From Isoetes taiwanensis (Eukaryota; Streptophyta; Lycopodiopsida; Isoetales; Isoetaceae), in NCBI GenBank assembly GCA_021234155.1, contig JAJEKV010000101.1:2337089-2401088 (forward strand): a DNA stretch of 64,000 bases, written 5' to 3'. Shown here piece after piece: positions 1 to 64,000 of the stretch (positions are counted from its first letter, which is position 1; each line of letters opens with the position of its first letter). The notes beneath the pieces are model-generated. The model was given only the letters and a program-made list of their open reading frames with translations. It made no database searches and was not told where the DNA came from. The position numbers and the translations under genes were made by a program.

Positions 1-742
1 ATGGATCCCCAAAAAGAATAAACAATAACGATAAATAAGAAGGAAAATAACAAGTAACCGAGATAATAAGGCAAAGAGGAAAACTTACGATAGGAATGCA
101 AAAATACATAGACATAAAGATCGAACGAGAAACATGGAGATGTTGAGTAGAGTCGCACACCACGAAGCGAAGCGCCGAGAGGACGAGGACCGCCAAAGAA
201 CCGGTGGAGTATGAACCTCAACATGTAGACCGTGATATCGAAAGCAAAAAACGGAGGAAACGGGAAGAATGATAAAAAACTAGGGGCTAAAAGAACATGA
301 AAAGTCAACCATGTCTAATAAAGCAACGTCTCGAAACTTACACAATGAGTATGTAATATCATATATAGGGAGCAAAGCTATGCACGAAAAATCAGCCCAT
401 CATGAACATGACCAAGTGGAGCTAACGAAAAACAAAGAAGCTCCCAAATCCATAAAATTGGTACACCAACAATATCACCTGCCACCCATGTTCAAGAATA
501 GAAAATATAACTTCATGAAGCAACAAATAAGGCGCTTAATAAAGTGAACAAAGGAACCAACAAACACTAGAGCCCCCCGATGATCATGCCAAAAAGAAGA
601 AAAATCTTAAACACAACCCCAAATATACAAAACCCAAAGATTCGGACCAAACCAAGTATAGAATATACATATAAGAAATTGAGCCACAAAGGAGAAAGAG
701 GTGGAAAACATGTCACAAAAATACTTGAATGGAAACAGAAAA

Positions 743-746
<4 letters not shown>

Positions 747-822
<76 letters not shown>
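747..822. repeat. (AG)38 microsatellite
   Basis: An uninterrupted run of about 38 AG dinucleotides. It makes meaningless Arg-Glu and Ser-Leu open frames on the two strands. GA/CT repeats are also the known binding sequence of BBR/BPC proteins, one of which is encoded at 45.6 kb, but the distance gives no reason to link them. Confidence 0.98.
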
Positions 823-824
<2 letters not shown>

Positions 825-1182
825 AGAGCCGAAACCTCCAAGCGCTGAGTTGGGTCACGGCTAACGTGAGCTTAATGGAGCTTCCAAACAATAAAATGAG
901 ACGAATCGCAGATAAACTATAAGCCCAAACCCCCGCCACGAAAAACCCGTGGGTCGGTCGTGAGATAGCACCTAAGCACGAGCGAGGGTGAGATTTAAGA
1001 GGAGCGCCAACCCACTGCCCCGAGAAGAAAATGGAACATGTAGAAGGCAACCCATGAGCCATTAAGGAGAACAAGATCGCGGCATAATGGCTGCGTAAAC
1101 CGCGAAACGACAAGCACCTCAAAAGGAGGTGAGCAATTAGAAACGATTCAAAAAAAGAGAGAACAAAGATCACCCTGTGGGG

Positions 1183-1465
1183 TGGAGAAAAGCATCACCC
1201 AAATGGGTGGAACAAAAAAAAGATGATAAACAGAAAATTGTGTGTAAATATAGCTAAATATCAAATATCATGCGTGGGGTAGCATAATGCATAAGGATAC
1301 CCGGGATGGAGAAAAGCATCACCTAGCTGGTGGAAGAAAAAACATGATAAATGTAAAATTGTGTGCAAATATAGCTAAATATCAAATATGATGTGTGGGT
1401 AGCACAATGCATAAGGATACCCGGGATGGAGAAAAGCATCACCCAGCCGGTGGAAGAAAAAGACA
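1183..1465. repeat. 125-bp tandem repeat, about 2.3 copies
   Basis: The segment beginning gggatggagaaaagcatcac and continuing through an AT-rich stretch to a gataccc-like end recurs near 1183, 1308 and 1428. The third copy is partial. Copies differ by scattered substitutions. Confidence 0.85.
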
Positions 1466-4400
1466 ATAAAGTTATGTTTTTAAGTCCAAGGATAAATAAT
1501 GAGAAAAGAGGAGTGCAAGCCAATGAACAAATCAACAAAGAAAGAACCACGCATAAGAGCCCAACGACTAGAAAAAATTGTAAAACACGACGCTTTAAGA
1601 ACAACATGAACAATGCTATAATCCCCAAAACATATGGAATACTTGGAACACAAGCCATGTAGCAATATTGAAAATAACTAAAATGGCATACACAAGTCGT
1701 AACAATAACCAAAAAACAACCCGGCAATGAGACATAAAAAAGACAAAGTGCAACCTGGCAAAAACAACTATGGGAAACCTAGAATGTAGAAGATAATACC
1801 ACCCGAATAACGTATACCACCTGAGTCAAGTGTAGTGCATCACACATAAGATACAAACCCAAGTGCAAAAGATAAAACCCAAACCACCATGGGGAAATCC
1901 TAAACACAGAAAAGAATGCCACATATAACCACATGGGAACCACAATATAAAAAATAACATACAAAATAGATACATGTCGGAGAAATAACACGCAATTGAG
2001 GCCATACTGCAACCTACCATGGAAATGGAATGCATCAATGTAAAAAAGACAAATGCAACCCGGAAGATGGTGATCACAAATCTATAGGCAATAAAAAGAT
2101 AATAAACCAAGAGACTGCAGCGTAGAATTATGAAACCAAGACAACATCCCAAGGAAACGACCACAAGACAAAACCGAGATAAAAAGTGAGCCAGAACATA
2201 AACAAGAGAAAAACAGCGCGAGGAGAGCATAGACCCATTTAAATAGTATGGTGCATCGAATCCACGATAAAAACACAAGTGCAAAGAAGAAAAATCCAAA
2301 AACAACGAGGCATAGGTGAGAAGTAAAACTTTTAACTAACAATACGCGAAAGTTGACAGAAGGTTCCGAATATTGCCCACAAAAACAACTCAACAGTGAA
2401 GACCTTCCCTAAAAATGAGAAGACTGCGATCAAAATAGATCAGTGAATGCAACATAGGGATAATAGCAAGGGAAACAACAAGAGTGACGAAAAACATAAG
2501 GTGCGAGGAGATGAAAAGGACAATAGATGTAGTAATGATTAATGAAGGCTTAAGAAACCCATAGAAATATGTGAATGAGCATGCAAAACAACGGTGGAAA
2601 AACGAATCCACGAAGTATCCAATGAGACGAAAGTATAAGAGCAACAACCGATATCACAATGAAAAATAATGATTCAAAGATTAATATTGGGGACCAAATT
2701 AGGCTAATATGGGCAAACATCATATAAGAAATCAAGTATACCATTTCCCGGATTAGCATGCCACAAATGACCAAACGCACTGTATAAGTCAAAAACAATT
2801 TATACTTGCAAAAAGACATCGTATAGAAAACACACCGCAAATTATAATTAAAAACCATGCCAAAGCACCATACATAAGAGTAAATGTACACCGAAAAACC
2901 CCAAATAATGCTAGAAGCACAAATAACGAGGCAATCGTGATGAAAACGATAGTTGTAAGAAATGCTACAACAGGGACTTTGACGAGAAAATGATCGAACA
3001 AAAAAATTGTCTACATACCCTTAAGCAAGAACCCCTGACATATAGAAGACTTTTGCAAACTCCTGAAACCGGAGACCAACCCCTAGCCCAAGGGCAAGCC
3101 AACAAATGCACCCAAGTGAACGATGTGTAAGTGAGTAAATGAGTGATGAAGAAAAGCAAAGGTGAAAAAATGTTATATGAAATACAGAGGTAGTGAAGAG
3201 GTTTGCGTTCACCGGAAGCCGCTTCGACGAGGCAGGCTCATAAAGAGATGAGAGCAAGAATGCCGGATTCAACCACCGAATTTTGCATGGCGGATTCGCG
3301 CTCCAGAGTTCCCCGCCGGCAGCCGACCGCATGCGGAACCCGTGAACCGGGCCGCCCGCCTCCTCCGTAAAACGCCCAAAAAAAAAAAAAAACAAAAACG
3401 GAGAAGCCTCAGTGAGAATGTAAGCATCAAAGGAGATGGCGGATCGCCTTCGGGGACAATCACGTTGCAAACATGTGAAATAGGATGTCAATCAAATAAA
3501 TTTCTTCGATGGCTATTACCAACCGGCCAGGTATGCCGCGAAAAAGTGAGTGAAAGGTAAAACTTGCGATATGAAGAGAAAGATAGGCCCGACAAGCCGA
3601 GAAAAAGTGCAGCCTACCTAATTAAAACCCCAAAGGAACCAAATCGAAGTCGGAATCATCATTTTGGTATTGAAGGAATCGAGCCTCGGACAAACAGCAA
3701 AGGAAACCTCTCTTCCACCTAACTCGGTAAGTTGTAAATAGCCCATGTCACAGGGTAGTTCCACTGGCCGCAAAATGTTCTTCCGATATCTTCCGATAGG
3801 CGCACCGATCATGGGTTAAACGGCCGCCATCGTTTCCTGCAACAAAAAATAACAAAAATATATCGCTAGGAGGCCCATCACGACTGAAATAGCCCTTGCT
3901 GGTACCCAACCGTCAGTGGAGAACTGCATGCAAAAATAGAACGAATCCCAAATGAAACCGAAAGCAACCTATGGCTGATCAAGAGGCCCATGCCTCGAAA
4001 ACCAATTAGAACAATTTGTTACAAAAGACTCAAAAAAAACAAATGAGAAAAGCCGCGGGCTACCCAGTTAAAACAACATGCTACCCGGATAAAAACAATT
4101 GAGACGATCTCACGTAGTGTGCAGGCGCCAAGACATAACAAAAATATATCATTCTCTTGTGTGGATCGTGCATGTGTGTATGAGAACAAAGTCTCTCTCG
4201 AATCAAGAAAAGAGCTAAAGAATATTACAAATAAGAGGTAAACATGTCAATCGAATTCCCCTCGTGACAAGCCCCCGCAATACGATGTCCGACGAAGAAG
4301 AAGACAAGAACCGTAAGACGACATAGATTGAGAAGACTAACATAGATTGGAGTGGAAGAAGGAAGGGCTATAGATTGGAACAAGAAAAGGAGAAGAGATT

Positions 4401-4588
4401 GAGAGGACGTGGTGTGGCAATGGGAAAGACAATTGATCCGGGCGATGGAGTTTGGGAGGAAGCAACAAGAATAGAAGAAGAGTCAACGTGGAGAAGACGC
4501 CCGATAACCGGTGTGAAAGAGGAAATAGCCTTATATAGCAGCTCGCCCTTTCCCGCATAATATTATCCGATGGTTCTGGATCGATGCT

Positions 4589-5834
4589 ATGACTTTATAA
4601 ATGATAAACATCAAATCAAATCAAATCAGTTCAATCTACTATTTTAAGCGGTATCACGGTACTATTCATATAGCGAAGTAGAGTTGCTCTCACGCTACAT
4701 ATCAATGAATGACACTAGATGTTTTACTTTTTTTGCAAGACAATTACAATCCTAGTGGTACCAAATTCATATGGTGTAGATGGCTATCTCAACAATCCCA
4801 TATATTGAAGAGGTTTTCAATTCAAATCCGAATAAAACCAATTCTAAAATAACATATCTCATACTGTCTAGTGTGTTAGCCTTGTGCAATGACCAACTAC
4901 AAAACAATGTACAAAACGAACATTGCTCATTTTTGTGACAAATAGGTCGATAACAACTACCATAGCAAGAACTGTTGATTTACGTTTCCGCAACAAAATA
5001 CTCTACATATTGTTTTTATATTGTAGTTGGTTGCCATATTAGTCTTACACACTAGATGTATCTAGTTCGCATGAATGAAACTATAATATGTCAAGTGACA
5101 ATTTTTTTCCCAAGGTGCCAGTTTTAGTTCGAACTTGGCTGAAACTATAATATTTCAAGCACATTTCATTTCCCAAAATGGCAATTATTCTCAAAATGCC
5201 AATTATTCCCAAAATGCAGGCGACCTGGTAATGTTCGTCTCCTTATATGCAGGCATATTTTTTTCATATACTTGTCAATTATTCTCACGCAACCTGCTAA
5301 TGCTCGTCTCCAAAAATGCAGATGACTTGCTAACACCCATCGCTAACGCCCGTCTTCCAAAATGCAAGCACATTTCTTTTTCCCATACTTGTCAGTTATT
5401 CCCACAATGTGGGCAACCTGCTAACGCTCGTCTCCCAAAATGCAGGCGACCTGCTAACATCCGTTTGCCATGTCAATTCAGTGGCCACAAATGGTGAAGA
5501 AACTACGCAACCGACCTGCTAATGCCCATCTGTCAGGTCAATTCAATGGTTCCAACATGTGAAAAACTAGGAATACATGAAAGGGAAAAAAAAAACTATA
5601 GTTTAGAAGTATTGTGTACCCTAAATAATCTGCATATGATCTAGGAACAAGGGAATATGTTGAACCCCACCATCAAACAAGGGTTTGTGGGAGGTGCACC
5701 TAACATATAGGGGATATGCCATCTGCATGCATAGGGTTGGAGGAAACCCCCTTGTATACATTTTTTCTCACATAAAAACCCTTACCATACTGTCTTATCT
5801 GTTAAGAAAAGTTGCACCCCTACCATACTTATAT
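4589..5834 (+). repeat. Left arm of foldback element
   Basis: Aligns in reverse complement to 9378-10706 with substitutions and small indels. Between about 5130 and 5500 it holds a minisatellite built on a core like ccaaaatgcaggcgacctgc. This minisatellite keeps a reading frame open in both arms, and the frame has no protein-like features otherwise. Confidence 0.85.
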
Positions 5835-6628
5835 TTTTGTTAGCAATATTTAAATTTCGATTTGAATTGTAGAATAAGGAGTGAAATCACTGTAACAATG
5901 GAAAAAACTACTATAGCAATGAGACGCCGATGTTAAGTCTCGGCCTAAAAGATGATCGATACACTGCAAATTGGAAGCTATCCTAATGGAATCAAATTTG
6001 CTTCTGTCTCAGCTCACACCAAATCAATATGACAATAGACCTGGCCACTTGATGGGCAAGTATACATACTTATGTACGTGTATACACATGCATGGAATGC
6101 ATGGAGAATGGAGAATACAAAAAATGATTTTACCTTTATGGAAAAGAATTTCTGCAAGAGCTTTTGCAGAACATGAAAGCAGAAGGAGCAATTCTGGGCA
6201 GTTTTGGAGCCTAACTTTGGAACATCATATCTCAACAATTAGCTTTTGGGATTGGATCTGATCAGACCGAAACTCATTCGTATGAGAAAGTTATGGCATA
6301 AATTGTGATGCTAGGTCAGAATTGACTGCACTATGTATGTTCTTCTGCAGTTTGATTCTTGGAGCTAGAAATTGATCTTTTGAGGCACAAGCAATTGCAA
6401 GAGGTCCAGACATCCATGCATGAAGGAATTCTTAGGTGGGGTTTTGCTATTGATTTTTGCATGTGAATATGAATATGTAGCATAATAACAGGGGGTTTTC
6501 TTTGTGTTTTTGTACGCTTTTCACTAAGGTTTTCCTATGATTTCGTGATGTATTCAAATGGATGTACTAATGCGTACATCTAGAGTGCACCATTTCTGAG
6601 CCATTGATTTTTACCTCTTTTTTTTCAA

Positions 6629-6747
6629 TGGTCAACAACCAATGGCTCACAACAAAAGCCCATTTTTTTGTGCGTGTGGTGCATAATGGTCAACAACCAA
6701 TGGCTCACAACAAAAGCCCTCTTTTTGTGTGTGTGGTGCATAATGGG
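6629..6747. repeat. 59-bp tandem duplication
   Basis: The segment starting ggtcaacaaccaatggctca occurs twice in direct tandem (6629 and 6688), separated by a T-rich and GT-rich linker that is also duplicated with minor length changes. Confidence 0.9.
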
Positions 6748-8024
6748 CACATGAAGGGCTTGAAGGGCGCATGTAGTGCAGTTTTCCCGCCAGCAACACA
6801 TTTCTTATCATAACTTTTGATCCAGAGCTCTGTTTGAGATGATTTTTATTGCGTTGGAAAGCTCTCTCCGAGATCTTTTTGATAGTGTATGATATGAATA
6901 TGTTTGCTTAAGTTATCTATGCTAAAACAGCAATTTTTCGGCCGGGTTTGGTAGGCTTTCACATGCTACCAGCTGATTAATACAGGATTGCGCTATTGGA
7001 TATTGTTTTATGGCTCATTCCAAATGAAGCTTGCAAAAAATTACCATGCATTTTTAGATTTTGAGGCAGTTATTAAGCAAATTCCAAGGCTTCTAGATCC
7101 TTGTGCTAACAAGCAGAAAAGTTTCCTACTTTGGTTTCTCACCACAAGAATCCATGGAGGCCAAAGGCTGCTGTTAAATTCCAGTTGAAAAATGTTTGTG
7201 TATGGGTGTTGCAAACTTTATGACTTTCAAAATAATGGGATCAATCTGCTCTATCTTTGTGGTAACTTTTACTTATGTTCTATTTGTTTTATTGTGATGA
7301 AATTCAAAAGCTACAGGTGATGAAAGCCTCAAATGAATTCTAGTTTTTTTTCTGGTTTGAATTCTAAAATTTTTGTCACACCTGCTGGGACGCCCCTAAA
7401 GGGGGGAGGGGAATTTTTTGCAACACAAACCATTAACATCCAACATATAAAAATTAAACCCCCCAACACATAACAACCAACACATAACAACCATTGACAT
7501 TAACAACCAACACATAACTACCATTGACATTAATTAACACAACCATTGGGTCCAACACAGTTAAATTAAAATCCCCCTTAAACCCCCTTTGGTTTGGGTG
7601 CATAGTCACACGGGGGGTGACGTACGGCAGCGAGAGCCCTCATAATTGTATTTTGCACGTACGAAATCAACACCATATAGTATTCCGCTTGAAATCTTAT
7701 AGTATTTTGCGAATCTTGTTATACAGTATAGCAAATTTTGTACTTGCATACCCCACAAACGAGGAACTTTACGTACGGTGTAGATTAAGGAATAAGGGGT
7801 GAATATGCTAAGGAAGGGCCGATATAGGCTTGAATCAATGGATTTGGCATGTCTCGAACCTTCTTAATTGGACGTCTACAACATTTGGAATTAACCGGTC
7901 ACGATTTTGTTTTTGTTGTTTATATTTATTTGGTTGAATGATCTCTTTGCTTTGGTCTCGTATTTTGTTGCTAATCTAAGGACTTACTTAAAGAATAAAC
8001 CATTGGGATGGGACTCAATCTCCT

Positions 8025-8162
8025 TTCTATTCTATTCTATTCTATTCTATTCTATTCTATTCTATTCTATTCTATTCTATTCTATTCTATTCTATTCTAT
8101 TCTATTCTATTCTATTCTATTCTATTCTATTCTATTCTATTCTATTCTATTCTATTCTATTC
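8025..8162. repeat. (TTCTA)n microsatellite
   Basis: About 27 copies of the pentamer TTCTA. It is open in several frames, producing Tyr/Ser/Ile/Leu repeat peptides that are artefacts. The same pentamer forms the short tail of the LINE family elsewhere in the window, but the sequence flanking this array does not clearly match the LINE 3' end. Confidence 0.98.
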
Positions 8163-9377
8163 TTTCATGTGGATGGGATTAGTGAAGACTACCACATATT
8201 GCTCAAAATAGTCACAAGATAGTAAGAGAATGCATTGCTTTAAATGATCATAATATAGCTAAAATAGTATGAAATATAAGGATTTAATAACTCTAAAATG
8301 GTAAAGAACATGACAATTTGACCTTTGAGATGGTTCCTAAGCAGATCTCGCTTGACAAAAGTAAAGGAATGAGCATCTGAATAGATAATCAGTAAGTTGA
8401 ACATTAAGCTCAAGCATTGTGTATTCTGGGTTGTTTTGGCTCTTAGAGATGAAGCTATGGTTCAGGATAATGTGGCAGGGATTATATGCAGGCATATTGA
8501 TTTTTAAGTTGAAAGTGCTGGGTGTTGAAATTTTCATTAGTTGCATAAATAAATCTCTTTGCTAAGGAAAGTGGGATTTTTAAGAAAAGATATTAAAACC
8601 ATGGTTAATGATTTAGTTATAACTTTTGAGATGGAACTTTTGAAGGTAAGGTATGAGATGAGATTGAGTAGTTTGTCCAAGAGAGACATATGAAGCTTAT
8701 GGGGGCTTCTGAGTACGACTATAGCGCAGAGCAGTGTTAATGAAAACCTAGGTCAAGTTGAATTAGGAAACCCGACTTCCATTCCGGTATATTGGTTGTT
8801 GCCACGTGTCGATATAGGAATGGGCGTCAGAGAATAACAGCGACCCTATTTCTATTTTGGTTCTAAGTTCAGTTTTGTAGATTGGAAAATTTTAGTATCT
8901 CTATTGTTTGATGAAGTACATATGTGTTGGATCTACATCAATATGACAGCCAGATACTTCCTCGACACGTTTAGATCTTCATCATGGTCTTCATTAATAG
9001 TTAGCTACTTCGACATTGCAGGTGAATATCAAGGGATGTAGGCACATGTATATTAAGAATCTAATGAACTTCACATGTCTTGGTCTTTGCATTGTTCCAC
9101 TGTTGTTTTTGTTATTTTATTATGCACTTGGATCCTCTGGGGTCGGGCTTCTAGGTTCGGTGCCCTACGGTGCTTTGGCATTCTCACATCATCTGTGTTC
9201 TCTGTCTTTGTGCTCTATGACATTGGGCATGGCTTCCTCACATGTAGCTTCCTGGTGTGGATGTACATCAACTCTTGGAACCCATGGTAAGAGGTCCTCC
9301 AGTGCTAGACGTGGACTGGGAAGGAAGGGTATGCGCATATGAGGTTCACCCCACCACTCCTGCTACAGGGCTCGGAA

Positions 9378-10706
9378 TGTGATATAAGTATAAGTATGGT
9401 AGGGGTGCAACTTTTCTAAAAATATAAGAAAGTATGGTAGGGGTTTTTATGTGAGAAAAAACGTATACAAAGGGGTTTCCTCCAACCCTATGCACGCACA
9501 TGGCATATCCCCTATATGTTAGGTGCACCCCCTGGGGCAAACCCTTGTTTGATGGTGGGGTTCAGCATATTCCCTTGGTTCCTAGGTCATATGCAGGCTA
9601 TTTAGGGTACAAAATACTTCTAAACTATTGCTTTCAATTTTATTTTCCTTCATGTATTCCTAGTTTTTCACAGGTTGGGACCATTGAATTGACCTGGCAG
9701 ACGGGCATTAGCAGGTCGGTTGCATAGTTTCTTCACCTATTGTGGCCACTAAATTGACATGGCAGACGGATGTTAGCAGGTCGCCTGCATTTTGGGAGAC
9801 GAGCGCTAGCAGGTCGCTTGCATTGTGGAAATAACTGACAAATGTGGGAAAAGGAAATGTGCTTGCATTTTGGGAGATGGGCATTAGCGATGGGTGTCAG
9901 CAAGTCATCTGCATTTTGGAAGATGAGCATTAGCAGGTCACCTGGGAATGATTGACAAGTATGGGAAAAAAATATGCCTGCATATAAGGAGATGGATGTT
10001 ACCAGATCGCCTGCATTTTGGGAGTAACTGGCATTTTGGAAAAAGAAATGTGCTTGAAATATTATAGTTTCAGCCAAGTTCAAACTAAAACTGGCACTTT
10101 GGGGAAAAACAAAAAGTGCTTGAAATGTTAAAGTTTCATTCGAGTTCGAACTAGACACATCCAGTGTATAAAACTAACATGACAACCAACTACAATATGT
10201 AGAGTATTTCGCTGCTGAAATTTAAATCAATAATTCCTGCTATGGTAGTTGTTATCGGCCTATTTGTCACAAAAATGAGCAATGTTCGTTTTGTACATTG
10301 TTTTGTAATTGGTCATTGCACAAGGCTAACATATTGGGGGTCCTTGAGAATACATGGCTCAAGTACGCCAAAAAAGGGATTAGAGCATGTGGAAACTTGT
10401 TTTGCATTGGATTTAAGATTTTGTTTTTAAATGCTCTCTAGACAGTATGAGATATCCTATTTCAGAATTGATTTTACTCGGATTTGAATTGACAACCTCT
10501 TCAATATATGGGATTGTCGAGATAGCCATCTACATCAAATGAATTTGGTACCATTAGGATTGCAAAGAAAGTAAAAACATCTAGTGTCATTCATTGATAT
10601 GCAGCATAAGAGCAACTCTATTTCGCTAAATGAATAGTACTGTGATACTCGCATAAAATAGTAGATTGAGTTGATTTATTTTGATGTTTATCATTTGTAA
10701 AGTCAT
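9378..10706 (-). repeat. Right arm of foldback element
   Basis: Reverse complement of the left arm, including the same minisatellite and inner boundary (the gtatggtaggggtgcaac segment). Just outside it, 10735-10870 carries two further partial copies of an arm motif (nnccaagttcaaactgga-like), so the arm sequence has also spread locally. Confidence 0.85.
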
Positions 10707-12270
10707 TTTCATTTAATAACTTACAGGTAAAGGGGAAAGAAACGTGCTTGAAATATTATGGTTTAATCCAAGTTCAAACTGGAGACCTTAGTTAGTATTT
10801 GTGGTTTCATCCAAATTCAAACTGGAGGCCTTAGTGTGTAAGACTAACATGATAATTAACTACACCATGAAACCAATATCAATTGTATGTAAGGAGGACA
10901 GAGTATTTGTACTTAGTTTTACCTTCATTTTGATTAGTTGAAGTCATAGATATAGCTTATAACCTCGCTTTTGACCTTCACTTTTTTAGCGCTTTCACTT
11001 TAACTTTGACAAGCTTAGTCATTAAAATCCTCTTCTTCCATCCTAAACCATTCCCAAGTGCATGTCTAATGAATGGAACATCACCACGGAAACTATACTA
11101 AAATAACCTAAAAACTATTCATTACATTTGTACCAAATACATCTAATTTCATGCACTCAAATGAATATATACAACAATACAACTTTAATATAGCATCCTT
11201 TCGGGGATAGATTTATCATAAACTGAAAGTGCCATGTTGATTGCACATTAGTTTGATACCACTTGAATTTTATGAAGGCGGCTTCATTATAACCATACAC
11301 CTTTCTATTATTAGCTCGTGGGCAAAGGGTTAACTAAAATGTGTCAATATTGTCTTCTTCTAGTTTGTATAAAAATCTAAGTAGCCCCAAGCATTATCAT
11401 TGTATTATTTATATTTACATCTTTTATTATCTTAGAACTTTGGGCTCGCCCATGATGTACCATCCCATGGCGAGACATGGTCTCCGTGGACGTGAAAAAT
11501 CTTTATCTACCTAACAACCTACCTAGCTATCTATCTATCTATCTATACCTTCAAAATGAAATCTTGAGGTAGGCAGTGGTACTATGAATGTCTGATGGAA
11601 TTTTGGAACCAATGGGGAAATTTCATCCCATAGTGACACATGTCAATAATATGAACTTTGAAGCAAGAATTAAATACCAAGTCAGGCTGCGGCCCATGTT
11701 GGCATCAATAATATGAACTTTGAAGCAAGGATTAAATCCCAAGGTAGGCTGCGACACTATTATGCCGATGGAATTTTTTAGCCGACAAAAAAAATTAATC
11801 CCACATTGCTGGCGCGTCAATCATATAAATCTTCCTCATAAGAATTTTGGGGATGGCTAGAAAGAAATGTTGATGATCATATAAATTTTTCTTATAAAAC
11901 TTTTTTACTCCATATCAACCTAAGGCTCTTCTCAGCCCAGAAATATGAGACTCTTTAAGTCTTTGCAAACAGAATATACTACATTATATAAGTAGCAAAA
12001 TGCATAGAGAATTCTCTAGTCTTCTAAAAAATTCTCTAGTCTTGTAAAATACCCTGCCTCATTTCTCATTTTGTTCTCTGTAATTATAAAGCCCAGCCAC
12101 GACATAATTGTAGTGGTCTCTCAAATAAACCAAATGTAATTAAATATTTATACTCTTCTCAATACTGTTTATCTCATACTTGCCCATCGTCCAGACCATA
12201 TCAGACTGAGCATCCTTAGAAACTAAAGACCATCATTTAGCTTTACAAGAAACAAGTAGCCCATGAAACA
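10707..12270. other. AT-rich intergenic spacer
   Basis: No gene is supported. The spacer contains a LINE 3' tail and a 62-bp direct repeat (copies near 11643 and 11706, core caataatatgaactttgaag). Confidence 0.6.
11440..11546 (+). mobile_element. LINE 3'-end fragment with (CTAT)n tail
   Basis: The sequence ggtctccgtggacgtgaaaa matches the 3' terminus of the LINE copies at 27.4 and 39.4 kb. It is followed, as in those, by a short tandem-repeat tail, here a degenerate (CTAT)n. Only the extreme 3' end is present, as expected for a heavily 5'-truncated insertion. Confidence 0.6.
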
Positions 12271-12290
12271 AATCAAAGAGGACTGTCATT

Positions 12291-12296
12291 TTTATT
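12291..12296 (-). promoter_or_regulatory. Candidate poly(A) signal of the kinase gene
   Basis: AATAAA on the minus strand, about 515 bases beyond the kinase stop codon. It gives a 3' UTR of ordinary plant length. Confidence 0.5.
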
Positions 12297-12809
12297 GATC
12301 CACTCAAACTTGAGGCACCTTCATTAAGATGCAAAAATTCCAGCCCCGCAGTATGAAAAAGAAATAATCAGTCTACAAAATGAATAATGACACAAAATGC
12401 TCGGATTATATTGCAATATACAGGTAGTCTCCGCTACAAAATGAATTTAAACAAACTTGCTTCCCATGAAAGGCCAAAGATATCTCATGTAATGAGAAGC
12501 AGTAAAAGAAATTTTGGGCAAGAAATGCATTTAAAATTGCCACTATATGGCAGCATGCCGCTGGTTGACCTTCCACCTCCCAACCTACATTTACACACCG
12601 TACAAATTTATGCCGTACACTTACAACCTGTAAAAAGAACCTCCAGCAATTAAATGCCAAAAACCTGATATGCTATGTCTACAGCATCATAATCTTTCAG
12701 GCTCTTTAACACAGCAAGCTACCTGTTCTTGGCAAATATAGCATGAGGTTTTCTGCAAATACTATACGGCTTGTAATTTTGTCAGTTTGAGAAGAAAATA
12801 TAACTTGGC

Positions 12810-15800
12810 TTAAACATCTTTGGCTGCCTCTTCCCGACGTATTTTTTCTTCCTCTTCCTTATTATAAATAGCATTTAATTGCCTTTCTAGCTGCACAATT
12901 CAAGCAAACATGTCAAAAACAAAGAAAACAAGAATCTTCCAGATGCAAATCCCATGTACACACCTGCACATTCCTCGTCTTCACAGATGCTAATTCTTCA
13001 ACAAGCATTACAACGCTGCACATAAAAATTGATCAGAAAATATGTGCAAACTTATTCGTTTGAGGTACATATTCGCAACTTTTACCGTGACTTCAACTCG
13101 GAGACCTGTTGCAAGAGCTCCCGCTCTCTATCTGACATCCCTTCACCCTTCAACCACGAGACCCAAAACAATAATTTAGCACCATTACGTTCACATGAAG
13201 ATGAAAATATTAATGTACTAACCTGGCACTCTGGTCTTGGAACATTCCTCGAAGGCTGAACACACAGCTTTTGCCCTGGATAAAAGATCGCATTCAGAAG
13301 ACAGCATATGGTTAACTTTCAAAGTTAATATAACATAACGCAAAAACTGATTTAACTCAATATATGATACTCTAGCACAAGGCCAAGACCCTAAAAGCAT
13401 ATAAAAATTTATCTGTTTGTTTTCATACTCACTTTTAGGTAAAGAAGACATTTTAAAAAACTTTTGAACAGTAGCCTTCAGAATAAGGAAGCTTACCACC
13501 ATAGCCTTCCCCTTGGTTCATATTACACATAAGATTTATGATTATGTCCTGCAAGGTAGACAACCAAGATTATCCGCATAGTGCCAAAAAATAAAAAGGA
13601 TCTTCACTCAAAAACTCATAGCTCAAGCTTGCCTGCTGCACTTCTGTCTGATGAAGAAGACTTTGTAATTGAGGAAAGAGAGATGCCACAGGTACTGCTG
13701 GCAGGCCATTTGAAGAGGGTGGCTGATATGATTGTTGGGGTACTGTTGAAGGCAACTGTGCCAAGCTCTGTAATAGGAGTGGCCGCCAGATGTGATACAA
13801 TATGGAAGGAATACAATTAGTTGCATAATACAGCAAAAATATACTAGCCAGTAAAACAGCAAACACAAAAGACACCTGTACACTAGAAGTTCTGCGTGGA
13901 CCGGAGGCCAAAAATGCATCCTGCACATTTCAAATCATGGAAAAGAATTTATTGACTTATAATCATCTCAAAATATATCTAGCAGAATCACCTCAGATGC
14001 CATCGTATGATCTGGTGTCACGCGGAAACGACCTCTCACAAGAGTCCCTTTCATTTTATCATCGCCCCCATCCTTGTTGCCTAAACCATCATTAAGATCA
14101 CATTATACATTGCTGATCACGTTAATAGCATTCAGTGACAAAAGCGCTTAATTCTAGAGCTTTACGGAGATAAAGATATTGGAAATTACAAGATCAACGT
14201 GCCTGCAGGAGGTCTGAGGGATGGAGCTCCATTAGCTGGCCTTGACTCTAATGTCGGCCCAGATGATGTCAGCGGTCCACTAAATGATGCCCTTTGAGGG
14301 CATGGACCACATGGCCTGACAGAATTAGGTGTAAGTACATAGTAAGATTTAGTTATGTAAATAGAATGACTTTCTTAGATACCTTTCCTTCTCATCATCT
14401 CTGCTTCGATATGATGAAAGCACACGCTCTGCTATGAGAGGACCACTAGAAGCTCTACGGTGGTCATCGATCTCCCTTTCTTCAGGATGCCTCTTCTCTC
14501 TCTCCCCATGTGCTTCCTTTTCTTCGGTTTTACGTAAGCCATTTTCACTTCGTTGAATGCTTTCCTCAAATTTTGGCTTTGAACTTTCATGAAAACTAGG
14601 ACTAACATCATTATCATCCTCGAAGACATCGAACCGACCACTGGCATTAAAAGAAATGGAAGACACCACATTATGCATGATTTAAATGAACGCTTTCCTT
14701 CTATCTGTCTGACAGCAGAACCATGAGCACTCACATATGTTTTGGTTCCTTCCTTGTTGGAGGTAGCATTCCGTGTCTGTAAGTGAAATTAAAAAACAGG
14801 CAATCACGTGACTAAGAGGCCTCGCAACAGCGAGCAAGAGCACTTTACAATAATTCATACATGACCACAAAGGGAAACCACAAAGGGAAACTTACGCATG
14901 CTTAACTGCAGTTGCAGGCTTGGAATGTGAAGATGATGGAGACCCTACTGATCTTGTGAATGGTGTACGGCCATTAGCCTTTCAAACAGCAACAGAAAAA
15001 AATAATTTGATTTAGTCCTGACCCATAGCTTCAGCGTGAGAAATTATAAATAGACATCAACAACTAGACATAACCCTATATATTCGCTGCCAACAAGCAC
15101 AGAAAAAAACAATCGGCAGCTAAATATCTATTTCCACTCAGTTAATCCTAAAGTACTATTGGCCTGTCAGCAGGAAGTTCTTGTGATGTCGAAATTTTCC
15201 TATTGTTGATCATGAAGGAGAAAAAAGGTCGAACTTCAGTTGTCCAGAATTGGACATACCTCGGTCACCTCTCAGAACTGAGATTTCTGATGCATCGTCA
15301 ATCTTGGATCTTTACAACAGAATTCGAACAAATTGCAATAGTTTGGAAGCCGCCAATGAGAGGTCATGCTGCAAGCAATGGTTCAGAGATTGAACATTGT
15401 AAAGTGAGGTGCAGCGATTGAAAGTAAGCTGTCATAGGAATGATCTAACCCACAAGTACTATAAGCTTGCAAATAATTGCTGTATCACCCTTTTTGGTGA
15501 CAATTATCCACCCAGCAATTCAGAAGGTCAAAATGCTCCATATTTTATACTCTATATTTAGATACTTTACATGAGAAGCCCAACTTAATAAGGGAATACT
15601 ACATGCAATTCAATATTACACTATGTGCCATCAAACATAATGCAATATGACCAAACATTGAAAGCCACTTACCAGAACATCGTCATGCTTTCCAAGAGAT
15701 GCCTGCGGTGCCTGCAGCTGATCTACTGCACCAGAATGAACTTCGGACACGTCTGACGAAAATGCAGAAGGGGCCTTACTCGCAATTTCCCGATGAATTT

Positions 15801-18800
15801 CAGTAGCCTCTGGTTGTTTTGGTTCCTCCTCTTTGTCAATACAAATATCATCCTCATTTCCTATCTGACAAAATGTGAAATATTTAAAGTAATTAGAATA
15901 CAAAGAGATTATAATATACCACAGACAATATGTTGCCTAATTCAGAATTGCCGTGGTGCACCGCCATTGCAGTTCTTGCATGTCATCTCAAAGATACAAT
16001 GCACTGATAAGCATTGCTAGGACGCTATCCACGCTATCTTATATGCATTTATTCATGTGATTGTGACTACGAAAAGCACGCAAAGAAGTTTGCATCCGCC
16101 ATCTATCCTTCAAACCCATGTTGATATTTGAGAATTAGTCTTACAAAATGGCATTACACACCCCCAGTAGCTACAAGTAATATGCTCTTTTTACTTCCTT
16201 TCCTTCCCTATATTAAATATGGTCCTGGATGTAACAGCTCTGATTGAATCGAACCCAATAGCTGAGATTTATAATTTAACTGCTGATTCTAATGCGTTAT
16301 TAGAAGCCGAGCTAAGAGAGTAGCATAAATTCTACAAAAGTAAACATACCAAAGCAGCTTGTGCTTTCAGGTCCTCCAAATCGAAATTCCAGCTACTTAC
16401 TGCTCTTTTGTATTCTTTCTGCATCAAGTAAGATGTCATAAAACTATATCACAGAGCGATAAATGCCTAAATTATAGTAGTGATTGTTCACCTGAGACAT
16501 CTCTTCTTGTTCTCCAAAAGGCATCTTTTTTTGAGCTAACCTGGCAGCATCCGTCAGCTGAATGCAAACGTACAAGCTATTAATAAGTGGAAAGATTCCT
16601 TGGCACTAACCATATCCAACTGTTAATTCACCTTCAAGTTCTTCACACGTTCCCACAAGGGAGGAAGTCCAATTAGTACATTCGGGCTAAATACTCTCCA
16701 GACTTTGCACCCTTAAAAAAGAATGCTTCAAAAGCTTGTCTGCAGTTGGTCTTTTTTGGGGATCCTTAACGAGGCACATTGCAATCATCTCCTTGAAAGA
16801 CTGCACCATAGGATAGGATACCAATATTTACGGCTGAAGTAAAAGCTTTAGCATAAAGACCTTTCAATGAAATAACAGAATATGCTGATTATTCGTCTCA
16901 TTTGCTTGATCATTTTTTTTTGGAGCGGTCTGAATGCTTGACAGTATTAATTTATTTAATTGAAAGCGCCTGGACCTTAGCAAAGAAGATAGCTATTTCG
17001 TGCATGCAGTAGCATACCTTGGAAAAACGCTTATCCCTCTCATAGTCAAGTCCAGGAGGTGCGTTCTGCAATGTCATTAACAAAACCTAGAAAGAAACAG
17101 CAATGATGTTGTCTTTATCATTCTTTTCAATATTAAATACAAGGATAATAGATACCTTCATGGGAGGGTACTTTGAAAATGGAGCATGTCCGTGAGCTAG
17201 CTCAAGAGCAGTGATTCCAAACGACCAAATATCAGCTCTACAAAATAATAGATACAGGTGTTAACCCCACATATGAAAGCCACAAAACAAGCCCTTTGCA
17301 AAAAAAAAAAAAGGGAAAAAAAAAAAAAAAAGGCAAGGTATACAGAAGAGGCACAAAGAACCCAGAAACTACAGAAACCACAAACAAAGAGAATAGAGAA
17401 AGGCCCCATACTTGAAATCATAGCCATGGAGTTGTTCCATAACCTCAGGTGCCATCCTAAAGGCAATGCAAAAGCAAGTAAGGACCATATAAAACTTCAA
17501 AACATGCTCAGGAGAAGAATAACTTGCAAGAACATGGGAAAGCTAAAAAGGTAAGCACCAGCAAGGAGTTCCCACAAAAGTTATCCTTGCACGCTGCCTA
17601 TCACCAGTGTCAAACAAACAAGCTGAGACACCAAAATCCCCCAGTTTTACTGCACCATTGGCATCAATAAGAATGTTACCAGCCTGTGAACATTTTGGAA
17701 TGGTTTAGATTAACAAACCAAAACAAGGTCCTCAAATGTTTGAAAACAAAATGCTCACCTTGACATCCCGATGAATGTGACCATGACGATGCAGATAATC
17801 AAGAGCCTTCAGTACTTCCTTCAAGACTGTTGCAATGACAGCCTCCTCAAAACCATCAGGGAAAGCAGACTTCATGATATGTAAACATGAGCCCCCAGCC
17901 ATGTAGGGCATGACAACCCAAAGACTGTGTTCAACCACAAAAGAGCAATACGCTCTCACTACATTCGGATGGTTAATGAGGCACATCATTTGAGCTTCCC
18001 GACGTATTTCATCCTGAAGTGCATTACTTTTGTTTACTATATAATTGTATCGTATACATACCTTACTCGGATAAAAGAAAAACAAGTAGGAAAAAAAAAG
18101 GTTGGGATGACAGCTTTAAATCATTGATGCTTCTAATTGCCCATATGTTATGAACAATTCTGTTCAACTTTGCAAGCTCAAAGAGAATGGGAGCCTTTTG
18201 AAAGCAATGCTATTTAATAAAAGAGGATAACTAGTTTTGTCAGTAATCTTATGGCTTAAGATTAGTATTCAATTTGCATGACTGCTCAATTAAAGGTCCA
18301 ATGCCTTATGTTTGTTTATACTACAAATGTAGTCTACAACTGTGTTCCTACAATGTTTCTATACTGGACCAATATCAAGAAAAAACAACAAGGACAGAAG
18401 AATTATGGCTGGTAGTCAGTCCATGGTAGTGAGAATGATAAAGAGATTACTTATCACAACAAACTCCCTATGAAGCAATACTATAAGCAAAGCACTTCAA
18501 GATTTTGCTCCTGTCAAACAAGGCTTTTTGCACTCTGTAGTCCAATTTCGAAATAAGTTTACCGATCGCCACCATCATTCCAAAGACTCTCATGGTACAT
18601 ATGCATGTTAAATTTGGCGTGCATGTAGGTCAAATTATCAAACCTAATCTTGTCCGCTTTTGGGAATATGGATTATCAATGCAGAAAATTATTTATCCAG
18701 ACAATCATGCCTAAAATGCTCGTTACCATGCTCTGCCCTAACTGACATCATTAACCACTGAATTTTAAACAGAGAAACCATAAAATTACGGTCCTATAGT

Positions 18801-19012
18801 TCATCACAAAATACTAGCTAAATTAGAGCCCTATTTGTAGAGATACATACCAGATTACTGCTGCATTTCTCTAAATCTAGGCTCTTAATGGCCACGACTT
18901 CATTGAAGGGCAAGCAAACAGCTCGATATACAACTGCACTTACTCCTTGTCCCACCTCCTCCAACAATTTATAATCAGCTGCCACAACTGGGTAAACCTT
19001 CCTTTCCTCCAT
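12810..19012 (-). CDS. Ste20/OSR1-like Ser/Thr protein kinase, 22 exons, two frameshifts
   Basis: Plant GCK-VI (OSR1/SPAK/BLUS1-like) cytosolic kinase. Coding exons, 5' to 3': 19012-18851, 18013-17759, 17683-17559, 17456-17412, 17237-17156, 17086-17018, 16800-16632, 16557-16492, 16418-16350, 15864-15673, 14978-14896, 14776-14735, 14640-14383, 14315-14203, 14080-13992, 13920-13876, 13767-13633, 13548-13497, 13275-13223, 13147-13086, 13015-12964, 12890-12810. All junctions keep frame, giving about 766 residues. Visible are the G-loop GQGVSAVVY (21-29), catalytic Lys43 (VAIKS), HRDVK (135-139), DFG (155-157), GTPCWMAPE and DIWSFG. A Ser/Pro-rich linker holds an RGRFRVT motif, followed by a C-terminal coiled coil ending near residue 766. 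Exon 7 lacks one T in KHSFFK and one base after LAR, so the literal frame stops there. Two introns use GC donors (14202, 13632). The start is the first ATG of the kinase frame; exon 1 is open further upstream but without an ATG. The upstream activator and the substrate cannot be inferred. Confidence 0.92.
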
Positions 19013-19600
19013 GCCTTGGGGCGGCTGCTTTGGAGTATACAAACCACTAGTGTACTACATCGTCCTCTAAATTCCTCCACATAAACCATGGATCTGAATT
19101 TGCTAAAAGGTGCAAACGAACTATCTCGAATCAACAGAAACATCGCCCTTGAGCCCCACGAATTCAAGCAACCCATCAAGCCCCCTATTTTGCTGAAACA
19201 TAAACCGACTTCTGTATCTGTCTCAAAACAACCCTCGAATTCTCACATTTTTCACCGTTTTCGTATGCCCAAAACGCAGCCTAAATATCCGACAAAAATC
19301 CAGCTCCCAGATCGAAGAGAAACAGGCCAAATTGCTGTCATGCTACTGAGCTGCAACCAAGGTGGATTTTTGCATTGGGAGACCTAGAATCTGAGGCGAT
19401 GCATAAGGGGGGAGGGAAAGAGATCGGAATCGAGATGTGGGGTATGAATTTGGGGGACAGAGGGAGGAATTGAAAGGGAAAAAAGCCTGATGGGTTCAGT
19501 GCCGGAGTTCTGATTGCCGGAATGGCCAACACTTTCGTCGTCCTCGTCCTTCTCCCCTGCCACCATTTCCCCCTTGCAAATTCTCTCTCCTCTTCTCTTC
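19013..19600 (-). promoter_or_regulatory. Kinase 5' UTR and proximal promoter
   Basis: Between the start codon and a CT-rich stretch (about 19581-19612 on the plus strand) lies AT-moderate DNA with no conserved coding frame. This is the expected place for the kinase leader. A leader intron is possible but no donor/acceptor pair is compelling. Confidence 0.5.
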
Positions 19601-19621
19601 TTCTTTCTATCGTAACGTATC

Positions 19622-19713
19622 CACGTGTTTCCGGCCGCCTATGTGCGCCGCAGGGGCTTTTGCGGCTTCCGGACGCGCGTCTCCAATATCACCTGCGTTT
19701 CTTTCGCCACGTG
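19622..19713 (-). promoter_or_regulatory. Paired G-box (CACGTG) motifs upstream of kinase
   Basis: CACGTG occurs at 19622-19627 and 19708-19713, about 610 and 700 bases upstream of the kinase start codon. G-boxes bind bZIP and bHLH factors in plants. Function here is inferred only from motif and position. Confidence 0.35.
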
Positions 19714-20728
19714 TCGCCCTCCTACTCGCCTCTCCCGGGCGGCCCTTTTTGTTTTTTTATGATACCCTATCTTCCGGGGACATAAAAATACATAAAATAT
19801 TTCTTTTATTCCCCTTATCATTTTCTCCAACTTTTTTTGCCCTAATGCATCTTTGTCTCTCTTCTTTTTCTTCCTCCTCCTTTCCAGCTTTGCTAGATGC
19901 TTTTGATATTGGCACATTTCGTGTTTCCAATGTCCTCTTTCCAATCCTGCTAGATGCTCCTCAGCACATTTCGTGTCCGTAGTGTTTGGATTTGGTCTCC
20001 ATAAATGACACTCATTGCCTATGGTTCCTTTCCCTTTTTCTCTCTGCAAAGTCTTTACCATCCCTGTATTTCCTAAGTCGCAATTAAAAAAGTTCATGTA
20101 TCCCTCAGTTTTTATCTTTACATCAGAAAATCTCGCCAACCTCAATCTACATTGATGTCCGACCTAGGGACAAAGGTGGTGTGACATTCTTGGACTTCTG
20201 GCATGCTGCTGTCTACAGGCATATTTCTGTAGTGAGGAAAGTGATAAGTACTGTTGCTTTACGTTAACTATATCTTCAATATGTCAACATGCTCCTCACC
20301 TCAGTAATTTTCAATAGGTCGTGCAAGAGGAGAAGTCTAGATGGGAATATCCCATTTAAATTGCTTTTGAAGAGACATTCCGTGTTGTTTTCTCTTGTTA
20401 CTGTTTAGTGTTTAAATGCATATTGCCTTCTACATTGTTTTTCTGTGTTATTCTTCTAACTGGGCAAAGATAACTCAAGCATACTTGCAATTCTAAAAGG
20501 TCTTCAATTAAATATATGTAGTATGTTGAATTGTTTCAATGAGGTAAGGACTTGTTGGCTTAAGGTGGTTTTGTCTTTCTTCTTGGTTCTCACAAGTCTA
20601 AGCATCATCATCATTGCTTTCGTAGAGAGGGTGGTAGTGGTTGGGAGGGGGAAGTGTGAGAAATAAGGTTTACGATCAATTCTTTTTGTTACGATTCATT
20701 AAGAAATACTATATATCTATCTACTAAA
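19714..20728. other. Intergenic, nothing recognised
   Basis: A CT-rich then AT-rich spacer. The 168-residue Lys/Arg-rich minus frame over 19639-20145 overlaps the promoter, has no recognisable domain and is treated as chance. Confidence 0.5.
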
Positions 20729-21462
20729 TCAACAAACATGATTGTTGTCCTTCGAGGCATGGTCCAGCAGTGCGACGTTAAACCTTAAAGTTGACACGAA
20801 CTCCCGTTCTCCCACCTTCTGCTTCTTGACCACCTTCGGTGGCTTGGGCCACTTTGGGTAAGGCGGTCGGGCGTTGGGGTTTGAGGTCTCATCGACATCC
20901 CCTTCGAGCTCTTCCTCTTCCTGCCCCACTTCTTCTTCGACCTCTTCCTCGTCCTCTTGCTCCTCATCGGTTGCCTCTGACGAGGTTCTTCGATGGTAAC
21001 CGTGCCCCTTGGCCGGTCCTGATCCCTTTTGGATCTTTTCTCCCGCCACCTCGCCTCCTGTTCTCTCTCCTTCCTCTTCCTAGCCGCTCTCTCCTCTGGC
21101 CACTCTTTCACCTTCCCCTTCTCCTTCTTTTTACCGGGGCCCACCTGCTCTTGCTGGTGCTCCTCTTCCCACTGTTGCTCCTGCTGCTGCTGTTCATATC
21201 TCCCTTGGCTCCCCAAAAGCGTGCCCTGGTCGACCGTCTCGTTGGTCTGTTGAGTGCTCTCGGCCGAGCTACTCGAAGCTTGCTAATGGGAGGTATGGTA
21301 GGTCTCATCCATGGAGTCTGATGAGTTCGGTTCCTCCCCCTCCTCCCGCCTTGGCCTCAAGTACTCTGGGATCTTCATACCGCTTTCTGCCGCTAGTTTC
21401 ACCATGCTGGGTCTCTGCCTGGGACTTCCAACCTTTCCAGCCGTGCATTTGGTGCGAGCCAT
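20729..21462 (-). pseudogene. Gypsy-type gag-like ORF, H3-tail-like N-terminus, broken
   Basis: It starts at ATG 21462, about 540 bases downstream of an initiator-Met primer site on the same strand, the normal position of a retrotransposon gag. The N-terminus reads MARTKCTAGKVGSPRQRP, close to histone H3 (ARTKQTARK). The frame runs 59 residues to a TAG that a single C-to-T change could have made from CAG. The same frame then continues through Gln/Glu-rich and Lys/Arg-rich sequence. The acidic end (EEEVEEEVGQEEEELEG, then YPKWPKPPKVVKKQK) lies in another frame, so a frameshift occurs near 20.96-21.05 kb. No CCHC knuckle or pol follows, so the element is truncated on this side. Gag is inferred from position, not from a domain match. 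Confidence 0.5.
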
Positions 21463-22005
21463 GTCTTACGGTCAAAGAAACAGATTAGCTTAAGTTGGAG
21501 ATCAAGAGAGAGAGGTCTATGGCGAATTAGAGAGAGTGGGATCCAAAATGGTATTTAAAAGGGAAAGATACTCTCTAGGCTAAGGAATACTCCTTTAGCA
21601 TTAATACACCTATTAATTAGCCCCCTTTATTAATACTAATTCTTTTTATTATTATATAAAATTTTTAAGTTTTGAATTTCCTTCTAATAGCTTGGTGTGT
21701 TAATTATGGATTCGTGCCATGTTTCACCCGGATCTTGGATTGGGATGATTCTTCGACCCATTTTGGATGAAATTTGATGCCCATGCATAGTTTCCACTCC
21801 AAATTTACTAAAAAGTTCGTTTGACTCATTTTTTTCCTTCAATCCCTAATTTAGCCTAGCTCAATGACCCTACTACTTGGGAGAAAAAATTTCCCCCTAT
21901 TTCGAGGTTCAATGCTGGAATTTTCCATTCTATGCTCTACTAGGTCAGTTACTCTACTTAATCAGGGATATGGTCAGTGCTATCTCTTGGTCAACCAAGA
22001 ACATT
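21463..22005 (-). other. Retrotransposon leader between primer site and gag-like ORF
   Basis: Non-coding leader of about 540 bases, AT-rich around 21.6-21.75 kb. It belongs with the primer site and ORF on either side. Confidence 0.5.
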
Positions 22006-22017
22006 GCTCTGATACCA
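22006..22017 (-). promoter_or_regulatory. Primer binding site (initiator Met tRNA)
   Basis: Minus-strand TGGTATCAGAGC is the standard complement to the 3' end of plant initiator Met tRNA. It follows a GC-rich segment that ends in gaccgttaaa, as many plant gypsy 5' LTRs do. Confidence 0.85.
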
Positions 22018-23600
22018 TTTAACGGTCCCCACCAAATATACGACAACCGTCGTACATCTCGTGGGAAATCCCCCATCCCGCCCTCCGGCCGCATGGGCCC
22101 GCCGTCTATCCCGCACTCAAGATGTCTCTGGTGCTAGAAGGGGACACGAAGGTGTCTTGCACGCTCTTCCCCTATGGACTCCTGTAACAGCGGAGGCATA
22201 ACATAACGTCAACACTGGCAATGACAATACATCCAACAACCTCGAAGGGTAGCACATCCATACAACCATAGATACATCAAGGATATCAACATATCGTAAA
22301 ACATATGACCTCCTACCCAGGCTCAGACTCGTACGAGAAGTAGACTGACAGTTCTCAACATAGAGTAGACCGAGATATGATAATGGTGGGGCTGGCTATA
22401 GACAATACCTAGGATTGGCCACTCCATCTGCCCCTCCTATGCATACTTTGTAGACGGGATAAATCGGGCTCTGGCGTGACTATAACTTGTCGGATACATA
22501 GTCTCGTGGTATCATCCATCAAGACTACTCCGAGTTGCATCTCCCTGGTCCGATGAGGTAGGAAGGGTTGCATCTCCTCTTCCCGAGGTCTAGTGGCTCC
22601 ATGGATGGCTAGAGAATCATGGCGACACGCAATTCGTACCCGACTGAACTCTCCAAAACAAGAGACAAGCCAACACCTCAACTCGTGAGAGTCATGGCGA
22701 CACCATTGACCCAGGAAGTGTCGAACCCATACCCGACCCCCACGAAGTGACCGACTATAGGCCTAGCTCGCTATGGGTTCCCAGTAGCTGCATTCAGCAG
22801 GGACCTCCCTTCACTTAGCGACAAGCCCCATTATATGGTGCTAAGTCACTTCATAGCCCCCATAGCCAGGTGGGTTCCTATGCACAGGCCACAATAATAA
22901 TAGGAACTAAGAGGTCTAAACTAGGAGCATGATCTAGATAATGGTCACTAGATCTCTACCCCCTTTCCCAATACACAAGAGGTGCAAACATAAGATCAAC
23001 CGACGTCGTACATCACCATAATCATAATGAATAAAGAAAATAACATCTAATCTACACACATGAATCTGCCTACTTGTTAAGGTTCCTTCCTTAAGGTTCG
23101 AAACCTAGACTGAGGGCTCTAGGAAGGCTCTACTAGCAAGATAAGATACTAGCTCATCTGGAATCCGAGGTTCCAGATCATCTACCTATGAAGCTACTCT
23201 GAATACCTGCTCCGGACGAACTTCCTCCAACTCCTGGGGTCTCCATGACTTGTTGATGAGTCGAGTAGTTCCTCCTCCTTCTGATGAGTGCACTGCCTTG
23301 GGGTTGTGGATCTGAGCTACGCCACAAGCAACGGTGTTCAAAACGGAGTTCCGAGTGAAGAACAGGTCTCAAGGTAGGTGGAGCCGAAAAGTGGCCTAGG
23401 GTTAGGGTTAGAGTACCTATAGGTTAGGGTCCCATGTCACTGCCACGTGGCTCCAATTGAATGCTTCCATGTGGCGGGTGGCCCATAGGATAAGGCCATG
23501 TGGAAACACCTTAAGCCTAAGGTTGGCTAAACTTAGCCATGATCCCTTTTCCACCTATTATGGGTACAAGGCTATAAATGGTAAACTTGTACGGTGATGT
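22018..23600 (-). repeat. 5' LTR region of minus-strand gypsy element (left limit approximate)
   Basis: GC-rich non-coding DNA directly upstream of the primer site in the element's sense, so the 5' LTR must lie here. The distal TG end could not be fixed because no partner LTR is in the window. The 23.6 kb boundary is a guess based on a change in composition. Confidence 0.5.
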
Positions 23601-25044
23601 GGCCTAGAAATATATGTATTTATGGCGCAAATTTCCGGGGAACGTCACATAGGTTACTATGAAAACTGTATTGGAGACCCTTGCTTGCAAAGATGACCAT
23701 GGGAAGGCTGCAGAGAAAGGGAAATCTTTGACGGTAGTGGTGGACCCAGATATATCTGGTACTAGTGCTGTTGTGGCAGTCGCTGAAGAGTTCCAGATTG
23801 AGCAAGGAGACATATGCAGTCTCGAGCGTATCAAGATCCTAAATTGGAGGATTCAACGGTCGGATATGGAAACCAAGTTTTGGGAGGGTGGTCATTAGCA
23901 TACAGGTCCCCGAGGGAATGCTGCCAAAAAAGGCTTCCTCGGAGACTTTTTTGGAACCCGCCCCCTGGGTCCAGACTCTCCCCTCTTGTGAGATGGCCGT
24001 GCAAGGTCCTAGCATTGTTTGACTTGGGGAAGGATGCCAGCTCGACTGCCCAACAAGGGGCTGCCCGGACCATTCTAATGCTAACTCTTTAATCTAAACC
24101 TTATCTAGAAATTCAAAAAATTGGCCTGTATGCTAGAGACGACTTAGAAAGCCAGACTGACAAAAAATTAGAATTTAATTTTGTACTATGCATTAATTAC
24201 GAATTTATGACTGTCTTGCTACTGCAAAAGCGGCCCTCAACTTCTAATTACCACATCAGGAGGAGGACATATACAAACTCCATTCCATCAATTCCTCTTG
24301 CTTCGCATTCTCAACTGCAGCATCTCGACCATGTCCCAAGTGCAAAAGACCAAAATTCGGCCCCCAAAACGCAAATCATTCAAGAACCTGGCAACTCACG
24401 GGGTTTACGTTTCAGATGCCTTATTCTTGTTAAGTTCAATCAGGACCTTGCATCGTGTCTTGACGCATGGGGGTGGTAGGGTGGGGGTTGGGGGGACACG
24501 CCAGAGCAGGGACCCTAAAATCCCCCCCGGAAACAGCTTGCCCCAAAAGTCCTCTCCCAAAGGCCCTGGCGATAGACGGGCAACTTCCCCTCTCTGAAAC
24601 CGTGATTTGACTCTGTCAATGGGCTCAGAACGACGACATTGCCTTCAAGTTTCATGGCTAGAAGACCACCCCTTCTCCAAGTGGCGCCAAACTAGCTCAT
24701 GTCCAACACACTCATAGCAATGCTGTCCAGACTATAATAATGCTAACTCTTCAATCTAAACCTCCGAAAAACCGAAAAATTGGCTTGTATGCTGGTGATA
24801 TCCTAGGAAGCTACGTGATGAAAATTCAAATTTCATATTATGCATTAAGTACAAATTTCTGGAACGTAAAAGAAAAAAAAAATAATTAGAAAGTTATGTA
24901 TCAAAAAAAGGTGAAGTACTGGCATGGGGTGCAACATGACGGTGCAGACACATGGAAAAATTTGCACTAGGAGATGCAATATTTATGCATGAGAAAATAG
25001 CTCCAAGTCATACTAAGTTAATAGACGTGGTTGAATGATGTCAG
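23601..25044. repeat. Unclassified repeats, including a ~140-bp direct repeat
   Basis: Segments at about 24065-24205 and 24722-24860 share an ordered series of motifs (taatgctaactcttnaatctaaacc, ttggcntgtatgctg, tatgcattaa). They are therefore direct repeats about 660 bases apart. A 79-residue plus frame at 23659-23898 has no recognisable domain. Confidence 0.5.
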
Positions 25045-25545
25045 GACGTCTTTTAAAGACGTCATGTCAGTGGCAAAACACGATGGCGTGACAGCGTAGC
25101 ATGTCAGCAAGCCACGAGGCCAACTTGGCCGCAGATATCCTAGACGTTGTTTAACACCGTCATGTTGATGTGGCAAAACACGACATTGCGCCAACGTGGC
25201 ATGTCAGCAAGCCATAAGACTGACTTGGCCACGTCAGATATCTTAGACGCCATTTAAACGACGTCGTGTCAATGTGGCAGAACATGGCGGCATGCCAGCG
25301 TGGCATGTCAGCAAGCCACGATGCCGCCTTGGCCACGTCAGATATCCTAGACGTCATTTAACGACGTTGTGTCGACGTGGCAGAACATGACGGTATGGCA
25401 GCATGGCATGTCAACAAGCCACGAGGCCGATTTGGCCACGTCCGATATCCTAGACGTCGTTTAACGACATCATGTCGACGTGGCAGAACACAGCGGAATG
25501 CTAGTGTGGCATGTCAGCAAGCCACGCAAGCATCATCGACATGTT
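25045..25545. repeat. Five-copy ~103-bp subterminal array of a CACTA element
   Basis: Copies start near 25045, 25143, 25246, 25350 and 25453. Each begins with a small dyad (gacgtcnttttaacgacgtc type) and contains ggcatgtcagcaagccacga and ttggccacgtcagatatcct. Repeats of this kind just inside a CACTACA terminus are the binding array expected for CACTA elements. Confidence 0.8.
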
Positions 25546-25643
25546 AGATCAATGCGTCTTTGAACGAGGGACACGTCTTTGAATGACATCGACGTCGTTA
25601 AAACACATCTAGACGACCTTCACCGATACATTGATGTCGTTCA

Positions 25644-25664
25644 ACCATGCCAATCCCTTGTAGT
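25644..25664 (-). mobile_element. CACTA terminal inverted repeat (right end)
   Basis: The minus strand reads CACTACAAGGGATTGGCATGG, the classic CACTA start, immediately outside the subterminal array. The element therefore extends leftwards. No matching left end was found. Directly to the right, sequence switches to TNP2 coding DNA, so this element probably inserted into, or recombined with, another CACTA element. Confidence 0.7.
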
Positions 25665-26160
25665 GTTGATGAAATATGCCCTTGGGGATCTATGTCATCA
25701 TCACATAGCATATGGCTGATAGTTGTTGTAAACTACAATATTCCACCATGGATGGCTATCAAACTGGGTCATCACATTTTGACATTGATTGTTTTAGGTA
25801 TTCTGTTATGGTCATGATTTGTATGAACATGTAATAAAGTGAGAAGTAATTTTTTCAGGAAAATACCAAGTAGAAAATATGGATGCTTACATGGAACCTT
25901 TGGTAGAGGAATTGGAGTTATTATGGAAGGGGATCCATATATATGACATTGCAAGAGAGCTTTTCTGTGGGATCAGACAAGTAATCATCACAAATTTGTA
26001 TAATTGAAAACATTTGAGTTGTTCATAAACTATGATGCTAAAAATCAAGTTCTTACTTTGTGATGTAACAGGTATGCAGACAACTGGAGTATATGGATGT
26101 CTTTCATGTGGAACTAGTCTAACATCATACAGATCCAAACATCTCAAGGAGCAAAATATG
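25665..26160 (+). pseudogene. CACTA TNP2 transposase fragment
   Basis: Plus-strand translation gives the TNP2 segments IVVVNYNIPPWMAIKLG, then after an intron (donor after LIVLG, acceptor before GKYQV) KYQVENMDAYMEPLVEELEL, then TTGVYGCLSCGTSLTSYRS with its Cys pair. The order and intron position match the copy at 57.5-58.0 kb. Only the central part of the transposase is present. Confidence 0.8.
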
Positions 26161-27387
26161 CATTGGCAGCAAAAAAATATTGCCTAAAGGGCACCGCATA
26201 CGTGGGCACGAGGTGATACCCCCACCGAAGCGATGGACAATTAGGGCATGAATAAAACATTTAACCAGGGCTATAATGTGTTCTTGAAGTTGCAAACAAA
26301 CAGCATTATTCACAATATGATTATATAAGCAGAATAAACAGCATCTCTGGGTCAAGAGCATTCATTTCGCAGCATCATTTAACTAAAACTTAAAGAGCTT
26401 TAGTAGATAACTAAAACTCACGTATGAGAGCTAATTGCAGATAAGTATTGATGTTCAAAAGTTTCCTCCTGCAAAACGCAAATTAACATGAGCTCAATGA
26501 TGATGCCAACATAATGTCATAGGCATAAATGGAGGCAAACAAACAATATCTTTGAACTTAGACTAATATTCTCTAGTAAATTTGGGACCATAGATATTAC
26601 TCCAACAACTGGCTATCATTGGCACATCGGTAGAACACAACCAAAAATCGAATTGAAAGGGCTTATGAGATGAAAATTTCAATAACTTGCGATATGAAGT
26701 TTACCTGACCTGCAACTAAGTTTTCTACCAAAAAGTTAAGAAAAGAAAAGAAAGGAAAAGAAAAAAATCTAAGAAAAGAACGGAAAAGAATGCCATTTGC
26801 ACAAATAAGGCATCATCTTCACAAATATCAAACTAAAAAAGAAAACAAAATTTGTCAGTCGTGATTTACTTGACTGATGTTGCAGCTTCTCAACAATTAA
26901 ATTCCAATTCTGTGGCCCATGGACGGTCACCAGTTCCTTCACATTTCCACCTTGTACAGGCCTCCAATGACCCATTTGGCATAGCTTAGCCTAACAGCCA
27001 TAGCCAATGGACAAAGACTCTTTGTCATCAGAATCTTCAATTCTATGGTTTTGATTTTTGAAATGGGCTAGAGCTATTGCTGGCAATCCAAATGGAGACT
27101 TCGCTTAGCAGAATAACGCTCCTTCTGAATGTGATGATCTTAATCATGGTAAGAAGGGACTTGAAAGAAAGGACTTGATCTAAAAGATATGTCGATATGA
27201 TCTTACATGGAAATGCTGGAAGAATATAAACTGCATAAAGAAGTGTATTTGGTGATGGTCTATATCTATCCAAAAAAACCACATGCAAATAAACTATATA
27301 AACTCACTATACTCAACGCTACTTGGTCTTTGTCTGCACCTTTGTCTTTGTCTACACATGTAAACAACCAGCAAAAGTAAAATGTGG
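26161..27387. other. Spacer, nothing recognised
   Basis: AT-rich, with an A/G-only tract around 26735-26790. No coding region or repeat family was recognised. Confidence 0.5.
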
Positions 27388-28227
27388 AGAATAGAATAGA
27401 ATTTTTAACGTCCATGGAGACTAATAGGTCATGGGACCCATACAATGGGCTAGTACAATCATTACTACTAGGATTAAAAAACCCTGCCTCGAAAGGTTTT
27501 CAAGGGAAAAACCTTTGCAGTAATGATGATACTAGACAATCGAAGATAACGACTACTGAGGGCTCAGTAATTGAAGACGTTCATCTAGAACCTCAAGTAT
27601 GCATAATGCCAAGTCATGCACAGATGGTGCTCTGAGAAGTTGTGGAAGCGTGGAATGGAATGCTAAGGTCAAAAAATGATTCCGGACTATCTCAAAAGCA
27701 GGGCAACTCAGAAGAGTATGGCTTTCATCTTCAATAACCTATAACTGGCAACAGGTACATAGTCTCGCTTCTCGCGGCAATTGCGGCCGCTCCCATCTAC
27801 CTGTCTCAATTTGTAGCCTGTGGGACCCCGTGCGAATTGATGCAATAGCTACAAGCTTGTTCTTGGACAATGAAGCAAGCAAATAAGCTTGGGGCCCTGG
27901 TGCCAAGGTGGGATTTATGTGTGCATGATAATGACCAGTTTTCACTTGGGCCAAGGTAACTGCGTCCCATATCTTTTGAGAAAAACGACCATTGAGATAT
28001 TGTTGCAAAAGCTCCGGATCAGAACTGGCAAGCATCAGGCAGTGCTCTGGTTGTACAGCCCAACAGGCAAACCATGTAGTGCAATGCTCTTTATAACATC
28101 GTTTCAAACGCTGAGGAGATTCAGCTATGGCAAGTGCATCTATTTGGAATGAGAATGCAAATAGTAGAGCATTGCTTGCATCATCCATGGAATACTCAAT
28201 GAACAATGATTCAACTGTGGGAAGCAT
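27388..28227 (-). pseudogene. LINE 3' fragment: RT C-terminus with Cys/His zinc motif
   Basis: A non-LTR retrotransposon remnant in minus sense. The frame carries SIRTGSHRLQIETGRW, RLCTCC and, after an in-frame TAG, EDESHTLLSCP, the C-x-C and H-x-C pattern found at the end of many LINE reverse transcriptases. The element ends with ctccatggacgttaaaaatt and a short (TTCTA)n tail. The upstream catalytic RT and endonuclease are missing. A second copy lies at 39.4 kb. Confidence 0.7.
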
Positions 28228-29092
28228 GCAAAGGTTTCATTTACATAAATGAATGGTATTGCAAAGCATAAGAAATGGAAAAATTTACAAATAAGTTAAC
28301 ACTTGTTAAGGGCAAGGTCACATCCCTTATGTCCAAATGTGATTCAGCACAATAATAAATCCCAACCTTTGCAATATTTTTTAGGGTAAACTGAAATCCT
28401 TATGCCATATTATTGTGTCTACTATTTTTTCACTTAAGAGTAGCAAAGCCACTTAATGCTCTCATAACCTATTGAATTCCTTACTATCAGACCGTACTTT
28501 TTTAAAAACTTATATCTTACTGCTATATATGATAGGGCCAATAGTAGTATTGGCCCTTTACAACATTTTGCGTGGTAACAACCAGCAGAACATTAGAAAA
28601 TACCAGACATTCATTTAAGCTAGTGGTACGTATGTTAGCTATAACAATGGATGCATTCAGAAAACTCAAAGTGTTCATGCATGTCTTACCAGTTACATTG
28701 GTGCAGAACCTCAATCTTTCTATGGATGTTAAGTAAATTTTATCAAAAATAGACATAACAGCCTATCCAAAATATACATAGTAGATTGTGTTAAAATGCA
28801 TCTCAGTAAACTGATATGCTGCCTATTCAAGAAGGTACCCAAAACATAACTGTTTATGAACTTATTGCATTTAAATCCTAAGGTTAGTCGACCTCCTCTT
28901 TTTCCTTTAAAATCAAGCCATTGAAGTTCCATTTCAGGTTGTGCACTTAAGTTTCCTTCAACAAAGGTAGTCTTATCTCAACCTAGTCCTTTCTAAAAGT
29001 TGCAGCAACTAAAGCGCATTCAGTCATATTTCTAGCGAATAAAGATGATAGGTAAGCTTAATTTCTATTGATAATCAGCGAATATAAATAGC
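28228..29092. other. Spacer, nothing recognised
   Basis: AT-rich DNA without a supportable gene or repeat. Confidence 0.5.
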
Positions 29093-29560
29093 CTACCAAG
29101 TGAAAAAATACAGAGGATAGATATGGGCTGCTACTAACACTGTTTTTCTTAGAAGCAGTTCGCCTTCATGGTCCCGCGGTTCTTTGTTTGCTTTTGGTGG
29201 CCTAACTCTAGATGTTCCCTTCCTGTTAATCCAAGAATTAAGTTCCAATTTCTCATCGATTGCCCATTTCCTTCTTTTTGCCTGGAATGTGCCAGCTTCT
29301 ACATTGTCTTTGCTGGATGTTTTCTGGCTAGGCACTTCCTTTGCGCTCGAAACCTTACCTTCACCACCATCAAACCTATCTGCAAGTTGAATTTAACTTT
29401 CAATTAGCCCTGCTAATCGCATGACTTCCTTCAAGCTACCAGGATTGAAAAGAGCAACATTGACGCTAATTTCTTCCCCAAACCTTCAAGATCTTGTTTA
29501 TTAAAATGGTCCACTATAGAAAACTCAAGTAATCTGATATAAAACCCACGAACCACTCAC
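29093..29560 (-). pseudogene. Gypsy gag remnant
   Basis: The minus frame reads EEISVNVALFNPGSLKEVMR and continues past one in-frame TAA into LADRFDGGEGKVSS and a basic segment RRKWAIDEKLELNSW. The first part matches the conserved end of plant Ty3/gypsy gag domains. A frameshift just upstream (after DLEGL) and the missing zinc knuckle show decay. Confidence 0.55.
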
Positions 29561-30589
29561 CCTATTCTTCAACAGAGAGGCCAGACTATTACAACTTAGA
29601 TCATTATTCCCTAAGCTTGAACATGTAAGTAGGGGGATTTTTAAAATAGTAAACAAATACTCTTGTTTATCAAACGATTTTTTAAAAGAGTCTGGTCCAA
29701 GAAAATATGGGTTTTTCCTAGCTGTGCCATCCTGTTCTTAGAACACATGGTTTTATATACACATTTGCCTAATCCCATGTACATCTCCATGTTTGGACAG
29801 AAATTTACCTTACCTGTGTAATCAGCGAAATTTATTTAGCAGAGAGAAGAGATCTTACCCGATTGCTTGACGATCAGTGCATGTCGGACAAGAAATTCCA
29901 GCGAGGCCCAGCGGAAAACCTGTGTGTAATCGGCCAAAAAAAGAAGATACTCAAACAACAAAAACCCTGTATCTAAGGTGACTATTCTTCAGAAACTAAT
30001 TAAAGAAAAAAATTCGACCTCTAGCTCCTGTAGCTGCCAATGACCTTCAAGGATATTCTGCCAAGTCCTGTAGCTGCCAGCGAAGTCTTGGCGATTTGTT
30101 GGATTCAGTCATGTACTTCTATAACAAAAGAAGAAGAGCTTTATAATGTTTTAGAGATTGGAGCCATTCAGAATGCTAATGGCACTGCAAGACCACGTGA
30201 GTTACCTTTGTTTAATCAATGGAAAACCACACTTCATGATAGATAAGCATTGGTGTTGATTCTAGCAGAAACTGGCCCTGTAAAAGAACTTAGACGTTTT
30301 AGTTTGCAGTTCATTCTAATACCAGTTTTACCATTTCTAATGCACATCAAGACAAATGACCCAGTCCAAGCTTGAGCGCCAAAAATCTTGAATGCCAAAT
30401 AGAAGACCAGAGGAAAGGAACTCATATCCAAATTCGTGAAGATACAACATTCAAAGACCTCGGTCAGTTCAAAAACTCGCAATCAATGCTACCATCTGCG
30501 TCTCGCAAGAGGAGCCACCGGGAAAGGAACGCAGCATGCGGCGTAACATGCGGCGTTCCCGGCACATTTTCCAACCCCATCCCAAAATA
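29561..30589. other. Spacer, nothing firmly recognised
   Basis: A 62-base exon-like minus segment (about 29861-29920) has good splice borders but no family match. It is not annotated as a gene. Confidence 0.4.
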
Positions 30590-30878
30590 AAAAAAGAAGA
30601 CGAGCTCGGGGAAATGGCCAATATGATTATGCATTGGGCGAAATCATATGGAGTTAGTATATATCATGATTGGGAACAAAAGACAAAGGCAAAGGCAAAT
30701 GCAAAGGCAGACCAAAAGAAAGCTGAAGTCACAGAGACTTCTATAAATAGAACCCGAACTTTAATTGGTGATGATATCTCCGTAACCAGAGATCGAATTT
30801 GGACGAATTTTACTTTTCTAGAACTGGCTCGAAGTCTAGTTTCCAAATTGGTATTCAAGGAAGGAAGATCATGTCAAT

Positions 30879-30889
30879 TGGTATCAGAG
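30879..30889 (+). promoter_or_regulatory. Primer binding site of LARD
   Basis: TGGTATCAGAG, complementary to the initiator Met tRNA 3' end, two bases downstream of the 5' LTR terminus. Confidence 0.8.
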
Positions 30890-31179
30890 TGCAGTTTCGA
30901 TTTTCTTTGGAACTGTGGATAGTGGAACCATTCTCATGATCTCTGTCCTAATAATGAAGCAGATACACATGCAGAGTGACTGAGGAAGTTAGATGCATGG
31001 GACTTATGAGGCAATATGGGAAAAGGGAACCAATGTTTCGAAAATTCTAAGAACGAAGTTATTCTTGAGGGAAAACTTTAATTGGATACTATTTATCCAT
31101 GTAAGACTTAAATTGCTTTAGTGGGAGAAGCCACAATATTTTGAATCGATTTAAAGTGGTATATTGCTATTCAAAGTGA

Positions 31180-31300
31180 TCCACGAGTAGGTGGTAATCA
31201 CGGGGGAATGTGATCAACGAGTAGGTGGTAATCACGAGTGAATGTGACGCACGAGAAGGTGGTAATCACAAGTGAATGTGACTCACGAGTATGTAACGAG
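31180..31300. repeat. cacgagtaggtggtaatcac minisatellite, left block
   Basis: Four imperfect copies of a unit containing acgagtaggtggtaatcac, spaced about 30 bases apart. A second block of the same motif lies near the 3' LTR. Confidence 0.8.
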
Positions 31301-31419
31301 CCTGGGGGTTAACAGACAATTGATGTAAGTAAATTAATACAATTTAGTATGATTACGAGGGACCATTAAACTGATACTGGAGTTGGGAAAAATATATACA
31401 TGGTATGTATCTGGTGTTT

Positions 31420-33200
31420 ATACAAGAAATCTATAAATACTAAATTATAGAGGAATTGGGGTTTTTGCTCTAAGGCAAACCTTATGAGGAGGAGTTTCTG
31501 TGAGGGAGATTTGTAGAGTGAGCAGGACAATTGAAAAGACAGCTTAACCAGGTGGGTGGTTTACTGCTTACACTGGGGATGCTAGAATGGTTAGATGTGA
31601 TCTAATCTTGGTTATAACATTATTGAAGCTGAAATATTTATTCATGTAGATGGGTTCCCATAATCCGTGCCTTTGCCCAGCTTCCGCCATAGTTTTGGCA
31701 CCAGCTTCTGCTCACAGAAGCCCTGGAACCGTGCACCCAGAAGCCCTGGAATCGTGCCTTTTCATGAAAAATGAACTGAAAATTCTGGTGCACGCTAGAT
31801 GGGCAGGAGGTGAACGGGGATGGTCAGGTGATAGGCCTACTTTGAAGGCTCACAACTCCAGCTGTGGACACCCGATTTCTCTGATTTTTGTTTCTGTTAA
31901 CAGATCCAGTCTCGAGCTCTCCGGAACCATGCTTTTTTTCCTGTTTTGATCAGAAAAACTAAGCCTCTTTTTTATTCAAACCTTAAGTGCACGGAATATG
32001 GGCAACCCCCCTTAAAGAATAGGTAAAGGATGCATACGCCATCATAGGCTGGTCGAGATTTCATAAGGGAAAAAGAAGATTTTGGTAAACCTGGAGGCTG
32101 TGGCATGAAGCAAAGATGGTATCAATGGAAGTGACCTGAAACAGGTCGGACTGGCCTGGAAATTGGCCGAATTGGATTCAGAAGAGCCGATTTGAGGGAA
32201 ATAGGGCCAGACAAGAACCTGGAAGGGGCCATAACTGCCATAATTAGAAGTTGAAGGCGGCACTACCACAGCAAAGTCTGCATCAATTGTAGCCGAAATT
32301 GGCACTAAGGGATCGGAATCCAGGCCCAAAGGGCCGATTTGCTTGTTTGAGGGCCTATCTAGGCACGAAGTCAGGGGAATCGAAGGCTTAAACCCTCTAT
32401 CCGAGCTGCTGGCCGTGACCCTAAAAACGGTCGTTCCCTAAAGTTATTCGAATTGTCAATAATCACAACATATATAATTCAGTTTCTAATTTTCCATTTT
32501 TGTCGCGTTTGTATTTTTTCTGCGCCGCAATCCTTTATCATATTTCCCTGCCACGTTTTCTTCTTGGAGTCGATCTAGGGCGTCCAACCTTGGCCCTTGG
32601 GAACGGCCGGGTAATACGGCAAGTTGGAGCAAGGTGCAAGATCTCCAGTGCAGAGCAGCAGCTGGTAATCGGTGGCATGGCCGTCAGGTATTTTCTTATG
32701 ATTTCGGTCCTTTCTTCTCTTTCATTGTCATACCTGTGCTTCTTTGGGTTGCGATTTTGCTCCTTTCTCTCAAAGTTAGATTTAGTCTGTATGGCTTTTC
32801 TTTTCTGATTTTGCCTCTTTTGATGATTTGTTTGCTTGATTGAAGCTGGAATCGAATGGACGTCTTGCCTTGCACGTCTGGCGTTTTGAGCATTATTTGC
32901 TGATTTGTATATTCTTAGCACAACATTATCTGTTGTAGTAACCTCTCTCAGATGAAACCAAATGTCGCAGATGCAAAACATTAAAATTTTGCTTAAAGAT
33001 ATTTGCCAAACATGTTAGGATCAAGTTTTAAGCCGTTCAAAATTGCATCAATTGATGTGTTTTTGAAGTGGAGGGAGCTGACATCTACCATTAAAAACAT
33101 GGAAACAATCATATATGATGCTTTAAATCACCCAAGGGAGTCGGAGAAGAGAAATGTTCGCGGCGGCCTTGGCCGCCGCGATAAATTTCTTGTACATATA
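31420..33200. mobile_element. Candidate CACTA-like element nested in LARD
   Basis: The left side reads tacaagaaatctata (31420). The right side is the inverted gataaatttcttgtacat preceded by the palindrome CGCGGCGGCCTTGGCCGCCGCG (33159-33180). The right terminus is identical in reverse complement to the terminus at 38.54 kb over about 48 bases. The left end is only a short match, so the pairing is tentative. No transposase was found inside, so the element would be non-autonomous. Confidence 0.4.
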
Positions 33201-34354
33201 AATTGTTAGAATTGTTAGTAATAGAGAGGAGTAGTTCATGGCATAAAATTACACCCTAGGACCTATTCACTAGAGGACGTTAGGGTTGCCCTAAAGAATT
33301 AGCTTAAGAACTAGGGAGGCCAGGTCGACTACTGGCAAGGGGAGATGTTGATGAACCACAAGTCTAGGTCGAACACTAAGTTACATAATTACAAGGTAAT
33401 TATGGAGCCATTAAACCAGTAGTAATAAGAAGCTTGAGTAAGGAGATGAAATATTAATGGAATAGAAGGGAAATGTACCTTATATTTAACAACATTAGTA
33501 AGATAACGTAGAAGTCACGATCTTTCTTTATGGGAAGGAAGAGGTTGGAGAGCATGAATTTGCCAAGGTATGGCATAGAGTTGGAAATGGAACTGAGAAC
33601 ATTCAATAGTCGCAAAACTAGACTTAAAGCTAGGGAAATTTATGATCAAAGCTCGTTAGTATGGAACTAAGAGTAAAATTGGGAATGTTATGTGGTCATG
33701 GTTCTTGTTATACATGTTATATCATTATACCCATCTGAATGTATGTGATATGCTAATGTGGCATGGGTATGGTCTCTTGTGTTGCATATGTAAAAGATAA
33801 TGCATAGGATTTGCATATGAGCTATTTTAGCTTGGTATTACCATCATGCATGACAATATCTAGGAAATGTGGTTATGATGGCATCTAAAGTATGTGGAAA
33901 TATTGCATAAGTGCATAATCTCCGGGGGGTCCATGTGCGATGGCTTGGACTTGTGGTTGTGTTTGTGCGTGACATTGGGCATTGTTATCCTGGCTGGATT
34001 CTTTGTCGCACTACATGGCAGAAGTGGTCCTTCAGTGCTGGACGCAGCGTGGATGGGTGTATACACGAGTCAAACCCCGCCCGTATTGGCTGCAGGGCCT
34101 GATCAGCCCGGGTGGCATGTTAGAGCCAGAGTAGGCACTGTATGCAGATGAGATTGCTAATGCATGGAACATGAGGTGTTATTGTGGTATATGTATGCAT
34201 ACTAATCTGGTTGGTTGGATGCAGTGGGACTATTGATGGTAAGCTTGCATAGATGCTATGTTATAAGTTGTTTATACATGAGTAGTTCCTAGAATGCTCC
34301 AAACCCCCACTTAGTATTTAGGACTAACCCCCAGGTTGGTGTAAGCAGTAGCTG

Positions 34355-34726
34355 ATGGAGCCGAATGCAGTAAGGCCGCAGAGACCCGGGGTTAGAGGCC
34401 CCGATAGGATCAGAGAGCTGGAGGCCAGGTTTCCCCCAGGAGCGGAGTTCCGGCATGAGGAGGTGCTCGATTTCCTTCGTGAGCTGGATGATGAGGCTAG
34501 TGTCCAGACGCCAGAGATTGTCCAGAGCTCATAAGAAGGCCATCCTTCCGGGGTAGAGACTAGTGTGGAATCTACCCTCGGTTTTGTGGAACCTTCTTTA
34601 GAAGGCAATGAAGTCCACCTATATGCAGATGAAGGGGATGACCTCCCATTGGATTCAGGAGATCAGGCGGCTATAGATTCCTTAATGAGTGAACCTTCTG
34701 ATGATAAGAGTTCTTGTATTTAAGAC
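34355..34726 (+). pseudogene. Unknown ORF of the LARD, one in-frame stop
   Basis: From ATG 34355 the frame gives an acidic protein (EVLDFLRELDDEASVQTPE, then ADEGDDLPLDSGDQAA) of about 123 codons with a single TAA after VQSS. It resembles no domain I know. Its acidic, low-complexity character and place inside an LTR element suggest an accessory retrotransposon ORF. Function unknown. Confidence 0.35.
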
Positions 34727-35019
34727 TTTTCTCATAATTAAGAGTTAAATTGATTGTGGATTTGATATTGTTAAGGTTTAGGATGTATATACATGTACTA
34801 TGTGATTTATCTTCAACATTTGTTGGATATCTAATGTGAATATAAAGATTGGATTCTTTACCGTGTCATATGGATTTAAGTTGCATAAGATATTTAATTA
34901 GCCCGACCTCCCTCGTCAAGTGCTAGTAGCAATGTAATGGAACCAACAGGATCCCAAGCTGCCTCGGAGAGGCCAGCTTGGCAAGCCTGTTACAGAGTAG
35001 GTGCTAATCACAGCAGAAA

Positions 35020-35215
35020 GAGACCCATGAGTAGGTGGAGATCTAGAACTAAATTGGTCCACGAGTAGGTGGTAACCAAGAATTAGTGGCCCACGAGTAG
35101 GTGACAACCACTAATATGTAAAAACCACGAGTAGGTGGTAGACACAAAATCATGAACAAGTGGTATCATCAAGTGGTATCATGAACCAAGGTGGAAGCCA
35201 CGAGGAGGTGGTGAC
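35020..35215. repeat. cacgagtaggtgg minisatellite, right block
   Basis: Five or more imperfect copies of cacgagtaggtggtaaccac, near the 3' LTR. Same motif as the left block, 3.8 kb away. Confidence 0.8.
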
Positions 35216-35693
35216 CACGAGTTGATAATAATATTATGTTAGGGGAGTAGCCTTAACAGAATTATAATATTGTCAATGGTTCATAAAAATTATGAAGGAA
35301 TCATTATATTAAAGTTGATGTTAACGAGAACCTGAAAGTTGTATTCAATGCAACTGAAGTCAGTTGCTTCCGAGAAGGGGAGGAATTGATATGGTTTAAG
35401 GTAAAATATCTAACAATGAGCTCAGCAGAGTGGCCAATATGATTATGCATTGGGCGAAATCATATAGAGTTAGTATATATCATGGTTGGGAACAAAAGGC
35501 AAAGCAAATGCAAAGGCAGGCCAAAAGAAGGCTAAAGTCACAGAGACTTCTATAAATAGAACCCAAACTTTAATTGGTGATATCTCCGCAACCAGAGATC
35601 AGATTTGGGCGAATTTTACTTTTCTAGAACCGGCTCGGAGTCTAGTTTCCGGATTGGTATTCAAGGAAGATCGTATCAAATGTACTACTCTAG

Positions 35694-35971
35694 TGATAAC
35701 CAGCACACCAAAAGGGTTGATCCTTCAAGGAAATCATTATCCAATGGGCCCCAACCTTTACAGGCTTTATCCCATACCCCACAGACCATATCAATCCCCC
35801 CCCTCCTCCTCGAGATGCTTGCCCTCAAATGTTGCCATGAGAAATTGAACCTTGGCTCTGATACCAAATGCTAATAACTAACACACCAAAAGGGTGGATC
35901 CTTCAAGGAAATCGTTATCCAATGGGCCCCAACCTTTCCAGGCCTTATCCCATACCCCAGAGACCATATCA
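35694..35971 (-). mobile_element. TRIM retrotransposon (278 bp)
   Basis: In minus sense: a 103-bp LTR (35971-35869) starting TGATATGG and ending TTAGCA; a primer site TGGTATCAGAGCC (35866-35854); a short spacer; a purine tract gaggaggagggggggga (35812-35794); and a second LTR (35793-35694) that differs by scattered substitutions. All cis signals of an LTR element are packed into 278 bases with no coding capacity, which defines a TRIM. The flanking 5-mers do not match, so no target duplication is visible. Confidence 0.85.
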
Positions 35972-36110
35972 GAGAACCTTAAAGAAAGAAAAATAAAAAG
36001 AGAATATTAGCCAATTAAGAGGGCAGGAAGACTCGCATGGAAAAAAGGTGTTAGGGTGTTAGAGAAACAATAGCTTGCAACAATGCATACTAGAATACAA
36101 AATATTAACA

Positions 36111-37900
36111 CACCGACTGGACATGGTGCTTCTCTAAGGAAAGCATTTACAAAAGATAAAAAACTCGGTGGTCTCTAGACTGGCATAAGTTTCTATAGGT
36201 ATTTTATCATGAGTTTTGTTCCATGACTATTGGAAGTATTCACATGTATCAAACTATTGTTGGTTGTGGATGTAGCATGTGCTTCCTTGCACCATTGAAA
36301 GCTACCTGACACCAACAATAAGGAGTATCATATATCATTTAGGCAAATTTGTAAGATGGGTGTCTTTGAAAGAAATTCTTTGACATTCCAAAGATGGAGG
36401 AGGAGGCCGTTTTATAGATCTAATAATATTAATGCAATGATATTATTGGCATAGCTGCACCTATTAATTCATATTCCAAATAATATCAAATTAGCAGATC
36501 TTGCTCCTACACAATGGATGTTCTTCCTCGAGAAATGTATGAAAGTTTTCAACGGGTTTGTCTGCCAAATGGATAGGCCCAAAGGGTGTAGAGCAGAGGG
36601 GCATCTCATACAAGGACATTTTTTTTCTTGAATGAAGTGACCATTGCATGCAATCTAGATGGGTCTAAAATACGGGAGGAAAAAGACCTCGATGAGATTA
36701 TATCAGAAATTATACAACGCAAAGGTGTGGAGAACTAAATGATGAGATGTTTGCGCCATAAATACTTTTGCCATAAATAACACAACAAGTCTGCAATCTT
36801 GGCGAGAGATATATGAAATTGCAAAGAAGCGCGAAGAAATAGCTTACATATACGTGGTTCAGTAACTGAAGAATGTTACCTTGTCAGACACAATGACCAG
36901 TGATTGGTTATTAGCTCGTATGGATCAAGCAAGAGATGGTGGACAAACTGTTCCAGATGATGATTATGAGCTTGCTATTGGATGCAATAGAAAGGTACGT
37001 AATTAACACGTTTGTATGCAACAAATTGTAGTTTTACTAAAATGCATTTATATTAGGCATGATTTCATACATTCATATGGGCATATGGATAGCATTTCCG
37101 TATCAGTAATGTTGATAAATGGAGAGTCACCTTTCACTCCAGAATCGTGGCACAATTTGAACAAAAGAGTCAAGCAAGCAGTAGGGCCCGTAACTTTATT
37201 GATGGTGAATTATACTATATTCAAACCATATAAGATATCATCAAGTTAAACTATTGAACCTTTCATGTAAATGTATTGAAAGTGGTTCAAGATTGTGAGC
37301 CATTTGTGAACACATGCTTCTGGATTTGCGTTCCACAAAAGTGCTAACCGACATGGGCGAGTCATTTGTTTTCTCAAATCAGGTTGGGCAAGTCTTCTTT
37401 CATCCAAATCATGACAGCAATAATTAGTGGATTGTGATACAATCCCAGCCTAGATCTCGTCGTCTGATTGAAATTTCCCACACCTGTAAACAATATTGAG
37501 TCAACATTTGATAATGAAGATGGACAATCAAGTCATATAGCAGAAGATTCCATATTTGCAGCAATAGAACATGAACTTGATGTGATGGACACTGATACCA
37601 CTGAACGCAATGTCACATTTATAAGAGATGGTGAAGAAACAAATAATGCATTACCTCAAGCATCTTGTGTCCATGAAAACATCAACGAGGATACTAGCTT
37701 CATTTTACGATCTCCAATGATCTCCCCTATATGATGAGGATGGAACTACTGTGGAATTAAGTCTCAATGGCATTGATGATGAGGACTATATTGAAGATGA
37801 ACTTCTTCCAAGTATTGATTCACATTTTAATTCACATAGCGGTTTACATCTACATCTGGATGATGACGAGCTAGACGACATTGAGCATGACATCAATGGT
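36111..37900 (+). pseudogene. Decayed CACTA TNP2 transposase, C-terminal half
   Basis: Homologous block by block to the copy at 58.4-60.4 kb: PTGHGASLRKAFTKDKK; the DUF4218-type PTQWMFFLEKCMKVFNGFVC; DWLLARMDQARDGGQTVPDD ending at a GTACGT donor; VGQVFFHPNHDSNN-like DUF4216 sequence; and the acidic tail LHLDDDELDDIEHD. Many stops and frameshifts separate the blocks. Binding and cleavage of CACTA ends is the family role, but this copy cannot encode it. Confidence 0.8.
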
Positions 37901-38075
37901 TGCTTTGTACCAATTAGTTTTAGATATTTTATGAATAGTTTACTATGTAAGTTTCTGTTTGCCGAAATGGATAACTATGGCCAATCTAATTCTAATTGCT
38001 TTGTACCAATTAGTTTTAGATATTTTATGAATAGTTTACTATGTAAGTTTCTGTTTGCCGAAATGGATAACTACA
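37901..38075. repeat. 96-bp tandem duplication
   Basis: The segment tgctttgtaccaattagttt through gaaatggataacta occurs at 37901 and 37997, nearly unchanged. It lies immediately after the transposase acidic tail. Confidence 0.95.
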
Positions 38076-38104
38076 AATATATTATGCATAACATGCTATA
38101 GTAC

Positions 38105-38265
38105 CTTTTTTTTTTTATTGGAGGAAAGGACACACCCCGCACAGTGAGACTCGCACTCACCCACGTCTCCCACCCAACTGTAGTCAGTGGGATTTGAACC
38201 AGTGACCAGATTAGTCCTAAACCAAAGGTCTAACCACTAGACCACCGCCGCGATGGGCAATATTT
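38105..38265 (-). mobile_element. tRNA-derived SINE
   Basis: Minus sense shows a pol III box A (TGGTCTAGTGG, 38244-38234), box B (GGTTCAAATCC, 38200-38190) and a 3' A-rich tail (plus-strand T run 38106-38116). It is flanked by tagtac direct repeats at 38099-38104 and 38266-38271. The length of about 160 bases suits a plant SINE. Confidence 0.8.
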
Positions 38266-38535
38266 TAGTACTAATCCTCAGTAATGAAATTTTTAAGGCA
38301 TAACCTTCAAGTTTTCTATAATTTGACATAACATTATTAAAATTCCTTATTCAAAATTAATGCCGCCTTTTCCCTCCTTCCTCATGCAGGTTATATTATG
38401 AAGTAGAAATAGATAGATATTTTGATGCAAAGATAACTAATGTTGACATGAAATTGAAACAAAGTTGACGCAAAGTTTATTATACATTTGTCTTCAAAAT
38501 GACTTAATTTTTTGCATTTGAATGATACATCTAAT
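38266..38535. other. Spacer with CACTA-like subterminal motifs
   Basis: Contains gttgacgcaaagttt-type motifs resembling those at 42.9-43.24 kb, possibly the displaced 3' subterminal region of the TNP2 remnant. No gene. Confidence 0.35.
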
Positions 38536-38588
38536 ATCATACAAGAAATTTATCGCGGCGGCCAAGGCCGCCGCGAACATTTCTCTTT
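38536..38588 (+). mobile_element. CACTA-like terminus with 22-bp GC palindrome
   Basis: Reads tacaagaaatttatcg followed by CGCGGCGGCCAAGGCCGCCGCG (38554-38575) and aacatttctctt. Identical in reverse complement to 33.15-33.20 kb and nearly so to 62.17-62.22 kb. The tacaagaaa start resembles the common CACTACAAGAAA terminus with its first bases altered. Confidence 0.5.
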
Positions 38589-39414
38589 CCCAACGCCCTG
38601 TCTGTACCCAAGTGAGTCAAACAAAAAACTTTATTCACAGTGCCCATGTCCTACCGACTCACTTATTGTTTAGAATTTTGTTTGGCAGTTGTGTGCATTA
38701 TGTTATAGTTTAGATGAGAGGCAGATCTAAATGCTGTGTGTGTGCTCAATTAGAATATTATTCGACTTAGTTTTCAAATTTAAATGCTTTGTATGCTCAA
38801 TTACAATGGTATTTGACTTACTTTACAAAGTCTTAGTTCAAAGGAATCAGTCTAGCTATGTCAAATGCATGAATTCATGGAAACGAACCCACATAAGATA
38901 AATGACCTTGTAGTTAGAAATGTGCCGGTGGATGTCTTCAATATAACAATGGTGTTGTGGATGTCTTCAATATAACAATTGGTGTTCGATTCCTTCAAAA
39001 AGTAATTATGCATAGGCTACTTCTCCTTGTTTGTAAGATTCCAAAGGGTGTCTGTTTAAACCAAGTGGGAGGCAACATAGTTTCCAGGTAAGTTTGGCCT
39101 TCCCATGGCTTTCACCATAACGATACTTTAACCATATCTTTACAGGTAAGGATGTTAGAATGGTGGAGACAATGTTAAGTTTGCTTCCCATGGCTCTCAC
39201 CATAATGACTAATCACAGGGAAAGAAAAAAAAAAAATAAAACACGGGCAAAAAAAATGTGAACATACGAAACAATAAGGTAGATACAAAAAAAGTCTAAT
39301 ATGGCACAAAAGTGAACGTAGGAAAAAAATAAGGTGGATAAAAAAAATAAATCAAATATGGCGGAATATGGCAAAAAAAATAGGACGTGGCAACAAAATC
39401 AAAAGGAAAAAGCT
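38589..39414. other. Spacer, nothing recognised
   Basis: AT-rich, with a poly-A-rich stretch around 39220-39400. No gene supported. Confidence 0.5.
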
Positions 39415-39945
39415 ATAAGGAATAGAATAGAATAGTTTTTTTAACGTCCACGGAGACCAATAGGTCATGGGACCCATACAATGGGCTAATACAATCATTA
39501 CTACTAGGATTAAAAAACCCCTGCCTCGAAAGGTTTTCAAGGGAAAAACCTTTGCAGTAATGATGATACTAGACAAGCGGAGATAATGACTACTGAGGGC
39601 TCAGTAATTGCTGACGTTTATCTAGAACCTCAAGTATGTATAATGCCAAGTCATGCATAGATGGTGCTCTGAGAAGTTGTGGAAGCGTGGAATGGAATGC
39701 TAAGGTCAAAAAATGATTCCGGACTATCTCAAAAGCAGGGCAACTCAGAAGAGTATGGCTTTCATCTTCAATAACCATGGAATCGGGCAAAGCACATAGT
39801 TCGCTTCTGCGGCAACCGCGGCCGCCCCATCTACTGTCTCAATCAAGTAGCACTGTGGGACCCTGTGCGAATTGATGCAATAGCTACAAGCTTGTTCCTG
39901 GACAATGAAGCAAGCAAATAAGCTTGGGGCCCTGGTACTAAGGAG
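39415..39945 (-). pseudogene. Second LINE 3' fragment
   Basis: Nearly the same sequence as 27.39-27.93 kb, in the same orientation. It begins with the gaatagaatagaatag tail and ends near cttggggccctggtact. The minus frame keeps EDESHTLLSCPAFEIVRNHF. Both copies stop 5' of the RT catalytic core and share the tail, as independent 5'-truncated insertions would. Confidence 0.75.
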
Positions 39946-41218
39946 GGAAAGAAGGCTGATAATGGTGGCTATTATCAACCAAAAGAGGGCAAATAAAAAA
40001 TGTGGCAAACAATTTAACTTCTGAGCATGGTGCACCTTAGTATTTCTTAGACTAGGGGACGCTTGTGCTTGATGACATATTTTATATCTAAGGGCGTTGA
40101 TAAATACTTCTAACGCATTAGGGGCAATAATATATTTTATATCATGGGTGAAAATATCTTCAAGACAATAAAACAATGGTTTATTTAACTATTGCGAGTT
40201 CTGTGAAGAACTTCTGGAGATAATAAATCTCGAACCAATCGAATTTGCACTGGTTGCAAAAACACCCTCAGAGATCCGGCCAATTTGTGCTTCATTTATG
40301 CTTTATCTACCAGGAATTTAATGGGCTGTCATGCATTATTTTACCATGAACCAGATCACATATTGTAGCATAATTCCCCACACAGGATTATCCAAAAAAG
40401 ATTATACAGTCAATCTAAATAAGATTATAGAGTCAATCAGTCAATCCAAATAAGATTATACAGTCAATCTGCCAAAAGCCCACTGCTTGGAATTCGCCCA
40501 TTTAGCTTATTGGATGAAAAATTACAACCAAATCACAGCCACAAAAGAGGGACTATGTTGTAGACATAATTTGTAAATTTGTCACCAGATAACGGAAAAT
40601 AACTACATTCCGCTTTCCGAAACATTTTTTCATATTTTGTGCCTAAAGTCAGTCTGCAAAGGACAACCGTAAATATCTTAAAAAACAGAGTCTTTGAAAC
40701 ACCTGCACCCAGCCTGGGGCCAAGGAGGGATATCATCTATAATCAAGCTTGAGAGGAAATGCATGTCCATTTCGCTGCCCAGATGAAAAATCGATTATTA
40801 GGTTGCTAATTAGCCCGAGTTTTTGCAGGATTGGAAGCACAATTTTGCATCTTTTTTGTCTGTTCTAAACCAAAGCAACCTCTTAGCTTGCAAGCTACTA
40901 ATGAATGAATGATTTGCTTTGTGGGTTCGTCTTACAAATCCAACTCCAGCGGTCAGATGCTTAAAAAAGAGTCTCAGGTTCTTGACTGAAACGGAAAAAA
41001 AACCCTCCAACAGAACAAAAAACAGTATTTATGTTCAATTTCTCACAGCTAGTCTAGAAGCAGACCACAATATTTTGAAATGTTGGTGGAATGGACCCGG
41101 ATAGATGCTTATGTAAAACCAAGAAATTTCGAAGCATGCTAGGGGATGAAAAAGAATGAGTAATTTTCCCTGTAAAAGAATTGGTACTCAAAGATATTGT
41201 ATGTATCAGAATAACTAT
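39946..41218. other. Spacer, nothing recognised
   Basis: Includes short local repeats of gattatacagtcaatc around 40390-40470. No gene supported. Confidence 0.5.
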
Positions 41219-42233
41219 CCCATCGATCCGAGACATCGGATCGCCATTCTAGAATGGGACGAGCATGCATGTTTTGCATGCATGCGGGCGGCGCATGCCC
41301 GTTCTGGTTGGGAGTTCGCTATTTTAGGCGCGTTTCTGCTTCGACTTCTCATCGGCGCTTCCTCTTCTCTCTCAGCAGTACCTTATTCTCTTTGAATTGT
41401 TTCCAGGCAGGGGAGGGGCTTCTTCCTGCCTGGTTTGGCCAATTTGGCGTTTCTTTCATGCTGTCCGTTCTCGGCCTTTAGCCTTCATCCTGTGACCTTC
41501 GTCCTCGATCCTAGTTTGTTAAGGAAGTCCTTTGGTATTCGGGCGGTTTGTTGGTTTCATGCGAGTCCCATTCTAGAATCCCATCGATCCGAGACATCGG
41601 ATCGCCATTCTAGAATGGGACGAGCATGCATGTTTTGCATGCATGCGGGCGGCGCATGCCCGTTCTGGTTGGGAGTTCGCTATTTTAGGCGCGTTTCTGC
41701 TTCGACTTCTCATCGGCGCTTCCTCTTCTCTCTCAGCAGTACCTTATTCTCTTTGAACCCACCCTCCCCCCCTTCTTTGTTATTGTATTTTTATCGCGTG
41801 GCACGCGCGTAATCAGCCCCTCCACTCTGGGAGGTTTGGTTTGTCTTGTTGTTTTGTTGGTGATGTGCAGGTACAGGTTAGCGAGCGGCATCTGTTTCGA
41901 CTTTTCCATTCGTGGGTTTTGGGAGCGATTTTTATGCCTTACGTTTGTCCAAGCCCCTTGCCGAAGGCTTATCACTAGGGTTTTTCCTCGAAAACCCGAA
42001 AGGGCGGGGTTTTTTAATCCCGGTGATAAGCTTTCGGCAGGTACACTAGCCCAGTCTCTATTAGCATTGTATTTTGTTGGGGTCCAAATGATATAATTGG
42101 ATTTTCCCTTTATTTTTTATGGGTAGTTCGCATGTGTGCGGCTACCCACTATCCACCATTGTAGAAAATTTGCTGAGATGAATGAGAAGCAAGTCTAAGT
42201 ATCGGGCGGTTTGTTGGTTTCATGCGAGTCCCA
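41219..42233. repeat. Tandem dimer of unknown element with shared ends
   Basis: Two units lie in tandem. Both start with the same ~178 bases (41219-41396 and 41579-41757) and both end with the same 32 bases (41539-41570 and 42202-42233, tcgggcggtttgttggtttc onward). Their middles differ, about 140 bases in the first and 445 in the second. The second middle holds an imperfect hairpin, tgccgaaggcttatcac to gtgataagctttcggca (41959-42039). No coding region or known element end was recognised. Confidence 0.8.
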
Positions 42234-42889
42234 ATCAACTATATTCTATGCGGGCATAGCTCTGAATCTCCCCGGCCAAATCCGAGTCCTTGGTATCAAG
42301 AGACCCTGGCATCCAAATGATTTTTCACTCCCCATCACCTGCAAAGGGAATTCTTTGCATGGCCCACAAATCCTAAAATACATTATCTACTGCAGTTGGT
42401 GCTGTCGGAGGGAGAGGCAAAAACACAGATCAGATATGTACAAAGGCAAATTTGAAGAGTTCTGAATCATGGACCTCGTTTCTTTTGCTCGGAAGCGCCA
42501 TAAAAGCAAGAAGCTGGAGCCCAAATAGCAGCAGAAGCTTTAACCCTCGAAGCTTAGCCGCAATAGCCGGATGTTTTAGTAGAATTGTTGATGCCGGAGT
42601 TGCAATCCTACAAATAGACGTGGCAGAGGAAGAAGCTATGGCGGTGGATTCCAAAACAGAGGAAAGCGCACGAAAACCTTGCTCAGGCCAGAAAGATGCC
42701 TCCTCGCTGCACAGTGACCTTATTTGAGAAGCTTGGATGCTCGCCGCCATGGCCATCGCCATAGGTTCTATGGATCCAGCTTCTCTGCCAGGCGTCAAGA
42801 TCTTTGACGAAGCTAAACAGGTGGCAAGTAAACATGCAAATGGATTGCGGCGCAGAAATATTAGCTAGGGACAAAAACAAAGGAAAATG
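42234..42889. other. Unassigned, possible orphan exon
   Basis: A 122-codon minus frame (42798-42430) is Ala/Ser-rich and then has a hydrophobic segment (LRGLKLLLLFGLQLLAFMAL). The opposite strand is also open for 91 codons. No family was recognised, so neither frame is called as a gene. Confidence 0.3.
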
Positions 42890-43240
42890 ACAAACTGAAT
42901 TATATATGAAGTGAATAATACTTGACACAAAACTTATATAAAACTTTCAAACAAATGATGTTATAATTGACACAACACTACTTCAACACTTGAATCAAAC
43001 TTTCAACAAATAGTGGTACAAATGTTGTTATTATAGATGATATAAGATCTCCTATAAAATCAATATATAGCTTTCAAACTACTGATCTATGAGTGACACA
43101 ATCATATTAACACAAACTTTGACACAAACTTTGACACAATCCTTTAAGTTTACGTCACATTCTAGGTTCTGGCACAAACTTGATGCATCTTAAGAGGTAG
43201 TGACACAGGGTTTGACGCAAAATCCATGTCCTCTTGTAGT
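42890..43240 (-). mobile_element. CACTA-like right terminus and subterminal repeats
   Basis: Ends at cctcttgtagtg, i.e. CACTACAAGAGG on the minus strand. Several ttgacacaaactt-type motifs lie just inside. Similar motifs follow the TNP2 remnant at 38.4-38.5 kb, so this may be the 3' end of that element, displaced by insertions. Confidence 0.5.
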
Positions 43241-43399
43241 GTGATGACATTCATTTAATATCCTCCTTTTAATGTGACAAACTCTTGACTTGTATCTCAG
43301 TATTCCCCGTTCAAACTTGTAATTATCCTTTATTCCAAATTCTCCTTTTGTACTTCCTTCAATTTTAGTCGAAAATAATTGTTTGTAGCAATAATTTTA

Positions 43400-44190
43400 C
43401 CTTATCCAATCAATTTGTTGCAAGCATGGTTATTATATAGTACGCTGAAAGTCTAGACAAAGCATCTGCAACGACATTTGTACTGCCCATTTTATAATTG
43501 ATCTGGAAATCATATTCTTGAAGAAACTCCATCCACCTGTGTTGTCTCAAATTCAAATTAGGGCGTTCCATAAAGTATGCAAGACTAGCATTATCAATAT
43601 GCAGTTCAAAATGATTCCCTAAAAGATAATGTCTCCAAGCTCTAAGTGCATATACAATTGCCAACAATTCTTTATCATGAGTGGGGTAATTTCGTTTGGC
43701 ATCATTCAGTTTATGAGAATATATGCACATACATGCTTGTCTTGCATCAACACAGACCCCGTCCCTTCTCCACTAGCATCTGTCATAACCTGGTATACCT
43801 TACTTGGATCTACCACTTTTAAAACTCGAGCATTTATTAACTTCTCTTTTAAATTTTTGAAAGCTCTCTCCCATTGCTCCTTCATTGAAAAGATATATTT
43901 GATATTGTAAGCATTGTCAAAGGACTTGCAATCATAGAAAATCTTTTGATAAATTTCTTATAGCACCCTGCAAGCCCTAAGAATGAACACACTCATTTTG
44001 GGTTTTTAGGAACTGGCCATTCTCTCACAGCGTCAACCTTTTTAGGGTCAGGTTTATTTCCATCTGCTGAAACAATATGACCTAAATAATCCATTTCTGT
44101 GCTACAAAATGAACCTTGAGTTTCTTAGCACACAATATTTTTCTTTTCAAAATACTCAAAACAGTTCCCAGATGTTCTTTATGCTCTTCC
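43400..44190 (-). pseudogene. Ty3/gypsy pol remnant: RT end and RNase H
   Basis: Minus sense: TEMDYLGHIVSADGNKPDP and VREWPVPKNPK at the end of the RT (44100-43995), then FLGLAGCYKKFIKRFS, then RNase H with SHKLNDAKRNYPTHDKELLA, RHYLLGNHFELHIDNASL and TNVVADALSR. Stops and frame changes separate the blocks. No integrase or LTR was found alongside, so this is a fragment of an old element. Confidence 0.9.
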
Positions 44191-44207
44191 AAATTCTTTG
44201 AAAGGGT

Positions 44208-44233
44208 GGCCTCCTCTCGTGGACATTAAAAAT

Positions 44234-44324
<91 letters not shown>

Positions 44325-44325
44325 C
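44208..44325 (+). mobile_element. LINE 3' tail grown into a (TCTA)n microsatellite
   Basis: ctctcgtggacattaaaaatt matches the LINE 3' terminus (ctccgtggacgttaaaaa). It is followed directly by about 23 TCTA repeats (44234-44325). The microsatellite appears to be an expanded LINE tail. Confidence 0.65.
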
Positions 44326-44575
44326 TTGCCGCCCTAGTCGCATAGCGGAGTGGTTAGGGTTATGTCCATCAAGTTATGTTTGCAGTATGGTATGTTTGAG
44401 TCCTCAGGATGAGATTTTACATATGAACTATTGTGTCTGACATATATGTTAGAGATAAACATGCTCTTACGCGAGGTAAGGAACTAGGGCGAGCCAGAAC
44501 CACACCCTGCATAAGGGCATGTAGGCGAACTTTCCCCATGTAATATACGCCAGGCCATGATTACTGTATTTTTAG
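44326..44575 (+). mobile_element. tRNA-derived SINE
   Basis: Box A TAGCGGAGTGG (44343-44353) and box B-like GTTTGAGTCC (44394-44403) are about 40 bases apart, as in pol III SINEs. It sits directly after the LINE tail. Its 3' end is not sharply defined. Confidence 0.55.
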
Positions 44576-45121
44576 GCTAAAATTATAGCTCACAATTCTT
44601 CTGCCACTCTTTCGCCGCTTCCATACATTCTCATCGCCACCGTAAAGCCCCTTCATGCAAAGCTTTGGTAAAGCCCCTTTCTGCAAAGCTTTCTGCATCG
44701 CCAGAGTCAGCACATGAGGGTTTTTTTGACATGATCTCTGTTTTTTCTGCTAGGTTTAACCATGAAGGTTGTTGAGGGAAGAGCAGACCACCAGGTGATT
44801 TGAGCAGGTTGAAGCAGGGATTTGAGCATTGTTGCAACAGATCTTTGCCATAAACGCTACAGAAAAACAGAGATCCTAGAAGAAACTTATGGAAGATCCT
44901 CAAAATTGAAGATTGTCTCCGCTGCTGCGGCGCCGCCGGCTGGCCAAGCGCCCCGAAGCTCCTAGGGGGCGGAATGCCGCCTCTGCCATCAATTACGTAG
45001 TCCGTAAATATAAAAAGCCGTACGGAACCCATGATCAGCCTTGCTTGCAGCCAATTTCTGCTTATAGATCCCCATGCCCATATCTCCTGGGTTAGAATAT
45101 TTTATGAGCATTTTTTAGTTG
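44576..45121. other. Upstream region of BPC gene
   Basis: No coding region is supported. The 133-residue minus frame (45032-44631) has no domain and overlaps the expected promoter. Confidence 0.5.
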
Positions 45122-45153
45122 CACGTGGCAAGTGGCCATTGGAGGCATATATA
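45122..45153 (+). promoter_or_regulatory. BPC core promoter: G-box and TATA box
   Basis: CACGTG at 45122-45127 and TATATA at 45148-45153 (context gcatatatagcaggg) lie about 310 bases before a leader splice donor and 440 bases before the ATG, as expected for a plant gene with a leader intron. Confidence 0.55.
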
Positions 45154-45464
45154 GCAGGGAGAGGAACCTTGGTAGAGAGAGGAGCAAGAGTGTGGAGCGC
45201 CGTTTTGGGCTATGTCTTTCTATCTCCTCTCTCATCCATGGCCGTGCCCTCTCTGCCTTTGAAACTGCCCTTCAAATCTAAACACAGCAGCGACCCATTT
45301 CCTTTCCTGGCCTCCCCTTCGGGGAGACGCGCCTTCCGTCCTTTAGCCCCTTCCATGGTCCGGCGCCGTTTTTATTGGGCAGCAGCCGGTGGCAGTGAAC
45401 AGATCTTCTTCTAACCCACCAGTTTAAGCTCATTTTCGACGCATACAGCCGAGATCTTAGTTAG

Positions 45465-45545
45465 GTATGTTTTTTCCTTCAGGTTTTGGTACCAGTTAAT
45501 AAGTTTTTCTATGGGTATATGATTTAATTGATGGATCGCCTCTAG
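45465..45545 (+). other. Leader intron of BPC gene
   Basis: TTAG/GTATGT at 45464/45465 and a T-rich run ending in CTCTAG/AAAGG at 45545 give an 81-base 5' UTR intron. Leader introns are known in this gene family. The acceptor is the nearest good candidate, not proven. Confidence 0.5.
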
Positions 45546-45591
45546 AAAGGTGCGTTTTTATTGTTGCATAATATAAAGTGGCATTTCGGGG

Positions 45592-46563
45592 ATGCAACAA
45601 TCACATGAATCTGCTACTAGTGGGCCAAACCGTGGCTTGCTGTCGCTTTACCTTCCAAATCCCAACAATGGGTATATGGAAGGCGCACAGCGCCATAGAA
45701 TTACTGATGGAACAGTTCTCTCCCTTATAGCAGCACTCACTGAGAGAGATGCAGCAATTAGTGAAAAAAATACTGCCCTATCTGAGAAGAAGGCAGCCAT
45801 CTCTGAGAGAGATACTGTTGTTATCCAGAGAGACGTTGCCATTGCTGAGAAAGAAGCAGCTTTGATTGAAAGGGATCAAGCTTTAAGTGCTCTGAAAGCT
45901 TTCTTAGCAGATCGAGAATCTTGTGCCACCTGTAATACGGGAGGAATTCCAAGTGTACCTGATATTATTGAAGGGCAAAAACTGCTTCAGCTAAGAGTTA
46001 ACGGCAGAATAACAGATGGTTCTCCATCTTCCTCTGCACCATCTTCCTTTAACCTAACTGAAGATATTGGAAAGGGCAACAAAGCAAAGCGCTCCAGGAA
46101 GAACAAAAATTTTTCAACATCAACACATAAGATAGAAGGTACTGCTGTAAAGAAACAGAAGATGCTGCAACAAACAGATCAACAGAATGGATCTGCTTCA
46201 AAAGTTCTTAATGTTGTTTCTATACAAGAGCGCAAGAGCAGCCAAAGGCTTGGTAGCTCACTTTATAATACAACAGGTTTTCCTATCCCGTATTGTTCTT
46301 GCACTGGCATTAATCAGCAATGCTACAGGTGGGGCAATGGTGGCTGGCAATCTGCATGCTGCACTAATCAGACCTCCATGTATCCTCTACCTATGAACCC
46401 TAACAAAAAGGGTTGTCGTGTTGCTGGCCGAAAGATGAGCGCAGGTGCCTTTGAGAGGCTTTTAGAAAGACTTGCATCAGACGGCGTGGACATAAGCTGT
46501 CCTGTTGATCTGAAGACTTATTGGGCAAAGCATGGAACCAATAGATATGTCACAATAAAGTAG
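45592..46563 (+). CDS. BBR/BPC GAGA-binding transcription factor
   Basis: Nuclear DNA-binding protein recognising GA/CT repeats; single coding exon, 323 residues. Residues 51-106 are eight back-to-back heptads ([21 protein letters not shown] and so on), the alanine-zipper-like dimerisation coil of the family. A basic stretch [13 protein letters not shown] (161-173) is a likely nuclear localisation signal. The C-terminal domain holds the five invariant cysteines (235, 237, 244, 256, 257) in [19 protein letters not shown] plus SACC, then [28 protein letters not shown] and [13 protein letters not shown] at the end. Length and domain order match group I members. The GINQQC motif and linker differ from flowering-plant members I know. 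The reading frame is intact. Confidence 0.96.
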
Positions 46564-48073
46564 AAAGCAGCACTGGTTGCAATTGCATTTCCAATCAGTT
46601 GTATCTAGTTATTGGTATCAGTTCAAATGGTTCTAATTTATGGTGACAATGATTATGGCTTAAGCAGTAGCCCAAGCAAAGGATGTATGGGTGAAGCAGT
46701 ATCTTTTGCTGCCATGTCATGGAGTATGACTTTGTAAGTGCTTTTGGGCCTGTCCTGGGATATTCAGTTAAACCCCTCTACTTTAACACCCTCATTTTAT
46801 GTTAAGGGTGTTTGTTTTCCAAAAGCTTTATAACCATCTAGCATTAGTAGAAGAATGCATGCATATGACTAGTTTCTTTGTGTAAATAATAGCTGTGTCT
46901 ATTATACTATTAGCAGAAGATAATAAGATGTTACGGTTATGCAGAAGATGCAGCCTAATCAGGTTATAAGGCGATGTTTTTAGTCTTAGTTGGCATTGTA
47001 TAAAAATCCTGCTTCTGACTTTTAAAGTATATTGGGAGCTTTGAAATGGTGTACATGGGAGCTTAAGAGCAGATGTCATATAATATGAAAATGAAATTTT
47101 GCTTGTGCTTGTGGTAGATCAAGCTGAGGCTTGTGAGGTTCAATCCCGCCTCCACATGGATCATATCCGAAGGCAGTTGAACCTCAACGAACATACCATG
47201 TTCAGTTTGATGCAAAGGATCTGCATTATTTACCAAATAGGTGCAGGGATCACCTTCAATAGGTGTGGCATAAGGTGGCTAGGGATTTCAATGTTCGCTG
47301 TAAAAACACGTAACCTCTTGAGACAAATTACGAAACAAAAATGCGCAGGACATAAAGAAACGTAAAAACCAGGTGCCAAGCATTCTGCCCTGAGTTCCAA
47401 TTAAAGCTTGACACGTGGCTGCTATTCTGCCCTGAATTCCAATCAAAGCTTGAAACGTGGCTAGTATTCAATCCCGGAATGTGGTGTATTTTATTTAGGG
47501 CCAGATTCCATTATCGGCAACGGCACTTGGGAGCAAAATCTCAACTGCGGCTTCCTTCTGTGACCTAAGATAGGCGATGATTCCACTCACGGCAGCGACA
47601 ATTAGTTCAAGAATTTAAAAAAATCAGACTTGGCGAAAATCTACGCATTTGCTCTATACTTGGCAGGAATATAGCCCACGGCGATTATCATAATCTGAAA
47701 GTTATGGCATTGCTCCCCTGATAGTTAACTGAGTGTTTTGCAATGAGATGTGAGAGTTTTTAGTTTTGAGGGCAACATTTTGCTAACTGCTAACTGCGGT
47801 AGTGGAATCATCGTCGAAGCTTCAAATCTGAGATGCCATCAAAGGATTGGTGTTCAGTTAATTGACATGCACATAACTGTGCCAATGGATGCTCAGCCTT
47901 AGTTATTTACTTCAAATTCAAATATTTATCCACCAAATTGTTCCACGTAAAAAAAATCAGTTATTTACTCCAGTCCAGATTATTCACTTTTATTCCACAA
48001 AATATTATTATTGTTTTGAAGCTTTCACAGATCCATAGCAAATACTATTATGTTGTATCAGACAAAGTTCATA
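46564..48073. other. BPC 3' region and spacer
   Basis: The BPC 3' UTR probably ends within the first few hundred bases. Further on is a tandem ~50-bp duplication (47380-47465, core attctgccctganttccaatnaaagcttga). No gene supported. Confidence 0.5.
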
Positions 48074-50023
48074 CTAAATCTTAGGATGGACATGAAAAAC
48101 ACAATTGTTATTCACTTGTTGCTGTCGTCGCGCGAGGAGGAACTTTTCCAATGAATCCCAATGAAAATTGAGGAACTCATCATCTGCCCGCATTATATCC
48201 ATATCCTTCTTATTAGCTTTAATGAGAGCAGCACCTATACTTCCTTGAGTAGATCCCATAACCTAAACACTTGCATTTACCTGTAATATTTTCAACTGAA
48301 TTTAATAAGCAAAAATGTACTAATTAATTTGCTATAAAGTGCAATTACCTCAATAGGTGGCTGAATTGTTTTTGGGTCAACATTATCAGCAGTTAGAATT
48401 GACATTCCAGGTGAATCAATGTGCTGAAGACGGCCAAATTCCTTCAACTCATCCTTGTAGACCTCTTCAAACATTCTTCTAGATCCGTCAGCATTAAAAG
48501 GCCTACCAGCAATATCCATTGCAGTTTTCACTTGTAATTCAACAGTCTTTAACGTACCTACAACGAATTGTGAACGCAACTTAAATATCTAATCACTAAA
48601 AAATGCAGATAAAATACCTGCTAAATGCCTCGCGGTCCTGTGTCTTGTAACCTTCATACCAACAGATGTAGGCACGCCAGCTCTAGACATTCTAAAGACC
48701 GACATAGTTCGACCACTCTTACCACCAAATGTCCCACTCACGCCAATAAGAGCCAACATGTATTTCATCTCTGATAGTTTTCTGCCATTGACCCTGTGTT
48801 TCACATTATATCAGGCCTGTAAATAAAGATCAGATGTGAGAATAAAACTAGAATATAACAAACAAAAATCAGAACACAACAAACTTACATTTTTGTGAGG
48901 ATTTACAATAGCCTGCTTGAAAACCCAATTACTTTCCATACCAACCTGTCTGGATAATGCCTTATATATTGTTTGAATGTCAAAACAACATCCTCTTCAT
49001 AGCAACGAAGCGACATTCGAAAAGACTCTTCCGGATAGCGATCCACACTTACATCGTAAGACAATCTTTCACTATATTCTACAAATTCTCTCCCATTTTC
49101 ACTAGCCACAATAAAATTTGAAAGTTTGACAAGCTCTAGCTCCTCTTGGCCTCTAATTCCAAATCTAGAAACACAATAATATGAAATGCGCTTCTGCAAA
49201 CCTTTGGGATGATGAATTTGATGATCTACATCAAGTAGGAAAGCTTGTTCAATGCTAAAACCAGCTTCATCGACCTTCTTCATTTTCTTTCAAACTCCTG
49301 GCATCATTCTAGATCGATGCATTGCTGCTACATGCCAATCTAGACCTCTTGAGGATAGGGGAATACTTAATGTCGAAAGGAATCTGCTCTATCCTTGTAT
49401 TAGCCACAATGATTTCTTGGCAACGCCTAACAATACATCCAAATCTGCAGAACATATCTTGAAGCCTGCATTAGGCAGAAAATAATGAGAGGATAGAACA
49501 AAAATTCAGAATATTACCTAGAAAAAACATGTCTATAAGTTGCTTACGATTCAGACGGATAAAAACTGCCATCTAATTTAGCAACCTGAATCATGAATCC
49601 AACATCCCGGCTAAATCCTTTGAATCCAAATCCTCAATCTAACATGTTCCTTCATTCATCAAATTGCTCACAATGTTTTTTCCCTCAGATTTACTAATTC
49701 CACCAGTATTAATCTCCTTCTTCAAATTTTCGCCTATCTCAACAAAAGGAACTCCAGAATAATTTTTAGAATCTGTATGGGAAAGAATTTCATAATGGAA
49801 GTTATTGTAAGTGCCATTTTTGCAAGCTGCTTCCACAAACAACGTTATCTGTTCATCTCCAAACTTAGCCACTAAAGTTTGCTCGAAATCTTCATCTGCC
49901 TTGTGTAGATTTGTAATATCACCTAAAACAGGGCTAGATGCACCTATGCTACAATGCAGGTTGAAACTAGGTACGACATCCATGCCTGCACATCTTCAAG
50001 ACACATGCACAGCTCTGCTATAA
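48074..50023 (-). pseudogene. Crypton-like (DUF3504-type) tyrosine recombinase, intron-containing, broken
   Basis: Exon blocks, 5' to 3': about 49650-49548, 49465-48889, 48816-48618, 48557-48349, 48262-48074, all but the first with good splice borders. The first two join as VAKLDGSFYPSES / LQDMFCRFGCIVRRCQE, the SAM-like core-binding pattern of Crypton recombinases. Next comes SYYCVSRFGIRGQEELELVK (their G-x-R-G-x-x-E block). The third exon gives SGTFGGKSGRTMSV then RAGVPTSVGMKVTRHRT, matching the catalytic box II Arg and the T-x-H-R histidine region; the usual NHS is GKS here. No tyrosine lies where the nucleophile is expected after HLAG. Breaks: TAG after SSNASI, frameshifts near 49.28 and 48.95 kb, and a TGA at the start of exon 3. 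The upstream frame 49983-49639 is open but of unknown nature. The last two exons lack known domains. Confidence 0.65.
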
Positions 50024-50959
50024 CTTATTTCTTAAAAAAAAACAAAGATAGATCTTGAAAATATTTCGTATGCTTATCAAGAACACTGATATCTCCAATG
50101 ATTCTCTCAAGGGATACTAAAAATAACAAATCTCACGGATCTTTTGCAACTAGAGTAGAGTAGTTTCAAAAACAGCAGCAAGAATCAACATCAATGGTAG
50201 CCAGTAATGTAGCTAAACTCAGCACTCTTTCCTAAATCACATCGACGATTATAAAATGACTCCTAGTGCCATCTCCATCGGCCCAGAGCTCTCGCTTTGG
50301 TCTGAACGGGAAGAAAAGAATGAATAGAGAGCAAAAAGTCCTTTTGTAGCTAGTACACGCGTCGCAGAATGATTGGTCCCTAGTTTCCACGTTACAAAAA
50401 TGTTGCTTACATTCTAGCATGTCAACCATGCCTCCATGCTCTGCACGTTGGCATGGTTTCCATGCCAAAATGTTGCCTAAAACAACATTCTTGTATACCT
50501 AAGCTAGTATGCTTACTGTTACCGTTGCCGAATTTGTCAAAAGAGCGAGGAAAGATTAGGTCAAGACTCCTTATATTTAATAATAGAATAGAATCGAATA
50601 GAAAATTTTAATATCCACGCGGACAATGATGATGAGCTGCCAATTCATGTGTGAGGAGTATAGGTTTTCCACAGGTTGGATGTTTAATACGTTTAAGTGG
50701 ATAATCTCGACAGTTAGGATGGTTTAAGCCTTTATTTTTTAGTTAGATTGAGCTCAGTTGCAACTAATTAAGATTATCTACTCCATTCGAGGGCGCAATA
50801 TACAATTGACTGAGACGATGGGTGGGCATCTTAGGATCTCCGCTCAACATGTTTCAAAGTTTCAACTCTGCTTGATGTCCTCCCTCTTGAGACAGCACCT
50901 CTAGCAGGATAAATGTTTTGTAGACTTGGCAGAAGTTGTGCTCTATGTAGCATATGCTA
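50024..50959. other. Spacer with LINE tail
   Basis: No gene supported. Contains the short LINE tail annotated separately. Confidence 0.5.
50581..50626 (-). mobile_element. LINE 3' tail remnant
   Basis: Minus sense gtccgcgtggatattaaaat followed by ttctattcgattctattcta. Same terminus and pentamer tail as the other LINE copies, with almost no body attached. Confidence 0.55.
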
Positions 50960-51059
50960 CTAGACAAGCGTGCAGTTAAACCACAAGCATGGGATGCTGA
51001 ATTTGAATGCCACAACTGTCTATCCTCCGGCCTGAGCATGTCACAAGCAATAGAGATTC

Positions 51060-51257
51060 TTCATCGTCTCAGTCAAGCAGAATGATCCGTTGGAGCAGCT
51101 TGCAAGGCAATATGGCAATTGTTGGTGTAACCGATGCAAAGGCAATAATAGAAGAATGTACACCACGAGACAAGAACACAAAAGGAAGTATGGTTTGATG
51201 AGAAATGCCCCACCTCCATGTGAGTCTGAATTGAAAGCACGTCAAGGAGCAAACGAG
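51060..51257 (+). pseudogene. CACTA-associated N-terminal zinc motif exon
   Basis: The frame reads LEQLARQYGNCWCNRCKGNN then RQEHKRKYGLM, a C-x-C-x-x-C...H arrangement like the N-terminal region of plant CACTA TNP proteins. It ends at a canonical donor, ACGAG/GTAAGA (51257/51258). It lies upstream of the TNP2 region on the same strand, separated from it by the nested copia. Confidence 0.5.
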
Positions 51258-51394
51258 GTAAGAATTCACATTTTGCAATTTTATTATTTGTTTCATAGCA
51301 ATATATATAATCTACATCTACAAGACTTTGACTTGTTGTAGTATTTGGACATGCTTGACAAAAATCTTGGACATGCCAATTCAATAGGTAATAT

Positions 51395-51532
51395 ATGTCT
51401 TCAAGTTCTAGTTCTAGTTCAAGACCAGGAGAGGCCCAAGAAGTTAAGAGAGGTCGCACAAGGGGAAGTACAGTGGCTATGATAGTTAAGAGCCATTTTA
51501 AGAAAAACGCGCATGACCTTACCCATGTGTGA
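51395..51532 (+). other. Short Ser-rich ORF upstream of SET-like ORF
   Basis: The frame opens with an eight-Ser run, then RPGEAQEVKRGRTRGS and KSHFKKNAHD, and ends at TGA. It may be an exon or accessory peptide of the CACTA element. No domain recognised. Confidence 0.3.
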
Positions 51533-51658
51533 AAGTGAAAATGACATGGTTGATCAACTCCCTCATCATCTCAAAGCCTCTATTGCCCCATTTCGGGCAT
51601 CCTTGTAGAATATATTCATGTTATCATTATGGTATTGCGGTTTGGAGATGTCATGACC

Positions 51659-52201
51659 TAGACAAATAATTCATACAGATTGTTAAAGCTTTGAAGAAGT
51701 TATGATGATGAATTATTGGGGTTACGACCTTAAGAGTTATATGAAATAAGGTTAAAACAAGGGGAAGTGAATTTTAGAGTTAAATACTCTTATGGGATAA
51801 TTCGTCAAGGGGGAAGAGTTATTCAAATTGGAAACTTGCCAGTTCTAGCAAGCAGGAGATCGATCGGCCCGCCTTGGCGGCCGGATCTCGATCTGTAAAT
51901 ACAGAAGAAGGATTTAATGTTTGTATCGATTGTATGCAGGTGTATTGAAGGTATATTTCAGCCGGATTGCAAACGTGCTTGGGCTCTCGAAGATATGGTC
52001 AACCCTGCTACAGTGTTTAAGTCAATACCATTGCTACAGTGTTTTCTACTGTAGCAACTTAATGGTTAAGGCAATATTTCATGTATAAAGACATCATAAC
52101 CGTTGAATTATTGCATGATTGATTTGGAGTCTTGTGTTCATAAGAATTCAATAGCAATTTGAATTGCCTAGATCAAATAGCCCATAGCATTGTTTTCTTC
52201 A
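51659..52201 (+). repeat. 5' LTR of copia
   Basis: Direct repeat of 55407-55926, ending in TTCA just before the primer site. The visible start is tagacaaataattc, not TG. Since the 3' copy may have lost its first bases with the internal deletion, the true 5' edge could lie slightly further left. Contains a dyad, cggcccgccttggcggccgg. Confidence 0.9.
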
Positions 52202-52202
52202 T

Positions 52203-52214
52203 TGGTATCAGAGC
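52203..52214 (+). promoter_or_regulatory. Primer binding site of copia
   Basis: TGGTATCAGAGC, complementary to the initiator Met tRNA 3' end, one base after the LTR. Confidence 0.95.
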
Positions 52215-52224
52215 CAAGTTAAAC

Positions 52225-53757
52225 ATGGCAAGTAGGTTTGGTGCTAATCTACTTAATGCTATAGAAGTGTTTAAAGGAGAGAGTGGCTTTCAGATCTGGA
52301 AGCAAAGTATTAGAGAGATTTTGGAATTTGAAAAATTATGGTACTTGGTTGAGCCAAGCACAAGCAGACGTCATGAAGGTACTAATGTTGTCTTAGTAAC
52401 AGCTAGTACAGGGGGAGCTAGCTCCAGCTCGGATGGAGAAAGTTCAGTAGCTGGTGGAGATGCAGGAGTTACTGAAGGGGGTAATAATACTGCACAAGTA
52501 TTGTCAGCAACCAGTACAGGAGTGGATGAGCAACTCAAAATCATGGAGGCACAAGCAATCATTTGCTGTAAGGTTGGTCCAGTAATTAAGCTAAAATTGA
52601 GAGGGTTAAGTCCTAGAGAGATGTGGCAATATATGATCAATAATTATGAAGCTAAAACTTCTTCACAAATAGATGTTTTAGAAAAGCAACTAAGGAAGCT
52701 GAAGCTATATGATAGGGAGAACATAACTGAATTTCTTGAGAAATTTGACTCAATAATAGCAGACTTGGAAGGAGCTGGTGTTATTTTAAATGAGCAGTAC
52801 CAATTGGTCGCCATTTCTAGAGCAGTTGCTCATAATGCGTACCTTGCTACCTTGGTGAGAAACATTGCAAAAACAAAGGAACATGCTATTCAAATCATAA
52901 GGACAGAATTTGAGCAAAAGCAAATAGGACAGGAGGATGATGAGCAGACCACAGAAGTTTTGTATGCTGGAAAATATAAGGGAAAGAAAAACAGCAATAA
53001 TAATAATAAGGAGAGGATTGGGCCATGCTACAATTGCAACAATGGACACTTGAAGGCTGACTGTCCTAAATTGAGAAAAGATACAGTTTGCTATAATTAT
53101 GAGGGGAAAGGCCACATTGCATCGAATTGTTCAAGCCCTAGGGGTCCGAACTATAAAGGAAGGGGCAGAGGTAAGGGAAATAGAGGGGGCTTTGCTGCCA
53201 GGGGAAGGGGTACACCAAAGACTAATCCATCCTTGAACTTAGCTCAAGAGACACGAGGGGTTGAAGATGAACAAAATGAAGATGATGAGGTAAAATATCC
53301 TGAACTATGTCACTTGTCAAATGATGCAAAAAACCATGATATGCTGATTTTAGATTCAGGAGCTGAGAGGACAGTAACTCCGTCCACACAATTGCTCAAG
53401 AACTGCAATAGAGTCAAAGGGGGACATGTGCAATTGGGAAATGGAGTGTTACAAGAAATTAAGGATACAGGGATGCTAGAACTTTTGGATTTAGAGGGAA
53501 AAGCTGTCAAATTAGGAGAAGTGCTTTGTGTACCAGGGTTAGTCAGGAACTTGATTTCTGTGTGCCAATTAGTAGACCTTGGCTATAAAGTTTTGTTTGA
53601 AAAATTGCAGTGTAAGGTGTTTCAAGACAATAAATTAAAGTTTGTTGGCAAGAGAGTTGGAAATTTATTTGGTTTAAATTCTGATCATCTTGTTCAAAGT
53701 GTAAATTTGGTGACTTGCTCAGATATTAAATTGTGGCATGAAAGACCGTTGAGCTTT
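52225..53757 (+). pseudogene. Copia gag-protease-preintegrase polyprotein part
   Basis: ATG 52225 is preferred over the earlier in-frame ATG because it lies just past the primer site. Gag begins MASRFGANLLNAIEVFKGES with the UBN2-type GFQIWKQSI. Two zinc knuckles follow: CYNCNNGHLKADC is intact, but CYNYEGKGHIASNC has lost its second Cys. Protease has LDSGAERTV. The frame then breaks in the pre-integrase zinc region (LWHER) at a stop, and coding continues in other frames. It would make virus-like-particle and processing functions, but cannot do so intact. Confidence 0.9.
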
Positions 53758-54169
53758 TAATTAAAAAGGGACTAGTTGAGGCATCAAAAATTAAAAATGA
53801 AAAGTTTAAGTGTGCAGGATGCATTCTGGGCAAACATACAAGGCTTCCTTTCAAAAATCCTTAAAAAGAGCAAAAGGTGTGTTAGACCTAATCCACTCTG
53901 ATCTATGTGGACCACTGAATGTGACAAGTCTTGCAGGGAAGAGATATTTTATAACTTTTGTAGACGATTATAGTAGAATGGCCAAGGTGTATTGCTTAAA
54001 TACTAAGGATCGGGCTTTGCAAGCTTTTAAGAAATTTGTAAATGAAGTGGAATTGGAAACTGGAAGGAAAATCAGGTGCTTACGGACAGATAGAGGAGGG
54101 GAATATTTATCACATGAATTTAAGCACTACTGCAATGAACTTGGCATCAAAAGGCAAGGAGAATTATAA
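53758..54169 (+). pseudogene. Copia integrase fragment
   Basis: CAGCILGKHTRLPF (zinc-binding end) is followed, after a frame change, by HSDLCGPLNVTSLAGKRYFI and VDDYSR (first Asp), and LRTDRGGEYLS (second Asp). The catalytic Glu and the whole C-terminal domain are missing. The sequence jumps directly to the linker before RT. Confidence 0.9.
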
Positions 54170-54401
54170 TAAGTAGGGATGTATTATTTGATGAGGATCA
54201 ATTTTATAAGGTACTGCCAAGAATTAATAGCCCTGCAGATATGTCTGAATGCAAGGTTAATAAAAAGGTACATTTCAAAGGGGATCTGAACCAACCTGTT
54301 ATGCTGACAGATACAGGTGATGAAGAGGACATAAGAGTTGAACAAACATTACCTGATGCTGATGCAAATGTACAGCAGAAAAGGAAGTAAGTATTGAACA
54401 C

Positions 54402-55406
54402 ATGTTACCTAATATTAATATTGATTCTGGAAGTGTGCAGCAAGAAGAGCCAGCTCAGCAACAGGTCAATAAACAAGTAGGCCCTACCAGGAGAAAGAAA
54501 AGGACTGAAGCTCAGATCATTAAAGATGAAGGTATAGCCAATCATGAAAGGTTTGGAAGGGATGAACTAGGCAAAAGCAAGAGGCTCAAAGAAAATGAAG
54601 GTGAGATTCTTGGCTTGTTTGAAATACTAATGCATCTAGATGTTTCAGTTCCAAAAACATATGAAGAAGCAGTTATCTCAACTAATAGAAAAGAATGGTT
54701 GAAAGCAATGCAAGGAGAAATGAATTCATTCAACAGAACAGGTACATATGAGCTGGTAGATACACCAAATGGCAAAAACATTGTGGGATGTAAATGGTTA
54801 TATAAATTAAAAATAGAGGCAGATGGTAAAACTCCAAAGTTTAAGGCTCGATTGGTGGCCCAAGGTTTCTCACAGAAATGTGGCCAGGATTATGAAGAAA
54901 CTTTTTCACCTCTTGTAAAAATGAATAGCATAAGAATGCTTTTGGCCATTGCCAATGCATCAAACTTGGAGATACATCACATGGATGTAAACACTGCATT
55001 TTTGAATGCAAAGTTTGAGGAGGACATTTATATGAGACAGCCAAAAGGTTTTGAAATAGGAACTGGGAAAGTCTGGAAGTTAAAAAGGGCTGTGTATGGT
55101 TTGAAGTAGTCTCCAAGGGAGTGGTACAAGTGTATAGACTCCTATCTCAGAGAACAAGGCTTTGATAAATTTCAGAATGATGGCAACCTTTATAAATACA
55201 AAGCTGGAGACGAATGGTGTATAATTGCCCTTTATGTTGATGATAATTTGATGGTCTCAAATGGTGTTAAAGCATTAGATCATTGCAAGAAGGTTCTGAA
55301 TAACAAGTTTAAGATGTCAGACTTAGGGGAACTAAGAAAATTTCTGGGAATTGAGGTGCACAGGAATAGGTTTAGTAAAACCTTGATACTCACTCAAAGA
55401 AGTCTT
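54402..55406 (+). pseudogene. Copia reverse transcriptase fragment
   Basis: RT motifs in order: EWLKAMQGEMNSF, GCKWLYKLKIEADG, KARLVAQGFSQKCGQDYEET, HMDVNTAFLNAK (catalytic Asp), AVYGLK followed by an in-frame TAG, and YVDDNLMVS (YVDD). The frame ends at RSL where the 3' LTR begins, so RNase H is absent. Confidence 0.93.
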
Positions 55407-55926
55407 TAGACAAATAATTCATACAGATTGCTAAAGCTTTGAAGAAGTTATGATGATGAATTATTGGGGTTAAGACCTTAAGGTTATATGAAATAAGGTC
55501 AAAACAAGGGGAAGTGAATTTTAGAGTTAAATACTCTTATGGGATAATTCGTCAAGGGGAAAAAGTTATTCAAATTGGAAACTTGCCAGTTCTAGCAAGC
55601 AGGAGATCGATCGGCCCGCCTTGGCGGCCGGATCTCGATCTGTAAATACAGAAGAAGGATTTAATGTTTGTATCGATTGTATGCAGGTGTATTGAAGGTA
55701 TATTTCAGCCGGATTGCAGACGTGCTTGGGCTCTCGAAGATATGGTCAACCCTGCTACAGTGTTTAAGTCAATACCATTGCTACAATGTTTTCTACCGTA
55801 GCAACTTAATGGTTAAGGCAATATTTCATGTATAAAGACATCATAATCATGGAGTCTTGTGTTCATAAGAATTCAATAGCAATTTGAATTGCCTAGATCA
55901 AATAGCCTATAGCATTGTTTTCTTCA
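55407..55926 (+). repeat. 3' LTR of copia
   Basis: Matches the 5' LTR apart from substitutions and a loss of about 30 bases near 55847. Its last bases, ttttcttca, abut the SET-like frame. Confidence 0.92.
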
Positions 55927-56743
55927 ATCCTTAGGTTGTTGGGAAGGAGAACTACCTCCAATGTTAAAAGAGTTTATATATTGGGGCCATAAGTACATGA
56001 TAGCTCCTTCTCTAAAAGTTCCACAGGCTGGAAGGGGGTTGTACGTAATGGAGCATGTGAATGTACCATCTGGACACTCCACTATATTGATGGTATATGG
56101 CGGTCTCACGTACCCTTGGGGAGTGTGGCATACACTTACTTCTTTTATGCCTAGTATATCTAGGTATGCCATGACATTGAATGCAGCATCTTGGAGTGAG
56201 CACAGAGATCGCGGAGAACATACTTCATGGGGCGCACTGGTATATATTAATGGTTGACCAACGGTTCACGGCAATATTGCTGCACTTATAAACAGCCCTG
56301 AATTAACAAATGCTGAGTTCGAAGAGACTACGGAATATGATCCACGGTACATGAGTGGATATGTTGGATCATATGTGAGGGTTTGTGCAATACGAAGCCT
56401 CCGTCCTGGAGATGAGTTATTTGAGAATTATCCGTTCAAAAGAGATATCCTAGACGGGTGCAATGCCAAAAAAATGGTGAACCTATTGTTGTACCCTATG
56501 GTAGAAAACGTCATACAAATGGATAACCATGTAATATTGGGATCCAAGATCATTGTTGATGCACTACAAGACTTATGTCCTTTTCTATAATATTGGGAAT
56601 TATGAACTTTTAAAGGTTTTAAAGTTTGGCATTTACGTCTAATAATAATTAGAATCTATAAACATTTATTGTTGGATGTCCATTCTTCAACTTGTTTTTC
56701 CATTTTATTTTAATTCATTTACCAACAAATGTGTTCTTTGCAG

Positions 56744-59700
56744 TCAAGTGATGATGATGTCTTATCTACTCAAGGTGATTTCCACGCGGAGAGTGGTTTG
56801 ATGGAAGCCATTCAAAATTACTTCCCATCCACTAGTGATGTAAACGTCAATAATGAAGAAGAGAGGCCGGTCACACTTCTTGAGAGAGAGAGTAGAAAAC
56901 CACTATATCCAAATGCAAGAATATCACGTCTTGCTGCATGCATTCTCGTCCTCAACTTACAACACAAATCCGGTTGGAGTAACAATAGTGTTGATGAACT
57001 TCTTGGGTGGGTGATTTAAGATTTAAAATTATACAAGTTTCTATTGCATTCTATTCTTTATTTTCCTTCCTTGCTTACTCACACTTTTATCTTGTTTGAT
57101 AGTTTGCTAGGTGAGTATTTACTTTCAAGTGATCATTGTCTTCCAAAATCACGAAGGGACGTCAAACAACTTTTGCAAGAACTAGGTTTTGAATACAATT
57201 GTATTCATGCATGCATAAATGATTGCATATTATTCCGCAATGAATATAGTGACATGACTAGATGTCCTAAGTGCAGTGAATCATGGTATGATGAAAAAAC
57301 AAAGTCCAAAGTGCCAAAGAAAGTTTTGCGGACCCAATTACAAGTCATGTTCAAATGTCCCTCCCTAGCATCATTCATGGACTTCCATGCAAAACACCAA
57401 AGCAATGATGGGATTTTGAGGTATCCAACCGATGGTGAGGCTTTAAAACATAGAGAAGACAAATGGCCACATTTTAAGGATGAACCAGGAATGCTCGGCT
57501 TGCTTTGGGCATGGATGGAATATGTCCATTTGGAACGATGTCATCTACTCATAGGGTCTGGCCCATTGTTGTTATAAACTATAACATACCACATTGGATG
57601 GCAACTAAGGTAGGTCATTTAATGCTCACACTTATAGTTCCAGGTACATACCTTTACATAGCCTTGCAATGTATTTTTATGTAGATTTGTTGCTTGCTAA
57701 TTTAATGCAATTTCACTTCTTAGGCAAATATCAAGTCAAGGATATGAATGTATACAACCACACAATTTCACATTCCATGGAATATTATGCTTCACAATTC
57801 ATGGCTATCCTGGATTTAAAGTTGCATCGGGTATGATGCTCGTGCTCACCATATTTGTTTGTGCGAGATCTCCACTACAAGGTCCAATTGGGCGTTTACT
57901 TTTTTTGCAGGATTGCAAACTAGTGGATCATGTGGGTGTCCATCTTGCGGCCAAAACTTAACATCTTATAGATCACCACACTTGTCAAAGATGATATACA
58001 TTGGACATCAAAAGTATCTACCACTAGGTCATCAGCTTCGTTGTGGTGATTTATCAGATGTTCCGATTAGAAGAACTCCACATGATTGGTTGAAAACATG
58101 GAATGATCATGACCCAGAAAGGGGTAAACATCCCCCTGGCATGAAGATGCTATCTATATTTTACACATTGGACTATTGGTCTGAGCTAAAGATTGCACAT
58201 CTCTTAGATCCTATGCACATTTTCAAAAATGTGAGCCATTCACTTTGGCGACATCTTACGGGAGATTGGGAGACTCTAAAAGCTAGGAATGATTTAAAAG
58301 ACAAAGGCATCAAAAGAGAGTTGTGGCCAATTGAAGAAGAGGGTAGAGCTCCTCGCTTTCTTCGAGGTCCTTGGGTATTAAAGAGGGATGAACTCAAACA
58401 AGTAAAAGAAGCTATCAAAAGTTTGTGCACTCCGACTGGCTATGGATCCTCACTTAGAAGGGCATTTACAAAAGATGGAGATCTCACAGGCTTAAAGTCG
58501 CATGATTGGCACAAGTTTCTACAGGTACATATAAGTATAATAACTAAAGAAGCATGACCAATGGACTAATTGGATGAAGCTCACCAATAAATTGCTTACA
58601 ATATCTTCAAACTTGTAAATCTATATGATAGTGACACCTAATTTGGATTCCTTATTATAACAACATATTCTCCCATGTGCCTTAGAGAATTGCTTCACAC
58701 CACACATTCGGAAGGTCATCTATAGACTCGTAAGCTTCTCTAGGTGGGTCTCTTCCAAGCAAATTGTAGCTCCTGATATCCCCGCTATGGAAATAGAGAT
58801 TGCAGAGATATTATGCCAATTAGAAGATCTATTTCCCACCAGTATATTTGATCTTCAGGTATAATGTAATTATTTAAATAAATTTCATGTACCAATCATA
58901 CCTAACAAATGTTATTCTTAGGTACATTTGTTGGTGCATTTGCCGCAAGAAATATTGCTCGTGGGTCCAAACCCTTCAAGATGGATGTTCTTTTTAGAGA
59001 GATATATGAAAGTATTAAAAGGCTTTGTGCGTCAGATGGCAAGGTCTGAGGGATGTATGGCAGAAGGACATCTTACTGAGGAGACATTATTCTTCTTGAC
59101 AGACGCCACTATGTCAATAGATCCAAATGCACCAAAGATTTGGAAGAAAGAGGCTCCTGATTGGAGAGGGTGAAGTCTTGCAGGGTCTAGGTAAACAAAG
59201 GAGGTTAAGCGATGAAATGTTTGAAGGTATCAACAAGTTTGTTGTGAACAATACAGATAGCCTTAAGAGGTGGGTGGAGTTGTATAAAATTGAGAAGGCA
59301 CAAAGAGATAGCAATAGAAAGCATATGCTGCAAGGAACCGTCGAGGACATCATAAAAGAGCCATACAATACCCTCGAGAACTAATGCCTCTACCTGATTC
59401 TCCACCCCATTGGTGGTTGTCACAAAAGCTTAGAGAAGCTGAAGAAAATGGAGAAAAAATTCAAGAAGATGACCTCAACATTGCATTTGGTTCTGAAAAA
59501 TCGGCAAGTTTCTATTTGTTGTTGTCAATATGTATTTTGCATTTGCTAACCATTACATATCTAACCAATATGCAGGCTAGGTTTCATAATTCAATGTGGG
59601 CATATGGTGCACACTTTCGAATTGATGACATTGACAAGGCTCGCATCACTTTTGATTCTGGAATCATAGCCTCGTTTAATCAAAAGAGTCAAGCAAGTAC

Positions 59701-60382
59701 TAGAGATGATAATCCTATTGATGGAGAACTTGAATATGTTGGGGTCATTACCGATATCAATGATGTGGATTTTCGATCATTTCGACAAACCGTACTAAAG
59801 GCCAAGTGATTCAAACCTTTATATCGTGGACGAAACCAAACAGTGCGACCACATCCTTTTGGATTTTTTGAAGTTGACTCCACGCATGTCTTAGTCGACA
59901 GAAGCGAGCCATATGTGTATCCACATCAGGTTCAACAAGTTTTCTTTCATGTCAACCCTCAAAACAATGCGTGGTGGATTGTAATTCCCACGGAACCAAT
60001 GTCACGTAGATATATTTGCAACACGACTATCGAGGAAGAAGGGCAAGAGGAGCAAGAAGAAGAGGTAGAGCATGAACAAATAATGGAGTTTGTGGAGCCA
60101 ATAAAAATAGAAGAATATGAAGCTCAAGGGGGAACGAGCAATCAAGGATTGAGAGTCACGATGCATATCAATGGAGATGACACCGAGGAGGAAGTTGAAG
60201 AGGGAAGAAACAATCAAAAAGGGAGATCACCGATGAATTTCGTTGAAGATTATATTGAGGAGGAAGATATTGAGCTCCAAACTCCAAATGAACGACGAAG
60301 ACTACCCTTACAACTAGATGATGATGAATGGGAGGACATTGAGCATGATTTTGTGGACGAAGGTTTAATGTCTGGTGAATAA
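56744..60382 (+). pseudogene. CACTA (En/Spm) TNP2-type transposase
   Basis: Exons visible: 56744-57006, 57103 to about 57640, about 57722-57830, 57911-58524, 58686-58858, 58922 to about 59500, and 59576-60382. TNP2 core: WSNNSVDELL / LLGEYLLSSDHCLPKSRRD, NDCILFRNEY, CPKCSESWY, WPIVVINYNIPHWMATK, SGLQTSGSCGCPSC, LDPMHIFKNVSHSLW. DUF4218: VHLLVHLPQEI then WMFFLERYMKVLKGFVRQMA. DUF4216: ELEYVGVITDINDVDFRSF and VQQVFFHVNPQNNAWWIVIP. The acidic tail ends LQLDDDEWEDIEHDF. Family role: binding and cutting CACTA ends in the nucleus. Breaks: one-base shifts near 57.49, 59.12 and 59.38 kb and a TGA after VLKAK where Trp is usual. One intron has a GC-type donor (TCG/GCAAGT, near 59503). Confidence 0.92.
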
Positions 60383-61014
60383 GAAACAAACTTTTATCTT
60401 ATATTGAGTTCAAGTATGACGTAATGCATTTTGATGATTTAAAATACTAATCTATTCCCCATATATAATGGTTTTCCTTTGATTAAAATAGTGCGTTATT
60501 TCTTATCTTTCCATTAAAGTTTTGTGTCGTTTACCTTCAGAGCTTGAACTTTGCTAAATTGGATATGTAAGATCATCAAGAGTTTCAAAATTACTACCTT
60601 AGCATTCGATTATGATGGTTCTTGTGTATTTATCAAAAGCATTCACTAATTATATTTGGTTGCTTTGGCAGATGTAAAGACTTTGAGAATGCTTCAAATA
60701 TTAAACCAGTTAACTAATGCTTGCCCCATCACGTTGTACATACATGGCAAACTCCATGTCTCCGGGATGTCTCCATAGTCACTTTGAAAGATGTAAAGAT
60801 TTTGAGAATGCTTCAAACAATAAGCCGACTGACCAATGCTTGCAATGACATCGCATTGTATGCACATAAGGAACTCAATGTCTTCATAGATGCCACATTG
60901 TATTCCCCCTAGTGAACTCTAACAAGACTATAAAAATTTCCAAGTTTACACTATAAACATAAGCGGATAGATTCTTAAGTGTCCCATAAGAGCATAAGTA
61001 CGAAGTGTACAAAT
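60383..61014. repeat. Spacer with ~120-bp tandem duplication
   Basis: gatgtaaagattttgagaat followed by a diverged 100 bases occurs near 60672 and 60790. No CACTA terminus for the upstream transposase was found here. Confidence 0.6.
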
Positions 61015-62120
61015 GCACATTCAAAGTGGAAAAGGGAATCATAAAAGAACCCACAAGCAAGTATGGGAGGACTCGTACCTCCACCAAGTGCGCAATACAT
61101 GCCCAGGGTTTGAACCCTAACCATCTAGCCTTGGGGTATATCCCTTAGCCATGTACCACAACAAGAAGGTTGGGCACCATGCTATAAAAATATAAGCAAA
61201 ATAGCTAAGCAATACCATACATGCGGGGGACTTGTACCGCCACCATGTACAATGTAAGGGATCGAACCCTTGACCAAATAACCTTTGGGCACTCCCCTCG
61301 ACACCATAACGTGACCAAATAACCTTTGGGCACTCCCCTCGGCACCATAACATAACCAAGAAGTCTATGTACATAACATAGCAATAAACCCGTAGGGGGA
61401 TTCATACCTCCACCATGAGGGATGAAGATACAGAATACAAACCAACAAGGCTATGTACATAACATAGCAATAAACCCTTGGGGTGTACAAATGCACATTC
61501 AAAGTGGAAAAAGGAATCATAAAAGAACCCACAAGCAAGTATGGGAGGACTCGTACCTCCACCAAGTGTGCAATATGCCCAGGGTTTGAACCCTTGACCA
61601 TCTAGCCTTGGGGTATACCCCTTAGCCATGTACCACAACAAGAAGGTTGGGCACCATACTATAAAAATATAAGCAAAAATAGCTAAGTAATACCACACAC
61701 GTGGGGGACTTGTACCGCCACCATGTACAATGTAAGGGATGGAACCCTTAACCAAATAACCTTTGGGCACTCCCCTCGACACCATAACGTGACCAAATAA
61801 CCTTTGGGCACTCCCCTCGGCACCATAATGTAACCAAGAAGGCTATGTACATAACATAGCAATAAACCCTTGGGGGGATTCATACCTCCACCATGGGGGA
61901 TGAAGATACAGAATACAAACCAACAAGGCTATGTACATAACATAGCAATAAACCCTTGGTGGGATTCATACCTCCACCATGGGGAATGAAGATACAGAAT
62001 ACAAAAAGATACAATTATTTAGCACTCCCCCTACCTGCACATAAACAACCCAAATTAGACCATTCGCCCATGGGGGAACTCTTACCTCCACCATGAGGAA
62101 TAAGATACAATTACGATACA
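61015..62120 (-). repeat. 468-bp tandem array of tRNA-promoter-like modules
   Basis: Copies start at 61015 and 61483 (gtgtacaaatgcacattcaa), with a third partial copy to about 62000 and related sequence to 62120. In minus sense each unit holds ggttnnncaaaccctgg and gggttcgatccc box B-like motifs downstream of tggctaaggg or tgtcgagggg box A-like motifs, and ggtggaggtacgagtcctcc blocks. A 38-bp piece (accaaataacctttgggcac) is itself duplicated inside each unit. It looks like tandemly amplified SINE-like sequence. Confidence 0.6.
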
Positions 62121-62169
62121 AGGATTTGACCCCTAAATCTCTAGGCCTTCAATAACATCAACTCTAGTA

Positions 62170-62222
62170 CCCTTAACCATACAAGAAACTTATCGCGGCA
62201 GCCAAGGCCACCGCGCTCTTCT
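62170..62222 (+). mobile_element. CACTA-like terminus with GC palindrome, third copy
   Basis: tacaagaaacttatcg followed by CGCGGCAGCCAAGGCCACCGCG (62194-62215). One change in each arm of the palindrome relative to the other two copies. It would open an element running right, past the window edge. Confidence 0.45.
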
Positions 62223-62223
62223 T

Positions 62224-62907
62224 TTATCTCCTCTCTTCTCTCTCTCCCCTCTCTCCTCTCTCTCTCTCTTCCCCCTCAGCCCTACTCTGTAGGGTTCTTA
62301 GCTCTGCCTGGCTGGCTTCGAAGGTGGCAGACCCCTCAGCTTCTGACTTGAGGCGGGAGATAGTTGCCACTGTATCCTGCCCAACACCCTGCTTGTCCCG
62401 TGCCATAGTCTCTATGGTGGTGAGGAGGGAATCCACGCGAGCTCGCAAGTCAGCAAGGCCCTGCTTATCCTGTTGCCTCTCAAAGTGTGCCAAGCGAAGC
62501 CCGTCTTCTAACTGCTGCATGCGAGTCCCCATCTCTGCAATCCGTTGCCTTTCCGCTGCCAAGTATCTTTTGAGCATGTGGGACGCTAAAGATTGTACCT
62601 CTACTGCCAGTCCTACAAACCGGGTTCTGTTGCTCTCAATCTGTTCCTCCATTTGTTTCATGGCTCTCGTCTGCGCCTGTGTCGGGCTTGAGAAGCCTTC
62701 ATCCATCTCCCGGGTCAATCTCATAGATTGGGCCTTCGCCCGGGCCTCCCTCCTCATGGAAGAGGTTTCTCCCTTGTCCTTGTTATCCGACCGGGGCAGT
62801 TTTCGCGGCGGTCCCTCCCCCTGGTTCTCCCAAGTGGGCTGGGGCTGGGGCTGGGGAATGTCTCCCTCCAAATGAGGGTCTGGGCAAGGGGCTACAGAAG
62901 CGACCAT
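62224..62907 (-). CDS. Coiled-coil ORF of unknown function, TE-associated
   Basis: An intact 227-codon frame. N-terminal Pro/Gln-rich (GDIPQPQPQPTWENQGEGPP), then charged helical sequence with many Gln, Arg, Glu and Leu (QMEEQIESNRTRFVGLAVEV, LTTIETMARDKQG), ending in a Glu/Arg repeat. No zinc knuckle or known domain. Its place just inside a CACTA-like end, antisense to that end's direction, suggests a transposon accessory or gag-like protein. A chance frame in GC-rich DNA is less likely given the helical pattern. Expression unknown. Confidence 0.4.
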   Translation of the reverse strand: MVASVAPCPDPHLEGDIPQPQPQPTWENQGEGPPRKLPRSDNKDKGETSSMRREARAKAQSMRLTREMDEGFSSPTQAQTRAMKQMEEQIESNRTRFVGLAVEVQSLASHMLKRYLAAERQRIAEMGTRMQQLEDGLRLAHFERQQDKQGLADLRARVDSLLTTIETMARDKQGVGQDTVATISRLKSEAEGSATFEASQAELRTLQSRAEGEERERGERGEREERR

Positions 62908-64000
62908 GAGGTTGTATAGTATGGAAGGGGATTAGAGAGCTAAAGGTCTATTAAGAATTGAGAAATGTCTAGAAAACATAAACGATGCCCACCCTCAGTG
63001 GTTGGCACCTGGGGTTTCGGGGAGGTCTGATTTTGGGACTGGCCGGAACTCTTTTGGGATGGGCTTGGTTCGAAGAAGCTTTTTGGAATAGGTTGGAATG
63101 GACAAAAGAACACAAGGAAGAAACAGAAGGCGACTCACCCAACGAATTTTGCGTGTGCTAGAACCTGGACACAAGAACACAAGGAAGAAGCAAAAGGCGA
63201 CTCACCCAGCAAATTTTGCGTGTGCTAGAACATGGACACAAGAACACAAGGAAGAAGCAGAATGCGACTCACCCAGCAAAAACATGCAAAAGAGAACATT
63301 TTAATGATGAAGTAATTAATCATTGCTAGCTCCTTTAGAATATTGTCTCACACCTAGTATAAGGATGTCTAGATTTATCCTGTGCTACATGTTTTTCTCT
63401 ACTTTTAACTTTGAACTTGCTTTTTTCTGACACAGATATACCTAACATGCCTTCCTAGAGTTCAAGTAACTGGTGGTTCTGAAGATATAGCAGAGGTTGA
63501 ATTGAATGATAACTGCCCACTTCAATGCCACCCATGTGCTCCTTACTGTTACTTTGACAAAGGTTCCTTCTTGGTACTTTCACATTTCATTATCATAGAA
63601 CAGACAACATTTAATGGCTATGTGCTTTGTGCACATTGGAAAGTATTGAGTCACAAATGCCTTAAGCACTTTCAGTATCTGTCAATACAAAAGGCATGAT
63701 ATGTGGCCTCACCAAACAGAACTGGCTTGGATCCGATTGTAGTTTCTGCCATGATTAGAGTTGAGCCACGGACTACTAGCACAGGTTGACAGCGGAATTG
63801 TTGTTGCCAGTTTGAGCTTCTTATGCAGTTTAATACCTTTTCTATAGATTGGTCTAGGTGGAACTTCATTGACATAACAACATCTTGAATATGTCCCATT
63901 CGCCACGTTTATGTTCATTATGGCTACATCCTGGAGGCAGAGGCTGCCAAAGTATAGTTACAGGTTATTTGAAGACATCAAATTATGAAAGCATCTGCTC
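62908..64000. other. Spacer to window end, with a 67-bp tandem repeat
   Basis: 63099-63283 holds about 2.7 copies of a unit starting ggacacaagaacacaaggaa and including gcgactcacccagcaaattt. The remainder to 64000 shows no supportable gene. Confidence 0.5.

Follow-up and report, generated by a model that had tools for sequence, protein, structure and literature searches.

Introduction

Cryptons have been listed from animals, fungi and stramenopiles, and the accompanying tree has one Chlamydomonas entry under plants, the nature of which is unstated in the text (Kojima and Jurka, 2011; PMC3212892). As described in the text of that paper, no terminal repeats were found in animal Cryptons, and most CryptonS and CryptonF elements carry 5-6 bp terminal direct repeats, with CryptonF having a GCR1_C domain. 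In a plant transposable element atlas, one table column counts 535 entries as 'Crypton' and gives no further detail (PMC8729191). The word 'Crypton' is absent from the main text of the two Isoetes genome papers (PMC8566536 among them). Our literature search, which lay outside subscription journals and Repbase reports, where an earlier entry is possible, found no described land-plant Crypton family and no paper joining Crypton with Isoetes.

Here we describe an element in a stretch of 64,000 nucleotides of the genome of the quillwort Isoetes taiwanensis (hereafter the window). Very probably the feature is the decayed remnant of a DNA transposon present in many copies, and the one gene of this transposon, which is spliced, codes for a tyrosine recombinase of the Crypton/DUF3504 type with the catalytic set R, K, KxxR, H or Q, and Y. 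We conclude that the family is a land-plant Crypton lineage that is spliced, recently mobile and equipped with unusual ends.

A decayed recombinase gene in the window

An earlier, sequence-only reading of this DNA had placed a Crypton-type relic at 48074..50023. A gene of that type does lie there, and the peptide blocks quoted for it are all found on the minus strand in the order given, but the true feature is larger and runs from 50498 to 47360. The introns that had been claimed can be placed in the window copy as four GT-AG introns (inferred from sequence), and the 'two extra C-terminal exons' are genuine parts of the gene, matched in 16 of 20 fetched copies. The N-terminal part (matches starting before residue 117) is likewise matched by 16/20. 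The element and its gene are laid out as follows.

47360..50498, minus strand: whole Crypton-like element copy, 3,139 bp, start GTATACAAGAATG (50498), end TTTTTACGT (47360)
49548..49983, minus strand: exon 1, N-terminal part and core-binding block DGSFYP; ATG at 49983 assumed
49466..49547, minus strand: intron 1, 82 bp, GT-AG, inferred; the relative L017 has the same donor context
48889..49465, minus strand: exon 2, LQDMF..., FGIRG (catalytic Arg 49154-49152) and the GREFVEYSER hairpin
48817..48888, minus strand: intron 2, 72 bp, GT-AG, inferred
48618..48816, minus strand: exon 3, K-S-G-R (Lys 48720-48718, Arg 48711-48709), RAGVP and RHRT (His 48642-48640); stop at 48813
48558..48617, minus strand: intron 3, 60 bp, GT-AG, inferred
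48349..48557, minus strand: exon 4, opening with the nucleophile Tyr codon (TAC 48556-48554), then KTVELQVKTAMD
48281..48348, minus strand: intron 4, 68 bp, GT-AG, inferred
48076..48280, minus strand: exon 5, C-terminal part, with an in-frame stop at 48265 and the last stop at 48076

With the four inferred introns in place, the gene still contains at least seven breaks. Exon 1 is disrupted by one stop and one frame change, and the hairpin Lys has been deleted from the GREFVEYSER segment of exon 2. The window copy is dead, which is one of the two states (dead or altered) that the earlier reading had considered. Intron 2 is missing in several relatives such as L017, where the reading continues straight through.

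To place the gene among recombinases we used an animal profile made from the 120 listed DUF3504 database proteins of 651 hits, seeded with a protein sequence that Pfam places in PF12012 (DUF3504, E 8e-43). Among 1,598 six-frame ORFs of the window (at least 25 aa), the ORF carrying FGIRG (48906-49289, minus strand) was the best match at E 4.9e-4, the next being at E 4.8, and its 15.6 bits compare with at most 9.6 bits for the top ORF of any of 60 dinucleotide-shuffled windows. When the DNA of both strands was aligned with tolerance for frameshifts and introns, the best place was 49217-48637 on the minus strand, with 45.1 bits against 26.9 for the next and a maximum of 32.3 in a control of 12 shuffled windows, one strand each. 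Stiffer penalties lowered the score of the same alignment to 32.5 bits (next, 21.0; shuffled maximum, 25.4 in 20 windows). Taken singly, the core-binding, FGIRG and KSGR blocks had their scores reached by 3, 0 and 3 of 2,000 shuffles, respectively; the core-binding block had been joined by hand to the start of exon 2, and a run in the wrong frame gave 124/2,000. The FGIRG block of exon 2 scored 20.3 bits and was matched by hhalign at E 2.8e-5 (probability 74%).

A profile of 11 relatives from the same genome aligned with the animal DUF3504/Crypton profile over 234 columns (hhalign, 97.8%, E 9.8e-13), a match that reaches the Tyr region and whose final columns read into an intron. This result, together with the at least 150 genome matches described below, supports the plant Crypton-like family that the sequence-only reading had proposed. 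One outcome counts against that reading by the letter of its own refutation test: curated Pfam models gave no recombinase hit for the window blocks or the joined protein, and ORFs of relatives gave DUF3504 at E 0.002-0.05 in 5/8 cases and Phage_integrase at E 0.0017 in 1/8, all below the curated cut-offs and accompanied by weak unrelated Pfam hits. An unrelated plant gene family was rejected as the identity of the blocks.

Other searches of sequence collections were negative. Searches of public protein databases found no homologue of the joined window protein (0/7,655 candidates at E <= 0.001) or of the exon-2 ORF (0/4 candidates), and searches of viral and prokaryotic contigs and of PHROGs gave nothing. 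Among solved structures, the window ORFs had no match and the plant profile found no recombinase by sequence at E 10. A single-sequence fold of the window copy was poor (pLDDT 57.5). A model made with 22 animal sequences reached 66.1, and its top seven Foldseek hits were Cre or variants of Cre, but at E 0.27-0.47 and from an input alignment that favors such an answer.

The neighborhood of the element holds several other features. An open single-exon BBR/BPC gene (GAGA_bind, E 4e-77) lies at 45580-46560, with some 800 bp between it and the 3′ end of the element, and is in keeping with a land-plant genome. On the other side, a Copia LTR element at 51659-55926 (LTRs 51659-52201 and 55407-55926, 93.7% identical; gag and RVT_2 present) seems to be nested in a CACTA-like element of about 51000-60400, which has Transposase_21 at 57820-58554 and a sub-threshold DUF4216 at 59810-60379. 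Farther away on the minus strand are a fragment of a protein kinase gene at 17735-18115 (Pkinase, E 7.6e-19) and an RT RNase H fragment, probably Gypsy-type, at 43413-43772 (RT_RNaseH, E 2.1e-24).

A multi-copy family in the quillwort genome

The exon-2 ORF was searched against 1,658,258,908 bases of the genome in 1,110 contigs. At least 150 of 1,318 candidates were scored as matches, each with E <= 6e-23 and 44-100% identity; these 150 include the window itself (in the first row) and its segmental copy. In 111 of the 150 the matched part contains no stop (counted by eye). The eight of 20 fetched copies that have both ends measure 3,039-3,640 bp, and the recombinase gene, the only gene seen, makes up most of each 3.0-3.6 kb element. 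Pfam scans of the exons and of ORFs near the window copy revealed no other transposase or reverse transcriptase.

The nearest relative, L009 (G000:C346), is 98% identical to the window copy over 2.6 kb. This stretch includes 353 bp of flanking DNA common to both, so L009 arose by later segmental duplication rather than by an insertion of its own. The relatives L017 and L019, by comparison, are 96.9% identical over 3.35 kb and sit in unrelated flanks, which points to recent movement. Nine relatives (L040-L048) form a distant branch with 30-47% identity in the blocks; they read ICNKSG and mostly GHK or GHN, and are probably a second lineage of the family.

Two further protein features were considered and set aside. 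A C-terminal GG-F motif common with animal Cryptons scored above all 2,000 shuffles in L017 but not in L022, where 1,036/2,000 shuffles were as good, and it was dropped as evidence because L022 fails this control. GCR1_C is absent from the scanned exons; a hit to this domain near 51.1 kb (E 0.064, in one of ten scanned ORFs) lies outside the element and was taken as chance.

Catalytic residues

Residues were counted in 40 relatives (L009-L048), with roles assigned by aligning the animal profile with XerA and QRICH1 and by general knowledge of the fold. The first catalytic Arg and the hairpin Lys are each kept in 39/40, the latter being the residue lost from the window copy. Where the R-H-R-Y tetrad calls for H-x-x-R, the family reads K-x-x-R: both Arg residues and the Tyr of the tetrad are kept, and the His is Lys in 33/36 covered relatives, with the Arg of this motif present in 32/36. 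At the next His position, the 31 covered relatives have Gln (15), His (14), Arg (1) or a gap (1).

An exon that begins with Tyr (R|YDK or similar) was found in 36/40 relatives. Alignment accounts for 32 of these (32/32 covered), a count that leans towards Tyr because local alignment drops a mismatched end, and the other four come from rereading five uncovered copies in all frames, which gave RYDK or RYDR in L016, L026, L047 and L048 and not in L028. The Tyr exon was not found in L010, L028, L039 and L041, of which only L028 was reread in this way. L017 illustrates the junction, with AACAG|GT...CAG|GTATGACAAG yielding N-R-Y-D-K, and the exon of L009 reads YVKT. The sequence-only reading had seen no nucleophilic Tyr. 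Its codon is in fact present in the window copy after intron 3, out of frame both with the HRTAR block before it and with the block that follows, and it escaped notice because the frame changes before and after its exon.

Recombinase activity of the family is assumed here, given Lys for the His of H-x-x-R and Gln in about half of the copies at the next position. Loss of the Tyr and of the second Arg, the hallmark of a domesticated gene, is not the pattern in these relatives (Tyr exon in 36/40, Arg in 32/36 covered).

Hairpin head and inverted repeats at the ends

The ends of the element were examined in 12 pairwise comparisons of copies. On the right, the match stops just after TTTACGT in 11; on the left, it stops at GTATA in 5 and inside the element in the other 7. 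For the window copy, the 5′ end was set by searching the genome at the DNA level (match at C910:2387525-2387586, E 6.4e-7), and the 3′ end by an inverted repeat that pairs with sequence beginning at an inner ACGT. These parts of the ends are located as follows.

50393..50498, minus strand: 5′ head, a hairpin (inverted repeat) up to the inner ACGT, from the single-stranded DNA fold
50364..50392, minus strand: second inverted repeat, left copy (ACGTGGAAACTAGGG...), pairing with the 3′ end at offset 0, 23/29
47360..47388, minus strand: second inverted repeat, right copy, at the 3′ end, same pairing

The pairing at ACGT places the window element at 50498-47360. Its 3′ end is the weaker-supported of the two, since the inverted repeat scores barely above shuffles (28, against a maximum of 26 in 200). 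A candidate 3′ end at 47945 is a chance TTTACGT without an inverted repeat, and 47360 was taken instead.

The architecture recurs in the family. The first ~110 bases fold back on themselves. In 12 copies, bases 4-30 agree with their best inverted partner at 14-26 of 27 positions, the low values of 14-16 (L016, L021 and the window) being little higher than a best-of-many search might yield by itself. As single-stranded DNA, the window head (50388-50498) has a predicted energy of -29.2 kcal/mol (z -7.3). Among four heads folded, three are at -47 to -58 kcal/mol, z ranges from -7.3 to -16.9, and 0/200 shuffles were as stable as any of the four, the window included; unpaired dinucleotides fall at the same places in three of the four folds. 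The inner ACGT stands at the foot of the hairpin, and the inverted repeat that comes after it, 20-60 bp long, pairs with the 3′ end of the element. The pairing starts exactly at ACGT in 8/9 elements and nine bases in for L015. Across the eight both-ended copies, the two ends have no more than GT (ACGT at most) in common, and terminal direct repeats of 5-6 bp are not present.

Additional heads (L049-L068) show hairpins followed by differing second repeats (ACGTGGAAACAAGGG..., ACGTGAAGTTAACC...). Some of these may be short non-autonomous derivatives, as heads lie on contigs such as C992 and C68, which have no protein match among the matches listed.

The combination of inverted repeats with an internal version of the end joint is reminiscent of DIRS elements, which are present in Viridiplantae according to the text of PMC4157794, and the feature might be part of a DIRS-like or other tyrosine recombinase retrotransposon. 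However, the eight both-ended copies are just 3.0-3.6 kb and mostly filled by the gene, and ten Pfam-scanned ORFs around the window copy include no reverse transcriptase. Furthermore, as stated in the text of PMC3212892, DIRS/Ngaro recombinases have no DUF3504 match even at E 100, whereas the family here does match; DIRS elements are compared by description. A retrotransposon origin is very unlikely.

Insertion sites

One might suppose a cut-and-paste TIR transposon that is mobilized by some other enzyme and simply carries the recombinase along, and an inverted repeat of 20-60 bp would agree with that. Yet this repeat starts 107-136 bp inside the 5′ terminus, and the extreme ends are without an inverted repeat, the outermost 20 bp matching their inverse at only 5-8 of 20 positions in the eight copies with both ends. 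A target duplication of 3-11 bp is absent in all eight of these copies, and the catalytic Tyr is conserved. That a foreign transposase moved these elements is very unlikely.

An empty site was sought for one copy, L018. Its joined flanks lie in a repeat, and in 37 of the best 40 of 223 candidates the match extends 14 bases or more to the left of the junction; one of the remaining three is the right side of the filled site itself. Five of five chosen paralogous sites are unbroken through GGTTAC-GT-TTGTGAGG, with no gap within 20 bases, one of them reading GGTTAA; the left flank is common over only ~27 bases, where the repeat begins. These unbroken sites indicate that L018, the copy to which the empty-site evidence applies, entered at GT without target duplication.

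A sequence preference is visible before the GT core and reads TTTNY. In 18 further heads (of 20 fetched), the left flank has T at -4 in 14, T at -3 in 16 and T or C at -1 in all 18; L059 and L061 share flanks, such that at most 17 heads are independent. An earlier set of 12 left flanks is in agreement, with 3.1/6 matches to CTTTAC against 1.7, and 2.25 at the best other offset. The likeness of the right flanks to the 5′ end of the element is modest (4.9/13 against 3.3 with sd 0.43, and 4.7 at the best other offset; n=13). On its right side, the L019 element adjoins another palindromic unit with a like end (GTTACAAGAATGGC...GCCATTCCTGTATACGT), as if the ends of related elements acted as targets.

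These sites also bear on whether the family might consist of host genes derived from an ancient Crypton, as are KCTD1, ZMYM and QRICH1, and spread by gene or segmental duplication, in which case the window copy would be a pseudogene. Introns and a long C-terminal part are what such a gene might have, and L009 did arise by segmental duplication along with its flank. Other pairs, however, end at the ends of the element in unrelated flanks, of 55 genome matches to the 5′ end, 32 begin at its first base, at many places (hand count), and L018 has empty sites. In addition, the R, K, R and Y residues are kept, as opposed to the loss of Tyr and the second Arg that the text of PMC3212892 describes for animal DUF3504 genes. 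A domesticated host family is very unlikely.

A possible path of movement

To our knowledge, the path by which Cryptons move has so far been mostly inferred. For the quillwort family, we propose that the element would leave, or be copied out, as a circle. Its joined ends (...TTTAC-GT + GT-ATACARGAATG...) would recreate a site composed of the 3′ repeat, ACGT and the head arm. The recombinase might then cut beside the GT core via a 3′-phosphotyrosine bond, and strand exchange could follow with a chromosomal site loosely like the circle joint. An inverted version of this joint also occurs within the element, where the hairpin head has its foot. This hairpin could be used as a double strand, as a folded single strand or as a mere pair of binding sites.

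Integron attC sites present a long imperfect hairpin beside the recombination point. The quillwort head is likewise a long imperfect hairpin adjoining the presumed recombination point, and by this analogy the recombinase might use the 5′ head in single-stranded, folded form, much as attC is used by integron integrases, an idea we think unlikely. If true, it would reveal a eukaryotic transposon with structure-specific site recognition. The quillwort hairpin differs from attC in being eukaryotic, ~110 bp long and part of the element's own end, and its fold is a predicted one.

More generally, a lycophyte family with at least 150 matches and recent members places a mobile tyrosine recombinase in vascular plants, and its defined ends, core and empty sites make the path of Crypton movement testable.

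Comparison with known systems

Among solved structures, the animal DUF3504 profile is closest to QRICH1 (9hjt) and XerA (5hxy), at E 3e-18 and 0.28, and XerA marks the HxxR, GH and Y positions in the alignment of that profile. The CryptonS elements of stramenopiles and the CryptonF elements of fungi are likewise recombinase-only DNA elements inserted at a short shared core. Judged by their descriptions, the quillwort family is set apart from both in that its ends share GT, at best ACGT, and its gene has no GCR1_C. The literature searched describes no hairpin head for the Crypton class.

Animal CryptonA/DUF3504 elements (PF12012) share the catalytic domain as far as the Tyr region and, here as there, the recombinase is the only gene seen. 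In contrast with CryptonA, the quillwort family has K-x-x-R for H-x-x-R and a long C-terminal part, its window copy has four inferred introns, and its elements are bounded by a hairpin head and an inverted repeat.
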